From assembly GCA_030430565.1 (NCBI GenBank), contig JAUIKS010000001.1, forward strand, positions 124,001-188,000: a DNA stretch of 64,000 nucleotides, in the 5' to 3' direction. The position numbers were made by a program, and so were the translations under genes. Of the stretch, positions 1 through 64,000 are shown one piece after another (position 1 is the first letter of the stretch; the number at the start of each line of letters is the position of its first letter). Under the pieces are notes generated by a model. It had not been told where the DNA came from and did no database searches. It was given only the letters and a program-made list of their open reading frames with translations. The stretch is from Polyangia bacterium (GTDB lineage: Bacteria; Myxococcota_A; Polyangia; Nannocystales; Nannocystaceae).

Positions 1-113
1 GCGAGCCCAACCCGAAGAACGCGTCGGTCCGGTTGATCGAGGACGGCGAGGACCGCGGCTACATCTTCGCGGGCTTCGAAAACCCGCCCGGTTACAAGCA
101 CGGCAAGAAGTGA
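1..113 (+). CDS. C-terminal end of an unidentified protein (cut by the window edge)
   Basis: An open frame enters from the left edge and stops with TGA at 111-113. The visible 36 residues include VRLIEDGEDRGYIFAGF and end with HGKK. The start and most of the gene lie outside the window, so no function can be assigned. Codon use is GC-rich like the neighbours. It converges with the next gene. Confidence 0.55.
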   Translation, partial: EPNPKNASVRLIEDGEDRGYIFAGFENPPGYKHGKK

Positions 114-141
114 CGCGCGCGCCTCGTCAGCTCAGCTAACT

Positions 142-1719
142 TCAGTAGTACCGTGACGTGCCGAACAGCTCCAGCAGCGCCGGGTAGTGAGCGGGATCCG
201 CCCGCGTGAGCCGCTCCTCGCACCAGCGGCTCGCCGGCGTGAAGAACTGAAAGTACGTGGCTCGATCGACGCAGTAGGTGAGCCCGTTTCGCGCGAGCTT
301 ACGGAGCGGCGCGGCTTGGTCGACGAGGTCGTCGCACAGCGCGTACTGGTGCTCCTCGCGCTTGAGCGCGCGCGGGATCATGGCGCCGCGCATCAACGCG
401 GCCAGCGCGAGCGCGACGGCGCTCGTGCGCGAGGCCGCGAGCAGGACGCCGGCGGGGTCTCGCTTGCGGGCGACGACCGCCCCGTAGCGCTTCTCGAGCT
501 TCATCGCCCGCTCGATGAACAGGCCGACGCGTCGCCGCGACTCGTTGTAGGCCTCGACCTGCGCCTTGTACTCCTTCTCCCAGCGCGGGATCCCAGAGTC
601 TTTCCTCCACTCCTCGACGTGGAATTGCAGGTTCGCGAACGCGCGCTCCTTCAGCAGCGCTTCGAATTCGTCATCGAGCGAGTACAGCTCGATCTTGCTG
701 AACGCCGCGTCGAGGGCCTGACGACGGTCGGGAGGGAGACCTTCGAAGCGACGGCGCGCGAGCTCGCGGAGCTCCGCGAAGCGCTCCCGCGCGGACGCGG
801 CGAGGGCCTCGTCGCGCTTGTGCACCACGATCCGCTCACGCGGCAGCCCGAGCAGCTCGTCGCAGCGGCGGGGCGTCTTCGCCGGCTTTCTCGATCGAAG
901 GCGCGCGAGCGCCTCGACGCGCGCCTTCGGCAGCGCGCGCGCGACCTCCCGCGCGAGCGCCCGATCGAACACCGAGCTCGGCACGAAGCGCCGCCCTCGC
1001 TGCTCGAGTTGCTTCTGCACCACCGGCGCGAGCGACCGTCGGAGCTGGGCCCGCAGCGCCGCGACGATCTCCTCCTCGCTCTTCTGGTTGAGGCGCTCGT
1101 TCGCCGCCGCGCGGGCGGGCGCCGCGGTGCTCGTCCAGGTCACGCACAGCCCCAAGAACCCGCGCCGCGGGCACGAGCGCAGCCAGTCGCGCTCGGCGAT
1201 CTCCAGCTTCGCCAGCAGCTCGCGATCGCGCCAGCCGTCCTCGCCGTAGCGCGCGAGGTAGCCGACCGCGTGACGCCGCAGCGCGCCCGCGTCGAGCGTG
1301 TCATCCACCCCCGTGAGGATGAGCTCGCGGCGCCGCCAGTAGGCGTCGGCGGCTCGCGCGAGCGCGCTGGAGCTCACGACCCCGAGGCGCTCGGTCGTCG
1401 CGTGCAGGCGCTCGATTTTTTGGATGACCCGAAGAGCCTGTCGCTTGGGACCTGCGTGCACGCGGACCGCGTAGGCCTCCTCGAGCAGCGCGAGCGCGCG
1501 CTCGCGATCGTCATCCTCCGCGCTCGCGGCCTCCCGCTCGAGCGCCCCCGCGGCCGCTCGCGCTGACTCGAGCGACGAGTACGCCGACGGCGCGGGCGCA
1601 GCGGCCGCGCGCCGCTCGACCTCCAGCGCGCTCGCGGCCGTCACGGGCGGCGCCACGAGCAGCGCGGCCGCGAGCGCGGCGGCGACCTGTACGCCGAGGG
1701 ATGCGCGCTTGTGGACCAC
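142..1719 (-). CDS. secreted helical protein of unknown function
   Basis: 525 residues from a GTG start. The N-terminus is a signal peptide: a short basic stretch (HKRAS) followed by an Ala/Leu-rich core ending near VAPPVTA. The mature part is rich in Arg, Ala, Leu and Glu, probably mostly alpha-helical, with a few scattered cysteines that could form disulfides in the periplasm; there is no low-complexity lipoprotein linker and no lipobox. I recognise no domain. It ends with SRYY. It is transcribed alone, convergent with the partial gene at 1-113 and divergent from the DUF2071 gene at 1833. The frame on the opposite strand is also open but has no sensible composition, so the minus-strand reading is preferred. 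Confidence 0.7.
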   Translation of the reverse strand: MVHKRASLGVQVAAALAAALLVAPPVTAASALEVERRAAAAPAPSAYSSLESARAAAGALEREAASAEDDDRERALALLEEAYAVRVHAGPKRQALRVIQKIERLHATTERLGVVSSSALARAADAYWRRRELILTGVDDTLDAGALRRHAVGYLARYGEDGWRDRELLAKLEIAERDWLRSCPRRGFLGLCVTWTSTAAPARAAANERLNQKSEEEIVAALRAQLRRSLAPVVQKQLEQRGRRFVPSSVFDRALAREVARALPKARVEALARLRSRKPAKTPRRCDELLGLPRERIVVHKRDEALAASARERFAELRELARRRFEGLPPDRRQALDAAFSKIELYSLDDEFEALLKERAFANLQFHVEEWRKDSGIPRWEKEYKAQVEAYNESRRRVGLFIERAMKLEKRYGAVVARKRDPAGVLLAASRTSAVALALAALMRGAMIPRALKREEHQYALCDDLVDQAAPLRKLARNGLTYCVDRATYFQFFTPASRWCEERLTRADPAHYPALLELFGTSRYY

Positions 1720-1818
1720 AAACCGTTAGACGGCGCAGGCGCTCGCGAGTTCCCGGTCACGCGCGCGCGTCTCGGCCGGCCGCGCGCGGACGCGTCGAAG
1801 AGCGCGCGCCGCCCTTGT

Positions 1819-1824
1819 TATCAT
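1819..1824 (+). promoter_or_regulatory. -10 element TATCAT for a leaderless DUF2071 mRNA
   Basis: TATCAT ends 8 nt before the GTG at 1833. No ribosome binding site fits between them, so transcription probably starts at or next to the start codon. No clear -35 element is visible. Confidence 0.5.
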
Positions 1825-1832
1825 CGCGCCCC

Positions 1833-2654
1833 GTGAGCTCGTTGATCCCGCCCGCGCGCCGGCTCGCCATGCGCAGCGGCCTCGCCGACCCGCCGCTGTT
1901 CACCGTCGGCTGGCACCACGCGATCTTCGAGCACTATCGCGTCACCGACGAGGCCGCGCTCGCCGCTCGCCTCCCGCCCGGCGTCGAGCTCGATCACCAC
2001 GAGGGGGCGGCCTACCTCAGCGTCGTCTCCTTCCGCATGCACGAGATGCGGCTCCGCGGCCGCTGGCGCCTGCCGGTCGCCCACAGCTACCCGCAGATCA
2101 ACATCCGGCTGTACGTTCGGGCAGGTGATCGCGCGGGCGTATTCTTCCTGCGCAACCTCGTCTCGAGCCACCTCGCGACGTGGTTCGGCCGCTGGCTCTA
2201 CGGCATGCCCTACCGCTACCAGCCCGTCGTGAGCGGCCGCTCGCGCGAGCGGCCCTCGTGTCGCGCCAAGCTCGGTGACGGACGGCGTCACTCGATCTGG
2301 GGGGCGCGCGGCCAGCCGCTCACCGGTCACGAGCGCGACCCCTCCTCGCTGCTGTTCTTCTTGGTCGAGCGCTACCCGCTGTACAGCCTCCGGCGCGCGG
2401 GCACCCACGAGGCGCAGATGCTGCACCCGCCGTGGGAGCTGTATGAGCTCGAGGTCGAGGAGCGCACGCACGCGATCATCGAGGCGCTCGGGCTGGCCGA
2501 CGCGGTGGAGCCGATCGAGCAGGTCCAGTGCTCCCCGGGCGTCGACGTGCTGATCTGGCCCGCGGTCCCGCTCGGCCAGATGCCGGCGCTGGTCGCCAGC
2601 GACCGATTCTTCAGCGCGGACGCGGAGCCGCCCGCGGTCCTCGGTCTGAAGTAG
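1833..2654 (+). CDS. DUF2071 (YqjF-like) family protein
   Basis: 273 residues from GTG 1833. An upstream in-frame extension to 1701 is Arg-rich and overlaps the neighbouring gene, so it is not used; ATG 1869 is an alternative start. The body has the features of the DUF2071/YqjF family, whose fold resembles acetoacetate decarboxylase: an N-terminal WHHAIFEHYRV segment, a central VAHSYPQINIRLYV strand region, FFLRNLVSSHLATWFGRWLYGMPY, and a late LFFLVERYPLYS. Members are cytosolic and mostly uncharacterised; enzymatic activity is unproven. It is probably monocistronic. Its last 44 bases overlap the 3' end of the convergent small membrane protein gene. Confidence 0.8.
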   Translation: MSSLIPPARRLAMRSGLADPPLFTVGWHHAIFEHYRVTDEAALAARLPPGVELDHHEGAAYLSVVSFRMHEMRLRGRWRLPVAHSYPQINIRLYVRAGDRAGVFFLRNLVSSHLATWFGRWLYGMPYRYQPVVSGRSRERPSCRAKLGDGRRHSIWGARGQPLTGHERDPSSLLFFLVERYPLYSLRRAGTHEAQMLHPPWELYELEVEERTHAIIEALGLADAVEPIEQVQCSPGVDVLIWPAVPLGQMPALVASDRFFSADAEPPAVLGLK

Positions 2655-2961
2655 GCGTGTCCATCTCAGCGGCGCGCGAGGCCCGGCGCTCGCGTCGCGA
2701 CGTCGAGCTCGACGCCCGCCGGAGCACCCAGACCCCGAGGGCGCCTGTCACGAGGGCCAGCGCGCCGAGGCCGAGCCCGATCGGGATATCCGTTCGCGGG
2801 TCGGCGGCGAGCACCACCTGCAGGTCTCGGCTCGGCTCGAGCAGCTCCGCGAGCGAAGAGCCCAGCGCGAGCAGCGAGAGCCCCAGCGCGAGCAGCGAGG
2901 CGCCGAGCAGCGTCAGCGCGGTGAGGATCGCCAGCGCGCGCATCATCGGTCGGGCGTGCAC
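2611..2961 (-). CDS. small two-helix membrane protein
   Basis: 116 residues from GTG 2961 (MHARPMMRAL...). The GTG is chosen because TACACT lies 6 nt upstream of it, the pattern seen at many starts in this window; ATG 2946 is the alternative. There are two hydrophobic stretches: ALAILTALTLLGASLLALGL near residues 9-28 and IPIGLGLGALALVTGALGVW near the middle, separated by a short polar loop, followed by an Arg/Ser-rich tail. This looks like an inner-membrane hairpin protein of unknown role. It converges with DUF2071 and lies just upstream of the pseudokinase-histidine kinase gene on the map, but transcription runs away from it. Confidence 0.5.
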   Translation of the reverse strand: MHARPMMRALAILTALTLLGASLLALGLSLLALGSSLAELLEPSRDLQVVLAADPRTDIPIGLGLGALALVTGALGVWVLRRASSSTSRRERRASRAAEMDTPTSDRGPRAAPRPR

Positions 2962-2967
2962 GGATCG

Positions 2968-2973
2968 AGTGTA
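2968..2973 (-). promoter_or_regulatory. -10 element TACACT before the small membrane protein
   Basis: On the minus strand TACACT ends 6 nt before GTG 2961. This supports GTG 2961 over ATG 2946 as the start. Confidence 0.4.
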
Positions 2974-2996
2974 TCGACGCGCGCGCGAGCGCGCCC

Positions 2997-5153
2997 TCAC
3001 TCGACCTGCCGAAGCGGAAGGTCGACGATGAAGCGAGCCCCCGACGTGTCCCCTGGCTCCACGGTGAGCGCGCCGCCCATGGCCTCGCAGAAGCGCGAGG
3101 CGATCGCGAGCGTCAGCCCGCACCCCTCGTGCGTCCGCGTCGGCGAGCCGTCGGCCTGCATAAACGGCTCAAACAGCCGCGCGCGGACGCTGTCGGAGAT
3201 GCCGGGGCCGGTGTCGGTGACCGTGATCCGCAGCCGCCGACGCCCCTCGCCGCCGCGCGCGAGCTCGACGCGGACCCGCCCGTCGCGGGTCAGGCGGCAC
3301 GCGTTGTCGAGCAGGCCGGTGAGGACAAAACGCAGCTTGTCCTCGTCGAGCCGCGCGGCCGGCAGCTCCTCGGCGCTCGTCAGCGCGAGCTCGTTGCCGT
3401 GGGCGTCGGCGATCGGTCGCGCCCCGTCGACGAGCTTCGTGACGAGCGCGCGCACGTCACACGCGCGCTCGTGCAGCGTGACCTCGCCCGCGCGGACGCG
3501 CGAGTACTCGAGGATGTTCGAGAAGCTCCGCACGAGCCGCTCGCCGGAGCTCGTGAGCGCCGAGAGCACGTCCGAGAAGCGCCCTGGCGCGAGCTCCTCG
3601 AGCTCGTCGCGCAGCAGCTCGGTGAAGCCGATCATCGCGTTCAGCGGCGTGCGCAGCTCGTGGCTCATGGACAGGAGGAAGTGCGTCTTGATCTCGTCGG
3701 CCGCGATCGCGGCGCGGCGCGCCTGATCGAGCTCGTCGTAGAGGCGCGCGTTGGCGATCGCGTTGGCGACCAAGACCCCGATCTGGCTGAGCAGCGCGTG
3801 TCGCTGCACCGTGAAGACCCCGGGGATCAGGTCGTTCTCGAGGTACATCATGCCGATGAGCGCGCCGTGTCGCTGAATCGGCGCGCACAAGAGCGAGCGG
3901 ACGGACGCGCCCGCGATGTGGGCGTCGCCCGCGTAGCGCGGGTCGGCCTGCGCGTCCGCCAGCACGACCGCCGCGCGCTCGCGGGCGGCGTCCGTCACGA
4001 CCCCGCTCGCCACGTGTTCGAAGTCCTCGAGCGCGACGCCGCAGAGCACCTCGGGCGGCTCCCCGACGCCGCCGTGCGCCTCGACCAAGAGCTCGCCGTC
4101 GCTCGCTAGCAGGATGACGGCGCGTCGCGCCCCCGAGTTGACCAGCAGGATCCACAGCAGCTTCTCGAGCAGGTTCTCGAGCACGAGCTCGCTCGAGATC
4201 TCCTGCGCGGCCCTGAGCACCGCCTCGTGATCGAAGAGGCGCGCGGCGTGGATCTCCACCGTGCGCGAGGCGGCGCCCCGCCGACGCGGCGAGGAGAGCG
4301 GCGCGGGGGCGGGGAGCCGCTCCAGCGCCGGCGCGTCTGAGCGCATCGCGTCGAGCGCCTGCACGAACGCCGCCAAGCTCGGGTACCGGCGCGTCGGATC
4401 CTTGTCGAGCAGGCGCAGCAGCGCGGCGTCGAGCGCCGGGGGGATCCCGTCGCGAAACGCCGACGGCGGCACCGGCTCGCGGGCGATGTGCGCGTGCACC
4501 AGCTCGACCGGATCGTCGGCGGGGAAGGGCAGCTCCCCGCACAGCAGCTGATACAGCGTCACGCCGAGGCCGTATTGATCGGTCCTTCGATCGACGCCGA
4601 GCGCGACGCGGCCCGACTGCTCGGGCGCGAGGTATGCCGGGCTCCCCATGAGCCGGTCCGACGCGGCCCGCGGCGCGTCGCCCATCCGCGTCGCCAGGCT
4701 GAAGTTCAGCAGCGTGATCGAGCCGGTCGAGACATCCGCGAACGCGCTGTCCAGCTTCATGTTGCGGTGGACGTAGCCCGCGTCGTGCACGACCGCGAGC
4801 GCGCGCGCGAGCGCCCTGGCGAGCTCGAGAAAGTCGTCGAACGAGATCGAGCCGGCGGGGTAGGCCTGCGCGAGCAGCTCGCCGCCCGGATCCGCGAGTA
4901 CCAAGCACGCCTCGCTCCCATCCTCGACGACCTCGAGCAAGCGCGCGATCGCGGGGTGCTCGAGCTCCGCGAGCACCCGGCGCTCGCGATCGAGGCGCTG
5001 GCGCGCGCGCAGGGTCGCGCGACCCTCCCGCAGGCGCAGCAGCAGCACGCCCGCGCCGTCCGCGAGGCGGCGTCCGCGATACAGGGCTGAGCGGCTGCCC
5101 GTGCGGACGAGCGACTCGATCTGGAACCCGGGGAGCGGGCGAAACGAATTCAT
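2997..5153 (-). CDS. pseudokinase-GAF-histidine kinase hybrid sensor
   Basis: 718 residues. Order: a protein-kinase-like fold (about 8-275), linker, GAF domain (about 320-475), HisKA with the H-box SMSHELRTPLN, then HATPase_c with LLDNACRL (N-box), DTGPGIS (G1), LFEPFMQ (F) and GCGLTLAI (G2). The kinase fold keeps overall motifs such as PAYLAPEQSG and DQYGLGVTLYQLL, but the three catalytic positions are lost: the beta-3 lysine site reads VLLLRL (36-41), HRD is HRN (129-131) and DFG is NFS (150-152). It is therefore probably a pseudokinase used for binding, while the histidine kinase half looks intact. No membrane segment, so cytosolic. ATG 5153 is chosen because it forms an ATGA overlap with the stop of the upstream histidine kinase gene. 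Confidence 0.9.
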   Translation of the reverse strand: MNSFRPLPGFQIESLVRTGSRSALYRGRRLADGAGVLLLRLREGRATLRARQRLDRERRVLAELEHPAIARLLEVVEDGSEACLVLADPGGELLAQAYPAGSISFDDFLELARALARALAVVHDAGYVHRNMKLDSAFADVSTGSITLLNFSLATRMGDAPRAASDRLMGSPAYLAPEQSGRVALGVDRRTDQYGLGVTLYQLLCGELPFPADDPVELVHAHIAREPVPPSAFRDGIPPALDAALLRLLDKDPTRRYPSLAAFVQALDAMRSDAPALERLPAPAPLSSPRRRGAASRTVEIHAARLFDHEAVLRAAQEISSELVLENLLEKLLWILLVNSGARRAVILLASDGELLVEAHGGVGEPPEVLCGVALEDFEHVASGVVTDAARERAAVVLADAQADPRYAGDAHIAGASVRSLLCAPIQRHGALIGMMYLENDLIPGVFTVQRHALLSQIGVLVANAIANARLYDELDQARRAAIAADEIKTHFLLSMSHELRTPLNAMIGFTELLRDELEELAPGRFSDVLSALTSSGERLVRSFSNILEYSRVRAGEVTLHERACDVRALVTKLVDGARPIADAHGNELALTSAEELPAARLDEDKLRFVLTGLLDNACRLTRDGRVRVELARGGEGRRRLRITVTDTGPGISDSVRARLFEPFMQADGSPTRTHEGCGLTLAIASRFCEAMGGALTVEPGDTSGARFIVDLPLRQVE

Positions 5154-5932
5154 GGCGTGGTCGATCCGTGAGCGCTCGTGTCGGGACTCGTCAACCACAG
5201 CCGCGCCGCGAGCCCGCCAAGCTCGCTCGTCGCCAGCTCGAGGCGCCCACCGTGACGAAGCGCCACGCGCTGACAGATCGCCAGCCCGAGCCCAGCGCCG
5301 GGGTACTCGTCGCGGCTGTGGAGCCGTTCGAATGGCTCAAGGACCCGCTCGCGGTACTGCGGCTCGATCCCGATGCCGTTGTCCGCGACCTCGAGGCACA
5401 GCCCGGTTGAATCACGATCGACGCGGATCATCGCGCGCGGGGTCGCCTCGCCGCGGAACTTGTACGCGTTGTCGAGGAGCTGCAGCAGGACCGCGCGCAG
5501 GTCGTCGTGGTCCGTGAGCAGCGTGGCGTCGGGCGCCGTGACGATGAACTCCGCGCAGTCCGGCTGCTGCGAGATCATCTCGTCCAAGACGTCCGCGACG
5601 ACGCGTCGGAGCGGCACGCGCCCGCGCCTCAGCGGGCGCCGATCGATCGAGACGTACGCGCGCAGGTTGCTCACGGTGTGCGAGACGACGTAGGACGCGC
5701 GCTGGAGCAGGTCGAAGCCGAAGCGGAACTCCTCGGAGGAGTCCGCGGGCAGGTCCGCGGCGAGCATCTCGGCGAGCATCGCTATGTTGTGAACCGCCCC
5801 CTTGAAGTCGTGCGCGAGCCGCTGGCAGAAGCTGTCGAGCTGATCGCGCTGCCGGATGAGCTCCGCGCGCTCAGCCTGCCACGCGGCGCGCTCAGCCTGC
5901 CACGCGACGGTGGTACTCTCGAGTTTTTCCAT
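5150..5932 (-). CDS. soluble histidine kinase
   Basis: 260 residues. A short N-terminal coiled coil contains two copies of AWQAERA, followed by a phosphoacceptor helix (LAHDFKGAVHN, a variant H-box) and an HATPase_c domain with LLDNAYKF (N-box), VADNGIGIE (G1), VLEPFERL (F) and GAGLGLAIC (G2). There is no transmembrane or recognisable sensory domain, so input must come through the coiled coil or a partner protein. It overlaps the next gene by ATGA, so the two kinases are made together. Its promoter region is shared with the divergent kinase-receiver gene at 6234. Confidence 0.9.
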   Translation of the reverse strand: MEKLESTTVAWQAERAAWQAERAELIRQRDQLDSFCQRLAHDFKGAVHNIAMLAEMLAADLPADSSEEFRFGFDLLQRASYVVSHTVSNLRAYVSIDRRPLRRGRVPLRRVVADVLDEMISQQPDCAEFIVTAPDATLLTDHDDLRAVLLQLLDNAYKFRGEATPRAMIRVDRDSTGLCLEVADNGIGIEPQYRERVLEPFERLHSRDEYPGAGLGLAICQRVALRHGGRLELATSELGGLAARLWLTSPDTSAHGSTTP

Positions 5933-6233
5933 ACGTCGATTAAAGCTGCTCCTGAAGACAGCAGATAAAATCTATCAAGAACGTCGCCCGCGCTCTACGA
6001 GGCGTCGCCGCGCGTATCGTGAATCGGTGATGGGCTGCGGTCCGGGAGGTTTCTCCAGGAACATGTATTTTTGTTCATGATACGCGCGGTTTCGTGCGAA
6101 CGACCGCGTCGGTGGCCGCGGATTCAAGGTGGTCCCGGAAGTGTTTGCGATGTCAGCCCAGGCGCGCGCGCACCAAACTGCGGGATGTCATGAGAGCGCG
6201 GCCAATACAAATAGGATTATACTGATCGTTGGT
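5933..6233. promoter_or_regulatory. divergent control region between two signalling operons
   Basis: This 301-bp gap holds no convincing gene, although the frame of the kinase-receiver gene stays open back to a GTG at 6129. It is less GC-rich than its surroundings. A 16-base sequence at 6008-6023 recurs inverted at 6074-6089 with 15 of 16 matches; each arm contains a TATCGT/TATCAT hexamer and so could be one of two opposed promoters or operators. Between the arms, GAACA (6059-6063) and TGTTC (6072-6076) form another inverted repeat with an 8-nt spacer. Confidence 0.5.
6008..6089. repeat. 16-bp inverted repeat, arms 6008-6023 and 6074-6089
   Basis: Left arm CCGCGCGTATCGTGAA; the reverse complement of the right arm is CCGCGCGTATCATGAA. 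The centre is 50 bp long. The position midway between divergent signalling operons suggests a shared regulator or mirrored promoters. Confidence 0.6.
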
Positions 6234-7697
6234 ATGCAGCGGTGTCCGGTCTGTGGAATGGTGTACGAAGACGCGCTCCGCTTCTGCGGCAGCGATGGCG
6301 CCGTCCTCATCGAGGACGTCGCCCCGTTATCGTCGAGGAGCCTGGCCGGGATAGTCCTCGATGAGCGCTACCGGCTCGTCGACCTCGTCGGCGCGGGCGG
6401 GGTCGGCGAGGTGTACCGCGCCCGCCACACGAAGATCCCGCGCGACCTCGCCGTGAAGGTGCTGCAGGCCGAGTTCCGCGACGACGCCGATGTCGCCTCG
6501 CGGTTTCGTCGCGAGGTCCGGATCCAGGCGAAGCTCTATCACCCCAACATCATCGAGGTCTTCGACTTCGGTGAGCACCCGGACGTCGGCCTGTATATCG
6601 TGATGGAGTTCCTCGAGGGCGAGTCGCTCGCGGATCGAGTCGCGCGCGCCGGGACGCTGCAGATCCTCGACGTGCTCAAGATCGTGGAGCAGTGCGGGAG
6701 CGCGCTGAACCTGGCGCACGCGAGCGGGGTCGTCCATCGCGATGTCAAGGCCGAGAACATCTTCCTGGCCAAGAAGCCAGGGGCGCGCGAGGAGTTCGAT
6801 GTCCGGCTGCTCGACTTCGGCGTCGCGCAGGTCGACGAGGCCAAGCACAGGACGATGACGCGCGGCGTGTGCGTGACCCCGCCGGGGCGCTCGATCGGCA
6901 CGCCCTACGCGATGTCGCCAGAACAGATCTCCGGCGCGCGCGTCGATCGGCGCTCCGACATTTACAGCTTCGGCGTCCTGCTCTACGAGCTGCTCGCCGG
7001 CGAGCTCCCCTTCGAATGCGAGTCGGCGCAGGACTACCTGCGCGCGCATCTCGTCTCGCCGGCGCCGTCGCTGCGCGCGCGCAGCACGACCCGCTGGGTG
7101 CCGCGGGCGCTCGACGTGCTCGTGCTCCGGATGCTCGAGAAGGCGCCCGAGCGGCGGCCGCAGACGATCACCGAGGTGCTCGACTGCCTCGACGGCCTGC
7201 GGACGCTGGTGCTCAGCAAGTGGGCGGAGGCGCACCTACCCCGGCGGAGGCGCGGCCTGCTGAAGGTGCACCCCGGCGGCCCCGAGCGGAACAAGCCGGC
7301 GAATTCGATCGACGCGACCGACAGCCCGCTGGTCGTCATCATCGACGATGAGGCCGCGACGAGGTTCTTGATCCGTCAGCACATCTCGCGGGCGGGCTAT
7401 GCCGCCGTCCTGTTCGCGACCGCGGCCGAGGGCCTCGAGTGGCTGCGCAAGAACGAGCCGCCCGCGTGCGTGGTCGTCGATCTGCTGATGCCCAAGACGA
7501 ACGGCCTGGAGTTCTTAAAGGCGGTCCGCGCTCGGCTCGGGGCGCTCCCGGTGATCGTGTGCTCGGGCCTCGAGTCGTCCTCGCTGCTCGACGAGGCGAA
7601 GCGGCTCGGCGCGAGCCGAGTGCTGCAGAAGCATCAGCTCCACCGGCTACCCGGGCTTGTCGCGGAGGTGCTCGACGAGAGCCGCGTCAGCGCGTGA
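6234..7697 (+). CDS. Ser/Thr protein kinase fused to a response-regulator receiver domain
   Basis: 487 residues from ATG 6234. The start is chosen because it opens directly with a zinc-ribbon-like motif typical of myxobacterial kinases (CPVC at 4-7, then CGSDG); GTG 6129 is also in frame. The kinase domain (about 45-330) looks active: GAGGVGEVY glycine loop, AVKVL lysine, HRDVKAEN catalytic loop, LDFGVA, and MSPEQISG. After a linker, a CheY-like receiver (about 370-485) has IIDDE acidic residues, the phosphoacceptor Asp in VVVDLLMP, and LQKH. No membrane segment. Fusing a Hanks kinase to a phosphorelay receiver suggests it joins the output of a nearby histidine kinase. Its last 51 bases overlap the convergent ethylene-receptor-like kinase gene. 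Confidence 0.9.
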   Translation: MQRCPVCGMVYEDALRFCGSDGAVLIEDVAPLSSRSLAGIVLDERYRLVDLVGAGGVGEVYRARHTKIPRDLAVKVLQAEFRDDADVASRFRREVRIQAKLYHPNIIEVFDFGEHPDVGLYIVMEFLEGESLADRVARAGTLQILDVLKIVEQCGSALNLAHASGVVHRDVKAENIFLAKKPGAREEFDVRLLDFGVAQVDEAKHRTMTRGVCVTPPGRSIGTPYAMSPEQISGARVDRRSDIYSFGVLLYELLAGELPFECESAQDYLRAHLVSPAPSLRARSTTRWVPRALDVLVLRMLEKAPERRPQTITEVLDCLDGLRTLVLSKWAEAHLPRRRRGLLKVHPGGPERNKPANSIDATDSPLVVIIDDEAATRFLIRQHISRAGYAAVLFATAAEGLEWLRKNEPPACVVVDLLMPKTNGLEFLKAVRARLGALPVIVCSGLESSSLLDEAKRLGASRVLQKHQLHRLPGLVAEVLDESRVSA

Positions 7698-8786
7698 GAT
7701 CCGGTCGTGGATCGAGAGATCTTTGGGGATCGTGAAGCTGAAGGTCGCGCCTTCGCCGAGGGTCGAGCGGACGCGCACCTCGCCGCCGTACTGCGTGACG
7801 ATCTTCTTGACGATCGAGAGCCCGATCCCGCTGGTCGTGCTCTCCGACTCGGCGCTCAGCACCTGGAACATCTTGAAGATGCGCTCGAAGTGCTCCGGCG
7901 CGATCCCGGGCCCCGTATCTGACACGCTGAATTCCCACATCGGCCCGAGATCGGCGGCCGAGACCTCGACGCGCCCCGTCGTGTCGCCCATGTGCTTGAC
8001 CGCGTTGCCGATCAGGTTCTGAAACACCTGCGAGAGGTGCTGCCGGTTGTAGCGGACGGTGGGTAACTCGTCGGCGATCGTGACCGTGATGGTCTCGGGG
8101 ACCATGAGCAGCTCGACGGTCTGCGTCACGAGCCGACGCGAGTCGAGATCCTCGGTCGGGACGCGCGAGAGCCCGATCTTCGAGTGCTCCAAGATCCCGT
8201 CGACGAGGTTGCCCATCCGCGTCACGCGGTTCATCAGCAGCTCGAGGCGCTCGAGGTTCTCCTCGTCGAGCTTGTCTCGCGAGTCCTCCGCGATCCACTC
8301 GGCGAGCAGCGCGATGCCCTGCAGCGGCGCGCGGAGGTCGTGCGAGACGACGTGCGCGTACTCGTCCAGCTCTTGGTTCCGCCGCGTGAGCGCGTCGTTC
8401 ATCTTCAGGAGCCCCGGGATCTTCACGGCCGAGGGCGCGAGGCGGATCAGCGCGGCGACCGTGAGCCACGAGACGATCGCCGTGACCAGCTTGACGAGCC
8501 CCGAGAGCCGGTAGACCGGGTACCAGAAGATCAGCGACTCGACGAGGTGGACCGTGCCGCAGGCGGCGATGAACGCACAGAACAGCAGGAGCACCCGCGG
8601 GAACAGGAAGTCCCCCTCGCGGCGACGCAGGAAGTAGACCAGCGCGATCGGGATCGACATGTACGCGCCCCAGATCAGCCAGTCGCTGATGATGTGCATC
8701 CAGCCGAGCCCGGACGACCAGTTGCCGCAGTACCACCGCGCCGGGAAGTCCGCGGTGTCGAAGAGCTTGGCGAAGAATTCGAACAC
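7647..8786 (-). CDS. ethylene-receptor-like membrane histidine kinase
   Basis: 379 residues. The N-terminal part (about 30-115) has three membrane helices matching the ethylene-binding domain of plant ETR1 and Synechocystis Etr1. The copper/ethylene residues of ETR1 (Asp25, Tyr32, Ile35, Pro36, Ile62, Cys65, His69) have counterparts at D35, Y42, I45, P46, I73, C76 and H80, with the same spacing except one extra residue between Pro and the second Ile. HisKA follows with VVSHDLRAPLQ, then HATPase_c with NLIGNAVKH, DTGPGIA and GIGLSIVKK. The GAF domain usual in plant and cyanobacterial homologues is missing. It starts 6 bp after the response regulator gene, so the two are an operon. Ligand binding is inferred from residues only. 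Confidence 0.88.
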   Translation of the reverse strand: MFEFFAKLFDTADFPARWYCGNWSSGLGWMHIISDWLIWGAYMSIPIALVYFLRRREGDFLFPRVLLLFCAFIAACGTVHLVESLIFWYPVYRLSGLVKLVTAIVSWLTVAALIRLAPSAVKIPGLLKMNDALTRRNQELDEYAHVVSHDLRAPLQGIALLAEWIAEDSRDKLDEENLERLELLMNRVTRMGNLVDGILEHSKIGLSRVPTEDLDSRRLVTQTVELLMVPETITVTIADELPTVRYNRQHLSQVFQNLIGNAVKHMGDTTGRVEVSAADLGPMWEFSVSDTGPGIAPEHFERIFKMFQVLSAESESTTSGIGLSIVKKIVTQYGGEVRVRSTLGEGATFSFTIPKDLSIHDRISRADAALVEHLRDKPG

Positions 8787-8792
8787 GGCGCG

Positions 8793-9233
8793 CTACTCCG
8801 GAAACTTTCGCGGGACCGCGCAGAGCGTGAAGAACTCCTCGAGGGCCCGGGTGACCTCGAGGAACGCGTGGAAGCGCACCGGCTTCACGATGTACCCGGA
8901 GATCCCGAGCCGGTAGCAGCGCTCTAGGTCCGTGTCGTTGCGCGAGGTCGTGAGCACGACCACCGGGATCGTCTGGAACAAGCTCCGCTCGCGCAGCTTC
9001 GTCAGGAACTCGATCCCGTTCATCAGCGGCATGTTGAGGTCGAGCAGGATCAGCCCAGGGCGCGTGACCGCCTCGTCCGCGTCCGTCGTCTTCTCCAGCA
9101 GCTTGAGCGCCTCGATCCCGTTCCCGGCGGTGTAGAGCGGGTTCGAAACGCCGCGCTGTCGGAACGCGCGCTTCACCGTCATGACCCCGACGAGGTCGTC
9201 TTCGACAAGGAGAATCGGTTGTTCCTCGAGCAT
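8793..9233 (-). CDS. single-domain response regulator (Rcp1-like)
   Basis: 146 residues forming one CheY-like receiver and no output domain. Visible motifs are the acidic pair in LLVEDD, the phosphoacceptor Asp66 region LILLDLNMP, Thr/Ser in VVVLTTS, and Lys in YIVKPVRF. The extended loop around MNGIEFL and RNDTDLERCYRLG is typical of Rcp1-type regulators paired with phytochrome-like and ethylene-receptor-like kinases. ATG 9233 is preceded by a purine-rich GAGAGAGG site. A longer open frame runs upstream but is compositionally Ser/Thr/Arg noise. The partner is almost certainly the histidine kinase 6 bp downstream. Confidence 0.9.
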   Translation of the reverse strand: MLEEQPILLVEDDLVGVMTVKRAFRQRGVSNPLYTAGNGIEALKLLEKTTDADEAVTRPGLILLDLNMPLMNGIEFLTKLRERSLFQTIPVVVLTTSRNDTDLERCYRLGISGYIVKPVRFHAFLEVTRALEEFFTLCAVPRKFPE

Positions 9234-9255
9234 CGCGCCGCTGCCTCTCTCGACG

Positions 9256-9261
9256 ATTGTA
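9256..9261 (-). promoter_or_regulatory. -10-like TACAAT before the response regulator operon
   Basis: TACAAT lies on the minus strand 22 nt before ATG 9233. It leaves a leader of about 13-15 nt that contains the GAGAGAGG ribosome binding site. Confidence 0.35.
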
Positions 9262-9477
9262 CGAACAAAGCGTCGCCGATTGTTGCTACGTCCCGACTCC
9301 GATGAATCGCGCGGCTGGGTAAAAGCGCGTCGTTGCGCGCGGTCGTTGAGGCCGCGGCGCGTGCGTTCTCCGCTACTTATTCGGCGTCGAGCCGCCCGCT
9401 CAGCACGGTTTGCCGCGAGGGCGCGCGTCGGTCGAATCCGCGCGCGGCCGCTGGCCGGCAGCACACGCGGCGCCGGC

Positions 9478-11052
9478 CTACTGAACGATGATCGTGAACT
9501 CGATCCGGCGATTCTTCGCGCGGCCGTGCGCGGTCGCGTTGCTCGCGACGGGCTCGTCCATGCCCGCGCCGCGCGTCTCCAGCTGGTTCGGGTCGACACC
9601 CTGCGAGACGAGGTAGTCGCGCACCGATCCGGCGCGCGCCTCCGACAGCGCGCGGTTGTACGTCGGCGTCCCTTTGCTGTCGGTGTGGCCGCTGATCTCG
9701 ATCCGGATCGAGGTGTGCTCTCGCAGGACCTCGACCGCGCGATCGAGCACCGGGCGCGAGCGCGGCTTGATCTTCGCGGAGTCGAACTCGAAGTAGATCC
9801 CCTGGATCCGGCCGATCGTGTTGTCTGGCAGCTTCGGCAGCACGTCGGGGCAGCCGTCGTCGTCCTTGTAGCCGTTGCGCGTCTCGGGCTCGTCGGGGCA
9901 GGCGTCGTCGGGGTCGAGGAAGCCGTCGGCGTCGCGATCGGGGATCGGGCAGCCGTCCGGCTCGACGCCGGGGACGTCGGGGCAGGCGTCGACGCTGTCG
10001 AGGAAGCCGTCGCCGTCGCGGTCGTGCTCGGGGCAGCCGTCCGGCGCGACGCCGGGGACATCCGGGCACGCGTCCTGGACGTCGAAGAAGCCGTCGCCGT
10101 CGCGGTCGTACTCGGGGCAGCCGTCGAGGTCCTCGTAGCCGTTGAAATTCTCGGGGTCGTAGGGGCAGTCGTCCTCGTCGTCGAGATAGCCGTCGCCGTC
10201 GCTGTCCCGCGCCGGCTCGGGCGGGCGCCCGCCGAGCCGCAGCCCGACGCCGAGCGTCGCCTCGGGGTAGTGCGTCGCGCCCTCCTGGACGCCGCGCTGG
10301 GCCGCCATGTTGTCGCGGACGTCGAGGCGGAGGAGCCAGCGATCGTTGATGTGTACTTTTAGACCTGCTCCAAAATGCACGCTCGGATCGATGTCGGCGC
10401 CCTGCGCCCCCGAAGTCCCGAGCGCGCCGCCGCCGGCGATGACGAAGGGGACGACGGACCAAAACGGCAGCTGCCCGACCAGCTGCCCGCCGAAGCGGTA
10501 GAGCATGGCTGGGGCGCCGACGCTCCCGTCCGCCTCCGTGACGCGCGTCGGCGCGATCGCCCCCTCGAGCTCGCCGCCGAGGAAGCGCAGCGGGAACACG
10601 CCGAAGCGCGCGCCGATCAGCGGCGCGGCCGGCTTGTACGGACGCCACAGCGTGTCGCCGCTCTCGAACTGCTCGTAGGCGTTGAACAGCTCGTGGTCGC
10701 TGCTGGGGAACAGCGCGCCGCCGAACACCCCGAGTTCGAAGGAGAGCGCCCGCGGGCTGTGGCGATAGAGCCAGCGTTGTTGTCGGCGTGGGGGCGCGCT
10801 CGCCGTGTCGGGTCCACCGGCGACGGCCGTCGCGTTCGCCCCGTGACTCGCGGTCGCGGTCGCGGTCGCGGTCGCGTCGGCGCGCGGCTCGATCGCGTCG
10901 TCGCGCGCGTCGTCTCGCGCGTCGTCTCGCGCGTCGTCTCGCGCTGGCGTCGGGGATGGCTCGGGCGGGGGCGCGGCGCCTGCCGGGCATCCGATCAATG
11001 TCGTGAGCGCGGCGAGGGCCGCGGTCGTGCTCGTGAGGGCGGTCTTGTTCAT
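9478..11052 (-). CDS. OmpA-family outer membrane protein with calcium-binding (TSP3-like) repeats
   Basis: 524 residues. The signal peptide ends in LIGC, so Cys22 may be lipidated. A low-complexity segment with four RDDA repeats and Ala/Thr alternation follows, then a predicted beta-barrel (about 95-280). Thrombospondin type 3-like repeats come next (about 283-400), with repeating DxDGDGxxD and CPDVPGVxPDGCP units, each likely binding Ca2+. The C-terminal OmpA domain (about 405-520) has FEFDSAKI, GHTDSKGTPTYN, LSEARAGSVRDYL and NRRIEF, the usual peptidoglycan-binding residues. It tethers outer membrane to peptidoglycan. It is monocistronic and divergent from the ADYC-type lipoprotein gene. 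Confidence 0.92.
   Translation of the reverse strand: MNKTALTSTTAALAALTTLIGCPAGAAPPPEPSPTPARDDARDDARDDARDDAIEPRADATATATATASHGANATAVAGGPDTASAPPRRQQRWLYRHSPRALSFELGVFGGALFPSSDHELFNAYEQFESGDTLWRPYKPAAPLIGARFGVFPLRFLGGELEGAIAPTRVTEADGSVGAPAMLYRFGGQLVGQLPFWSVVPFVIAGGGALGTSGAQGADIDPSVHFGAGLKVHINDRWLLRLDVRDNMAAQRGVQEGATHYPEATLGVGLRLGGRPPEPARDSDGDGYLDDEDDCPYDPENFNGYEDLDGCPEYDRDGDGFFDVQDACPDVPGVAPDGCPEHDRDGDGFLDSVDACPDVPGVEPDGCPIPDRDADGFLDPDDACPDEPETRNGYKDDDGCPDVLPKLPDNTIGRIQGIYFEFDSAKIKPRSRPVLDRAVEVLREHTSIRIEISGHTDSKGTPTYNRALSEARAGSVRDYLVSQGVDPNQLETRGAGMDEPVASNATAHGRAKNRRIEFTIIVQ
10885..10945 (-). repeat. 12-bp tandem repeat coding for RDDA units
   Basis: A CGCGTCGTCTCG-type unit is repeated about four times in the OmpA-family gene and encodes ARDDARDDARDDARDD just after the lipobox. 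It probably expands or contracts by slippage and lengthens the tether. Confidence 0.6.
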
Positions 11053-11283
11053 AGAGGCTGCTCGTGGGCTCAGGGTGGACAGAGCGCCGACAGACGCGCG
11101 GCCGCGCCCGCGCGTGGATGCGCCGGGCTCGACGGGCGTGGAGCGGAACGACGCGAGGCGTCGGCGTGGGTCAACCGCTGAAGTAGCGACCTCACGCGGC
11201 TCGATCGCTCGGAGCCGAAGAAAACTCGTCGGCGGTCGTAACTGCTAGATTTGTGTCGACAATTTCAACATGTAGGAGCCGAC

Positions 11284-13077
11284 ATGCCCCGACGTAGCAA
11301 AATGACTCGACACCGCGCCGCCGTGCTTGGCGTCAGCGCCGCGCTGCTCGCCGCGTGCGGCTCCGAGGCGCTCCCCGAGGAGTGCGTGGACGAGATCCGC
11401 GCCGCGAGCTTTCGCCTCTCGCACGACAACTCGGCGCAGATGAACGGGCTGATGATGAACGGGCTGTTCCTCAACGGCGTCGCGGTCAACGGGCTGATGA
11501 TGAACGGGCTGATGATGAACGGCGCGCTGCTCGAGGGCGGGGTCGTCAACGGCGTCGGGCTGGTCTCGGCGCAGAACCAGGCGGGCGAGGTGATCGAGAG
11601 CTTCTCGATCCAGGGCGAGGATCGGGCGCTGCGCTACGTCGTCGGCGGCGAGGAGCGCGGGGGGCCCGAGGCCTTCCCGGTCGTCTTGACCTACGAGAAC
11701 GATCAGGGGCAGCGCTCGCGCCTGTGGATCGAGCGCGCGATCAACCTCGGGCAGTCGGCCTACCTCGGCGGCATGCTCGATCACTACGAGCTCGCCTACG
11801 AGGTCGAGCAGGACGGCGCGTGGAGCGAGAAGCACACCGACGTCTGCGTCAACGGAGCCGGCGAGTCGGTGCCCGTGCTGCTCGTCAACGGCGAGTGGGA
11901 CTACGAGACCGGCGCGTGGATCTCGGAGGACCCAGAGACCATCACGATGGCGTGCCGCGAGGCGGCGATCGCCAAGTGTATCGAGTGGTCCTATCGCGAG
12001 CAGTACGGCGAGCGGGGGTGGTCGCACCAGGCCTGCACGCGGATGGTCCGGGCTGACTACGCCGGCGACGGCACGCCGCACACGCTCAACGGCACGCGCA
12101 TCTACGTCGGCGACCCCTTCGGCTACAACGACCACCAGCACTCGCACCCCGGCTGGCTCGTCAAGGAGGCCGAGTGGACGCCCGACGGCGCGAGCTGCAT
12201 CAACCGCAGCGGCCTGCGTCAGCTCGGCGAGACCGACTGCGCGAGCGACCCCGACTGCTTCCCCGGCGTCCCCGAGTGCGAGAACACCGACATCCTCGAG
12301 CCCTCCTCCGACACGGTGCTGGTCACCGCGACCTCGCGGACGCCCTTCGGCACGCCCGATTACCTCTACGGCGTGCAGTACGACGAGGCCGCCGGCGCCT
12401 CGACGCTGTTCATGGCGGCCCAGGACGGCTCGAGCTACGAGCTCATCGGCACCCTGACCGTCGCCGAGACCGTCGACGCGCCCAAGCTGCCGGTCGAGGT
12501 CGACGGGCTCTACCAGACCGACTTCGAAGGCCTGATGGGCTTTCAGATCGATCGCGAGCGCGGGCAATCCCGCGCCGTCATCGTCAACGGCAACGCGACC
12601 GCGCGCCCGCGCGGGAAGTGGCACCCGGACCGCGAGTTCCGAGCCGCCGCGATCTCGAGCTCAAACGGCCGCCGCCTCGCGTTCGCGATCGCGCCCAACA
12701 CCGACGAGCTGTGCAGGATCTGGGCGCTCGACGGCAACATCGCGTCGTCCGAGGGCGGCTGCACGACGCTGCCCGAGGACATCGCCGACGATGTCGACCT
12801 GGTCGAGACCGGGGAGGGCGGCGAATTCACGGTCATCGAGGGCGGTCGCGTGTGGACCATGGACGTCGAGGGCGCGACCTTGCAGCGCGTAGCGACCCTC
12901 GAGGCGAGCGTCGTCGGGATCGCGCGCACGGCAGACGCGGGCCTCGTCGGGCTCGACGCGACGGGCTCCCAGCTCGTTGACCTCGTGGTCTCCGAGTCAT
13001 GCGGGCTCGCGGCGGGCGCTCCGCTCGTCGACGTGGTGCCCGGCGCGCTCGGTGACCTCGCCGGCTCGGCGCCCTGA
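11284..13077 (+). CDS. ADYC-type lipoprotein with MNGL repeats
   Basis: 597 residues from ATG 11284, which is preceded by a TAGGAG ribosome binding site; an in-frame ATG at 11251 lacks one. The lipobox LLAAC puts lipidated Cys at 25. Residues about 53-90 contain repeats of MNGLMMNGL, FLNG, VAVNG and LLEGG, an oddity typical of myxobacterial ADYC-domain proteins. The ADYC-like region follows (about 100-300) with conserved cysteines (CVNGAG, MACREAAIAKC, ACTRMVRADY). The motif that names the family reads ADYAGDG here, so the usual Cys is Ala. The C-terminal half has no recognised domain. The function of ADYC proteins is unknown; an outer-surface role is inferred from the lipobox. Confidence 0.75.
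   Translation: MPRRSKMTRHRAAVLGVSAALLAACGSEALPEECVDEIRAASFRLSHDNSAQMNGLMMNGLFLNGVAVNGLMMNGLMMNGALLEGGVVNGVGLVSAQNQAGEVIESFSIQGEDRALRYVVGGEERGGPEAFPVVLTYENDQGQRSRLWIERAINLGQSAYLGGMLDHYELAYEVEQDGAWSEKHTDVCVNGAGESVPVLLVNGEWDYETGAWISEDPETITMACREAAIAKCIEWSYREQYGERGWSHQACTRMVRADYAGDGTPHTLNGTRIYVGDPFGYNDHQHSHPGWLVKEAEWTPDGASCINRSGLRQLGETDCASDPDCFPGVPECENTDILEPSSDTVLVTATSRTPFGTPDYLYGVQYDEAAGASTLFMAAQDGSSYELIGTLTVAETVDAPKLPVEVDGLYQTDFEGLMGFQIDRERGQSRAVIVNGNATARPRGKWHPDREFRAAAISSSNGRRLAFAIAPNTDELCRIWALDGNIASSEGGCTTLPEDIADDVDLVETGEGGEFTVIEGGRVWTMDVEGATLQRVATLEASVVGIARTADAGLVGLDATGSQLVDLVVSESCGLAAGAPLVDVVPGALGDLAGSAP
11437..11550 (+). repeat. in-frame MNGL-coding repeats
   Basis: ATGAACGGGCTGATG-like units recur about six to eight times, encoding alternating MNGL/MMNG/VNG segments. 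The repeats would give a regularly spaced Asn-Gly hydrophobic pattern that could form a beta-solenoid-like stack. Confidence 0.6.
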
Positions 13078-13183
13078 CCGATTCAACAGGTTCTACTCCG
13101 CTGCGCGCGCGCGCGTCGCTTCGCCGATCGCTGGGCAACCCGCGCCGCTCGGGGTAGGCTGCCCGGGGGAGACGAGCGAGAGC

Positions 13184-14050
13184 GTGTTTACTTGCACAGT
13201 CACGAAGCGCGCGGCCGCGCGGTCGATCACAGCGGCTTGCCTCTCGATCGCCATGGGCGCGTGCTTCGTCGATAGCGGCGGCGCGACGTCAGAGACCGCG
13301 AGCCCGACCGACGGGAGCAGCGGCGACGTGACGACGAGCAGCTCTTCAAGCAGCGGCTCCTCGTCGAGCTCCTCGCCCACGGGGCAGGTCATGACGACCG
13401 TCGGCGAGACCGAGGCGCTCCCCTGCGCGTACCCGAGCGCGGACTGCAGCGAGGTCCCCGACGATGTGTGCGAGACGGATCTCTCGACCAACCCGCAGCA
13501 CTGCGGCGCGTGCTTCAGCCCCTGCGCCGACGTGTGCGTGGACGGCGAGTGCGTCCCGGGCAAGCTGGTGTTCGTCACGAGCGGCGGCTTCATGGGCGAC
13601 CTCGGCGGGCTCGACGGCGCCGACGCGAAGTGCGATGAGTTCGCCGTCGCGGCCGGGCACGAGGGCACGTTCTTAGCTTGGCTCTCCTCGGGCAGCTCCA
13701 CGCCTGCAGCGCGCTTCAGCAAGTCCGAGGACCCCTACGTGCGCGCCGACGGCGAGCTCGTCGCGACGAGCTGGGAGGACCTGGTCGATGGGTCGCTGAA
13801 CCGCCCGCTCAACGTCGACGAGCACGGCGAGGCGAGCGTCAACCCCCAGACCTGCGGCACGACGATCTGGAACAACACGCTGTACGACGGGACGCTCGCG
13901 GAGGTCGACGACTGCGTCGGCTGGAGCTCGGAGGCCGGTGAGGGCGCGAATACGGACAACAACCTGCTCGATGAGCGCTGGAGCGATCCGGGGTACTGCG
14001 AGGTCGCCAGCTGCGACGGGCCGAAGGCGATCCTCTGCGTCGAGCAGTAG
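13184..14050 (+). CDS. DUF1554 lipoprotein with Cys-rich spacer
   Basis: 288 residues from GTG 13184, which follows a GGGGGAGA ribosome binding site; the frame stays open upstream into the previous gene but without a signal peptide. The lipobox is MGAC (Cys27). A Ser/Thr/Gly-rich linker follows, then a Cys-rich segment with NPQHCGACFSPCADVC, like those in many myxobacterial surface proteins. The C-terminal DUF1554 domain (about 125-285) shows FVTSGGFMGDLGGLDGADAKC, FLAWLSSGSSTPAARFSKS and CVGWSSE. DUF1554 is known from Leptospira and delta-proteobacterial surface proteins and adopts a lectin-like fold, so cell-surface binding is plausible but unproven. Confidence 0.82.
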   Translation: MFTCTVTKRAAARSITAACLSIAMGACFVDSGGATSETASPTDGSSGDVTTSSSSSSGSSSSSSPTGQVMTTVGETEALPCAYPSADCSEVPDDVCETDLSTNPQHCGACFSPCADVCVDGECVPGKLVFVTSGGFMGDLGGLDGADAKCDEFAVAAGHEGTFLAWLSSGSSTPAARFSKSEDPYVRADGELVATSWEDLVDGSLNRPLNVDEHGEASVNPQTCGTTIWNNTLYDGTLAEVDDCVGWSSEAGEGANTDNNLLDERWSDPGYCEVASCDGPKAILCVEQ

Positions 14051-14090
14051 TCGCGCCGCGGCTCGCCGACCTACGGCGTCGGCTCGCGTG

Positions 14091-14096
14091 TATGAT
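14091..14096 (+). promoter_or_regulatory. -10 element TATGAT for a leaderless mRNA
   Basis: TATGAT ends 6 nt before GTG 14103. Confidence 0.5.
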
Positions 14097-14102
14097 CCGG
14101 GC

Positions 14103-14438
14103 GTGACCTATCCCAAACGAGGCAGTCGCACGATCGTCGTCGACGGCGTGCCGCTGCGCTGGGTCGTGCATCGCCGCGGCGTACGCGGCTGCCCGGACTG
14201 CGATCGGCTGCACGTGATCGTGAGCGCGGACGATCGCAAGGGGAGCTTCATCCTGCTGCACGCGCCGCGCCCTGACGGCGCCGACGTCGCCATCGGGCCC
14301 GGGCAGATCGCCGCGCTCGTTCGGTTCGCGCGGGCGGACGGGTGGATCCCCGGGGCGGGCGCGCGCGATGAGGTGTATCCCCTCAGCAGCATGGCGCTCG
14401 TGAGGATCGTGACGCGGCTGTGGCCTGAGAGCTTATAG
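14103..14438 (+). CDS. small conserved-looking protein of unknown function
   Basis: 111 residues from GTG 14103, chosen because TATGAT lies 6 nt upstream. The sequence begins VTYPKRGSRTIVVDGVPLRW, has a CPDCD pair in the first third (possible metal site), then beta-rich segments (LHVIVSADD, SFILLHAP) and IGPGQIAALVRFARADGW near the end. The overall pattern suggests a small alpha/beta protein of the type often annotated only as hypothetical. It is cytosolic and stands alone between the DUF1554 and RND genes. Confidence 0.6.
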   Translation: MTYPKRGSRTIVVDGVPLRWVVHRRGVRGCPDCDRLHVIVSADDRKGSFILLHAPRPDGADVAIGPGQIAALVRFARADGWIPGAGARDEVYPLSSMALVRIVTRLWPESL

Positions 14439-14485
14439 CGACGCCTGAGCCATCCTGCGTCGCCGTCGTCGCTCGGCGTTTCCCC

Positions 14486-14491
14486 TATACT
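14486..14491 (+). promoter_or_regulatory. -10 element TATACT for the RND operon
   Basis: TATACT lies 72 nt before ATG 14564, leaving a leader of about 65 nt, longer than for most genes here. No -35 match is evident. Confidence 0.35.
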
Positions 14492-14563
14492 GGGCTCCCT
14501 CGAGCCCGCGACGAGCCTCGCTTCGCTCGCGTAGAACCTCCCTTTGGTCTCGAGGCCCGGCTC

Positions 14564-15792
14564 ATGCCTTCCTCCGCTCGCGGGCTCATCGTCACGCTCA
14601 CGACCGTCGCGCTCGTCGTCGGCGGCGGGTGGTTTTTCGCGCAGCGATCGCCGCGCGCGGACGCGCCGGCGGCGGGGACGGGGAGCGCGGCGCCTGTCGC
14701 CGTGGAGGTCGTCGCGGTCACGCGTGACGCGCTCGAGGAGCGACGCGAGTTCGCCGGCACGCTCGAGGCGAAGCGCGAGATCGTGGTCGCGGCGAAGATC
14801 GGCGGGAGGCTCGAGCGCGTCAGCGTCGAGCTCGGCGATCGCGTGACGCGCGGGCAGGTGATCGCCGAGCTCGATGACGCGGAGCTCGCGGAGGCCGAGG
14901 CGCAGGCGCGGGCGAACCTCGGGGTCGCGCGCGCGCGCAAGCTCGCGGCCGACAACGCGCTGCAGATCGCGACCCGCAACCTCGAGCGCGTCGAGAAGCT
15001 GCGGCGGCGGGGCGTTATCGCCGAGGAGGAGTTCGATCGCACGCGCGCGGCGAAGCTGCAGGCCGAGGCGGCCGTCGCCGTGGCTGTCTCTGAGGTCACG
15101 CGGGCCCAGGCGGCGAAGCGCGCGGCGGAGCTCCGCGAGGCCTACGCGCGGGTGCGCGTCGACTGGAGCGAGGACGACGCGGACGCGGGGGAGCCCGACG
15201 CCGCGCCGGAGTCCGCGACCGCGACCGTCCGGGTCGTGGCCGCGCGGCATGTCGACGACGGCGCGCTGGTGGCCGCCAACACGCCGCTGATCACCGTCGT
15301 CGCGCTCGATCCGCTGATCGTCGCGGTCCACGTCACCGAGCAGGACTACGCGCGGCTGCGCCCCGGCCTGCCCGTCAGGCTCGAGACCGACGCGTACCCC
15401 GGAGAGTGGTTCTCGGGACAGGTCGCACGGATCGCGCCGGTGTTCGCCGAGCGCTCGCGACGAGCCCGCGTCGAGCTCGAGGTGCAGAACCCAGACGCGC
15501 GGCTGCGGCCGGGGATGTTCGCGCGCGTGCAGGCCGCGTTCACGCGCGTCGACGACGCGACGGTGGTGCCCCGCGCGGCGATCGTGAACGATCCGCAGCG
15601 CGGCGCGGCGGTCTTCGTGGTCGACGAGGACGGCCCGCGCGCGCGCCTTCAGCCGGTGACCCTCGGGGTCAGCGCGGGCGAGCGCGTGCAGGTCGAGGGC
15701 GTCGAGCCGCCGGCGCGCGTGGTGACGCTGGGGCAGTCGCTGCTGCGCGACGGCGCCCGGATCACGCTGGCGGAGACGACCGCGGAGGCCGA

Positions 15793-15796
<4 letters not shown>
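14564..15796 (+). CDS. RND efflux periplasmic adaptor (membrane fusion protein)
   Basis: 410 residues. N-terminal signal anchor LIVTLTTVALVVGGGWFF, then the biotinyl-lipoyl half GTLEAKREIVVAAKIGGRLERVSVELGDRVTRGQ, an alpha-helical hairpin (about 105-185), the second lipoyl half, a beta-barrel with VALDPLIVAVHV and LRPGLPVRLETDAYPGEWF, and a membrane-proximal domain ending LLRDGARITL. This is the AcrA/MdtA/CusB-like architecture that bridges the inner-membrane pump and an outer-membrane channel. The stop overlaps the pump start (GTGA), so expression is coupled. An acidic insertion (EDDADAGEPDAAPES, about 205-220) between the hairpin and second lipoyl half is unusual. No TolC gene is adjacent. 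Confidence 0.92.
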
Positions 15797-18909
<3,113 letters not shown>

Positions 18910-19414
18910 GCTCCGACACGCGGTCGCGTCATGCACGACGGCGGCGCGCGTCCACGTGATACCTGTCTGATTCCACATGTCGGAGCGGGCGCGCGGACGA
19001 CGTGCTGTGCGATCGTGACACAGCGATACGAAATGACACGGCGCGCGCGTCTCGCGTCGCGTGACGCTTGAGCCGCGGCGTCCGGTTTCTGCACATAGTT
19101 CTCACGCTTGCGTGTCTTACGTTGTCATCGCGCGCCTCCGCGTCGCTCGGCCTCGTCGACGGCGAGGATGGGCTTCACGCTGGTCCGGTATGTGCAAGCT
19201 CTGGATGACGAGGACATCCTGAGGGGAGACGGCGTGTTGATCGGCGTTTCGAACGTGGGCAGGGGCCGCGCCTCGCTCATCGACGAGCTCGCCCCGCGGC
19301 GCCCTGACGCCGTCCTTCGAAGGTCGAACAACCGAGCGCGCCGCGCACCGCCGAGACCGCAGCGGGGACCCGGCGGCGCGCCCCACCCACTCGCGGAGAG
19401 AACGACGGATTCAA
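18910..19414. other. 505-bp gap with no firmly supported gene
   Basis: The first 250 bases contain only short frames. Two GTGACAC/TGACAC copies about 18 bp apart and promoter-like TACGTT (19118-19123) are the visible features. A possible small gene starts at 19168 (separate entry). An antisense frame at 19125-19331 is also open. Confidence 0.4.
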
Positions 19415-19428
19415 TTGAGCACCCCTAG
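19168..19428 (+). CDS. doubtful small ORF upstream of the AI-2E-type permease
   Basis: Eighty-six codons from ATG 19168, preceded by GGCGAGG. The first third (MGFTLVRYVQALDDEDILRG, then GVLIGVSNVG) reads like a real protein; the rest is Arg/Pro-rich and less convincing. The stop overlaps the permease start by 14 bases, which would allow coupling. It may instead be a decayed fragment or an antisense shadow. No family recognised. Confidence 0.2.
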   Translation: MGFTLVRYVQALDDEDILRGDGVLIGVSNVGRGRASLIDELAPRRPDAVLRRSNNRARRAPPRPQRGPGGAPHPLAERTTDSIEHP

Positions 19429-20497
19429 AAGCCAACAACCCGACGAGCGTCACGAGCTCGCCAGCTACGCCCGGCGCGTCGTCGTGACCGTGGCGATCGT
19501 CATCCTCATCGGCGGCGCCGTCGCGCTGATCGGCGCGATGCTGCGGATGGTCCTCCTGATCTTGCTCGCGGTCGTCTTCGCCGTGTTCATCCAGGGGGCG
19601 GCGCGTCGCCTGGCGCGTCGCCTCTCGTGGCCGCGCTGGGTCTGCGTCGCCGCGATCGTGTCGGCCTTCGCGCTCGTGGTCGCGGGGACCGCCGCGCTGC
19701 TCGGGCCGAGCGTCGCGGGTCAGGCCGAGGAGCTCGCCCGGCGCGTCCCCGAGTCCTTCGCCGCGCTCCGTGACAAGCTCGAGTCGACGGGCCTCGGCGC
19801 GCGCCTGCTCTCGACCGCCCCTGAGCCAGGCAGCCTGCTGGAGTCGAACATGTTCGACCTCAGCGGGATGTCGCGCTGGCTCGGCGGGGCGATCGACGCG
19901 TTCTCTGCCGTCGCCTTCCTGCTCGTGATGATCGCGTTCCTCACCGTCGAGCCCGCGCTGTACCGCGACGGCCTCATCCGGCTCGTCCCGCCCGCGCATC
20001 GAGACATGGCCGAGCGAACAGCTGATGAGATCGAGGCGCGCCTGTTCGAATGGACGATCGCGCGCTTCACCGCGATGGCCGCGGTGTCCGTGCTCACCGG
20101 CGCGGGCCTCTGGCTCGCCGGCGTGCCGATGCCGCTCGCGCTGGGTCTCCTCGCCGGGGTGTTCTCGTTTGTCCCCTTCGTCGGGCCGATCGTCGCGGCG
20201 GTCCCGGGCCTGCTGATCGCCTTGGTCCAGGGCCCGATGATCGCGCTCGCGGCCCTGGGCGTGTACGTCGGCGTCCAGGCGCTCGAGGGCAACGTCATCA
20301 CGCCGCTGCTGCAGAGCAAGATGGCGTCGCTGCCGCCCGTGTTGATGATCGTCTCGCAGTTCGTCTTGGGCGCGAGCGCGGGGATCTCAGGCCTGATCAC
20401 GGCGGGCCCGGTCGCGCTCTTGCTGATGACCCTCGTCGAGTGCGTCTACATCGAGGGGATCCTCGAAGCGGGCGACGACGACGACGCGGGCGACTGA
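19415..20497 (+). CDS. AI-2E/PerM family permease
   Basis: 360 residues from TTG 19415 (SerThrPro follows), with GAGAGAA upstream as a ribosome binding site. The AI-2E transporter family pattern is clear: two N-terminal helices (VVVTVAIVILIGGAVALIGA and MVLLILLAVVFAVFI), a periplasmic helical region around residues 95-165, then five to six helices including LALGLLAGVFSFVPFVGPIVAAVPGLLIAL and the conserved QALEGNVITPLLQSK. The C-terminus is acidic (DDDDAGD). Homologues include the AI-2 exporter TqsA and Na+/H+ antiporter-like members, so the substrate is uncertain. It appears monocistronic and converges with the sulfotransferase gene. Confidence 0.88.
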   Translation: MSTPRSQQPDERHELASYARRVVVTVAIVILIGGAVALIGAMLRMVLLILLAVVFAVFIQGAARRLARRLSWPRWVCVAAIVSAFALVVAGTAALLGPSVAGQAEELARRVPESFAALRDKLESTGLGARLLSTAPEPGSLLESNMFDLSGMSRWLGGAIDAFSAVAFLLVMIAFLTVEPALYRDGLIRLVPPAHRDMAERTADEIEARLFEWTIARFTAMAAVSVLTGAGLWLAGVPMPLALGLLAGVFSFVPFVGPIVAAVPGLLIALVQGPMIALAALGVYVGVQALEGNVITPLLQSKMASLPPVLMIVSQFVLGASAGISGLITAGPVALLLMTLVECVYIEGILEAGDDDDAGD

Positions 20498-20521
20498 GAC
20501 AGGCCGCGCGCCCGCGATCGC

Positions 20522-21550
20522 TCACGAGCGCTCGTCGAGCGGCTGCTTCGCGAGCAGCCGCGCGTAGGGGAAGTCGCTGCCGAGCCGGCGCAGCTCGGCC
20601 GCGAAGAAGTCGTCGAGCCGCGCGTGGTCTTCGGGCGTGAAGAGATCGCTCGAGCCGCCGGCGCGGCCCCGGCGGACCATCACCGGCGGCGCCCGCCCGG
20701 GCAGCGGTTGGATGGGCGGCGCGAACGCGAGGTCGTGGCGCTTCATCCACGCGAAGCCGCTGCGCGTGATGACCTCGGCGCGCTCGTCGGGCGTGAGCGC
20801 GACGCCCATCAAGGCGGCGACGCGGTCGACGGCTCCCGGGAGGTCGCGCCGCAGCGAGTCGAAGGTCAAGACGAGCACGTTCGCGCGCGCGCGCAGAGGC
20901 CACCACGACGCGACGTGCTCGGCCCACGAGCCGAACATCAGGCGGTCCGACACGCAGAGGCGGACCCACTCGCGCGGCGCCATCGTGTGGTCGATCGTGC
21001 AGCCGAGGACGCTGTGGAAGAAGTGGTACCCCGAGGCCAGCGCGTCCTTGGGATCGCGGAGCACCACGACGTAGCGCGCGGACGAGCTGTAGGGGACGTC
21101 GGGCGCGTTGAGGTGGGTCTTGATCGCGCGCATCCCGGTCGGCGCGCGCTGGCGCCCGTCGTCGTGGAGCGACGCGCCGATCGGGATGATGGCGTCGGGC
21201 CAGGGCGCGACGTCGTGGATGTGGTCGAACTCGCCGGCGCCGCGGGTGGCGATCTGGTGGACGACCTGCAACATCCAGTTGGTGCCGCTCTTGGCGTAGG
21301 TGCAGACCAGGACGTCGCGCTCTGTCGGCGTGTAGCCCGCGAACGCGCGCGTGCGCGCCGTCGGTGCCCACCAGCGGTGCGTCGAGTGCAGCGCCCGGAC
21401 GAAGGCGGGCGAGAGCCCGACTCGATCGAGCGCGCGAATCAGCGCCCGCGAGGCTCGCTGGCCTGTGGAGGAGGTGAGGCCGCGCTGACGGGTAGGGCCG
21501 AGGCGCGGCGTCTGTGTCGAGTTCAGCGTCGAGTTCAGCGTCGAGGTCAT
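20522..21550 (-). CDS. PAPS-dependent sulfotransferase
   Basis: 342 residues from ATG 21550. The 5'-phosphosulfate loop is TYAKSGTNWM, the catalytic His lies in IKTHL, and the 3'-phosphate site is RYVVVLRDPKDALASGYHFF. Further family features are FDSLRRDLPGAVDRVAALMG and the late RRGRAGG. Such enzymes move sulfuryl groups from PAPS to hydroxyl or amine acceptors; in bacteria these include lipids, steroids and secondary metabolites. The N-terminus has a short STLNSTLNST repeat encoded by a 12-bp DNA duplication. The enzyme is soluble, the gene monocistronic; the acceptor is unknown. Confidence 0.9.
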   Translation of the reverse strand: MTSTLNSTLNSTQTPRLGPTRQRGLTSSTGQRASRALIRALDRVGLSPAFVRALHSTHRWWAPTARTRAFAGYTPTERDVLVCTYAKSGTNWMLQVVHQIATRGAGEFDHIHDVAPWPDAIIPIGASLHDDGRQRAPTGMRAIKTHLNAPDVPYSSSARYVVVLRDPKDALASGYHFFHSVLGCTIDHTMAPREWVRLCVSDRLMFGSWAEHVASWWPLRARANVLVLTFDSLRRDLPGAVDRVAALMGVALTPDERAEVITRSGFAWMKRHDLAFAPPIQPLPGRAPPVMVRRGRAGGSSDLFTPEDHARLDDFFAAELRRLGSDFPYARLLAKQPLDERS

Positions 21551-21911
21551 CGGAGTGTCGGTCCTTGGGCTTCCCAAGAGTCCAACGGAGTATGGCGCGG
21601 GCGCACACCACCTGCGCAGGGTTTTTCTCGTCGCGCGTCCTCGTCCGCTGCGCGGCTGCGCGGCTGCGCGGTCCGCATCGACGGGATCGGGGACCGACGC
21701 CGGGCGGGCCGGCGCGGTGGTTTGCGATCGTCGGCCCAGACAGGCGCGGCGACGAGGGGGCGCCTTCGCGGCTCGCCACGAGCTCGGCGCGCGGCGACGG
21801 AGGGCGCCGCGCGGACGGCTTGGGCGGCCGGCCGGGTTGGCGCGGCGCGGCGGTCGATGTAGTGAATATGTCTATATGGACATGTTTTAGGAACGGGCGT
21901 AGACGAGGGAG
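21551..21911. other. 361-bp divergent intergenic region
   Basis: It separates the sulfotransferase and the DUF4215 lipoprotein. Open frames here have no start signals and biased composition. The last 60 bases are AT-richer and contain the near-palindrome at 21868-21883 and a promoter-like TATATG, followed by the lipoprotein's ribosome binding site. Confidence 0.4.
21868..21883. promoter_or_regulatory. 16-bp near-palindrome ATGTCTATATGGACAT
   Basis: 14 of 16 positions are symmetric. It lies 29 bp before ATG 21912 and overlaps the likely core promoter, so it may be an operator for the lipoprotein gene. Confidence 0.35.
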
Positions 21912-23462
<1,551 letters not shown>

Positions 23463-23489
23463 TCGATCCCCGCGTGATAGAACCAGCGC

Positions 23490-24059
23490 GTGCGGATCTC
23501 GATCACGCGGCGCTGGGACGGGGGCGCAGCGGCGCCCGGTGAGCACGTCGCGCTCGAGCTCTCGATGACGTCGACGCACCTGCGCGTCGAGTGCACGGCG
23601 CCGCTGCACGGCGACCCGCCGCCCCCGGGTCTGTCGGGGCCGACGCCCGGGCTCTGGAACCATGAGGTCGTCGAGCTGTTCCTGTTTGGCTCGCGCGACG
23701 ACGGCTCGCGCGGCGCCGGGGGGTCCGGCGCGCGCGCTTGGTACCTCGAGCTGGAGCTCGGCCCCCGCGGGCACTACCTCGCGCTGCAGTTCACGGACGT
23801 GCGCGTCCGTCTCGAGCGCGCCCCGATCGAGATCGACTACCGCGCGACGATCGACGGCGCGCGCTGGCGGGGGCGGGCCCTCGTCGCGCGCGCGCTGCTG
23901 CCCGATGGCCTCGCGCGCTACAACGCCCACGCGATCCACGGGCTCGGCCCGCGGCGGCGCTACCTCTCGGCGATCCCCGCTCCTGGTTCGGCCGCGCCGG
24001 ACTTTCACCAGCCCGAGCGCAGCGCGTCGCTCACGGACGCGCTCCTCCTGCGGATGTGA
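23490..24059 (+). CDS. UPF0462 family protein (C4orf33-like)
   Basis: 189 residues from GTG 23490. The central and C-terminal parts match the UPF0462 pattern known from human C4orf33: LWNHEVVELFLFG, YLELELGPRGHYLALQF, a strand-rich middle, then RYNAHAIHGLGPRRRYLSAIP and PDFHQPERSASLTDALL. The fold is expected to be a DOMON/CBM9-like beta-sandwich; no enzymatic activity is established for the family. It has no signal peptide. A TAGAAC sequence 6 nt upstream of the start resembles, but does not fully match, the -10 motif used at other starts. Confidence 0.75.
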   Translation: MRISITRRWDGGAAAPGEHVALELSMTSTHLRVECTAPLHGDPPPPGLSGPTPGLWNHEVVELFLFGSRDDGSRGAGGSGARAWYLELELGPRGHYLALQFTDVRVRLERAPIEIDYRATIDGARWRGRALVARALLPDGLARYNAHAIHGLGPRRRYLSAIPAPGSAAPDFHQPERSASLTDALLLRM

Positions 24060-24068
24060 GCGCCGCGC

Positions 24069-24671
24069 TCACAGGTCGTCGTCGAGGACGCAGACGTTGT
24101 TGGTGGCGGTGAACATGCCGCAGTACGGCGCGAGGCCTTCGCAGTCGGCGTCGGCGCAGCAGCCTTGGAGGACGATCACCCCGTCGACGCACGGGAACTC
24201 GACGTCGCAGGTATCGGGCTCGACGCCGCAGGCGATCCCCTGACACAGCTCGCAGCGCTCGAGCGTGAGCTCGCCCGAGACCTCGACCAGCGCCGCGCAG
24301 TCCATCGAGCCGATCACGTCGGCGCACTCGGGAGCGCCCGTGGTCGCGCCCGTTGAGGCCGTTCCCGTCGTGCTCGTCGTGCTCGTCGTGCTCGTCGCGC
24401 TCGCGGTGCTCGACGAGCCGGCGTCGCTGGTCGTGGCCCCGGCGGTCGTCGACGTCGCGCTGCCCGTGCCGCCGGCGGTCGTCGACGTCGCGCTGCCCGT
24501 GCCGCTCGTGCCGCTCGTGCCGCCCGTGCTTGACGCGTCTGAGCTGGTGTTCTCGTCATCGCCGCACGCGGGCGCGAGCGTCAGCACGAGGAGCGCGAGC
24601 GAGCAGGCGAGGCCGCGCAAGCGCGTGCACAGCGTGAACAGGGAGGTCGAGGGCGTCGAGTGGTGGTCCAT
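24069..24671 (-). CDS. lipoprotein with Thr/Ser-rich linker and Cys-rich C-terminus
   Basis: 200 residues from ATG 24671. The signal peptide ends LAPAC (Cys36). A linker of Thr, Ser, Gly and Ala (about 40-115) includes SATSTTAGG and TSTTSTTSTTG. The C-terminal 80 residues hold about ten cysteines (CADVIGSMDCAAL, CELCQGIACG, CDVEFPC, QGCCADADCEGLAPYC), so a disulfide-stabilised extracellular knot is expected. No family recognised. An open frame extends upstream to 26048 but lies inside the opposite-strand gene and is a shadow. It is divergent from the FG-GAP lipoprotein gene at 24834. Confidence 0.78.
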   Translation of the reverse strand: MDHHSTPSTSLFTLCTRLRGLACSLALLVLTLAPACGDDENTSSDASSTGGTSGTSGTGSATSTTAGGTGSATSTTAGATTSDAGSSSTASATSTTSTTSTTGTASTGATTGAPECADVIGSMDCAALVEVSGELTLERCELCQGIACGVEPDTCDVEFPCVDGVIVLQGCCADADCEGLAPYCGMFTATNNVCVLDDDL

Positions 24672-24833
24672 GGGCGCTCGCCGTAGATCTTTTTGTAGCG
24701 CCGATCTTATGGTTTGAACACGTCGCCGTCGACGGCCACCCGATTTGCATGGCGCCGATCCGCGCGCGAAGATACGCGCGCTCCCGGGCGTCGCCTGGAG
24801 CCCACAAGTGCACCTGCAAAGAGAGCCGCTGAT

Positions 24834-26591
24834 ATGACCCTTGATCGTGTCGACCTGCGAACCATCACCGCGCTGCTGCTGGTCCCTCTGCTGCCGCTCG
24901 CCTGCGGCGACGACAACGGCGGGACTGCGGGGACAGCCGGCGAGACCGGCACGACGGACCCCGCGGTGCTGACGACCGGGGGGAGCGCGGCGAGCAATAC
25001 CAATACAAATACAAATACAAACGCGACGGGCACGGGGACCGGCGGGGCCTCGACCGGCACCATGACGAGCGCGAGCACGAGCTCCGGCGGCACGATGGGC
25101 ATCAAGTTCGATGTCGGCGGCGCCGACGACGTCGGCGCGACCGGCGGGCCGATGGTCGACGAGTGCAAGGTCGTCGACAACATGGACGCCGTGGGCGACT
25201 GCGAGGAGTTCGCGCCCCCCGACAGCTTCGAGCCCGCGGTCCAGTGGACCTTCGGCGAGAGCGAGAACAGCTGGATCACGCCGCTCGTCGGCAACTTCAC
25301 CGACGACGACCAAAACGGCGAAATTGATCTCTGCGACATCCCCGATGTCCTGCTCGTCTCCAACACCTCCGTCAGCTACAACACGATGTGCTACATCCAC
25401 GTGATCGACGGCGAGACGGGCCTCGAGCACTTCAACATCCCGCCCAGCGAGATGGTCTCGTGCACGGCGACGCCGGCCTTCGGCGACATCGACAACGACG
25501 GCCTGCCCGAGATCGTCGCGATCTGGAACGACGGCGGCACCTTCCGCGTCAAGGCCTTCGAGCACGACGGGAGCGTCAAGTGGGTCAATACCACCGACGG
25601 CGGCAGCGCGTCGCAGTTCTACCGTGAGTCGGGGGCGGTCGCGCTGCACGACCTCGACGCCGACGGCGACGTCGAGATCATCTTCAACCACGAGGTCTAC
25701 GACCACGAGGGCACCATGCTGTGGGAGGTCACGAACCCGCAGCCCGGCGAGCTCGAGGCGACCGCGGCCGCCGACCTCGACGGCGACGGCATGATGGAGG
25801 TCGTCACCGGGCACTCCGCCTACCGCCACGACGGCACCGTCTACTTCGAGAACTACCCGACCATCACCTCGCAGTCGATCCCGCAGATCGCCGATCTCGA
25901 CGACGACCCCGAGCCCGAGATCTTCGTGACCTCCGGCCAGGGCCTGTGGATGGTCGAGCACGACGGCGCCATCAAGTACGGCCCCGTGACGCCGACGGGC
26001 GTGGGCGCCGGCGCGTACCTCGTCTGGCAGCGCCCCGGCACCGTCCACGACTTCGATGGCGACGGCGTCTCGGAGTGGGCGAGCTCCTCGCGCGAGTTCT
26101 ACGCCGTCTACGAGGGCCCGACCCCCGCCGACGTGCTGTGGCAGTCGATGGTCGCGGACAACTCAGGCGCGGCGGGGGGCACGGCCTTCGACTTCGACGG
26201 CGACGGCATCGCCGAGGCGATGTACGCCGACGAGGACTACCTGCGCATCTACGACGGGCTCTCGGGCAACGTCCTGCTGCAGCAGTCCCGCAACTCGCCG
26301 ACCATCAGCGAGTACCCGACCGTCGCCGACATCGACAACGACGGCTCCGCCGAGATCCTGGTTGTCTCCCACGGCGGCGCGGAGCCGGCCCTGCAGGCGA
26401 TCCGCGACGTCGAGGACCGCTGGATTCAGGCCCGGCGGATCTGGAACCAGCACGCCTACTACGTGACGAATGTCCGCGAGGACAGCACGATCCCGCAGAC
26501 GCCCATCGACTCGTGGAAGACGCTCAACACCTACCGCACCAACGCGCAGATCGAGGGCGGCGGGCTGTGCAAGCCCGAGCCTCCAGGATAG
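24834..26591 (+). CDS. lipoprotein with FG-GAP/VCBS repeats
   Basis: 585 residues from ATG 24834, after GAGAG. Lipobox PLAC (Cys24). A Thr/Asn/Gly linker includes SNTNTNTNTNATG. From about residue 120 to the end there are repeated VCBS/FG-GAP blades with motifs such as DIDNDGLPEIVAIW, DLDADGDVEIIFNH, DLDGDGMMEVVTGH, DLDDDPEPEIFVTS, DFDGDGVSEW, DFDGDGIAEAMYAD and DIDNDGSAEILVVS, about seven in all, forming a Ca2+-binding beta-propeller like the head of integrin alpha chains. The C-terminus ends with RIWNQHAYYVTNVREDSTIP, common in myxobacterial members. It is a surface protein probably involved in adhesion or binding. Confidence 0.88.
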   Translation: MTLDRVDLRTITALLLVPLLPLACGDDNGGTAGTAGETGTTDPAVLTTGGSAASNTNTNTNTNATGTGTGGASTGTMTSASTSSGGTMGIKFDVGGADDVGATGGPMVDECKVVDNMDAVGDCEEFAPPDSFEPAVQWTFGESENSWITPLVGNFTDDDQNGEIDLCDIPDVLLVSNTSVSYNTMCYIHVIDGETGLEHFNIPPSEMVSCTATPAFGDIDNDGLPEIVAIWNDGGTFRVKAFEHDGSVKWVNTTDGGSASQFYRESGAVALHDLDADGDVEIIFNHEVYDHEGTMLWEVTNPQPGELEATAAADLDGDGMMEVVTGHSAYRHDGTVYFENYPTITSQSIPQIADLDDDPEPEIFVTSGQGLWMVEHDGAIKYGPVTPTGVGAGAYLVWQRPGTVHDFDGDGVSEWASSSREFYAVYEGPTPADVLWQSMVADNSGAAGGTAFDFDGDGIAEAMYADEDYLRIYDGLSGNVLLQQSRNSPTISEYPTVADIDNDGSAEILVVSHGGAEPALQAIRDVEDRWIQARRIWNQHAYYVTNVREDSTIPQTPIDSWKTLNTYRTNAQIEGGGLCKPEPPG

Positions 26592-26597
26592 ATACCC

Positions 26598-26611
26598 CCG
26601 GCGCGCGCCGG
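26598..26611. repeat. perfect 14-bp palindrome CCGGCGCGCGCCGG
   Basis: It lies 7 bp after the FG-GAP lipoprotein stop. It may form a terminator-like hairpin, but no T-tract follows. Confidence 0.3.
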
Positions 26612-26715
26612 TGAACTCGCGTACATGGCCCTTGATGTCGACGGGCATCGAGTAGCGATCTCGCGCTACGTGTCCTTCGACGGAGCGCTCGCGCTCGCGG
26701 CTCGGCGGGGCCTGA

Positions 26716-26721
26716 TACGCT
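26716..26721 (+). promoter_or_regulatory. -10 element TACGCT for a leaderless acetyltransferase mRNA
   Basis: TACGCT ends 6 nt before ATG 26728. Confidence 0.45.
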
Positions 26722-26727
26722 CGGGGC

Positions 26728-27381
26728 ATGGCGATCCACCCTCCCGCGCTCGTGCGCGTCCCCAAAGACGGGCGCGCGCTCGAGCTGCGGCCGCCGAGCC
26801 CACGCGACGCGCCGGCGCTGATCGAGGCGATCAAGGCGAGCCTGCCCGAGCTGCGTCGCTTCATGCCCTGGGCCCACGCCGACAACACCGTCGAGCAGCA
26901 GTACGCGCGGCTCGTCGGGATCCAGCGCGACTACTGGGGCGCGGGCGACACGGTGTTCCACCTGTGGGAGGGGCCGCGCATGCTCGGCTGCTTCGGGATG
27001 CACGCGCGCACCCTCAACACGCGCGGCCGCGAGCTGGGTTACTGGGTGCGCAGCGACGCGGCGGGGCAGGGGGTGGCGACGACGATCACGCGCGCGCTGG
27101 TGATCGTCGGCGTGGAGCACTTCGGGCTCGAGCGCGTTCAGCTGATGTACAACGCCGCGAATCACGGCAGCCGACGCGTCGCCGAGAAGTGCGGCTTTCA
27201 GCTCGAGGGGCGTATGCAGAGCTTCGAGACCGCGCCCACCGAGGCGGAGCTCGCCGCGGGGAGGACCGAGGCGCGCGTCACGGTGATGACCGCGCTGCTG
27301 CGTGATCAGGCCCGCGCGCTGCCCTGGTACGCGCCGCTGCGGGAGCGCCTCGAGATCTTCGGCTGGCGCGAGCTCGTCTGA
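26728..27381 (+). CDS. GNAT acetyltransferase, RimJ/RimL type
   Basis: 217 residues. The GNAT fold is seen in LELRPPSPRDAPALIEAI (strand 1 and helix 1), RELGYWVRSDAAGQGVATTITRALV (strand 4 and the acetyl-CoA Q/RxxGxG/A loop, here AAGQGVA) and LMYNAANHGSRRVAEKCGFQLEG (N- and GF-motifs near the C-terminus). This matches the RimJ/RimL branch that acetylates protein N-termini or small amines. The last 40 residues are an extra tail (ALPWYAPLRERLEIFGWRELV). It is soluble. The target cannot be predicted, and the gene lies 35 bp before the HisD-like gene, which has its own -10 element. Confidence 0.88.
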   Translation: MAIHPPALVRVPKDGRALELRPPSPRDAPALIEAIKASLPELRRFMPWAHADNTVEQQYARLVGIQRDYWGAGDTVFHLWEGPRMLGCFGMHARTLNTRGRELGYWVRSDAAGQGVATTITRALVIVGVEHFGLERVQLMYNAANHGSRRVAEKCGFQLEGRMQSFETAPTEAELAAGRTEARVTVMTALLRDQARALPWYAPLRERLEIFGWRELV

Positions 27382-27403
27382 GCGTCGGCCCCAGCCCGGG
27401 GGG

Positions 27404-27409
27404 TATTAT
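27404..27409 (+). promoter_or_regulatory. -10 element TATTAT for a leaderless HisD-like mRNA
   Basis: TATTAT ends 7 nt before GTG 27417. Confidence 0.5.
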
Positions 27410-27416
27410 CCCGCCC

Positions 27417-28724
27417 GTGGAGTGGCTCAAGCGACGGCAGCTGGACATCGAGAGTGAAGGCCGCAAGGTCCGCGCGGCGGTCGAGACGATCCTCGCGGAC
27501 ATTCGCGCGCGCGGCGAGGAGGAGGTGCGCGCGCTCGCCAAGCGCTTCGACGGCTGGACCGGCGACTTCGTGCTCTCCGAGGAGAAGAAGCGAGCGCTCA
27601 TCGCCCAGGTGACGGAGCGGGAGAAGGCCGACCTCCGCTTCGCGCACGCCCAGGTCAAGCGCTTCGCGCAGGCCCAGCGCGCGAGCATCCAGGAGTTTGA
27701 GCTCGAGACCGAGCCCGGCGTCGTGCTCGGGCAGCGGATCATCCCGGTGCAGTGTGCCGGCTGCTACATCCCGGGCGGGCGCTACGCCCACGCGGCCTCG
27801 GCGATCATGAGCATCACGACGGCCAAGGCGGCCGGCGTCCCCTACATCATCGCCGCGTCCCCGCCGAAGGAGGGCGCGATCGCGGCGGTCACGGTGTTCG
27901 CGATGGAGCTCGCGGGCGCCGACGTGATCCTCGAGCTAGGCGGCGTACAGGCGGTCGCGACCATGGCCTTCGGGCTATTCGGGACCCAGCCCGCCGACAT
28001 CCTCATCGGGCCCGGGAACGCCTACGTCGCCGAGGCCAAGCGGCAGCTGTTCGGCGAGGTCGGGATCGATCTGCTGGCCGGCCCGACCGAGACCGCGATC
28101 ATCGCCGACGAGACCGCGGACCCCATGACGGTCGCTATCGACCTCGCGAGCCAGGCCGAGCACGGAGTGGACTCGCCCGCGTGGCTGTTCACGACCTCGC
28201 GCGCGCTCGGCGAGGCGGTCGTTCGGCTCCTCCCGAAGATCGCCGCGGACATGCCGAGCGGCGACGTCGTGCGCGCGTCGTGGGCGAACCTCGGCGAGGT
28301 CGTCGTCTGCGACAGCCGCGAGGAGGTCTGCGCGATCTCGGACCGCTACGCGAGCGAGCACCTGCAGGTCATCGCCCGCGATCTCGAGTGGTGGCGCGCG
28401 AACCTCAAGAACTACGGCTCGCTGTTCCTCGGCGAGGGCTCGACCGTGACCCACGGCGACAAGTGCTCGGGCACCAATCACATCCTGCCGACGCGGCGCG
28501 CGGCTCGCTACACCGGCGGCCTGAGCGTGATGAAATTCCTCAAGGTGTTGACCTGGCAGCGCCTGAGCGAGGGCGCGAACCGGGCGTTCAGCGCCGCGGG
28601 GTCGCGGATCAGCCGCCTCGAGGGGATGGACGGGCACGCGCGCGCGTGCGACTGGCGGCTGCGCAAATACTTCCCCGAGGACGACTGGGACTTCGACGTC
28701 GCCGCGCAGCGGCGGCACGAGTAG
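27417..28724 (+). CDS. histidinol dehydrogenase family enzyme (HpsN-like)
   Basis: 435 residues from GTG 27417. It is an NAD- and Zn-dependent HisD-family enzyme: the substrate and NAD loops GPGNAYVAEAKRQLFG and DLLAGPTETAIIAD are present, and the four zinc ligands align as Gln246, His249 (SQAEHG), Asp348 (HGDKC) and His407 (DGHARA). The segment GTNHILPTRRAARYTGGLSVMKFLK and the absence of any other his gene nearby resemble HpsN (sulfopropanediol 3-dehydrogenase) and other HisD paralogues more than the histidine-pathway enzyme. The true substrate, histidinol or another amino/sulfo alcohol, is open. Confidence 0.85.
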   Translation: MEWLKRRQLDIESEGRKVRAAVETILADIRARGEEEVRALAKRFDGWTGDFVLSEEKKRALIAQVTEREKADLRFAHAQVKRFAQAQRASIQEFELETEPGVVLGQRIIPVQCAGCYIPGGRYAHAASAIMSITTAKAAGVPYIIAASPPKEGAIAAVTVFAMELAGADVILELGGVQAVATMAFGLFGTQPADILIGPGNAYVAEAKRQLFGEVGIDLLAGPTETAIIADETADPMTVAIDLASQAEHGVDSPAWLFTTSRALGEAVVRLLPKIAADMPSGDVVRASWANLGEVVVCDSREEVCAISDRYASEHLQVIARDLEWWRANLKNYGSLFLGEGSTVTHGDKCSGTNHILPTRRAARYTGGLSVMKFLKVLTWQRLSEGANRAFSAAGSRISRLEGMDGHARACDWRLRKYFPEDDWDFDVAAQRRHE

Positions 28725-28816
28725 CGCGTCTCGCCCTGCGCGTCGCAAATTACCCTCGAGTCAGGTCGAGCCGCGGCGGCTTGCCACGGGCTCGCGGATC
28801 CCGGACCCTCGAGGAG

Positions 28817-29881
28817 ATGCGCACCTCCCTCTTCGGCCTGCTGGCCGCCTCTCTCCTGGTCTCGTGCCTCTCGCCGAAGCAGCCGCAGCCGCAGCATCAA
28901 TCGGGCGTCGTCAGCGAGGTCGCGCCTGTCTACGCGCCGCCGCCCGCCGTCGACGCCGTCGCGCCGACGCCCGCCCCCGCGGGTCCGCTGGTCAGCGACG
29001 CGAGCCTGCGGGCCGTGGTCGAGGCGGGGGTCCACGCGGGCGAGGACGAGGGGGAGGTCGAGGTCGACGGCTTCATCATGCTGCTCGTCGTCGAGGAGAT
29101 CGCGGGCGGCTCACCGCTCGCGCCGACCTTTACGCGCACGGTCGACGGGGACGGTTACCGGGTAACAGGCGTCGCGCCCGGCTCCCTGTACCAGCGCCTC
29201 GGGCTGCGCGAGGGCGACGTGGTGACGACGATCAACGACGTGCCGCTGACGAGCCCGGGGCGCGCGTTGATGGCGAGCGCCGAGCGGAGCCGCCGGATCG
29301 CCCTGACGATCGAGCGCGACGGCGTAGAGCACCAACAGCTGCTGCGCGTGCGCCCGGACATGGCCTGGCGGCACGGAGAGCGGCGCACGCGGCACGAGCG
29401 ACGCTCGCCCCTCGCCGGCATCCTGCGCGGCGATCGTGATCGTGATAGCGACAGCGACAGCGAGCGCGCGTCGGCGAGCCCCTTCCCGGAGGTCGAGGAG
29501 GCCCCGCGCTCGCGCGAGATCCCGGGCGCGAGCGAGGCGATCACCTGCGAGGCGGGCGCGCTGCGCTGCACGATCGACCGCGCGTGGGTGACCGACTCCC
29601 TCCTCAAGGACGCCGGCGGGATGGCGCGGCAGGCCCGGGTCGTGCCCGCGATCAGGGACGGCGAGAGCCGCGGCTTCAAGCTCTACGGCATCCGCCCGGG
29701 CTCGATCTTCAAGCTGATGGGCTTCAAGAACGGCGACCTCATCAAGCGCGTCGGCGCGCGCTCGCTCACGAGCTTGGACGAGGCGATGGGGCTGGCCGAG
29801 GACTTTAAGACGATGCGCGAGTTCGACATCGAGCTCGAGCGCAAGGGCGAGGCCATGACCCTGCACCTGGAGCTGAGGTGA
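28817..29881 (+). CDS. lipoprotein with two PDZ domains, GspC-like
   Basis: 354 residues from ATG 28817, directly after GAGGAG. Lipobox LLVSC (Cys17), then a Pro/Gln-rich linker. A first PDZ-like domain covers about 105-185 (VTGVAPGSLYQRLGLREGDVV). A basic/acidic spacer with DRDRDSDSDSE follows. The second half has the GspC signature: CTIDRAWVTDSLLKD, MARQARVVPAI, then GFKLYGIRPGSIFKLMGFKNGDLI and LTSLDEAMGLAED, as in the C-terminal PDZ of type II secretion protein GspC. GspC normally has one membrane helix; here a lipobox and an added PDZ replace it, and no other gsp gene is nearby. A role in protein recruitment at the envelope is inferred. Confidence 0.8.
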   Translation: MRTSLFGLLAASLLVSCLSPKQPQPQHQSGVVSEVAPVYAPPPAVDAVAPTPAPAGPLVSDASLRAVVEAGVHAGEDEGEVEVDGFIMLLVVEEIAGGSPLAPTFTRTVDGDGYRVTGVAPGSLYQRLGLREGDVVTTINDVPLTSPGRALMASAERSRRIALTIERDGVEHQQLLRVRPDMAWRHGERRTRHERRSPLAGILRGDRDRDSDSDSERASASPFPEVEEAPRSREIPGASEAITCEAGALRCTIDRAWVTDSLLKDAGGMARQARVVPAIRDGESRGFKLYGIRPGSIFKLMGFKNGDLIKRVGARSLTSLDEAMGLAEDFKTMREFDIELERKGEAMTLHLELR

Positions 29882-29882
29882 G

Positions 29883-30575
29883 ATGCCGCGACTCGTTCGA
29901 GCTGTCTTTTCAAACCTGTCCTCACGGCTGTCCGCGACGCTGCTGTGCCTCGGGCTCGGGCTCGGGCTCTCGCTATCGAGCTGCGGCGGACCGCCCACCG
30001 AGCAGTGCATGAGCGGCGACTGCGTGTGCCCGCCCGGCGCGAGCTGTGACTCCGTGTGCGCGGCCCCGCCGTGCCACGCGGTCTGCGAGGGCGATAACCC
30101 CTCGTGCGTCGCCGAGTGCGGGAACGGGGACTGCACCTGCGCGACCGGGAGCACCTGCAGCTTCGGCTGCCAGAGCCCGCCGTGCCACGTCGAGTGCCAG
30201 GCCGACTCGGTGTGCTCGGGCGCCTGCGCCAACGGCGATTGCACCTGCGCGCTCGGCAGCGACTGCGCGTTTGAGTGCGACGCCGGCCCGTGTCACGTGA
30301 CCTGCGCGGGCGACAACCCGCGCTGCGACGGGACCTGCGCCAACGGGACCTGCGAGTGCGGGCCGGGCTCGACGTGCACCTTCGCGTGCCTCGACGGCAA
30401 CTGCCAGAGTAACTGCCAGGAGGGCGCGAGCTGCCTGCTGAGCTGCCCCGGCGGCGACGCGAAGCAGGGCTGCGACTTCAACACCTGCGCCGCGGGGGAG
30501 ACGGTCGCCTGTCCCGGAGACCTGTTCGTCGCCTGCGGCGCCGCTCAGTGCCCGCCGCCCGAGTCGTCGCCCTGA
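29883..30575 (+). CDS. Cys-rich repeat lipoprotein
   Basis: 230 residues; GAGGTGAG precedes ATG 29883, and the gene starts 1 bp after the PDZ lipoprotein stop, so they form an operon. Signal peptide with a Leu/Gly-rich core and lipobox LSSC (Cys34). The mature protein is about one-sixth cysteine, with four to five degenerate repeats of the type GxCTCAxGSxCxFxCxxxPCHVxC. No metal- or sugar-binding family is recognised; disulfide-rich adhesive or protective roles are possible. Its end overlaps the convergent HTTM gene by 31 bases. Confidence 0.75.
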   Translation: MPRLVRAVFSNLSSRLSATLLCLGLGLGLSLSSCGGPPTEQCMSGDCVCPPGASCDSVCAAPPCHAVCEGDNPSCVAECGNGDCTCATGSTCSFGCQSPPCHVECQADSVCSGACANGDCTCALGSDCAFECDAGPCHVTCAGDNPRCDGTCANGTCECGPGSTCTFACLDGNCQSNCQEGASCLLSCPGGDAKQGCDFNTCAAGETVACPGDLFVACGAAQCPPPESSP

Positions 30576-32926
30576 GCCGCGCGCGCGCGCTCCTCACGGC
30601 GCCACGCGAGCGCGAGGCCGGCGAGCGCGAGCGCGAGCCCGAACCACAGCGGGCGCAGCGGGTCGAGCTCCTGCTGGCGCTCCGACCAGGTCCTCGGGCG
30701 CGCGCCCTTCCAGCGGGTCTGCAGCGCGGGGCCGCGGCGGGTGAGGCCGTGGCGCGTGAGGACTTCGTCGTCGAGCTGGGCGTAGGCGAACTCGTCGCAG
30801 CGGGCCGTCAGCGTGCCGCGCTCCTGCACCTTCGACCAGAAGAACGCGGCCGCGTCGAGCGGCGCGCGCGGGGGCATGGGCGCCTCGAGGTGGTGCAGGA
30901 CGACCGCGCGCGGCGGCGCGCCGTCGTGCTCGAGCGCCCACCGCCGACAGTGATAGCCCGCGTGCCAGCGCCCGATCCAGCGTCGGTGCCCGACGACGGC
31001 CTCGTTGATCTTGCGCCCGCGGTCGTGCCACAGGTACGGGCGCGTGAGGTTGTCCGGCAGGTTCAGCTCGGTCTCGAGATCGTGCTCGACGCCGTCTTGG
31101 TCGACGACGACGGTCCGCAGCGCCGCGTTCACGCGCGGCGGATCCGGCGTGAACATCCACCAGGTCTGACGCGTGAAGCTGAGCTCGAGCCACGGCTCGA
31201 CCAGCGCGCGCGCGCCGTCTCGCCAGGGCGTGCTCGGCCACGCGGGGACCTGCCACGCCGCGAGCGCGACGGCGTGATAGGCGACGAACAGCCCGGCCGC
31301 GAGGCGCCCCGCGGGTCCGTGCGCCCAGCGGAGCTCATCGGTGCTCGTCGGACTCGGTCGGGCCGCGTGGTGTCGCCGCGCGCGTCGCCAGCCGCGGAGC
31401 AGGAGGCCGAGGCTGACGAGCAGCCACGCGCCGTGCCACCACCACAGCGGGCGCGTGCGGCCAGGGGAGAGCGCGACCGCGGCCGCGAGCGTGAGCGCGA
31501 CGCCGGCCGCGAGGAGCTCGACGGCGGGGATCGCCGGGACCGCGTCGTCGCGGCGCGCGGGCGCGTCGACGACACGCCCGGTCTCGACGCCGCAGCGCCG
31601 CAGCAGCGCGAGCGCCCACGGCCCCGCCCCGCACAGCAGGTAGGGCGTGGTCGTCGCGAGCGCGAAGGCGCCGACGTTGAGCAGCGTGAAGTTGGCCGCG
31701 TGGAACAGCAGGCCGAAGCCGAGCCACAGCCGCGGCCCCGGCAGCCAGCGCGTCAACCATCGCGCCGCGGCGCCCGGGGGCGCGAGCGCGATCGCCACGA
31801 GCGCGAGCGCGAGCGCGCCGAGCAGCCGCGCCCGCGTCACGTGGTTCGGGCCGGCGGGCAGCCCGAGCGCGGCCCACACCGCGAGCGCGCCGGCCAGGCT
31901 GAGCCAGCACAGCCGCGAGAGCGCGCGCGCGCGCGCCGACGACGGGCTGAGCTTCGTGTTGATCTTCGTGGTGATCTTCGAGTTGAGCTCCGCGTTGATC
32001 GCCACGAGCGCGCGGGCCGAGAGCGCGACCAGCAGCAGCGGGAACAGCCGCTCCCACCACAGCACGGACCAGCTCACGAGCTTGAGCGGCCATGTCCCGA
32101 GGGCCAGGGTCTCGGCGTGCCAGTCGAGCCGCGTGTAGCGATCGAGGTGCAGCGCGTGCCACAGCGCGTCGCCGCCGCGCCACAGCGGCCCGGACTTCCA
32201 CCAGCCGTTCGCCGTGTAGCAGAGCGCGAGCTGCCCGGCGATCAGCATCTGCGGCCAGGCCGGGATCGCCGGGTACTCGCGGGCCGCGACCCGCGACCGC
32301 CTCCGCGCGCGCCAGCGATCGAGGCTGAAGGCCGCGCCGCAGCGCGACAGCATCAGCAAGAACAGCACGCTGCAGAACAGCTGCTCGCCGCCCCAGTGGG
32401 CGTCGTTGCGCCGCAGCATGCCCGCGTAGAGCAGCCACACGATCGCTGCGCAGGCGCGCGCGCGCCACCCGAGCGCGAGGCCGACGCAGGCCGCCGCGAG
32501 CGCGACGAAGTAGCCGCGCACGAACGCCGGGCTGTCCCAGAAGTACAACAGCGACCAGCGCCCGCTGACGACGAACTCGAGCGCGCCGCGGAGGTCGAGA
32601 AAGCCCGCGGGCTCGGACGCGCCGTCGCCGTAGCCGACCAGCGCGGCGCGGCCGAACAGCTGGGGCACCGCCGCGCTCTGCAGCATGCCCTCGTCGGAGT
32701 AGAGGTAGGTGTTGAGCGGCGCGATCTCGATCAGGCTCAGCAGCAAGAGCGCCGCGAAGGCGACGCGAAACAGCGCCAGCGGCCGCGGGTCGACGGGCCG
32801 GAGCAGCGCGCGTCTCAGCGGCTCGCGGTGCAGCGCGATCAAGCTGACGAAGGCGAGCAGGCCAGCGGCCGCCGCGGCGCTCAGCAGCGGCGTGACGACG
32901 GCGGCGCAGACGATCGTCGCGAGCAC
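30545..32926 (-). CDS. HTTM-domain (vitamin K-dependent carboxylase-like) membrane protein
   Basis: 793 residues from GTG 32926. It has at least ten hydrophobic helices. The HTTM region (about 45-320) shows the family features RPLALFRVAFAALLL, NDAHWGGEQLF and ARPRLDRYTRLDWH-like segments; HTTM proteins include gamma-glutamyl carboxylase and bacterial relatives. A further 200 residues of helices follow, then a large soluble C-terminal domain (about 590-750) with WWMFTPDPPRVNAALR, as in other HTTM proteins, ending with one more helix. In the middle, KITTKINTKLSPSS is an unusual polar insertion. Enzymatic activity is unproven. It is divergent from the radical SAM gene, 64 bp apart. Confidence 0.82.
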   Translation of the reverse strand: MLATIVCAAVVTPLLSAAAAAGLLAFVSLIALHREPLRRALLRPVDPRPLALFRVAFAALLLLSLIEIAPLNTYLYSDEGMLQSAAVPQLFGRAALVGYGDGASEPAGFLDLRGALEFVVSGRWSLLYFWDSPAFVRGYFVALAAACVGLALGWRARACAAIVWLLYAGMLRRNDAHWGGEQLFCSVLFLLMLSRCGAAFSLDRWRARRRSRVAAREYPAIPAWPQMLIAGQLALCYTANGWWKSGPLWRGGDALWHALHLDRYTRLDWHAETLALGTWPLKLVSWSVLWWERLFPLLLVALSARALVAINAELNSKITTKINTKLSPSSARARALSRLCWLSLAGALAVWAALGLPAGPNHVTRARLLGALALALVAIALAPPGAAARWLTRWLPGPRLWLGFGLLFHAANFTLLNVGAFALATTTPYLLCGAGPWALALLRRCGVETGRVVDAPARRDDAVPAIPAVELLAAGVALTLAAAVALSPGRTRPLWWWHGAWLLVSLGLLLRGWRRARRHHAARPSPTSTDELRWAHGPAGRLAAGLFVAYHAVALAAWQVPAWPSTPWRDGARALVEPWLELSFTRQTWWMFTPDPPRVNAALRTVVVDQDGVEHDLETELNLPDNLTRPYLWHDRGRKINEAVVGHRRWIGRWHAGYHCRRWALEHDGAPPRAVVLHHLEAPMPPRAPLDAAAFFWSKVQERGTLTARCDEFAYAQLDDEVLTRHGLTRRGPALQTRWKGARPRTWSERQQELDPLRPLWFGLALALAGLALAWRREERARAAQGDDSGGGH

Positions 32927-32932
32927 GCCGGG

Positions 32933-32938
32933 ATGCTA
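32933..32938 (-). promoter_or_regulatory. -10 element TAGCAT for the HTTM gene
   Basis: On the minus strand TAGCAT ends 6 nt before GTG 32926, supporting that start and a leaderless mRNA. Confidence 0.45.
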
Positions 32939-32974
32939 CCGCGAGACCGCCCGCTCGAGGTCCCGGGCGCGTGA

Positions 32975-32980
32975 TACGAT
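32975..32980 (+). promoter_or_regulatory. -10 element TACGAT for the radical SAM gene
   Basis: TACGAT ends 10 nt before ATG 32991. It lies back to back with the HTTM promoter. Confidence 0.45.
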
Positions 32981-32990
32981 GCGCGTCTAG

Positions 32991-34337
32991 ATGACCTTAG
33001 AAGATGTTCGCCGCCGGCTCCCGATCGTCACGCTGCCGGCCCCTGACAGCCGCTGGACGACCCACGAGGCGCGCGTACGCGCGAAGGGTCCGCGCTGGGC
33101 CGTGTGGGAGCTGACGCTCGCCTGCGATCAGAAGTGTGTTCACTGCGGACCGCGTGCGGGGGCGCGCCGCCCCGACGAGCTGACGACCGAGGAGTGCCTG
33201 CAGATCGTCAAGGAGCTGCGCGAGCTCGGCTGCGGCGAGGTCGTGCTGATCGGCGGCGAGGCCTACCTGCGCAACGACTTCATCCTGATCATCCGGGCGA
33301 TCCGCGAGGCCGGGATGAGCTGCACCATGACGACCGGCGGGCTCAACCTCACGCCCGCGCGCATCGACGCGATGATGGAGGCCGGGATCGGCAGCGTCAC
33401 CTTCTCGATCGACGGGCTCGAGGAGACCCACGACCGCCTGCGCGGCGTGAAGGGCAGCTGGCGGCGAGGGCTCGCGGCCATGCGCGCGGTCCACGAGCGC
33501 GGCGGGCGGGTGGCGAGCAACACGCAGATCAACGCGCTCACCAAGGACGAGCTGCTGCCGCTGTTCGAAGAGCTCGCCGACGCGGGGATTCACTCCTGGC
33601 AGCTCCAGATCACGGTCCCCCACGGGAACGCGGCCGACAACCCCGACATCATCCTGCAGCCGTACATGTTCCTCGAGCTGTTCGAGACGCTGGAGCGCGT
33701 GCTCGAGCGCTGCGACGCCCGCGGCGTCCGCATGTGGCCGGGCAACAACCTCGGCTACTTCGGGCCGCTCGAGCGTCGCTTGCGGAAGGCGCAGAATCGC
33801 TACTGGCGCGGCTGCTCGGCCGGGCGCGCCGTCATGGGGATCGAGAGCGACGGCGCGATCAAGAGCTGCCCGAGCCTCGGCGGGCCGCTCAACGTCGGCG
33901 GCGGCTGGCGCGAGCACGGCGTGCGAAAGCTGTGGGAAGAGACCTATCAGCTCGGCTACATCCGCCACCGCACCGTGGATGACCTCTGGGGCTACTGCCG
34001 CGAGTGCTATTACGCCGAGACCTGCATGGCGGGCTGCACCGCGGCCTCCGAGCCCGTGTTCGGGCGCCCCGGCAACAACCCGTTCTGTCACCACCGCGCG
34101 CTGATGATGGATCGCGCGGGGCTGCGCGAGCGCCTCGAGCAGGTCCGCGGGGCCGCGGGCGGGGGCTTCGACAACGGCCTGTTCCGGCTGATCCGCGAGC
34201 ACAAAGACCCCGCGCGACGACGGGCCGAGGGTCCCGTCGAGGTCGTCGAGCCGCGCGTGTCACGGGCGGTCGAGCCGACCGGCCCGGGGCGACCGCTCGA
34301 GCGCGGCGGTGCGCCGGGGACGAGCTCGGCTTCTTAA
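32991..34337 (+). CDS. radical SAM/SPASM enzyme
   Basis: 448 residues. The radical SAM cluster motif is C45xxxC49xxC52 (LACDQKCVHCG), followed by the GGE-type motif LIGGEAYLR and FSIDGLEETHDRLRG. The C-terminal SPASM region (about 280-375) has CSAGRAVMGIESDGAIKSCPS and CRECYYAETCMAGCTAASE, enough cysteines for extra FeS clusters, as in PqqE and peptide-modifying enzymes. The last 40 residues are Arg/Pro-rich and disordered. Such enzymes usually modify a ribosomally made peptide or protein, or mature an enzyme. The zinc-ribbon lipoprotein 62 bp downstream is the nearest candidate substrate; this is inference. Confidence 0.88.
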   Translation: MTLEDVRRRLPIVTLPAPDSRWTTHEARVRAKGPRWAVWELTLACDQKCVHCGPRAGARRPDELTTEECLQIVKELRELGCGEVVLIGGEAYLRNDFILIIRAIREAGMSCTMTTGGLNLTPARIDAMMEAGIGSVTFSIDGLEETHDRLRGVKGSWRRGLAAMRAVHERGGRVASNTQINALTKDELLPLFEELADAGIHSWQLQITVPHGNAADNPDIILQPYMFLELFETLERVLERCDARGVRMWPGNNLGYFGPLERRLRKAQNRYWRGCSAGRAVMGIESDGAIKSCPSLGGPLNVGGGWREHGVRKLWEETYQLGYIRHRTVDDLWGYCRECYYAETCMAGCTAASEPVFGRPGNNPFCHHRALMMDRAGLRERLEQVRGAAGGGFDNGLFRLIREHKDPARRRAEGPVEVVEPRVSRAVEPTGPGRPLERGGAPGTSSAS

Positions 34338-34338
34338 A

Positions 34339-34364
34339 ACAGGTTCCTCGAGACAGGTTCCTCG
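34339..34364 (+). repeat. two 12-bp direct repeats ACAGGTTCCTCG, 14 bp apart
   Basis: The copies are at 34339-34350 and 34353-34364, just after the radical SAM stop and before the -10 of the next gene. They could be a binding site or a trace of slippage. Confidence 0.45.
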
Positions 34365-34387
34365 TTGGAGCCTGGTCGGCGCGCTGA

Positions 34388-34393
34388 TATCCT
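34388..34393 (+). promoter_or_regulatory. -10 element TATCCT before the zinc-ribbon lipoprotein
   Basis: TATCCT ends 6 nt before ATG 34400. The gene can therefore be transcribed apart from the radical SAM gene. Confidence 0.45.
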
Positions 34394-34399
34394 CGGCGC

Positions 34400-34924
34400 A
34401 TGGAGCTCGTGGACTGTCCCTCATGCGCGTGCCTGCTCGAGGCGCGCGAGCGCAGCTGCCCGTTCTGCGGCGCGAACCTCCGCCGCGTCAGCGCCTCGCC
34501 GTGGCTGCTGCTCGGCGTCGGCGCGGCGCTCAGCGCCGGATCGCTCGTCGCCTGCAGCGGCAGCGACTCCGGGGACAGCATCTCGACCTCCAGCGCGACC
34601 GACTACGACGTGGACACGACGGGCGAGGACGACTCGAGCCCGAGCGAGAGCGGGAGCAGCACCACCAACGAGACGACGACCGGCGACTGGAGCGGCGGCG
34701 GCGTCACGTACGGCGGCCCGGACGACTGGACGACCGGCGACTCCTCCGACTGGGAGACGACGGGCTCGTCCAGCTCGACGGGCTCGACGACGACCTCAGA
34801 CCCGACGACCTCTGGGGGCGGCAGCACCTACGGCGGGCCGACGGAGACCTGGACCACGTCCGGGCCCACGACGGGCGCTGACGACGACCTGTGGGAAGAG
34901 CCGGACGCGGCGCTCCGCGAGTAG
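34400..34924 (+). CDS. zinc-ribbon/lipobox protein with TYGGP motifs, possible radical SAM target
   Basis: 174 residues. The N-terminus is a zinc-ribbon-like CPSC (6-9) and CPFC (20-23). A hydrophobic helix (WLLLGVGAALSAGSL, 35-49) follows, ending in a lipobox-like LVAC (Cys52). Having a Cys4 ribbon ahead of a signal anchor is unusual; the ribbon would stay in the cytosol unless it is part of the signal. The rest is Ser/Thr/Gly/Asp-rich with two copies of GGG(V/S)TYGGP (near 100 and 140) and several Trp-Thr-Thr motifs (DDWTTGD, DWETTG, ETWTTSG). Aromatic residues in small repeated motifs beside a radical SAM/SPASM gene suggest a modified substrate, but no chemistry is established. Confidence 0.7.
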   Translation: MELVDCPSCACLLEARERSCPFCGANLRRVSASPWLLLGVGAALSAGSLVACSGSDSGDSISTSSATDYDVDTTGEDDSSPSESGSSTTNETTTGDWSGGGVTYGGPDDWTTGDSSDWETTGSSSSTGSTTTSDPTTSGGGSTYGGPTETWTTSGPTTGADDDLWEEPDAALRE

Positions 34925-34943
34925 CGGGGCCGCGGCGCCCCGC
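34924..34943 (+). terminator. hairpin after the zinc-ribbon lipoprotein gene
   Basis: GCGGGGC (34924-34930) pairs with GCCCCGC (34937-34943) across a 6-nt loop, starting at the last base of the stop codon. No T-tract follows on the plus strand. Confidence 0.35.
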
Positions 34944-34952
34944 GAGGAACCA

Positions 34953-34988
34953 ATAAAAACGGGCGAGCGCGACTGCGGCGCTCGCCCG
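34953..34988 (-). terminator. intrinsic terminator for the PEPD-repeat gene
   Basis: Perfect 11-bp stem: CGGGCGAGCGC (34960-34970) and GCGCTCGCCCG (34978-34988) with a 7-nt loop. On the minus strand it is followed by TTTTTAT (complement of 34953-34959). It lies 18 bp past the stop of the gene at 35007, so it fits that gene well. Confidence 0.8.
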
Positions 34989-35006
34989 CGGCTCGTGGTC
35001 CTTCGG

Positions 35007-35696
35007 CTAGCCGAAGTTCTCGATGTCGATGACGTCGTTCCCGCTCTGCCCGATGAAGTTGAACACGGAGAACTCGTTGCGCTCGACGTTGAAGTAGTAG
35101 CGGGTGCGGCCGCGCTTGTGCGCGAGCAGCTTCTTGTTCGCGATGTCGACCTGGACGATCACGGCCTGGGCCGGGTTGTCGTTCCAGTCCATCCCGACGG
35201 TGAGCTTGCCCTTGTACATGACGCCTTGGCCCATCCGGACCATCAGCGGGCTGTCGCGGCTGTACGCGGCGTTGAGCTCGTCGTTGAAGTTCCACGAGCG
35301 GACGATGTCCTTCATCTCGTCGTACTCGACGATGCGGGGCTCCTCCTCGGGGTCGGGCTCGGGGTCAGGCTCGGGCTCGGGGTCAGGCTCGGGCTCGGGG
35401 TCGGGCTCGGGGTCAGGGTCGGGCTCGGGCTCGGGCTCGGGGTCAGGCTCGGGCTCGGGGTCGGGCTCGGGGTCGGGCTGCTGCGGCGGCTCCGGGTTGT
35501 CGACGAGGTTGACGCTGCCGGGCGGGCAGGCCGACCGCTTCGAGGTCACCGTCGTGTCGGTCTGGATCACGGTCATCGTGCGCACGGGCTTGATGAACGT
35601 CGTCATCGGCAGCACGCACACGTGCTCGTCTTGTTCGTTGAGGACCTCTGAGATCTGGGTCCACAGATCCCCGGAGTTCAGGTCTTTGATCGGCAT
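35007..35696 (-). CDS. PEPD-repeat protein of unknown function
   Basis: 229 residues from ATG 35696, which has a strong AGGAG site (AGGAGAGCTG then ATG); an upstream in-frame start lacks one. There is no signal peptide. Residues 1-68 form a small domain ([32 protein letters not shown]). Residues about 72-118 are Pro-Glu/Pro-Asp dipeptide repeats, a stiff acidic spacer. The last 110 residues (ARIVEYDEM... to ENFG) are beta-rich, with [14 protein letters not shown] and [17 protein letters not shown]. Neither end domain is recognised. The acidic spacer recalls TonB-like or cell-wall-spanning linkers, but no membrane anchor is seen. Confidence 0.72.
35341..35485 (-). repeat. tandem repeat coding for PEPD/PDPE dipeptides
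   Basis: Six- and twelve-base units (GGCTCGGGGTC with A/G variation) repeat about 20 times within the gene at 35007, encoding only Pro-Glu and Pro-Asp. Confidence 0.75.
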
Positions 35697-36014
35697 CAGC
35701 TCTCCTCGCGCGACGTCCCCCGTCGATCTCCCCGGCGCCATTAGAAGATGCTCTTATGGACAGGAGATGTCGTAGGAGACATGTTTTGACGCGGCGAGGT
35801 TGGCCAGTGGGAGCGTGTGCGTCAAGGTGCTAATGTCGCGCCGCTCGCTAGCGCGACTCCGTGAAGTGCTTGTATCGTCAAGCGCCCCGGCGCGAGCGGG
35901 CGTCGCCTGGGCGGGGTCCCGCGTGCTCGCGCGAGCGGCCGCGGCTCGGGCGATCCACGGCCGGAGGCGCGCGTGAAACCAAAGCGCGCGCCGCGAGCTC
36001 ACGCGGTCATTTTT
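35697..36014. other. 318-bp intergenic region upstream of the PEPD-repeat gene
   Basis: No supported gene. On the minus strand it contains two TTGACG hexamers (complements near 35822-35827 and 35878-35883), possible -35 elements, and short repeats AGGAGATGTC/AGGAGACATG around 35764-35785. The thioesterase gene converges from the right. Confidence 0.35.
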
Positions 36015-36521
36015 TCACCGCGCGGCGGCACGCAGCTGCTCCCGCAGCGCGACGCGGCTCGCCCTGCGCGCGCGCGCCTCGGACTCGCGGCGACGGTCTT
36101 CATCGCGCTCGAGCAGCAACCGGGCGACGGGCCGGGGGCGGCCGTACTCATCGACGCTCACGAAGGTCGTGTAGGCCTTGACCGCGTGACGGAGCTCGCC
36201 GGTATGGGGGTGCTCGCTCCATACCGTGACGCCGCACTCCATGCTGGTGGTGAAGACCGCGTTCACCTGGCTCTTGAGCACGACGATGTGGCCCAGCTTG
36301 ATCGGCAGCAGGAAGTTGACCGCGTCGATCGAGGCCGTGACGACGCTGGTCCGCGCGTGGCGCTGGGCCGAGATCGCGGTGCACATGTCGATCCACGACA
36401 TCACCTCGCCGCCGAAGATGTTCCCGAGCGCGTTCGCGTGGGGCGGGAGCACGAGCTTCGTCATCTCGACGCGCGAGGCGGAGACGGGGCGCGTGGGCAA
36501 CGCGTCTGAGCGCCCGCTCAT
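36015..36521 (-). CDS. acyl-CoA thioesterase (hot-dog fold, YciA/ACOT type)
   Basis: 168 residues from ATG 36521, which overlaps the regulator's stop by ATGA. The hot-dog acyl-CoA hydrolase pattern is clear: MTKLVLPPHANALGNIFGGEVMSWIDMCTAISAQRHA (active-site Asn and Asp on the central helix), TASIDAVNFLLPIKLGHIVVLKSQV and AVKAYTTFVSVDEYGRPRPV. The C-terminus is an Arg/Glu-rich tail. It hydrolyses acyl-CoA thioesters in the cytosol; chain preference is unknown. Coupling to a divergent regulator and exporter suggests that fatty acyl-CoA or a derivative matters to this locus. Confidence 0.9.
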   Translation of the reverse strand: MSGRSDALPTRPVSASRVEMTKLVLPPHANALGNIFGGEVMSWIDMCTAISAQRHARTSVVTASIDAVNFLLPIKLGHIVVLKSQVNAVFTTSMECGVTVWSEHPHTGELRHAVKAYTTFVSVDEYGRPRPVARLLLERDEDRRRESEARARRASRVALREQLRAAAR

Positions 36522-36901
36522 CCCGTGCTCCTGGTGCGACCATCGGTCGCAAGGCCGACCGCGCTCGCCTCGCGCGTCGTCAGGAGCGCGCTCAGGAGGT
36601 CTCCGATCGTCTTGTCGTCCTCGAGCGGGTGGCGCATCGGCGTCGAGAAATTGATCGAGTAGTGGTTTCGTCGGCCCTCTCGCTCCCGGGTGAGCGCGCC
36701 CGCGGACTCGAGCTCGGTTATGATCCGGTGGACCGCCCGCTCCGTGACGCCGACCTGGTTCGCGATCTCCCGTAGCGTCGAGTCGGGGTCTCGCGCGATG
36801 CACACGAGCACGTGCGCGTGGTTGCTCAGAAACGTCCACACAGAAGATGCGCGCTTTCCGCCGTTTCGAGAACGACGACTCTGTTCTCTTGACATCAACA
36901 T
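36518..36901 (-). CDS. winged-helix transcriptional regulator (MarR/ArsR-like)
   Basis: 127 residues from ATG 36901; ATG 36895, with AGGA 5 nt before it, is an alternative. Residues about 20-85 form a winged helix: WTFLSNHAHVLVCIARDP, DSTLREIANQVGVTERAVHRIITELESAGALTRE (helix-turn-helix and recognition helix), then the wing GRRNHYSINF. No ligand domain is evident beyond a short helical C-terminus (DDKTIGDLLSALLTT). It is coupled to the thioesterase and divergent from the exporter. Direct repeats and a palindrome in the shared promoter region are its likely binding sites. Confidence 0.85.
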   Translation of the reverse strand: MLMSREQSRRSRNGGKRASSVWTFLSNHAHVLVCIARDPDSTLREIANQVGVTERAVHRIITELESAGALTREREGRRNHYSINFSTPMRHPLEDDKTIGDLLSALLTTREASAVGLATDGRTRSTG

Positions 36902-36909
36902 CCTAACAC

Positions 36910-36915
36910 AACATA
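36910..36915 (-). promoter_or_regulatory. -10 element TATGTT for the regulator/thioesterase operon
   Basis: On the minus strand TATGTT ends 8 nt before ATG 36901, beside the palindrome at 36916-36933. Confidence 0.45.
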
Positions 36916-36933
36916 CATGAAATCGTTTTCATG
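36916..36933. promoter_or_regulatory. 18-bp near-palindrome CATGAAATCGTTTTCATG
   Basis: 16 of 18 positions are symmetric. It abuts the regulator's -10 and overlaps the first 14-bp repeat, so it is a candidate autoregulatory operator. Confidence 0.5.
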
Positions 36934-37009
36934 TGTATGATTTCCTGTGAACGATTTCGTGCGATGAGTTTCATGTGTATGATTTCGTGTGTCAGATTTC
37001 ATGGAAGAG
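36926..37009 (+). repeat. six in-phase 14-bp direct repeats upstream of the exporter
   Basis: Units start at 36926, 36940, 36954, 36968, 36982 and 36996 with consensus NTTTC(A/G)TGTGTATG; the TTTC core is in all six. Units 1 and 4 differ only in the first base and lie 42 bp apart, about four helical turns. TATGAT hexamers at 36936-36941 and 36978-36983 fall on unit junctions and could serve as -10 elements. The block is AT-richer than its surroundings. It is probably a cooperative binding array for the divergent regulator. Confidence 0.8.
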
Positions 37010-37028
37010 CTTTCCAGAAAGCTAAGGC

Positions 37029-39173
37029 GTGAGAACAGAGAGCTCGAACAGCTACCGCAACGCTGACCTCCGCGCGGGCCGTGAGGTCTCGATCCTGGCG
37101 AGAGCGCTGGAGATCGCGGCGGAGAGCGCGGGGTTGTCTGGCCCGTCGGTCGCGGCCGGGACCGACTCGGTCACGGCGGAGGACGCCTGGCACGCGGTCG
37201 CGGACAACTCCGCGATGGCGAGCTGGACCGAGGTCGCGGGGTCGGCGGCGCGCGCGCTCGGGCTCCAACCGTATCTTCGTGAGAGTCCTCCTGCTGCGCC
37301 CTCGCGGGACCAGCCGGCGCTCGCGCGCGTAGGCGAGGGTCGCTGGTTGGTAGCAATAGGGCAGGGGCGACGGCGGCTGAGGCTTGTGGAACTCGACGAG
37401 CGGGGGGAGCGGAGGATGAAGATGACACCGGCGCAGCTGCGCGAGTACGCGGGCGATCAGCCGTGGCTCCATCTTCAGCCGCTGCTCGCGCTCGACCCGA
37501 TCGGCGTCAGTCGTCGACCTGTCCTCAAGAACAAGCCGTGGCTGCGGCTGCGGTCCTTCTTCGGCCTCGAGCGGCGCGAGCTCTGGGTCGTCGTCGTCTA
37601 CGCGCTCGTGCTCGGCGGCGTCTCCCTGGCGGTGCCGGTCGCCGCGCAGTCGCTCGTCAACACCGTCGCCTTCGGGTCAGTGCTGCAGCCCTTGGTCGCG
37701 CTGACGATCCTGCTGCTCGGCGTGCTGATCTTCGCGGGCGTGCTCGGCGTGCTCGAGGCCTACGTCGTCGAGGTCCTGCAGCGGCGCGTGTTCGTGCGCG
37801 TCGCCGACGACTTCGGGCGCCGCCTCCCGAGCGTCCGCACCGACGTGCTCGACAGCCAGTTCGGGCCCGAGCTGGTCAACCGCTTCTTCGACGTCTTGAC
37901 GATTCAGAAGTCGCTCTCGGGCCTGCTGCTCGACGGGCTCACCATCGCGCTGCAGACGATCATCGGCATGATCCTGCTGGGCTTCTACCACCCGCTGCTG
38001 CTCGCCTTCGACGTCGTGCTGGTGGTCCTGCTCGCGCTGGTCATCGCGCTCGGGCGCGGCGCCGTGACGACCGGCCTGAACGAGTCGAGCGCGAAGTACC
38101 GGACCGCCGCGTGGCTCGAGGACGTGACGCGGGCCTCGCACCTGTTCCGCGGCGTCAAGGCGCAGCAGTACGCGGCGCAGCGCACCGAGATGCTGTGCCG
38201 CGACTACCTCTCGGCGCGCAAGCGGCACTTCCGGATCCTGCTGCGACAGATCACCGGCGGCTTCGGCCTGCAGATCGTCGCGATGGTCGCGCTGCTCGGC
38301 GTCGGCGGCTGGCTGGTGATCGACCGCCAGCTCACGCTCGGGCAGCTCGTCGCGGCCGAGCTCGTGATCGCGGCGATCGGCGCGAGCTTCGTCAAGCTCG
38401 GCAAGAACCTCGAGAAGCTCTACGACCTCAACGTCGGCGTCTTGAAGATCTCGCAGATCGTCGACCTGCCGACCGAGCGCCGCGGCGGCGAGCCGCTGCG
38501 CGCGGGCGGGCCGGCGCGCGTCGTCCTCCGCGAGCTGGTGGTCGCGCGCGGCGGACGGCCCTTGCTCGCGAGCGGACAGCTCGAGCTGCAGCCCGGCGCG
38601 CGGCTTCACCTGCGCGGCGCGGCCGGCAGCGGCAAGAGCACGCTGCTCGAGGTGATCGCGGGCCTGCGCCCGCAGGAGCGCGGCAGCGTGCAGATCGACG
38701 GCCTCGATCTGCGGCGCGCGGACCTCACGTCGGCGCGCCAAGAGATCATGCTCGCGCGCGGCGCCGACTTCGTGGACGGGTCGGTGCTCGAGAACCTGCG
38801 GCTCATGGGGCGCGACTGCAGCAAGGAGTCCTCGGTCCGCGAGCTGCTGCGGCTCGTCGCGCTCGAGCGGGTGATCGACGCGCTGCCGACCGGGCTCCAG
38901 ACCCGCGTGCTGCCCTCGGGGGCGCCGTTCTCCGAGTCGCACGCGCGTCGCCTCGCGCTCGCGCGCGCGCTCGCGGCGAGGCCCAGGGTGCTGCTGCTGG
39001 ACGGCGCGCTCGACGGCCTCGGGCTCAGCGAGGCGCAGCAGACCGCGCTGCTCGACGCGGTGCTCGGCCCCGAGGCGCCCTGGACCTCGATCGTCGTGAC
39101 AGACGATCCTGCGGTCGCGGCCCGCTGTGAGCGCGCCGCGACGCTGCGCGAGCAGCGGCTGGAGGTGGCGTGA
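37029..39173 (+). CDS. type I secretion-like ABC exporter with degenerate ATPase motifs
   Basis: 714 residues from GTG 37029. An N-terminal 150 residues resemble a C39-peptidase-like domain without the catalytic Cys (WLVAIGQGRRRLRLVELDERGE, LLALDPIG). The six-helix transmembrane domain follows (about 185-460), with ELWVVVVYALVLGGVSLAVPVAAQSLVN and SLSGLLLDGLTIALQTIIGM. The ATPase has a good Walker A (GAAGSGKST, about 530-538), but the LSGGQ signature reads FSESH (about 634), Walker B is LLLDGALD with Gly where the catalytic Glu should be, and the Q-loop is altered. It overlaps the HlyD gene (TGATG). Catalysis may be slow or absent; the locus is otherwise intact. Confidence 0.87.
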   Translation: MRTESSNSYRNADLRAGREVSILARALEIAAESAGLSGPSVAAGTDSVTAEDAWHAVADNSAMASWTEVAGSAARALGLQPYLRESPPAAPSRDQPALARVGEGRWLVAIGQGRRRLRLVELDERGERRMKMTPAQLREYAGDQPWLHLQPLLALDPIGVSRRPVLKNKPWLRLRSFFGLERRELWVVVVYALVLGGVSLAVPVAAQSLVNTVAFGSVLQPLVALTILLLGVLIFAGVLGVLEAYVVEVLQRRVFVRVADDFGRRLPSVRTDVLDSQFGPELVNRFFDVLTIQKSLSGLLLDGLTIALQTIIGMILLGFYHPLLLAFDVVLVVLLALVIALGRGAVTTGLNESSAKYRTAAWLEDVTRASHLFRGVKAQQYAAQRTEMLCRDYLSARKRHFRILLRQITGGFGLQIVAMVALLGVGGWLVIDRQLTLGQLVAAELVIAAIGASFVKLGKNLEKLYDLNVGVLKISQIVDLPTERRGGEPLRAGGPARVVLRELVVARGGRPLLASGQLELQPGARLHLRGAAGSGKSTLLEVIAGLRPQERGSVQIDGLDLRRADLTSARQEIMLARGADFVDGSVLENLRLMGRDCSKESSVRELLRLVALERVIDALPTGLQTRVLPSGAPFSESHARRLALARALAARPRVLLLDGALDGLGLSEAQQTALLDAVLGPEAPWTSIVVTDDPAVAARCERAATLREQRLEVA

Positions 39174-40564
39174 TGCAGCCTGTCTCAACCGACACCTCAA
39201 CCGAGAAGCCCGTCAACGCGCCCGCGCGAGCGCGCGAGCGCGCGCGCTCGAGCTCGATGGGCGTGCTGCGGCCCTCGACGCTGGACAGCGCCGGCACGAT
39301 CGACGGCGCGCGCGTGCTCGCGTGGCTGCTGGTGCTCGGGCTGGTGCTCGTCATCGTCGCGCTGATCTTCACGCCGTGGCAGCAGAACGTCACGGGCTCA
39401 GGCCGCGTGATCGCGTACACCCCGATCGAGCGCCAGCAGCCGATCGAGGCGCCGGTCAGCGGGCGCGTGAAGCAGTGGTACGTGCGCGAGGGCGATCACG
39501 TCGAGGAGGGGCAGCTGCTCGTCGAGCTCAGCGACAACGACCCCGAGATCCTCGCGCGGCTGGAGCGTGAGCGCACGGCGGTCCGCTCGCAGATCGAGGC
39601 CTCCGAGCTGCAGATCGCGGTGAGCCAGGCCAAGATCGACTCGCTCGAGAGCGTGCGCACCGCGGCGGTCCTGAGCGCCGGGCTCAAGCGCCAGATCGCC
39701 GACGACAAGCGCAACGCCGCCGAGCGGGCGCTGGAGGCGGCCGAGGCCGCCTACAAGACCGCGAGCCTCAACTACGAGCGCCAGCGCACGCTGCACGACA
39801 AGGGCCTCGTCTCGACGCGCACCCACGAGCTCGCGGAGCTGAAGGTCGAGACGACCGAGGCGTCGCTCGGCCGCGCCAAGGCGTCGCTGCGCGCGGCGAA
39901 GCGCGAGGTCAAGGCGATGCAGGCCGATCGCGACAAGGCCGACAACGACAGCAAGGCCAAGGTTGAGGACGCGCGCTCATCCCTGCAGAAGGCGAAGTCT
40001 GAAAAGGCCAAGGCCGAGGCGGCGCTCGCGAAGATCGAGGTTCGGCTCACGCGACAGAAGACCATGCGCGTGACGGCGCCGCGGGCCGGCGCCGTGTTCC
40101 GCGTCAACTCGTTTCAGGGCGGCGAGATGGTCAAGGCCGGCGACGGCCTGATGCAGCTCGTCCCCGACACCAAGGCGCGCGCGGTCGAGCTGTGGGTCGA
40201 CGGCAACGACGCGCCGCTGATCACACCGGGTCGCCACGTGCGGCTGCAGTTCGAGGGCTGGCCCGCGGTCCAGTTCGTCGGCTGGCCGTCGGTCGCGGTC
40301 GGGACGTTCCCGGGCGAGGTCGCGTTCGTCGACGCGACCGACAACGGTGAGGGCCGGTTCCGCATCGTCGTCGTGCCCGAGGGCGAGGAGCCGTGGCCCC
40401 AGCCCCGCTACCTGCGGCAGGGCGTGCGCGCCAACGGCTGGGTCTTGCTCAACGAGGTCAGCCTGGGCTACGAGATCTGGCGCCAGTTCAACGGCTTCCC
40501 GCCGGCGGTCGGCGCCCCCAAGGTCAAGTCGGCGAAGCCGACGCCCAAGCTCTCGACGAAGTAG
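39173..40564 (+). CDS. HlyD-family periplasmic adaptor
   Basis: 463 residues from ATG 39173, which follows GGAGG and overlaps the ABC gene's stop (TGATG); GTG 39170 is the alternative. One inner-membrane helix (VLAWLLVLGLVLVIVALIF) is followed by a lipoyl half (VSGRVKQWYVREGDHVEEGQLLVEL), a long coiled-coil hairpin (about 120-300, with AKAEAALAKIEVRL), the second lipoyl half (TAPRAGAVFRVNSFQGGEMVKAGDGL) and a C-terminal beta domain. It links the ABC subunit to the TolC-like protein. Near the end FEGWPAVQFVGWPSVAVGTFPGEV is typical of HlyD-type adaptors. Confidence 0.92.
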   Translation: MQPVSTDTSTEKPVNAPARARERARSSSMGVLRPSTLDSAGTIDGARVLAWLLVLGLVLVIVALIFTPWQQNVTGSGRVIAYTPIERQQPIEAPVSGRVKQWYVREGDHVEEGQLLVELSDNDPEILARLERERTAVRSQIEASELQIAVSQAKIDSLESVRTAAVLSAGLKRQIADDKRNAAERALEAAEAAYKTASLNYERQRTLHDKGLVSTRTHELAELKVETTEASLGRAKASLRAAKREVKAMQADRDKADNDSKAKVEDARSSLQKAKSEKAKAEAALAKIEVRLTRQKTMRVTAPRAGAVFRVNSFQGGEMVKAGDGLMQLVPDTKARAVELWVDGNDAPLITPGRHVRLQFEGWPAVQFVGWPSVAVGTFPGEVAFVDATDNGEGRFRIVVVPEGEEPWPQPRYLRQGVRANGWVLLNEVSLGYEIWRQFNGFPPAVGAPKVKSAKPTPKLSTK

Positions 40565-40566
40565 CA

Positions 40567-42012
40567 ATGGCGAACTACCGAGCATGTTTGAAGCGACATG
40601 TTGAGCGAGTCAGGGGGACGCTGGCGGGGGCGCTGCTCGCCGCCGCGATCATCACGCTGCCGGCGGGCGACGTCCGGGCGGCGGCGCCCCTGACCCTCGA
40701 CGAGGTCCTGCGCGCGACCCGTGACACGCACCCCGGGATCGAGGCGGCCGACCGCGGGATCGACAAGGCGTCGGGCAAGGCCTTCGCGGCCCGCGGCGGC
40801 TTCGACCCCACGCTCTCGATCCGCGCCAAGTGGGAGCCCGTCGGCTACTACCCGAACGCGCAGGTCGACGCGCTGGTGTACCAGGCGACGCCGCTGTGGG
40901 GCACGGCGCTGTTCGCCGGCTACCGCCTGGGCTGGGGCTCGTTCCCGATCTACAAGGGCGACCTCGAGACGCTCTCGGGCGGGGAGCTGCGCGCGGGGGT
41001 CGAGCTCCCCGTCTGGCGCAACGGCCCGATCGACTCCAAGCGCGCGAAGATCCAGAGCACGCGGATCCGCGAGGGCGCGGCCCGGAGCCAGCGCGACGCG
41101 GCGGAGCTCGAGCTCGAGCGCGACGCGGCCTGGGCGTTCTGGGACTGGGTCGCGGCCGGCCAGAAGCTCCAGGTCTCGCGGCAGGTGCTGAGCATCGCCG
41201 AGCGGCGAAACGCCGGCCTGCAGGAGCTCGCCAACGCCGGCGCGATCGAGCGCATCAAGCTCGTCGACAACCGCCGCCTCGTGGTCTCGCGGCGCGCCAA
41301 GGTCGTCGAGTCGGAGCGCAAGTTCCAAACAAGCGCGCTCAAGCTCTCGCTCTACTTCCGCGACGGCGATCTGCAGCCGATCCGCGTCGGCGAGGAGCGC
41401 GTGCCCCCGCGCATCCCGGAGCCGCGCGGCGTCGACACCCTCACGCTCGAGCAGGAGATCGAGCAGGCGCTCGCGCGGCGCCCGGATCTCGCGGCGCTCG
41501 TGGCCGAGCGCGACGCCCTCCAGGTCAACCTGCGCTTGGCTCGAAACCAGCGCGCGCCCGACGTGAAGCTGCAGTCCTACGTCGCCCGCGACTTCGGCGA
41601 CGGCCCCGACGAGCTGCGCCCGACCGAGTTCGGGGTCGGCGCGTACGTCACCATGCCGCTGCCGCTCCGGGAGCTCCGCGGGAACTTCCGCGTCGCGCAG
41701 GCGGAGGTCGCTGCGGTCGAGGCCAAGCTCCGCGGGATGAAGGACAAGGTCGCCGCGGAGATCCAGACCGCGCTCGTGGATCTCGGCGCGGCGCAGCAGC
41801 GCGTCCAGCTCGCGCGCGAGCAGGTCTCGCTCGCGAACGAGCTCGCGGAGGCTGAGCGCACGCGCTTCTCCGCGGGCGCGAGCGACCTCGTGATCGTGAA
41901 CCTCCGCGAGCGCGCCGCCGCGGACGCGGCCAACGACGTGATCGACGCGCTCGCGGACTTTCAGCGCGCGCGCGCGGACTACATGGTCGCGACCGGTCGC
42001 AGCCCCTCGTAG
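40567..42012 (+). CDS. TolC-like outer membrane channel
   Basis: 481 residues from ATG 40567, 2 bp after the HlyD stop. The signal peptide is LAGALLAAAIITLPAGDVRAA. It shows two internally similar halves of the outer membrane efflux protein family: TLDEVLRATRDTHPGIEAADRGI at the start and VDTLTLEQEIEQALARRPDLAALVAER in the middle, each leading into long coiled-coil helices and a two-strand barrel part (YQATPLWGTALFAGYRLGWG, GVGAYVTMPLPL). With the ABC and HlyD genes it forms a one-step exporter. No dedicated substrate gene is obvious; the small gene at 42074 is closest. Confidence 0.9.
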   Translation: MANYRACLKRHVERVRGTLAGALLAAAIITLPAGDVRAAAPLTLDEVLRATRDTHPGIEAADRGIDKASGKAFAARGGFDPTLSIRAKWEPVGYYPNAQVDALVYQATPLWGTALFAGYRLGWGSFPIYKGDLETLSGGELRAGVELPVWRNGPIDSKRAKIQSTRIREGAARSQRDAAELELERDAAWAFWDWVAAGQKLQVSRQVLSIAERRNAGLQELANAGAIERIKLVDNRRLVVSRRAKVVESERKFQTSALKLSLYFRDGDLQPIRVGEERVPPRIPEPRGVDTLTLEQEIEQALARRPDLAALVAERDALQVNLRLARNQRAPDVKLQSYVARDFGDGPDELRPTEFGVGAYVTMPLPLRELRGNFRVAQAEVAAVEAKLRGMKDKVAAEIQTALVDLGAAQQRVQLAREQVSLANELAEAERTRFSAGASDLVIVNLRERAAADAANDVIDALADFQRARADYMVATGRSPS

Positions 42013-42060
42013 GAGCGGTCGCGCGCGGCCTCGCGCGGTCGGGTTGACGCTCCGAGGCGG

Positions 42061-42066
42061 TATACT
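42061..42066 (+). promoter_or_regulatory. -10 element TATACT for a leaderless small-protein mRNA
   Basis: TATACT ends 7 nt before ATG 42074. A TTGACG lies at 42044-42049 but only 11 bp away, too close for a normal -35. Confidence 0.5.
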
Positions 42067-42073
42067 CGAGACG

Positions 42074-42406
42074 ATGACGACCTCGACCGCTGTTGAACGC
42101 GCGGGCCAGGAGGCGTCGACGCTCGCGGCGGCGCAGCAGCGACGGCGGGCGGCGGCGCGGCGCAAGGCGCAGCTCGATCTGGTGCTCCGCTACGCGCGGG
42201 CGCGCGGGCGAGTGTTCACGCGACGTTCGAACCGCGCCTGGCTCGTCTCGGCGGTCGCGGCCGCCGGCGGCACGTTGATGGCGGTCTCCGATCTTCGACG
42301 CGCGACGATGTGGCAGGACGTGATCGACGCGCTCGAGGACGCGCGGGTCGACGCGGTGGTCGAGCTCCGCCTGGCGGAAGAGGCAGCGCGCCGGGCCGGC
42401 GTCTGA
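42074..42406 (+). CDS. small basic protein of unknown function
   Basis: 110 residues from ATG 42074. The N-terminal half is Ala/Arg-rich and helical (AAAQQRRRAAARRKAQLDLVLRYARARGR); a short hydrophobic stretch (WLVSAVAAAGGTLMAVS) follows, then an acidic amphipathic helix (WQDVIDALEDARVDAVVELRLAEEAARR). It may be a single-helix membrane or membrane-associated protein. Its place right after the exporter makes it a possible accessory or cargo, but it has its own promoter and no known secretion signal. Confidence 0.5.
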   Translation: MTTSTAVERAGQEASTLAAAQQRRRAAARRKAQLDLVLRYARARGRVFTRRSNRAWLVSAVAAAGGTLMAVSDLRRATMWQDVIDALEDARVDAVVELRLAEEAARRAGV

Positions 42407-42527
42407 CCTGTCCCGAAGCGCGAGTCGGCGCGCGCGAGTCGACGCCGCGCGCTCGATGCCGCGCGGATCGTGAGCGCGCCTCCGCGCGCGCGCCAGACAT
42501 GCAGGCTCGTGGCGATACGCCGCGTGA

Positions 42528-42533
42528 TAACCT
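42528..42533 (+). promoter_or_regulatory. -10 element TAACCT for the HPt gene
   Basis: TAACCT ends 6 nt before GTG 42540. Confidence 0.45.
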
Positions 42534-42539
42534 GAGCTC

Positions 42540-42920
42540 GTGGTGGCGGTTGACGAGATCCCGGACCTCGACGCTGAGGTGTTTGACCGGCTGTACCGGC
42601 TCACGGGACCAGAGATGCTCGAAGAGGTGACCGAGGAGTACATCCGGCACCTCGACAGCGTGCTCCCGCAGCTGCGCGAGCTCGTCACGACGCCGGGCGT
42701 CGAGAGCCGGCGCGCGCTCGAGATGGTCGCTCATGGCCTAAAAGGCAGCTCGTCGACCTACGGCGCGCGCCGGGTGACCGTGCTCGCGGAGCTCCTCGAG
42801 GACGGCTGCCGCCGCGGCCTCGACGTGCGCGCGACGGTCGAGCTGCTGTGTCGCGCCATCGCCTCGACGCGCACGACGGTCGTCTCGATGATGCGCCGCA
42901 CCGTGCACGGCCACGCCTGA
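42540..42920 (+). CDS. histidine phosphotransfer (HPt) protein
   Basis: 126 residues from GTG 42540. It is a four-helix HPt domain: FDRLYRLTGPEMLEEVTEEYIRHLDSVLPQLRELV, then the phosphoacceptor helix MVAHGLKGSSSTYGARRV (His within H-x-L-K-G-S), followed by LLEDGCRRG and a C-terminal helix. It is stand-alone, so it shuttles phosphate between a hybrid kinase and a response regulator. No kinase is adjacent, but the signalling island at 2997-9233 includes receivers (6234, 8793) that could be partners. Confidence 0.85.
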   Translation: MVAVDEIPDLDAEVFDRLYRLTGPEMLEEVTEEYIRHLDSVLPQLRELVTTPGVESRRALEMVAHGLKGSSSTYGARRVTVLAELLEDGCRRGLDVRATVELLCRAIASTRTTVVSMMRRTVHGHA

Positions 42921-43042
42921 GCGCCCGCGTAGCGCGTTCGCCACAGGTCGCGGCCTCACCGGCCCCGCTCGGGTCCGCGAGGCCTACACGGCGCCAATTC
43001 TCGGGGCTCGCGGCCTGACGTGACGCTGCCGACGTTTCACGG

Positions 43043-43048
43043 TAGCGT
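43043..43048 (+). promoter_or_regulatory. -10 element TAGCGT for glnS
   Basis: TAGCGT ends 8 nt before GTG 43057. Confidence 0.45.
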
Positions 43049-43056
43049 CCCGGGCC

Positions 43057-44844
<1,788 letters not shown>

Positions 44845-44899
44845 AACTGTTGAAGAACTGTTGAAGAACTGTTGAAGAACGGCTGAAGAACGGCTGAAG
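44845..44899 (+). repeat. five 11-bp tandem repeats after glnS
   Basis: AACTGTTGAAG three times then AACGGCTGAAG twice, starting right after the glnS stop. It lies between convergent genes. Confidence 0.8.
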
Positions 44900-44906
44900 C
44901 ACGCGC

Positions 44907-46016
44907 CTAGCGGTGGGCCGCGAGCAGCGCGGGGCCGCGCTCGAGGGCCGCGCGCGCGAGCCCGTGATCCTCGAGGAAGCGCAGCAGATGGGCCGTGTCG
45001 CGATCGGTCAGCGCGTGGTCGATGGGCACACGCGCGCCGTGGCGGGTCGCCGGTCGGCGTGGCGGGGCGTAGTCCTGCGGGAGGTAGCCGGCCACGCGCA
45101 GCGACGCTTGATCGTCGCAGGCGAGCTCGACGACGTGGCGGTGGGCGAAGTCGCGATCACGCTCGATCGCCCAGCCGGGACGCAGCGTGCGCTCGTCGGC
45201 CGTGAACTCGCGGCGCGGGCCGTCGGCCGGGGCGCGCGCGCCGTCGAGCAGCACCTGACCGTCACAGGCGAGCAGGAGCGCGTCCATGTCCTCGGGGATC
45301 GGCGACAGCGCCTCGCCGTCCTGAACCTCGCGCCATACGCCCATCACGAGCGCGAACAGCTGCATCGGCAGCGCCGGCAGCACGATGTACCAGAGCTGCG
45401 GGAGCGCGAGCACGACGCCGCCGATCACGATCAGCGCGCAGGCCAGCTCGCGGCGGTCGACGCGAGAGCGCCGGCGGGCCCCCGGGGCGAGGGTCGCCGG
45501 CCCGAAGGTGCCGAGCTGCTCGGCGCGGGTTGAGGTGGCGTCGAACAGCGCCAGCGCGCGGGCGAGCCGCGGACGTCGGTGGGCGTGGCCGCGGTAGGGG
45601 CTGCCGGGGTCGCGCGTCGCGTCGCAGGCTCGCTCGAGCTTGTCGAGCAGCTCGACGAAGGCCTCGTGGGGGAGCACCACGTCGCAGCGGCGCACGGAGT
45701 CGGAGAGCGGGGGCGCGTCTCGCTCGCCCGGCAGCGCGCAGGTTCGCGGGCTCCCGATGACCCAGGCGCGCCCGTCGATGTGCACGCGGATCGCGAGCGC
45801 GTCGCGTTCACCTGGCCCGATGATCCAGTCGACGTACTCGGCGCGCGTCAGCCCAGGGGAGGCGAGCAGCTGATCCAGCGCGCGCTCGTCGGCGGAGGGG
45901 CGCGTCGCGACGACGGTCGACTCGGTCCGCAGCGCGGGCGCGCTGCCTGTGCCTCGGCGCGCGCTCATCAGGGGGTTGAGCTCAGCGCCAGGGCACAGGC
46001 TCGCGTCGATCGCCAT
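44907..46016 (-). CDS. membrane protein of unknown function
   Basis: 369 residues from ATG 46016, with a -10 element 7 nt upstream. The N-terminal 180 residues are soluble, with IIGPGERDALAIRVHIDGRAWVIGSP and DVVLPHEAFVELLDKLERA. Two hydrophobic helices follow (CALIVIGGVVLALPQLWYIVLPALPMQLFALVMGV, about 190-228), then a C-terminal soluble part with DALLLACDGQVLLDGAR and DHALTDRDTAHLLRFLEDHGL. The internal arrangement is a soluble-hairpin-soluble protein anchored in the inner membrane. No family recognised. Confidence 0.65.
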   Translation of the reverse strand: MAIDASLCPGAELNPLMSARRGTGSAPALRTESTVVATRPSADERALDQLLASPGLTRAEYVDWIIGPGERDALAIRVHIDGRAWVIGSPRTCALPGERDAPPLSDSVRRCDVVLPHEAFVELLDKLERACDATRDPGSPYRGHAHRRPRLARALALFDATSTRAEQLGTFGPATLAPGARRRSRVDRRELACALIVIGGVVLALPQLWYIVLPALPMQLFALVMGVWREVQDGEALSPIPEDMDALLLACDGQVLLDGARAPADGPRREFTADERTLRPGWAIERDRDFAHRHVVELACDDQASLRVAGYLPQDYAPPRRPATRHGARVPIDHALTDRDTAHLLRFLEDHGLARAALERGPALLAAHR

Positions 46017-46023
46017 CGCGCCC

Positions 46024-46029
46024 AGGGTA
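46024..46029 (-). promoter_or_regulatory. -10 element TACCCT for the membrane protein gene
   Basis: On the minus strand TACCCT ends 7 nt before ATG 46016. Confidence 0.4.
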
Positions 46030-46178
46030 TCACCGCGCGCGGGCGGCCCGGCCGGACGCCGCGCTCAGGCGCGCGTCGTCGCGCGTTCGGCCGAGGCGGC
46101 CGCGGGGACAGGTCGCGGGGACAGGTCGCGCAGGCGGCGGGTCGTGCTAGCGTTTTCACATTTCCGAAAGGACATGTC

Positions 46179-46877
46179 ATGAAGAACTTGAGCTACAGCC
46201 GCGCGCTCGCGGCCCTCTCGCTGGCGCTCTACCTCCCCGCCTGCGGCGACGACAGCGTCGACGGCTCAGCCTCGGCGAGCGACAGCCAGGCGACGAGCTC
46301 GGAGACGACGACGGCCGAGACGACGAGCGCCCAGCCGGGCACCGGCACCGGCACGAGCGCGGGGACGGGCACGAGCGCGAGCGCGAGCGACTCCGGCGGG
46401 ATGACGACCGAGGGCGTGATGACGACGGGCGACCCGACGGGGGCGACGACGGGGGCGACGACGGCCGAGACGACGGGCGCGACGACGAGCGCGACGACGA
46501 GCGCGACGACGAGCGCGACGACAGGGGCGACGACGAGCGCGACGACGGGGGCGACGACGAGCGCGACGACGGGGGCGACGACCGGCAACCCCGACTTTGA
46601 CAACTGCGTAGACCTGCTCGCGGCGTTCTACGCCGAGACCGAGGCGATCCGCAGCTGCGAGCAGGACGACGAGTGCGGTCAGGTGCTCCCGGGCACGAGC
46701 TGCGGGTGCACGCGCAACTGGGTGGCGCGCCTCGACGCCGACACCGACTGGTTTTGGGAGCTCGTCGACATGGGCATCGAGCTGCAGTGCGAGCTCCCGT
46801 TCATCAGCACCTGCGACTGCCCCGCCGCCGACGGCTACGCCTGCGTCGACAGCATCTGCAACTGGAACTACATCTAG
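46179..46877 (+). CDS. lipoprotein with (A/G)TT(S/G) repeats and Cys-rich C-terminus
   Basis: 232 residues from ATG 46179, after GAAAGGA. Lipobox LPAC (Cys22). A linker of about 110 residues includes a long GATTSATT-type repeat (87-140). The C-terminal 90 residues (NPDFDNCVDLLAAFYAETEAIRSCEQDDECGQVLPGTSCGC...) contain about ten cysteines and read like a myxobacterial secreted Cys-rich domain. Unknown function. An open frame extends 600 bp upstream but has no start signal. Confidence 0.78.
   Translation: MKNLSYSRALAALSLALYLPACGDDSVDGSASASDSQATSSETTTAETTSAQPGTGTGTSAGTGTSASASDSGGMTTEGVMTTGDPTGATTGATTAETTGATTSATTSATTSATTGATTSATTGATTSATTGATTGNPDFDNCVDLLAAFYAETEAIRSCEQDDECGQVLPGTSCGCTRNWVARLDADTDWFWELVDMGIELQCELPFISTCDCPAADGYACVDSICNWNYI
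46437..46585 (+). repeat. (GCGACGACS)n microsatellite-like coding repeat
   Basis: Nine- and twelve-base units coding for Ala-Thr-Thr with Gly/Ser recur about 13 times in the lipoprotein linker. Confidence 0.75.
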
Positions 46878-46970
46878 CGGCTCCGCTGCGTTGACGAGGG
46901 TGAAGCGCGCGCCGCGCCTTGGCGTCGCTGACGGCGTTGGCTTGCGAGTTCGGCGGCCGTCTGCCAGTGA

Positions 46971-46976
46971 TACAGT
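46971..46976 (+). promoter_or_regulatory. -10 element TACAGT for the aryl-polyene-like operon
   Basis: TACAGT ends 12 nt before ATG 46989; AGGG just before the ATG may help initiation. Confidence 0.4.
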
Positions 46977-46988
46977 GCGCGACCAGGG

Positions 46989-47417
46989 ATGAGCACGGCG
47001 GCGAATCACAGGCGAGCGACCGGCCCCGACGAGGCGCTCGTGGCCACGCTGATCGAGCGCGGAGACGAGCCGCGCGCGGGCGCTGAGACCTGCGTGTACG
47101 CCGTCGAGATCCCGCGCGCTTGGGAGTACGTCCGGGGGCACTTCCCGGGCTTCCCGGTGGTCCCTGGGGCGGCGCTGCTCATCTCGGTGGTGCGCGGGCG
47201 CGTCCGCGAGCGCTGGCCCGAGCTCGGGGAGCCGCGCAGCGTCCGACGGCTCAAGTTCAAGCGCGTCGTCGCCCCGGGCGACGCCCTCGTCCTGCGGCTC
47301 GAGCGACGCGCCGGCGGTGCCGACGACGGCCCGCGCGTGCGCTTTCAGCTGACCCGCGACGACGCGCCGTGCTGCACCGGCGAGCTGCGCTACGCGGGCG
47401 CGGGGGGGGGCGGGTGA
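46989..47417 (+). CDS. ApeI-like hot-dog dehydratase
   Basis: 142 residues. The FabZ-type active-site segment is AWEYVRGHFPGFPVVPGAALL, with catalytic His in GHFPG; the end RRLKFKRVVAPGDALVLRLERR is the typical hot-dog strand. This matches ApeI/FabA-like 3-hydroxyacyl-ACP dehydratases of aryl polyene clusters. It overlaps the flavoprotein gene by GTGA. In such pathways it would remove water during polyene chain elongation. Confidence 0.8.
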   Translation: MSTAANHRRATGPDEALVATLIERGDEPRAGAETCVYAVEIPRAWEYVRGHFPGFPVVPGAALLISVVRGRVRERWPELGEPRSVRRLKFKRVVAPGDALVLRLERRAGGADDGPRVRFQLTRDDAPCCTGELRYAGAGGGG

Positions 47418-49000
47418 GCGTGGGCGCGACAGCCGAGAAGATCGATGTCGCGATCATCGGCGGCGGCCTGGCCGGCAACCTGCTCGCGCGGCAGCTGCGA
47501 CGCAGCTGCCCGGCGGTCGAGGTCGCGGTCTTCGAACGCAACGAGGAGCCGGCCTACAAGGTCGGCGAGTCGACGGTCGAGCTGGCGACCAACTACCTGC
47601 TGCGCAAGCTGGGCCTCTCGACCTATCTCTACAACGAGCACCTGCCGAAGAACGGCCTGCGCTTCTTCTTCGACAGCGAGGCCCGCGACACGCCGCTGAC
47701 CGAGATGAGCGAGATCGGCAGCCGGGGGATGCTGTGGGTGCCGTCGTTTCAGCTGCACCGCGCGCGCCTCGAGCGAGACCTGCTGCGCTTCAACAGCGAC
47801 GACGGCGTCGCGGTCCACCGCGGCGCCAAGGTCCGCGCGCTCGAGCTCGACGAGAACGCCAAGGGCGCGGGCGGCCCGGGTCGTCATCTCATCGAGGTCG
47901 AGGACGCGCGCGGCACCACGCGCTACGCCTGCCGCTGGCTGATCGACGCGAGCGGGCGCGCCAGCGTGCTCGCGCGCCGCATGCGTCTGCGGACCGAGGA
48001 GCGGCACGCGCTCGCGGCGGCCTGGGGCCGGCTCGAGGGCGTCGTCGACATCGACGCCCTCCCAGAGCCGGCGTGGCACCAGCGCACGCACTACACCGCG
48101 CGCGCCCTCTCGACCGTGCACTTCTGCTACCCGGGCTACTGGATCTGGCTGATCCCGCTGCGCCGCGGGCAGACCAGCGTCGGCGTCGTCTGTGAGCGCG
48201 GGCGCTTCAGCGACGCCTGGCGCAAGCCGGAGGGCATGCTCTCGTTCGTGCGCGAGCACGGCGCGCTCGCCTCGCTGGTCGAGGACGCGCGCTGGATCGA
48301 CCACGGCTCCTACGGCCGCCTGTCCTACGGGACAAAACAGTACTTCTCGACGGCGCGCTGGGGCCTGATCGGCGAGGCCGCCGCGTTCTCCGACCCCTTC
48401 TACAGCCCGGGCAGCGACTTCATCGCGCTCGAGAACGACTTCCTCACCGACCTGATCACCCGCGACCACGCCGGCGAGGATCTGCGCGAGCGCTGCGAGG
48501 TCTACAACGACTTCATGCACTTCCGCTTCGAGGCGACGATGCTGCTGTACCGCGACCTGTACGGCACCTTCGGCTCCTACGAGCTGTTCCGCGTCAAGTT
48601 CATCTTCGACCTGCTCTGTTATTACAACCTCTGGCTGCACAGCTACGCGCGCGACGAGCACCTCGACCTCAGCGCCGCGCGCGGTCACCTGCGGCGCAAA
48701 GACTTCATCCTCGACGCGATGCAGAAGTTCGCGGCCTCGTTCCGCCGGCTAGAGTCACGGCTGCGCGCCGAGGGGCGATATTACGCCGGCAACCGCGGGC
48801 GCTTCGACTGCCGGCTCGAGAACGTCGAGTTCCTGCAGCGCGTCGGTCAGCCGCGAAAGCGTAAGGACGTCTCGCGCGCCACCGAGGCGGCCTTCAACGA
48901 GGTCCGCGACCTCTTGCTGGAGCTCAAGGGCGAGGCGCGCGGTCTCGGGCGCGCCTGGGTGCCGATCTACGAATTCCTGGAAGAGGGCGTGATCCCGTAG
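47414..49000 (+). CDS. flavin-dependent halogenase-like oxidoreductase
   Basis: 528 residues from GTG 47414 (GTGA overlap with the dehydratase). The FAD-binding motif is IIGGGLAGNLLARQL, followed by PAYKVGESTVELATNYLLRKLGL. The halogenase fingerprint WxWxIP is present as WIWLIP (243-248), and DPFYSPG (in GEAAAFSDPFYSPGSDF) matches the FAD-contacting DPFxSxG. This groups it with tryptophan-halogenase-like FAD enzymes, as found in xanthomonadin and flexirubin clusters; some relatives are oxidases rather than halogenases. The last 100 residues are helical. It is soluble. Inside an aryl-polyene-like operon it might halogenate or oxidise an aryl or acyl chain. Confidence 0.82.
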   Translation: MSVGATAEKIDVAIIGGGLAGNLLARQLRRSCPAVEVAVFERNEEPAYKVGESTVELATNYLLRKLGLSTYLYNEHLPKNGLRFFFDSEARDTPLTEMSEIGSRGMLWVPSFQLHRARLERDLLRFNSDDGVAVHRGAKVRALELDENAKGAGGPGRHLIEVEDARGTTRYACRWLIDASGRASVLARRMRLRTEERHALAAAWGRLEGVVDIDALPEPAWHQRTHYTARALSTVHFCYPGYWIWLIPLRRGQTSVGVVCERGRFSDAWRKPEGMLSFVREHGALASLVEDARWIDHGSYGRLSYGTKQYFSTARWGLIGEAAAFSDPFYSPGSDFIALENDFLTDLITRDHAGEDLRERCEVYNDFMHFRFEATMLLYRDLYGTFGSYELFRVKFIFDLLCYYNLWLHSYARDEHLDLSAARGHLRRKDFILDAMQKFAASFRRLESRLRAEGRYYAGNRGRFDCRLENVEFLQRVGQPRKRKDVSRATEAAFNEVRDLLLELKGEARGLGRAWVPIYEFLEEGVIP

Positions 49001-49083
49001 CCGATCGATCACGCGGCCGCGATATGCAATAACGGCCGCGATCGCTGCGTCTCACCGCCAGCTAGACCACACACGAGAGCCTG

Positions 49084-49344
49084 ATGACCCGCGCGGAAAT
49101 CCAACAGCAGATCACCAAGATCCTCGTCGAGACCTTTGAGGTCGACGCCGACGAGGTCAAGCTCGAGACGAACCTATACGAGGACCTCGACCTCGACAGC
49201 ATCGACGCCATCGACATGTTCGTCGAGCTGAGCCAGTTCACGGGTCGCCGCGTCGACCCCGAGGTCGCCCGCAAGCTGCGGACGGTCGACGACATCATCG
49301 GCCTCGTCGAGTCGGAGCTCGCCGCGGTCAAGGCCGCGCAGTAG
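49084..49344 (+). CDS. acyl carrier protein
   Basis: 86 residues from ATG 49084, preceded by GAGAG. The 4'-phosphopantetheine serine lies in YEDLDLDSIDAIDMFVEL (D-S-I-D). The N-terminal helix TRAEIQQQITKILVETFEVD and the end VDDIIGLVESELAAV are typical of ACPs. It lies 83 bp after the flavoprotein and 22 bp before the ApeP-like gene. It would carry the growing chain for the enzymes beside it. Confidence 0.92.
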   Translation: MTRAEIQQQITKILVETFEVDADEVKLETNLYEDLDLDSIDAIDMFVELSQFTGRRVDPEVARKLRTVDDIIGLVESELAAVKAAQ

Positions 49345-49366
49345 CCGAGGCGAACCGAGCGATCCC

Positions 49367-49879
49367 GTGGAGTCCGCTGGCGTCGACAAGTCCCCGCAGC
49401 CCTGGCCGCCGCTGGCCGCGCTGATCCCCCATCGCCCGCCGATGCTGCTGCTCGACGCGATCGAGCGGTTTGAGCCCGGCCTGATCGAGTGCAGCGTGAC
49501 GCCGCGGGCCGGCGGGCCGTTCGTCGAGGGCGACCGCGTGCCCGCGCTCGTCAGCGTCGAGTACTTCGCCCAGGCCGCGGCGGCCTACTTCGGCGTCGTC
49601 CACCGTCACAGTGAGGTGATGCACATGGGCGTCTTGCTCGGCGCGCGCGAGCTCACGCTCGAGGTCGACAGCTTCCCGCTCGACGCGACGATGATCGCGC
49701 GGGTGCGCGAGGTCTGGACCGACGGCCAGGTCGCCCAGTTCGACTGCGAGCTGCGCGGGGTCGGCGGAGCGCGGCTCGCCAGCGCCTCGATCAACGTCAA
49801 GAGCGTGCCCGCGAGCGCCTCGCTCCAGGACGGCGGCGCGCCTGTTGAGGCCGAGGCCGAGGCCGCGGAGGTGCCCTGA
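49367..49879 (+). CDS. ApeP-like 3-hydroxyacyl-ACP dehydratase
   Basis: 170 residues from GTG 49367. Hot-dog fold with LIPHRPPMLLLDAIERFEPG at the start, the family's HRxPML motif, and VSVEYFAQAAAAYFGVVHRH, the central helix with the catalytic acid (Glu). It differs from the first dehydratase in lacking HFPG. ApeI and ApeP commonly occur together in aryl polyene clusters. The C-terminus is Glu/Ala-rich. Its stop overlaps the ketosynthase start (TGATG). Confidence 0.82.
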   Translation: MESAGVDKSPQPWPPLAALIPHRPPMLLLDAIERFEPGLIECSVTPRAGGPFVEGDRVPALVSVEYFAQAAAAYFGVVHRHSEVMHMGVLLGARELTLEVDSFPLDATMIARVREVWTDGQVAQFDCELRGVGGARLASASINVKSVPASASLQDGGAPVEAEAEAAEVP

Positions 49880-51123
49880 TGGCGCGGGGTCGGCGGGTCG
49901 TGATCACCGGCGTCGGGCTGGCCTCGCCGCTCGGCGTGACGCCGGCGGAGAACTACGACGCGCTCATCGAGGGGCGCCACGGGATCACGGTGATGCCCGA
50001 GTGGGAGCGCTTCGAAGATCTGCGCACGCGGGTCGCCGGCGTCGTCACGGGCCTCGACCTGCGCAAGCGCTGGCCGCGAAAGCGCGTGCGCTCGATGGGG
50101 CGGGTCGCCCGGCTTGCGACCTACGCGACCGAGCGGGCGCTGGCCCAGAGCCTCGGCGACGACGCGCCCGCGCTGCTCGGATCCGGGCGCGCCGGCGTCG
50201 CCTACGGCTCGACCACCGGCTCCTCGGGCGCGTTCGAAAAATACGCGACCTCGCTGTTTCGCGACTGGAAGGTCCAGGGCCTCAACGCCTCGCTCTACCT
50301 GCAGTTCATGGCCCACACCTGCGCGGCCAACCTCGCCGCGTTCTTCAGCGTCAAGGGCCGGGTGCTCTCGACCTGCTCGACCTGCACCAGCGGCTCGCAG
50401 GGGGTCGGCGCCGGCTACGAGGCGATCAAGTATGACCTCGCGGACATCATGCTGTGCGGCGGCGCCGAGGAGATGCACTTCTCGCTCGCGGTGACCTTCG
50501 ACGCGATGTTCGCGACCTCGGCCGGCTACAACGATCGCCCGGACCGCACGCCCAGGCCCTTCGACCGCGCGCGCGACGGCCTGGTCGTCGGCGAGGGCGC
50601 GGGCACGCTCGTGCTCGAGAGCCTCGAGCACGCCCAGGCCCGCGGCGCGTCGATCCTCGCCGAGATCGTCGGCTACGGGACCAACTGCGACGGCCTGCAC
50701 GTGACCGCGCCCTCGGAGCCGGGGATGCGCGGCGCGATGCAGCTCGCGCTCGCCGAGGCCGGCCTCAGCCCCGACGTCATCGACTACGTCAACGCCCACG
50801 GCACCGCGACGGAGCTCGGGGACATCGCCGAGACCCGCGCGACCCGGGCGGTGTTCGAACGCGCGGTCCCCTTCTCCTCGACCAAGAGCTACACCGGGCA
50901 CACGCTCGGGGCCTGCGGCGCGCTCGAGCTGATCTACTGCCTCGGGATGCTCGAGCGCGGGTTTCTGCCGCCGACGCGCAACCTCGAGCAGGTCGACGAG
51001 CGCTGCGGCGAGCTCGACTACATCCGCGAGCTCCGGCGCGCGCGGCCGCAGATCATCATGAGCAACAACTTCGCCTTCGGCGGGGTCAACACCTCTTTGA
51101 TCGTGCGGCGCTTCGACGGCTGA
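49879..51123 (+). CDS. beta-ketoacyl-ACP synthase (ApeO/FabF type)
   Basis: 414 residues. Thiolase fold: RRVVITGVGLASPLGV at the start. Active site: Cys169 in CSTCTSGSQ, His307 in NAHGTATELGD, Lys336 and His341 in TKSYTGHTLGACGALE. The GFGGxN-type end is FAFGGVNTSLIVRR. The CTSGSQ form of the nucleophile region is seen in aryl-polyene ketosynthases (ApeO-like). It elongates acyl chains bound to the adjacent ACP. No ketoreductase, acyltransferase or ligase is adjacent, so missing steps must come from elsewhere or from fatty acid synthesis. Confidence 0.9.
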   Translation: MARGRRVVITGVGLASPLGVTPAENYDALIEGRHGITVMPEWERFEDLRTRVAGVVTGLDLRKRWPRKRVRSMGRVARLATYATERALAQSLGDDAPALLGSGRAGVAYGSTTGSSGAFEKYATSLFRDWKVQGLNASLYLQFMAHTCAANLAAFFSVKGRVLSTCSTCTSGSQGVGAGYEAIKYDLADIMLCGGAEEMHFSLAVTFDAMFATSAGYNDRPDRTPRPFDRARDGLVVGEGAGTLVLESLEHAQARGASILAEIVGYGTNCDGLHVTAPSEPGMRGAMQLALAEAGLSPDVIDYVNAHGTATELGDIAETRATRAVFERAVPFSSTKSYTGHTLGACGALELIYCLGMLERGFLPPTRNLEQVDERCGELDYIRELRRARPQIIMSNNFAFGGVNTSLIVRRFDG

Positions 51124-51172
51124 CGCGCTCGCGCCCTGCCGTCCGCGACCTGAGCTGCTCGGCGCCGGCTTA

Positions 51173-51190
51173 CTGCCACGACGGTGGCAG
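51173..51190 (+). terminator. hairpin after the ketosynthase gene
   Basis: CTGCCAC and GTGGCAG pair across GACG, 50 bp past the stop. No T-tract. Confidence 0.35.
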
Positions 51191-51244
51191 CAAGATCCGG
51201 GTGGGCCTGCGCGACGACGCGGGCTAGCGTGCTAACCACACGCC

Positions 51245-52384
51245 ATGGAGGCCTTCAAGCTCAAGATCACCCGCGCGTCGATCACGGCGCTGGCCGAGCA
51301 TCTCGTGGCCGCGCCGGACCCGGCCGCGCGCGCGCTCGACACACGCCGGTTTATCCGAGCCGCGACCCGCGGGCTCGCGCCGCTCGAGCTCAAGGCGCGG
51401 GTCGGGCACGTCGCCGACGCGCTCGTCGGGCTGCTGCCCACCTCGTTCCCCGACGCGGCCCGGCTGATCCGCGCCTCGGTCCAGCGCCTCACGCCCGCCG
51501 AGCGCGAGGCCTGCTCGATGTGGGTGTTTTGGCCGCTGTGCACCTTCGTCGAGCGGCGCGGGCTAGAGCACCCCGCCGAGGCGCTCGCGGTCATGCGCGG
51601 GCTCACGGCGCTGGCGAGCTGCGAGTTCGCGATCCGCCCGTACCTGGAGCGCGACCTCGAGGGGACGCTCGAGACCCTGCGCGGCTGGACCCGCGACCCC
51701 GACCCCCACGTCCGTCGGCTCGTCAGCGAGGGGACGCGCCCGCGCCTGCCCTGGGGGACACGTCTGCGCGCGCTGCAGAAAGACCCCGGCCCAGCGCTCC
51801 CGTTACTCGACGCGCTCTACCGCGACCCGGCGCTCTACGTGCGCCGCTCGGTCGCCAATCACGTCGGCGACATCGCCAAGGATCACCCCGAGCTCGCGGT
51901 CGCGGTCACGCGGCGATGGTGCGCCGAGGACCCGTCCGAGGAGACCCGCTGGGTCGCGCGTCACGCCCTGCGCGGCCCGGTCAAGCGCGGCCACAAGGGC
52001 GCGCTCGCGGCCCTGGGCTACGGGCCCGCGCGCTGCCGCGACGTCGCGCTCGAGCTCGGCGCGCGGCGGGTCCGCTTCGGCGACGCGCTCGAGCTGCGCG
52101 CGCGCCTGCGTTCGCGGGTCGAGCAGGAGCTCATGGTCGACTACGCGGTGCACCACAAAAAGGCCAACGGCGAGCTGTCGGCGAAGGTCTTCAAGTGGAA
52201 GCGCCTGCGCGCGGCGAAGGGGCAGCAGCTCGAGCTGCGCAAGCGCCACGCGCTGCGAGCGATCAGCACGCGGCGCTACTACTCGGGCCTGCACCGCGTC
52301 GAGCTGCTCGTCAACGGCGCCGCCATGGCGCGCGCCGAGTTCACGCTGGAGGGCGCGACCGCAGCGGCGCAGGGGCGAGCCTGA
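51245..52384 (+). CDS. AlkC-like DNA alkylation repair protein
   Basis: 379 residues. HEAT-like helical repeats fill residues 1-265, including LRGWTRDPDPHVRRLVSEGTRPRLPWGTRLRALQKDP and PLLDALYRDPALYVRRSVANHVGDIAKDHPELAV, the conserved block of AlkC/AlkD glycosylases. The last 110 residues are beta-rich (LELRARLRSRVEQELMVDYAVHHKK... LHRVELLVNGAAMARAEFTLEGA), consistent with the C-terminal Ig-like domain of AlkC. These enzymes excise N3-methylated bases without base flipping. TAGCGT ends 14 nt before ATG 51245. Confidence 0.85.
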   Translation: MEAFKLKITRASITALAEHLVAAPDPAARALDTRRFIRAATRGLAPLELKARVGHVADALVGLLPTSFPDAARLIRASVQRLTPAEREACSMWVFWPLCTFVERRGLEHPAEALAVMRGLTALASCEFAIRPYLERDLEGTLETLRGWTRDPDPHVRRLVSEGTRPRLPWGTRLRALQKDPGPALPLLDALYRDPALYVRRSVANHVGDIAKDHPELAVAVTRRWCAEDPSEETRWVARHALRGPVKRGHKGALAALGYGPARCRDVALELGARRVRFGDALELRARLRSRVEQELMVDYAVHHKKANGELSAKVFKWKRLRAAKGQQLELRKRHALRAISTRRYYSGLHRVELLVNGAAMARAEFTLEGATAAAQGRA

Positions 52385-52714
52385 CGACCGAGGTCCTCGC
52401 CTGCGCCTCGGCCCACACCCGCTGATGACGACCACGGCGTGTGGACGCGGCGAGACCTGGTCCTACTCCGCGCTGCCCGAGCCCATCGCCTACATCTCCG
52501 AGTGCGCGTGGGGCCAGTGGTCGCGTTCACCTGCTCGTGGGCGGGAGGTACCTGGCCCGACGGCCAGGTCTCGGGCTACACCAATGAGTACGCGACGACG
52601 GCGCTCAAAGATTGAGTCGGCGCGTTCGCGGGAGCGATCGCGATCGTCAGCGGCCCCGCGGCGTGAGTTCGCGATGCGGCGCATGTCAGCGGAGGGTTGT
52701 TAGGATCCGCCCCG
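52385..52714. other. 330-bp gap with a possible gene remnant
   Basis: Two frames carry protein-like stretches: frame of 52425 reads ALPEPIAYISECAWGQWSR, and the frame ending at 52615 reads AFTCSWAGGTWPDGQVSGY then TNEYATTALKD and stop. Together they look like one gene broken by a frameshift. The -10 of the IMPase gene is at 52701. Confidence 0.3.
52701..52706 (+). promoter_or_regulatory. -10 element TAGGAT for the IMPase-family gene
   Basis: TAGGAT ends 8 nt before ATG 52715. Confidence 0.4.
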
Positions 52715-53404
52715 ATGCCTGACGCGCCGCAGATCCCCGGCCGCGAGGCGCTGGCGCCGATCCTCGAGGCCGCCGGCGCGGAGGCGCTGCGGCTCGGGCC
52801 GCGCGCGCCCCGGCGCAAGCCCGACGGCTCGTGGGTGACCGACGCCGACCTCGCGGTCGCCGAGCTGCTCAGCGCCGCGTGTCGTGAGCTGCTGCCCGAG
52901 GCTGCGGTCTTGGAGGAAGAGCGGGGCGGGCGACTGGGCGCCGGGCTGTGCTGGGCGATCGACCCGATCGACGGCACCTCCGCCTTCGTCCGCGGCGAGG
53001 CGCGCTGGTGCGTCAGCGTCGCGCTGCTGGAGCGCGGTCGGCCTGTGCTCGGCGGCATCGTGCAGCCCTCCACCGGCTGGATGTGGACGGCGGACGCGAC
53101 CGGCGTGACCCTGCCGAAGGCGCGCGCGCCGGCGCGCGCGGTCGCGACGGGCCGGCTGCCGATGAGCCCGCGCCGCCTGCTCCGGGTCGCGCGCTGGGCC
53201 GTCGGGCGGCGGCTCGACCTCGGCGGCTCCGCCGCGCTGGCGCTGGCGGACGTGGCGACCGGCAGCCGGTCGGCGGCGATGATCTTCGGGGGCGCGATCT
53301 GGGATGTCGGCGCCGGCTGGGCGCTCGTCGAGGCCGCCGGCGGTCGCGTCGAGGCGGTGTCGCTCTCGGGGCACCGCTTCGATCTTCGAGCGACATGTCG
53401 ATAA
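52715..53404 (+). CDS. inositol monophosphatase-family phosphatase
   Basis: 229 residues from ATG 52715; an in-frame TTG at 52697 is not needed. Metal-binding motifs are VTDADLAVAELL, the Glu region AVLEEE, the core WAIDPIDGTSAF (DPIDGT) and the late IWDVGAGWALVEAAGG (WDxxAG). This is the complete Mg2+/Li+-sensitive phosphatase set. Substrates in the family include inositol-1-phosphate, PAP, fructose-1,6-bisphosphate and histidinol phosphate; this sequence is too generic to choose. At 229 residues it is short for the family but intact. Soluble. Confidence 0.85.
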   Translation: MPDAPQIPGREALAPILEAAGAEALRLGPRAPRRKPDGSWVTDADLAVAELLSAACRELLPEAAVLEEERGGRLGAGLCWAIDPIDGTSAFVRGEARWCVSVALLERGRPVLGGIVQPSTGWMWTADATGVTLPKARAPARAVATGRLPMSPRRLLRVARWAVGRRLDLGGSAALALADVATGSRSAAMIFGGAIWDVGAGWALVEAAGGRVEAVSLSGHRFDLRATCR

Positions 53405-53482
53405 AGACATGACTAAAGGAGCCGGCGAGGCTCGGGCGCGCCCGGCCGGCGCGATCGTGTCAGGAGTCTGGAGTCGCCTTCG

Positions 53483-55003
53483 TCAGGGGCTCGCCTCGGT
53501 GACGTAGTAGATGCCGAGGCACATCTCGTCGCCGGTCCCGTCGCCCCAGTTGAGGTCGCTGTCGCCGGCCGAGTTGTCGTACTCACACTCGAGGCGGAGG
53601 CGGTCTCCGGGGTTCAGCAGGGCCGGGGCCTCGAACACGTAGCCATTCTGCCAATTGAAGTCCCAGCGCGGGATCTCGAGCAGGCACTCGTCGCCGCCCT
53701 GGCGCTTGATGGTGTGGTTGCCGCGCACGCCGACGGTGTGCATGTGGTGGGTCGCCGAGTGCAGCTCGATCGGCACATTCGAGGGGATCACGTCGGTCAG
53801 GAAGCCCATCACGGCGGTCGGGTCCAGCTCCCAAGAGTGCACGGTCGAGGGTGAGCCCGCCGGGATCGGCATCTGTCCCCACAGCCACTCGACATCGGCC
53901 CAGAGCATCATGAAGGCCTCGCGCTCGACCGAGTCGGCGACCATCAGCTCGACGCCGCTCTGATCCGGCACGGCGCCGTCGGCGGGGACGTTGTAGTGGA
54001 CTTGCAAGATGATCTTTGAGCCAGCCGGGATGCGCAGCCCGGTGCCCTCGGGGTAGATCGACGGCGCCGCGCCGGGGGCCCAGGCGCCGAGCCAGACGCC
54101 GATGTCATCGGGGCTCGAGATCTCGCCGCCGGGGCCGCCGAAGCACTCGTAGCCGATCCCGGGCGCGGCGGCGTCGAGCGCCTCGTACTCGGCGAGCTTC
54201 TCGGGCGGGAGCGCGAACGCGATCGCGTGGTGGACCTCGTCGACCGCGCCCGGCACGGCGCGGAAGCCGGTGACGTAGGTGTCGCCCTCCGCCGGCCAGT
54301 CGATGATGAAGCAGCGGTAGTCGTCGGGGGCGCCCACCGGCGTGTAGGGCTCGGGCATCGTCAGCGCGAAGTCGACGCTGGGCAGCTCCGTGCTCGGGGG
54401 AGGCGGCGGCGCGACGTAGTCGTCGGGGTCCCCCTCCGGCGCGCCCTCGGCGACCCAGGTCTCCACCATGTCGAGGGTCTCCTGCGGCAGGCTCGGGTCG
54501 TGCTCGTAGTCGCGGCAGTCCCCGCCGGCGAGCCACGGCGGCATCTGCCGGTTGAGCATCGTCAGCGCCACGAGCTCGCGCAGCTCGTAGACCTCCTCGT
54601 AGCTGGTGAGCGGGAACGGGGCGATGTTGCCGGGCGTGTGGCACTGCTCGCAGCTCGCGGCGATCACCGGGCGGATGTCGCGGTGGAAGGTGAAGGTCGG
54701 CTCGACCGCCGTGGTCTCGCCGTCGCTGCCGTCGCTGGTGAGGGTCTCGCCGGCGGTGGTCGTCTGCGTCGCGCTCTCGTCGGTCGTGCCCTCGCCCGTG
54801 GTCGCGGGCGCGTCGGTCGAGTCGCTGGTCTCCTCGGCGTCGCTCGAGCCGCTCCCACTGTCGCTCCCGTCGCCCGAGCAGGCGCAGACGAGCAGCGCGG
54901 CGCAGGCGAGCGTCGTCGCGTGGCGAAGGAGAGTACGTCGAGGGGGGAGGGGAGCGCGCGCGGACGTGGACATGCTGTGCACCGAGTGGATGACCCGCAT
55001 CAT
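53483..55003 (-). CDS. lipoprotein with haem c motif and PHM-like copper domains
   Basis: 506 residues from ATG 55003 (GGAG upstream). Lipobox LVCAC (Cys42) and a Thr/Ser/Asp linker. CEQCH near residue 120, inside FHRDIRPVIAASCEQCHTPG, is a c-type haem site. The following 350 residues resemble the two copper-binding beta-domains of peptidylglycine monooxygenase: VDEVHHAIAFALP (CuH His pair), LQVHYNVP (third CuH His), SATHHMHTVGVRGN (CuM H-x-H) and DGTGDEMCLGIYY (CuM Met). It should be an outer-membrane-associated copper protein, perhaps an oxidase or monooxygenase given electrons through the haem. Divergent from the lipoprotein at 55067. Confidence 0.83.
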   Translation of the reverse strand: MMRVIHSVHSMSTSARAPLPPRRTLLRHATTLACAALLVCACSGDGSDSGSGSSDAEETSDSTDAPATTGEGTTDESATQTTTAGETLTSDGSDGETTAVEPTFTFHRDIRPVIAASCEQCHTPGNIAPFPLTSYEEVYELRELVALTMLNRQMPPWLAGGDCRDYEHDPSLPQETLDMVETWVAEGAPEGDPDDYVAPPPPPSTELPSVDFALTMPEPYTPVGAPDDYRCFIIDWPAEGDTYVTGFRAVPGAVDEVHHAIAFALPPEKLAEYEALDAAAPGIGYECFGGPGGEISSPDDIGVWLGAWAPGAAPSIYPEGTGLRIPAGSKIILQVHYNVPADGAVPDQSGVELMVADSVEREAFMMLWADVEWLWGQMPIPAGSPSTVHSWELDPTAVMGFLTDVIPSNVPIELHSATHHMHTVGVRGNHTIKRQGGDECLLEIPRWDFNWQNGYVFEAPALLNPGDRLRLECEYDNSAGDSDLNWGDGTGDEMCLGIYYVTEASP

Positions 55004-55049
55004 AACGGCTCCGCGCCGCGTTCGCGGTTCACCGCGACCGGTCGCCTGC

Positions 55050-55055
55050 TACGCT
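55050..55055 (+). promoter_or_regulatory. -10 element TACGCT for the lipoprotein at 55067
   Basis: TACGCT ends 11 nt before GTG 55067. Confidence 0.4.
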
Positions 55056-55066
55056 GCGGCGGGCCC

Positions 55067-55699
55067 GTGAATTCGTCGTCGCTCCTCTCGCGCTGGTGCT
55101 TCGCCGCAGCCGTCGCGCTCTGCACAAGCGCCGGCTGCGGCGGTGATGACGACGCCGAGAATTCCGGCGCGGGGGCCGGCTCCGTCTCGGAGGCCGACCC
55201 GTCGACGGCGAGCGCGAGCAGCAGCGGCGCGGGCACGTCGACCGGCGAGACCGGAGAGCCCGTGAGCTTGGTGACGCCGGAGGCCTGGACGCGCAGCGAG
55301 GGCGACGACCCCTTCATCGGCGAGCAGCCCGCCGTGGTGCAGTGTGACGCCGGCTGGGGCGAAGAGGACGGCGTGTTCGAGGTCAACACCGAGGTCTGTG
55401 ACTACGGCGTGTTCGTCCAGGGGGCGCTCGCCTCGATCGAGGAGGGGGACGTCCTCGAGCTCGTCTTGGTCCACGACGCGCTGTTCGCCGACGGCCCCGC
55501 GGAGGCCCACATGGCGATCGCCGTGGGCGCGGAGATCGTGTGGTCCGAGACGCGCGCGCTGCCCTACGCGGCCGACGTGCTGCGGCCGAGCTGGGTCGCG
55601 AGCGCCGCGCAGCCCGTCGGCGCGCCGGTGTACTTTCACGTGCACAACCACGGCGCCAACAGCTATCGGCTGGTCGACCTGACGCGCGCGCGACCGTGA
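55067..55699 (+). CDS. lipoprotein of unknown function
   Basis: 210 residues from GTG 55067. Lipobox SAGC (Cys24), then a short Asp/Ser/Gly/Thr linker (GDDDAENSGAGAG). The domain after residue 65 is beta-rich (PAVVQCDAGWGEEDGVFEVNTEVC, YGVFVQGALASIEEGDVLELVLVHDALF, VYFHVHNHGANSYRLVDL) and resembles a small jelly roll or DOMON-like sandwich, with HVHNHG as a possible metal site. No family recognised. It lies 63 bp from the divergent copper lipoprotein, so a shared role is possible. Confidence 0.68.
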   Translation: MNSSSLLSRWCFAAAVALCTSAGCGGDDDAENSGAGAGSVSEADPSTASASSSGAGTSTGETGEPVSLVTPEAWTRSEGDDPFIGEQPAVVQCDAGWGEEDGVFEVNTEVCDYGVFVQGALASIEEGDVLELVLVHDALFADGPAEAHMAIAVGAEIVWSETRALPYAADVLRPSWVASAAQPVGAPVYFHVHNHGANSYRLVDLTRARP

Positions 55700-55754
55700 C
55701 CCTCGGATCCGCGAGGGTGCTCCATGGGACAGCGCGGCCGGCTCGGCGAGCGAG

Positions 55755-55760
55755 TAGACT
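55755..55760 (+). promoter_or_regulatory. -10 element TAGACT for the gene at 55771
   Basis: TAGACT ends 10 nt before GTG 55771. Confidence 0.4.
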
Positions 55761-55770
55761 CGCGCGGGTC

Positions 55771-56412
55771 GTGTCGCACTCCCTGCTCGCGCCCCACCTC
55801 AACACCCGCGCGAAGATCCGCGTGACTCGCAACCGCCCGAGCAACCCGCTGCTCAACGGGTATCTGCTCGGCCTGTCCGACCAGCTCGCGCTGGTGCACG
55901 CCTTCGACGACTTCGAGCCCGACGGCTACACGATCGTTCGCACCGTCGACGTTGTGGACGTCCGCTGCGGACCCTACGAGCGCCACTGGGATCGCATGCT
56001 CGCGGGCGAGGGGCTGCTCGCCGGGCTCGACGAGGCGCCGGCGCTGCCGCTCGCGGATATGCGCGCGACGCTGCGCGCGATCCAGCGGCGCGCGCTGCCG
56101 TTGATCGTCGAGTGCGAGGCTGAGGACTCGACCCTCGAGGACTTCTACATCGGCGCGATCGTCGAGGTCGGCGAGACGACGCTGCGCTTCGACCACTTCG
56201 ACGGGCTGGGCGTGTGGACCCTGGAGCCCGACTCGATCGAGCTCGCCGAGATCACGACGCTGCAGCTGGCGACCCCGTATATGCAGCGCTTCTGGCGGTA
56301 CCTCGCGCCGCGCGGCACGCCGCGGGCCGGCGACTTGGCGGAGCGCGCGGCGGCGGTTCGTCAGGCGATCGAGAACGCGCGGCGCGCGATCGAGCCGCCG
56401 ACCGAATCGTAG
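55771..56412 (+). CDS. conserved-looking protein of unknown function
   Basis: 213 residues from GTG 55771. The first part NGYLLGLSDQLALVHAFDDFEPDGYTIVRTVDVVDVRCGPYE is a strand-rich region often seen in small bacterial proteins with an Sm-like or beta-barrel core; a second similar stretch is IGAIVEVGETTLRFDHFDGLGVW. The ending is helical and Arg/Ala-rich. No signal peptide. Not otherwise recognised. Confidence 0.65.
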   Translation: MSHSLLAPHLNTRAKIRVTRNRPSNPLLNGYLLGLSDQLALVHAFDDFEPDGYTIVRTVDVVDVRCGPYERHWDRMLAGEGLLAGLDEAPALPLADMRATLRAIQRRALPLIVECEAEDSTLEDFYIGAIVEVGETTLRFDHFDGLGVWTLEPDSIELAEITTLQLATPYMQRFWRYLAPRGTPRAGDLAERAAAVRQAIENARRAIEPPTES

Positions 56413-56478
56413 CAGGTGGTCGCTCGAGCATGTCCGCGCGGGAATTGTTGACCGCCCTGTAAGCGGCCGCGGGCGCGA

Positions 56479-56484
56479 TACGTT
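56479..56484 (+). promoter_or_regulatory. -10 element TACGTT for the VIT/VWA lipoprotein
   Basis: TACGTT ends 8 nt before GTG 56493. Confidence 0.4.
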
Positions 56485-56492
56485 TGGACTGC

Positions 56493-59400
56493 GTGCCGCC
56501 TCCTCCGCTCCGCTCGTCGATCTCTCCGCGTCGTTGGCTGCGCTGGCTCGGGCTGGCGTCGGCGTCCCTCTCGCTCTCGCTCGGCTGCGCCAAGGCGCCG
56601 TCGGCCTCGCGGGCGCCCCCGGAGCCGATGACGCCGAGCACGCCGCTGGAATTGCTCAGCGAGGGGGAGGCGCTGGCGGTGCTCGACGCCGGGCCGCGCG
56701 CGTGGCAGCGATCGCAGCTCTCGGGCAACACGACGCGGCTGATGGTCGGCGATCATAAGCACCTCGAGCTGCACGACGTCGAGGTGCGCGCGCGGGTCGA
56801 GGGCTTTCGCGCGCGCGTGCTGATCGACTTCGTGTTCGACAACCCCGACGACGAGACCTACGAGGGCACCTTCCAGATCCGGCTGCCGGGCGAGGCCTCG
56901 CCGTACTTCTTGGCGTTCGGGCAGAGCGCCTACGAGCTCGGCAGCGCGCAGGCGACGACGCTGCAGGCGCTCGGGAGCATGGACCTCAACCTCGAGCCGC
57001 AGACCCTGATGGCGCGCCGCGCCGACCAGTGGATCACGCCCAAAGAGGCCCGGATCGTCCCGCGCGACCTCGCCAACCTCGCCTACGACGAGACCGTGAA
57101 CCCGCGGCTGCCGCCGCCCACGATCCACGCGCCCGCGCCGGTTCCTCCGCGGATGGTGCGGGATCCCGCCCTGGCCGAATGGGCAGGCGCGGGCGTGTTC
57201 AACGCGCGCGTGTTCCCGATCGCGCCCCGCAAGGCGCACCGGGTCGTCATCGGCTACGACATGGATCTCGAGCGCGTCGGCGATCAGCTCGAGCTGGTGC
57301 TGCCGATGCCGCAGCAGGTCCCGTCGCTGCGCGTCGACCTGGGCGTAGTGACAGGCGCCGGCGCGGACGTGTTCCTCAGCCCGGCGCCCAGCGACACCAG
57401 CGCGGGCGCGGACGGCGGGCTGCGGTACCGCCTGACGAACCCCGCGGGCCCCGTGCGCCTGCGGATCCCGCGGGAGCGCGCGCCGCTGCTGACGGGCGGG
57501 GACGAGGCGGGCGCGTTCTTCGCGACGCGCTTCTCGCCGAAGATCCCGTCGCAGCTGGGGTCCGCGAGCAGCCGGCGCGCGGTGTTCATGATCGACACCT
57601 CGATGAGCGCGCGCCCCGAGCAGCTCAACACCTGGCTCGAGCTCATGGGCGCGATCCTCGAGCGCAACCGCGGCGCGCTGCGGGAGTTCGCGGTCGTGTT
57701 CTTCGACATCGAGGCCCGCTGGTGGCGCGAGGAGCTGGTCGCGAACACGCCGGCCAACGTCGCGGCGGCGCTCGAGCACGCGCGCTCGCTCGCGCTCGAC
57801 GGCGGCAGCGACCTCGGCGCGGCCCTCGACGCGGCGACGCGGCCGCGCTGGGCCGAGGCGCCGCCGCAGTGGGACATGTTCTTGCTCAGCGACGGCGCCG
57901 CGACCTGGGGGCAGACGGACGCGGCCGCGCTCGCGCGCCGCGTCGAGCAGCGCGCCCAGGGGCCGCTGTTCGCCTATCGCGCGCCCGGCGTCGGCGGTGA
58001 CCCCTGGCTCTTGCAGCAGCTCGCGGACGCGACCGCGGGCGCGGTGTTCTCGATCACGCGCGCCGCTGACATCGAGCCGGTCGCGCGGGCCCATCGGCTG
58101 CGGCCGTGGATCGTCGAGGGCGTGGCGCTCGAGGGCGCGACGGACCTGCTGCTCGACGGCGCGCCGCGGGTCGTCTACCCGGGCCAGGAGCTCGCGCTCG
58201 TCGGTCGCGGCGCGCCGAAGGCGGGGGCGGAGGTCGTGCTCACGCTGCGGCGCCCAGGCGCGACCGGTCGACCCGCGAAGGCGTTTCGGACCGCGCTCGG
58301 GCGCCCGCAGCCCTCCGAGCTCGCGGCCCGGATCTACGGACAGGTCGCGGTCGATCAGCTCGAGGCGGTGCTGCCCGCGGCGAAGGCCGCGGCCGAGGTC
58401 TTCGCCCGTCACTTCCGCGTGCCCGGCAAGTCCTCCTCGCTGCTGATGCTGGAGACCGAGCAGGACTACCAACGCTACGGCATCGCGCCCGCGCGCGACG
58501 CTGAGTTCGTCAACGAGCGGCGCGCGTCGGAGCTCGTCGCGCGCGGGCTCGCGGCCCGGCCTGCAGACGCGCGCGGGGCCTTCCTCGCCGAGCTCGATCG
58601 TCTCCGCAGCGCGCCCGGCCTAGAGCTCCATATCGACCCGCGCCTCGAGGTGCTGCTGCCCGCGCTCCCGGTCGAGCTGTTCGAAGCGCCAGCCTCAACG
58701 CGGGCCCTGCCGCCGCACCTGCGCGGCGACGTCAGCGAGGCGCTCGCGGCCCAGCTGGGCGGCGGCGCGCCGGAACTCCGCCTCGTCAACCTCGAGGCCG
58801 GCCAGCACCTGCAGACGCACGGGGCGGTCGACGCGGTGCGCGTGCTCTCCTCGCTGATCGAGGCGCGGCCTGGTGATCCCCGCGTCGCGCTCGGCGTCGC
58901 CTACGGGGCGCTCGCATGGGAGGAGCCGGCGCTCGCCGCGAGCGCGCTCGATCCCTTGGCGGGCGTCATCGCCGGGCGAGCGCATCTCGCCCACGCCTAC
59001 GCGCTCGGGCTCGCCGCCGCGGGCCGCGACGCGGCCGCGCTCGTGTACTTCGAGGCAGCCCAGCAGCGCCTCGCCCGGGAGCCCGCGACCGCCGCGGCCC
59101 GCGAGCTGCTCGCGCTCGACTACCGTCGCTTCCTCAACGCGCTCGCCGCCGGCGACGGGCCGCTGCGGGTGTTCGCCGAGCGTCGCGCGGCGGAGATCGG
59201 CCACGCGGCTCGCGACGCCGACCTGGTCGTCACGCTCCAGTGGACGACGCCGGGCACCGACCTCGACCTCATGCTCACGGCGCCCGACGGCGCGACCTGT
59301 GACTACCGCAGCTGCGACATCCCGGGCGCCCGCGTGACCGTCGACGCGACCGAGGGCTTCGGGCCCGAGGGCTTCACGCTGCCGGACGCGGCGCCCGGCG

Positions 59401-59612
59401 ACTACGGGGTCGCGGTCCGCTACTTCTCGGGCGCGCGTCACCGCGACGACGAGGCCGCGCAGGCGCTCGTCTCCGTCTACCGCGATCTCGGCGCGCCCGG
59501 AGAGCGCGTCGCTCGCTACGCGCTGACGGCTGAGCGCGTCGGCGCCCTCGAGGAGGTCACGACCGTGACGCTCGCGCCCGCGGCGACGCCCGCGATGGAG
59601 GTCGCCCGATGA
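56493..59612 (+). CDS. large lipoprotein with VIT, von Willebrand A-like and DUF2135-like domains
   Basis: 1039 residues from GTG 56493; an in-frame TTG at 56484 overlaps the -10. Lipobox SLGC (Cys32). A VIT domain (about 80-160) shows HDVEVRARVEGFRARVLIDFVFDN and YEGTFQIRLPGEA. A VWA-like domain (about 360-520) has RRAVFMIDTSMSARPEQ, whose DxSxS could bind Mg2+, and GGSDLGAALDAA. Helical repeats follow (about 760-900, TPR-like: HLAHAYALGLAAAGRDAAALVYFEAA). The end is DUF2135-like: VVTLQWTTPGTDLDLMLTAPDGATC. Such lipoproteins are thought to work in envelope assembly or adhesion. Coupled to the next gene by ATGA. Confidence 0.82.
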   Translation: MPPPPLRSSISPRRWLRWLGLASASLSLSLGCAKAPSASRAPPEPMTPSTPLELLSEGEALAVLDAGPRAWQRSQLSGNTTRLMVGDHKHLELHDVEVRARVEGFRARVLIDFVFDNPDDETYEGTFQIRLPGEASPYFLAFGQSAYELGSAQATTLQALGSMDLNLEPQTLMARRADQWITPKEARIVPRDLANLAYDETVNPRLPPPTIHAPAPVPPRMVRDPALAEWAGAGVFNARVFPIAPRKAHRVVIGYDMDLERVGDQLELVLPMPQQVPSLRVDLGVVTGAGADVFLSPAPSDTSAGADGGLRYRLTNPAGPVRLRIPRERAPLLTGGDEAGAFFATRFSPKIPSQLGSASSRRAVFMIDTSMSARPEQLNTWLELMGAILERNRGALREFAVVFFDIEARWWREELVANTPANVAAALEHARSLALDGGSDLGAALDAATRPRWAEAPPQWDMFLLSDGAATWGQTDAAALARRVEQRAQGPLFAYRAPGVGGDPWLLQQLADATAGAVFSITRAADIEPVARAHRLRPWIVEGVALEGATDLLLDGAPRVVYPGQELALVGRGAPKAGAEVVLTLRRPGATGRPAKAFRTALGRPQPSELAARIYGQVAVDQLEAVLPAAKAAAEVFARHFRVPGKSSSLLMLETEQDYQRYGIAPARDAEFVNERRASELVARGLAARPADARGAFLAELDRLRSAPGLELHIDPRLEVLLPALPVELFEAPASTRALPPHLRGDVSEALAAQLGGGAPELRLVNLEAGQHLQTHGAVDAVRVLSSLIEARPGDPRVALGVAYGALAWEEPALAASALDPLAGVIAGRAHLAHAYALGLAAAGRDAAALVYFEAAQQRLAREPATAAARELLALDYRRFLNALAAGDGPLRVFAERRAAEIGHAARDADLVVTLQWTTPGTDLDLMLTAPDGATCDYRSCDIPGARVTVDATEGFGPEGFTLPDAAPGDYGVAVRYFSGARHRDDEAAQALVSVYRDLGAPGERVARYALTAERVGALEEVTTVTLAPAATPAMEVAR

Positions 59613-60487
59613 ACGCGCGCGCCCAAGAACCCCGCCCGCTCGCGCCGACGCGCGCGCTGACCACAAAGACATGGCTCATCGCGCTGCTCGTGCTCGGCCT
59701 CAACGACCACGCGCTCAAGCACGCCGAGCTGCTCCCCGGGCTCATCACCGGCAAGCTCAGCGACATCGCCGGGATGTTCGTCGCGCCCGCGCTGCTGGGG
59801 GCGCTGTTGGGCGTTCGTCGCCGCGCGGCGCTGGCCGCCTGCTACCTCGCCGTCGGCGGCGTCTTCACGCTGATCAACCTCTTGCCGGCCGCCGCGGCGC
59901 TGTGGTCACGGCTGCTCGGCCTCGTCGGCGTCGGCTGGGTCACCGTCTGCGACCCGACCGACGTGCTCGTCGCGCTGCCCTCGCTGTGGCTCGCGTGGCG
60001 CCTGCTCGCGCCGCAGGCCGAGGCCGGGCCCGCGCTCGCGGTCGAGCTCCCACGCGGCCCGCGTCGCCGCCTCGAGCTCGCCTCGCTGTGCGTCGGCGCG
60101 CTGCTGTGCACCGCGACCTCTCCCCCGCGGGAGCAGTTCGTGCCGGGCCCGCCGCCGCCGGAGTTCACCCCGCCGGCGCGCGAGGACGGCGTGGTCGTCG
60201 CGACGAGGCAGGCGGTCGCCGGGCACATCGAGCTGCGCTGCACCGACGGCGCGCGCGTCGAGCTGCCCTTCGCCATGGAGGATCCCTGGCGGCGCCACGG
60301 CTGGGTCGTGTTTGAGCCGGCGCCGGCGCCCGGGGTCGAGTGCAAGATCAAGGTCCTCGGCGCGCCCGGGACCTACGGCCCGATCACCGCCGAGACGCCC
60401 TTGGTCTGGTGCGATGTCTCGCGGACCAGCCCGCTGCGCTGCCAGCCCGGCGAGCCGGGGCGGCCGGCCTCGACCGTCGAGTGGTGA
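59609..60487 (+). CDS. membrane protein with lipoprotein-like C-terminal domain
   Basis: 292 residues; ATGA overlap with the VIT/VWA gene. About four helices (LIALLVLGL, IAGMFVAPALLGALLGV, AALAACYLAVGGVFTLINLLPAAAAL, VLVALPSLWLAWRLLA) in the first 150 residues contain NDHALKHAELLPGLITGKLSDIAGMF, a block I have seen in other bacterial membrane proteins of unknown function. After a further hydrophobic segment (LASLCVGALLCTATS) a soluble domain of about 120 residues follows. Because translation is coupled, it probably serves the large lipoprotein. Confidence 0.75.
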   Translation: MNARAQEPRPLAPTRALTTKTWLIALLVLGLNDHALKHAELLPGLITGKLSDIAGMFVAPALLGALLGVRRRAALAACYLAVGGVFTLINLLPAAAALWSRLLGLVGVGWVTVCDPTDVLVALPSLWLAWRLLAPQAEAGPALAVELPRGPRRRLELASLCVGALLCTATSPPREQFVPGPPPPEFTPPAREDGVVVATRQAVAGHIELRCTDGARVELPFAMEDPWRRHGWVVFEPAPAPGVECKIKVLGAPGTYGPITAETPLVWCDVSRTSPLRCQPGEPGRPASTVEW

Positions 60488-60628
60488 CGGGCTCAACGTC
60501 CGCGTGTACGAGACACATGCCGTTTCGAGCACACACAGCGCGCGGGCGTCGGGGCGCTGCGTAGCGCCAGGGGACCCTCCGCTGATCGGAGAGCAGAAGA
60601 TTGGCTAGAAAGCCGACGCGTTCGCGCA

Positions 60629-60634
60629 TAGTCT
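60629..60634 (+). promoter_or_regulatory. -10 element TAGTCT for the monooxygenase gene
   Basis: TAGTCT ends 11 nt before ATG 60646. Confidence 0.4.
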
Positions 60635-60645
60635 CGCCGGGGTCC

Positions 60646-62124
60646 ATGGGCGAAGCGAGCGGGGACATCGAGCATCACGACGTCATCATCGTCGGCGCCG
60701 GGATCTCCGGCATCGGCGCGGCCTATCACCTCCAGACTCGGTGCCCCGGGCGGAGCTTCATGATCCTCGAGGCCCGGCCGCGCCTGGGCGGGACCTGGGA
60801 CCTGTTTCGCTACCCCGGGATCCGCTCCGACTCCGACATGTTCACGCTCGGCTTCTCGTTCAAGCCGTGGACCGCGAAGCGCTCGATCGCCGGCGGCCAG
60901 ACGATCCTCGAGTACCTGCGCGAGACCGCGTCCGAGCACGGCGTCGCGCGCAAGATCCGGTTTCGCCACCGCGTGACCCGGGCCGCGTGGTCGAGCGCGA
61001 CGGCGCGCTGGACCGTCGAGGCGCGGGTCGGCGAGGGCGCGGACGCGCGCGTCGCTCGCTTCACGTGCGGCTTCCTGTTCATGTGCAGCGGCTACTACGA
61101 CTACGACGAAGGCTACACGCCTGACTTCACGGACAGGGAGCGCTTCGCCGGGCGCGTGGTCCACCCGCAGCGCTGGACCGACGACATCGACTACGCGGGC
61201 AAGCGCGTCATCGTCATCGGCAGCGGCGCGACCGCGGTCACCTTGGTGCCGGCGCTCGCCGAGCGAGCCGAGCGCGTCATCATGCTCCAGCGCTCGCCGA
61301 GCTACATCGTCTCGCGCCCCGCGGTCGACAAGCTCGCCCAGCGGCTGCGCGCGCGGCTGCCCCGTCGCCTCGCGCACCGGGCGATCCGCGCCAAGAACAT
61401 CGGCCTCTCGACGCTCTTCTTCCAGTTCTTCCGGCGTCGACCCGAGCAGGGGCGCGCGCTGATCAAGAAGGGCGTCCGCATGCAGCTGCCGGCGGACTTC
61501 GACGTCGACACGCACTTCAGCCCCTCCTACGCGCCCTGGGACCAGCGCGTGTGCCTCGCGAGCGACGGCGACCTCTTCAAGGCGATCCGCGCGGGGCGTG
61601 TCGAGCTCGTCACCGATCACGTCGAGCGCTTCACCGAGACGGGGATCCTGCTGCGCTCGGGTCGCGCGCTCGCGGCCGAGTTGATCATCACGGCGACCGG
61701 GCTGAACCTGAAGTTCCTCGCCGGTCTCGAGCTCACGGTCGACGGCGCGCGCGTCAGGCCGGCGGACAGCATGACCTACAAGGCGATGATGTTCAGCGAG
61801 ATCCCCAACCTCGCGCTCTCGTTCGGCTACACCAACGCCTCGTGGACGCTGAAGGCGGAGCTGACCGCGATCTACGTGTGTCGGCTGCTCAACCACATGC
61901 GGCGTCGCGGCTACGCGTACTGCGTCCCGAAGCGGGACCCGGCGATGCCCGAGCGGTCCTTCGCCGATCTCAGCTCGGGTTATTTCGCGCGCGCGCGCGC
62001 GCAGCTGCCGAAGCAGGGAGACCGCGTGCCGTGGCGCGTGTATCAGAACTACCTGCTCGACCTCGTCGCGTTGCGGCTGAGTCGCGTCGACGACGGCGTC
62101 ATGGAATTTCGCCGCGCGGGCTGA
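60646..62124 (+). CDS. Baeyer-Villiger-type flavin monooxygenase (EthA-like)
   Basis: 492 residues from ATG 60646; TTG 60601 is also in frame. FAD site GAGISGIGAAYHLQ, then GGTWDLFRYPGIRSDSDM, the Baeyer-Villiger fingerprint FAGRVVHPQRWTDD (FxGxxxHxxxW-D/P form), and a second NADPH site VIGSGATAVTLVPALAE. The C-terminal block DSMTYKAMMFSEIPNLALSF and GYTNASWTLKAEL, plus YVCRLLNHM, is typical of EthA-like enzymes. It would insert oxygen next to a ketone or oxidise thio-compounds, using NADPH and O2. Complete and soluble. Substrate not known. Confidence 0.92.
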   Translation: MGEASGDIEHHDVIIVGAGISGIGAAYHLQTRCPGRSFMILEARPRLGGTWDLFRYPGIRSDSDMFTLGFSFKPWTAKRSIAGGQTILEYLRETASEHGVARKIRFRHRVTRAAWSSATARWTVEARVGEGADARVARFTCGFLFMCSGYYDYDEGYTPDFTDRERFAGRVVHPQRWTDDIDYAGKRVIVIGSGATAVTLVPALAERAERVIMLQRSPSYIVSRPAVDKLAQRLRARLPRRLAHRAIRAKNIGLSTLFFQFFRRRPEQGRALIKKGVRMQLPADFDVDTHFSPSYAPWDQRVCLASDGDLFKAIRAGRVELVTDHVERFTETGILLRSGRALAAELIITATGLNLKFLAGLELTVDGARVRPADSMTYKAMMFSEIPNLALSFGYTNASWTLKAELTAIYVCRLLNHMRRRGYAYCVPKRDPAMPERSFADLSSGYFARARAQLPKQGDRVPWRVYQNYLLDLVALRLSRVDDGVMEFRRAG

Positions 62125-62206
62125 GCGAGCGGGTGCGCTGAGGTGGGCGATCCTCCGCGTCGCTCACACAGGCGGCCTGAACCGCGTGCAGGTTCACTCG
62201 TGGTCC

Positions 62207-62230
62207 AAAAGTCATGGTGGAAAAGTCATG
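62207..62230 (+). repeat. direct repeat AAAAGTCATG, two copies 14 bp apart
   Basis: Copies at 62207-62216 and 62221-62230, in the promoter region of the lipoprotein at 62283. The 14-bp period is the same as that of the exporter array at 36926. Confidence 0.45.
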
Positions 62231-62282
62231 CATTGAATCGCTCGCGCCGCGGTGACCCACGAGCTGTGCGACCATTGCCTCG

Positions 62283-63047
62283 GTGACTACGCGAGGGAAG
62301 GTTCAGGAGAACGGTCGAAGGTGGCTCGTCGCGCTCGTCGCGCTCGTCGCGCTCGTCGCGCTCTCCATGGGCGCGTGCTCGACCCCGATCGAGGAGGGCA
62401 GCGCGAGCGGCGGGACTGGCAGCGAGAGCGACGGCGACGACGACGCGTCGAGCTCGGCGAACGCGTCGGGCGCGACGAACTCGACCGACGGCGGCTCGAG
62501 CGGCGGCGCTGGGAGCGGGCCCAGCGGCTCGGGCGGCGCGGGCACGAGCACATCGGCCGGCGGGATGGCGTGTGAAGGCCTCGAGCAGCTCTGGCTGGGC
62601 CCTGATGACGCCGCGCGCGTCGGTCCCTGGGAGATCGATCACAGCAACTTCCTGGATCAGGACTTCCTCCGCTGGGAGGGATCCTTCGACGACCCCGAGA
62701 ACAACGCGCTCATCTTCAACCCGCAGATCCCGTGCGACGACGACTGGCGCGTGTGGGCGCGGATGATCGACGAGGGGCGGAATGACTCGTTCTTCGTGCA
62801 GAGCGACGGCGCGCCGGCGGATCCGGCGATCTTCGACGGCAACTGCGATCAAGAGAACAGCATTCGCTGGATCTGGAGCGAGCTGAATTGGCGCGTCGAC
62901 GATCCCGAGGTCAACCCCTGCGAGTTCGCCGAGGACCCGTGGGTGCAGTCGTGGGGCGCGGGCGAGCACGAGCTGGTGTTCTCGTTCCGCGAGTCCTTCG
63001 GCCTCGCCGAGGTGATCATCACCAACGATCCCGACTTCACGCCCTGA
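62283..63047 (+). CDS. lipoprotein with a carbohydrate-binding-like domain
   Basis: 254 residues from GTG 62283. The signal peptide has four Leu-Val-Ala repeats (LVALVALVALVAL, residues 15-27) and lipobox MGAC (Cys32). A Ser/Gly/Asp linker follows to about 95. The C-terminal 150 residues resemble galactose-binding-like CBM domains: DWRVWARMIDEGRNDSFFVQSDG, SIRWIWSELNWRV, and the ending GEHELVFSFRESFGLAEVIITNDPDFTP, typical of this fold in agarase-like and planctomycete proteins. It probably binds sugars at the cell surface. Confidence 0.78.
   Translation: MTTRGKVQENGRRWLVALVALVALVALSMGACSTPIEEGSASGGTGSESDGDDDASSSANASGATNSTDGGSSGGAGSGPSGSGGAGTSTSAGGMACEGLEQLWLGPDDAARVGPWEIDHSNFLDQDFLRWEGSFDDPENNALIFNPQIPCDDDWRVWARMIDEGRNDSFFVQSDGAPADPAIFDGNCDQENSIRWIWSELNWRVDDPEVNPCEFAEDPWVQSWGAGEHELVFSFRESFGLAEVIITNDPDFTP
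62324..62359 (+). repeat. four 9-bp repeats GCTCGTCGC in the signal peptide
   Basis: They encode Leu-Val-Ala four times, making the hydrophobic core of the signal peptide. Length changes by slippage would shorten or lengthen it. Confidence 0.7.
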
Positions 63048-63059
63048 GCGTCGTAGCGG

Positions 63060-63971
63060 TCACCTCCACGGCGGCGGGTAGCGACCGAAGCGCTTGGCGA
63101 AGAACGCCACGAGGAACTCGACGGTCGCCGAGACCTTGGCGACGTGCCGGCTCTCCGGGGCGTAGACCGCGTAGTAGCTCGTGCCGCGCTCGCCGACGGT
63201 GTCGACCAGCACCGGCTTGAGCGCGCCGCTGGCGACCTCGTCGTACACGGAGATCCACGGGACGAGCGCGACGCCGGTGTCGCCGAGCAGCGCCTCGCGC
63301 AGGTAGTGCATATCGTTGGTCGCCAGGCGCGGGGAGACCTGGACGCTGCCGCCGTGCAGGAGCGGCCAGCGGTCCCCGTCGAACTCGTCGTGCAGCGCGA
63401 TCATGCAGCGGTGGCGCGCGAGCGCGGCCGGGGTCTCGAGCGAGGGCGCCTCGGCGAGGTAGCGGGGGCTCGCGACGCACAGCAGGTCGGCGGGCGCGAT
63501 CCGCCGCGCGATCAGCAGCGAGTCGGGCAGGGGGCCGCGGACGACCGCGAGGTCGAGGTCTTCGTCGTGGAGGTCGCGGGCCCGGTGCTCGAGGATCAGC
63601 TCGAGGCGGAGGTCGGGGTAGAGGTTGAAGAACTCGGCGATCTGCACGCGGAACCACTCGGTGCCGATGCCGCTCGGCGTGCCGACCCTGATCACGCCGG
63701 CGGTCGTCGCGTCGAGCTCACGGACCTCGGCCTCGGCCCGCGCCGTGTCCTCGAGGATCTGTCGGCAGCGCGCGTGGAAGATCCGCCCGGCCTCGGTGAG
63801 CCGGAGCTTCCGCGTGGTCCGCTGGATCAGCGTCACCTCGAGGCGGCGCTCGAGCGCCGAGAGCCGCCGGCTGATCGTCGAGCGCGGCAGCCCGAGCGCG
63901 CGCGCCGAGGCCGAGATGCTGCCCTCGTCGACGACGCTCACGAAGATGCTCATGTCGCTGACGGAGTCCAC
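63060..63971 (-). CDS. LysR-family transcriptional regulator
   Basis: 303 residues from GTG 63971; ATG 63953 is an alternative start. The N-terminal winged helix is MSIFVSVVDEGSISASARALGLPRSTISRRLSALERRLEVTLIQR, followed by LTEAGRIFHARC. The effector domain (about 90-295) begins GVIRVGTPSGIGTEW, with DLRLELILEHRARDLHDEDLDLAVVRG and a later HYLREALLGDTGVALVPWISV. It is closest to the LysR group without a recognisable target gene beside it. The next gene to the right lies outside the window, so its partner may be there. Confidence 0.9.
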   Translation of the reverse strand: MDSVSDMSIFVSVVDEGSISASARALGLPRSTISRRLSALERRLEVTLIQRTTRKLRLTEAGRIFHARCRQILEDTARAEAEVRELDATTAGVIRVGTPSGIGTEWFRVQIAEFFNLYPDLRLELILEHRARDLHDEDLDLAVVRGPLPDSLLIARRIAPADLLCVASPRYLAEAPSLETPAALARHRCMIALHDEFDGDRWPLLHGGSVQVSPRLATNDMHYLREALLGDTGVALVPWISVYDEVASGALKPVLVDTVGERGTSYYAVYAPESRHVAKVSATVEFLVAFFAKRFGRYPPPWR

Positions 63972-64000
63972 GCCTGACGTCTTCCCGGACAGGTGCTGTC

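Follow-up and report, generated by a model that had tools for sequence, protein, structure and literature searches.

The question raised by this locus is why a short motif should recur every 14 bp in the intergenic region between the gene of a small winged-helix regulator and that of a divergent ABC exporter, within a window of 64,000 nucleotides (the whole stretch of DNA analysed in this work). A preliminary description had counted six in-phase TTTC repeats at this place and had proposed that they are bound cooperatively, possibly by an oligomer of the regulator, giving a switch-like response of the exporter. Our analysis of the array, of its surroundings and of the upstream regions of related regulators suggests that the repeated 14-base motif most likely serves as a series of binding sites for the product of the adjacent regulator gene.

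Results

The array comprises seven units in exact register

TTTC starts at 36927, 36941, 36955, 36969, 36983, 36997 and 37011, between the regulator gene (36518-36901, minus strand) and the exporter gene (37029-39173, plus strand). The in-phase 14-bp array described before is therefore real but larger, with seven units and not six. These direct half-site units (TTTCNTGNGNNNGA; 36927-37024, plus strand) carry CATG-like cores at 36930 (CATG), 36944 (CCTG), 36958 (CGTG), 36972 (CATG), 36986 (CGTG), 37000 (CATG) and 37014 (CCAG), and together with an inverted half-site at 36916 (CATG) they make eight cores with 14 bp between each. As CATG is its own reverse complement, the core-to-core step is 14 bp in either orientation. 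Tandem Repeats Finder reported the array at 36927-37003 with a period of 14 and a score of 82. When the intergenic region was shuffled 5000 times with its dinucleotides preserved, in-phase runs reached at most 3 for TTTC and 4 for any 4-mer, compared with the 7 observed.

The units are not simple copies of each other. In the TTTC register units 1 and 4 match at all 14 positions (in the register used previously the first base alone distinguishes them, as had been stated), and the seven units together show 27 differences from the unit consensus, none of them in the TTTC..G columns, while the other columns vary. Treating units and columns as independent, an assumption that duplicated units do not satisfy, gives this a probability of about 1e-7, and the pattern is more like that of selected contact bases than of neutral slippage. 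The right arm of an inverted dyad, TTTCNTG, recurs in all later units in the same direction, the last of them reading TTTCCAG. The outer sides (CATGTG) of the units do not have the AA required for complete dyads to overlap, so the row looks like a series of directional half-sites.

An inverted dyad overlaps the putative divergent promoters

The first two cores of the array form an 18-bp inverted dyad (CATGAA-ATCGTT-TTCATG; 36916-36933), a candidate nucleation site that is conserved upstream of relatives of the regulator and gives a scoring match in 38 of 90 of them. A near-palindrome had been noted beside the array; in fact there are two, the important one being this dyad (CATGAAATCGTTTTCATG) and the second, AGCTTTCCAGAAAGCT, lying at the other end.

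A consensus promoter scan found no canonical promoter in this region, and both promoters are putative assignments made by comparison. TTGAC is present on the exporter strand 21-23 nt from the dyad in eight loci, and since the best relatives read TTGAC-N17-TATACATG, the exporter -10 region probably overlaps the dyad. In the window the putative -35 is TTGACA (36889-36894, plus strand), followed after 17 nt by a putative -10, CATACA (36912-36917, plus strand; TATACA in relatives), assigned by comparison with loci L002, L005, L006 and L007. The putative -10 of the regulator, TATGTT (36910-36915, minus strand), directly adjoins the dyad, and its initial TAT immediately follows the dyad in 15 of the 38 relatives. 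The two TATGAT hexamers that had been described as promoter elements are present (36936-36941 and 36978-36983), but they are merely parts of the repeated unit and probably not promoters, because comparison with relatives favours TTGAC-N17-TATACA as the exporter promoter, its -10 touching the dyad. A protein bound to the dyad would block both putative promoters. Going beyond the preliminary description, we propose that the dyad would anchor the array and that its placement would be autoregulatory.

The regulator and its gene context

The proposed array binder is a MarR/HTH_24-like winged-helix protein of 127 aa. HTH_24 is its best-scoring Pfam domain (8.9e-8), followed by MarR (1.7e-7), and the scores against the MarR family models (PF01047/PF12802) also exceeded the cut-offs (31.4 bits for MarR, cut-off 24.6, and 28.5 for MarR_2, cut-off 27). 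HTH_24 and MarR_2 both match 80 of 81 relatives. Proteins of the MarR family are dimers of about 140 residues per chain with long N- and C-terminal dimerisation helices. The AlphaFold model of the regulator (mean pLDDT 83.5) shows a winged-helix fold preceded by a disordered N-terminal stretch and followed by two short C-terminal helices (residues 99-106 and 109-114). The nearest solved protein was AspA, both in a profile search (8.6e-5 over nearly the whole profile) and in a fold search, where the AspA-DNA complex was the top match (1.2e-3); by either method AspA leads SmtB and MarR proteins only narrowly. Relatives occur in 26 of 59 nearby genomes, and a search of genome contigs confirmed at least 594 stretches encoding them. 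The proteins of this family are annotated only generically, for example as 'helix-turn-helix domain-containing protein'.

The exporter gene (permease and ATPase; ABC_tran 1.4e-18, ABC_membrane 1.1e-9) is the first of a proposed regulated operon, in which it is followed by an HlyD-type periplasmic adaptor (39170-40564, plus strand; HlyD_3 6.7e-15) and by an outer-membrane efflux protein of the TolC/OEP type (40567-42012, plus strand; OEP 3.7e-44). The listed ORF of the latter begins at 40393, the ATG at 40567 being the likely start. The divergent exporter (ABC, HlyD) is kept beside the regulator in many relatives. Placement of both starts was possible in six relatives (L028 and L117 being the same locus). 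There the exporter start lies 11-27 bp from the dyad, compared with 95 bp in the window, so the array is an expansion, toward the exporter, of an ordinary set of few half-sites.

The flanking ORFs tested by Pfam gave only radical SAM, thioesterase, ABC, HlyD and OEP matches, and neither ParA nor ParB was found among them. The radical SAM/SPASM protein (32991-34337) is close to the maturases of nif11-class and GDL-motif peptides (TIGR04103, E 1e-125; TIGR03913, E 2e-121; both under the curated cut-offs), and a small ORF downstream of its gene (34400-34924) encodes a CxxC-rich, lipoprotein-like product. These two genes could possibly form a peptide-modification cassette near the exporter.

The 14-bp grid accompanies the regulator across phyla

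Relatives of the regulator were collected from nearby genomes and from GTDB genomes across phyla, which gave 90 non-redundant upstream regions. Pairs of CATG, CACG or CGTG cores in these regions were found 53 times at 14 bp, 32 times at 28 bp and 17 times at 42 bp, compared with about 7 at other distances. When the window was left out, 49 pairs remained at 14 bp, against a mean of 3.4 and a maximum of 12 in 2000 block shuffles. Chains of at least three half-sites occurred with period 14 in 37 of the 90 sequences, and in 1-7 with periods of 8-13 and 15-24. Among the clades, Myxococcota show the signal strongly (32 vs 2.4), and it is also present in Proteobacteria (6 vs 0.6), Planctomycetota (3 vs 0.4) and a few others; among actinobacterial relatives it was not significant with these cores (7 pairs vs a mean of 3.1 and a maximum of 9). 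Thus, 14-bp half-sites are kept upstream of diverged relatives, and the array continues a half-site grid found across phyla, which the preliminary description did not include. A lack of conservation in related genomes, which that description had named among the outcomes that would refute it, was not observed.

Furthermore, this grid is present in loci with an adjacent exporter (24 pairs vs 1.6) and, outside Actinobacteria, also in those without an exporter neighbour (18 vs 2.5), which ties the element to the regulator.

The dyad is the most constant part of these regions, and some of them (L011 and L181) show little beyond it. In others (L005, L022 and L124) extra half-sites are found on either side of the dyad. 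Of the 76 sides of all scored dyads, 27 have an additional strong core at a distance of exactly 14 bp, compared with 0-7 for every other step between 10 and 19. In the window each outer half-site points the same way as the dyad arm nearest to it, but among relatives this is only a trend (15 vs 8 on the left side and 11 vs 7 on the right; 26 for and 15 against, window included).

The putative operator is specific within the genome

TTTCNTG-N7-TTTCNTG has five exact matches in the 11.6-Mb genome, every one of them in the array, and the dyad is the only exact match to CATGAA-N6-TTCATG; genome spacing statistics were computed on 864 kb. A class-wide search for three-unit arrays found no second long array besides that of the window. 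The other repeated matches were of the 7-bp TTCCGTG or were perfect 14-bp tandem repeats, and there were also scattered matches with one or two mismatches. One perfect 14-bp tandem repeat, with about eight copies of TTTCGTGCGGCCGG, lies in a distant relative (G189:C507:12473-12591).

CATG-N10-CATG also occurs elsewhere in the window, at 6062, 11269, 40583 and 62213, and a 20-bp dyad, ACATGTC-N6-GACATGT, is found at 53394. The latter is abundant, with 138 sites in this genome (at most one mismatch), 74 in the sister species, 18-68 in three other genomes of the family and 0-1 in others, while a reversed-pattern control gave 0 both in this genome and in the sister species. It resembles a binding site for some global factor of these genera. 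We considered whether the other genomic CATG-N10-CATG could be sites of the regulator studied here and rejected it; their consensus is a different one (ACATGTCYTnnARGACATGT) and they are absent from many genomes that carry the regulator, for which reasons a different factor is likelier for the genome-wide dyad. The spaced repeat at 62207-62230, which had been mentioned along with the array, is real (AAAAGTCATG twice, 14 bp apart) but probably not part of the same system. The pair shares the CATG-N10-CATG spacing of the genome-wide dyad, though its flanks are a poor match both to that dyad and to the exporter operator.

Other tandem repeats are present in the window. Five copies of an 11-bp AT-rich unit (AGAACTGTTGA, 95% match) lie at 44843-44899, in an otherwise GC-rich genome, and long GC-rich repeats are found at 46421-46586 (12 bp) and 35346-35479 (18/30 bp), the second of which encodes an acidic-proline (PEPEPD) stretch in the ORF at 35007-35741 (minus strand).

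Discussion

Taken as a whole, the sequence data argue with fair assurance for an autoregulatory operator at which the small winged-helix repressor would nucleate on the dyad and add subunits every 14 bp. The mechanism that we infer, including its stoichiometry and its inducer, would run as follows. The repressor would bind first to CATGAA-N6-TTCATG, which overlaps the face-to-face -10 regions of both putative promoters, and further subunits would then join cooperatively, head-to-tail and in the same direction, over the TTTCNTG half-sites, until the chain coated the exporter leader as far as the start codon. Release of the chain would come from an inducer, probably one related to the substrate of the exporter, and would turn on exporter and regulator together. 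Because a 14-bp step corresponds to 1.33 turns of the helix and 42 bp to four turns, every third subunit would face the same way. Nucleation followed by head-to-tail addition is the simplest account, as a symmetric dimer explains the dyad but not a directional row with a fixed step. Of what had been proposed before, an operator-like element tied to the regulator stands, given the conserved 14-bp half-sites; oligomeric binding is the best reading of it, and we infer the switch-like response of the exporter.

The strongest alternative, which we regard as unlikely, is that the dyad alone is the operator of an ordinary MarR-like dimer, with the direct units acting as independent weak sites or titrating decoys, without protein-protein contact. 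The constancy of the dyad, the relatives with little beyond it and the outer CATGTG sides of the window units are in agreement with this. However, independent or decoy sites would need no strict 14-bp spacing, and it is precisely at this step that additional cores are found outside the dyad in relatives.

A neutral tandem duplication at an AT-rich promoter, by microsatellite-like slippage and with no function beyond the dyad, could explain the identity of units 1 and 4 and the growth of the gap between dyad and exporter; we consider it quite improbable, as the units are strongly diverged and yet none of their 27 differences falls in TTTC..G, and diverged relatives retain the same 14-bp grid. 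Least probable of all is an RNA-level element, in which repeats in the 5' UTR of the exporter would fold or bind a protein: the seven units would be transcribed if the putative promoter is right and the leader folds slightly better than shuffles, but not significantly (z = -1.57), and the grid extends to either side of the dyad in some relatives and persists without an exporter neighbour.

The nucleation and head-to-tail addition proposed here may have a wider reach. The 14-bp stepping common to relatives in several phyla points to a little-studied repressor family that would line up along DNA. More tentatively, and with somewhat less than even confidence, we suggest a widespread, uncharacterised family in which dyad nucleation and head-to-tail spreading on a 14-bp half-site track are combined, repeat number tunes the switch, and ancestry may be shared with the archaeal centromere protein AspA. 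With an operator rule of CATGAA-N6-TTCATG and CRYG cores every 14 bp, the regulons of this family would become predictable from sequence, and natural loci with 2 to 8 sites would offer a dose series for the influence of cooperative oligomerisation on the behaviour of a genetic switch.

Several known systems resemble parts of this one. Divergent autorepressors of the MarR family, such as CrtR (PMC5401885), share the divergent target, an operator over promoter elements and a small local regulon. CrtR itself was rejected as a characterised member, being a protein of 195 aa with a different site, a single TTAA-centred palindrome without a phased array (PMC5401885). In TubR-tubC, a winged-helix protein forms a superhelical nucleoprotein complex on a centromere site (PMC9178275), but this system serves plasmid partition and has other sites and another step. 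In the open-licence literature we have found no 14-bp phased operator of a winged-helix or MarR protein.

AspA, the segregation protein of the archaeal plasmid pNOB8, has its binding palindrome, of 23 bp, upstream of its own gene, and it spreads along about 200 bp or more of DNA, forming a protein-DNA helix (PMC5120986). Like the regulator, AspA (PDB 5k5q, 5k5o, 4rs8) is a small winged-helix protein, the nearest solved structure by profile and fold, and the palindrome upstream of its own gene has its counterpart in CATGAA-N6-TTCATG in the window and in relatives. In contrast, AspA is a plasmid centromere protein that works with ParB/ParA, whereas the gene described here lies beside an exporter, and the spreading of AspA has been described without a phased repeat track, which here is present in the DNA with its 14-bp step. 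BldC of Streptomyces forms cooperative head-to-tail multimers on direct repeats whose number varies (PMC5859096), and it therefore shows that a small winged-helix protein can regulate in this way. BldC has a MerR-like fold of 68 residues, covers 9 bp per subunit and recognises AATT-based repeats with no anchoring inverted dyad (PMC5859096), features that the regulator, with its MarR/HTH_24 domain, 127 aa and 14-bp step, does not have. Neither AspA nor BldC is the same system as the one described here. The 14-bp step sets it apart both from the 9-bp step of BldC and from PhoP-type repeats, which follow an 11-bp step.
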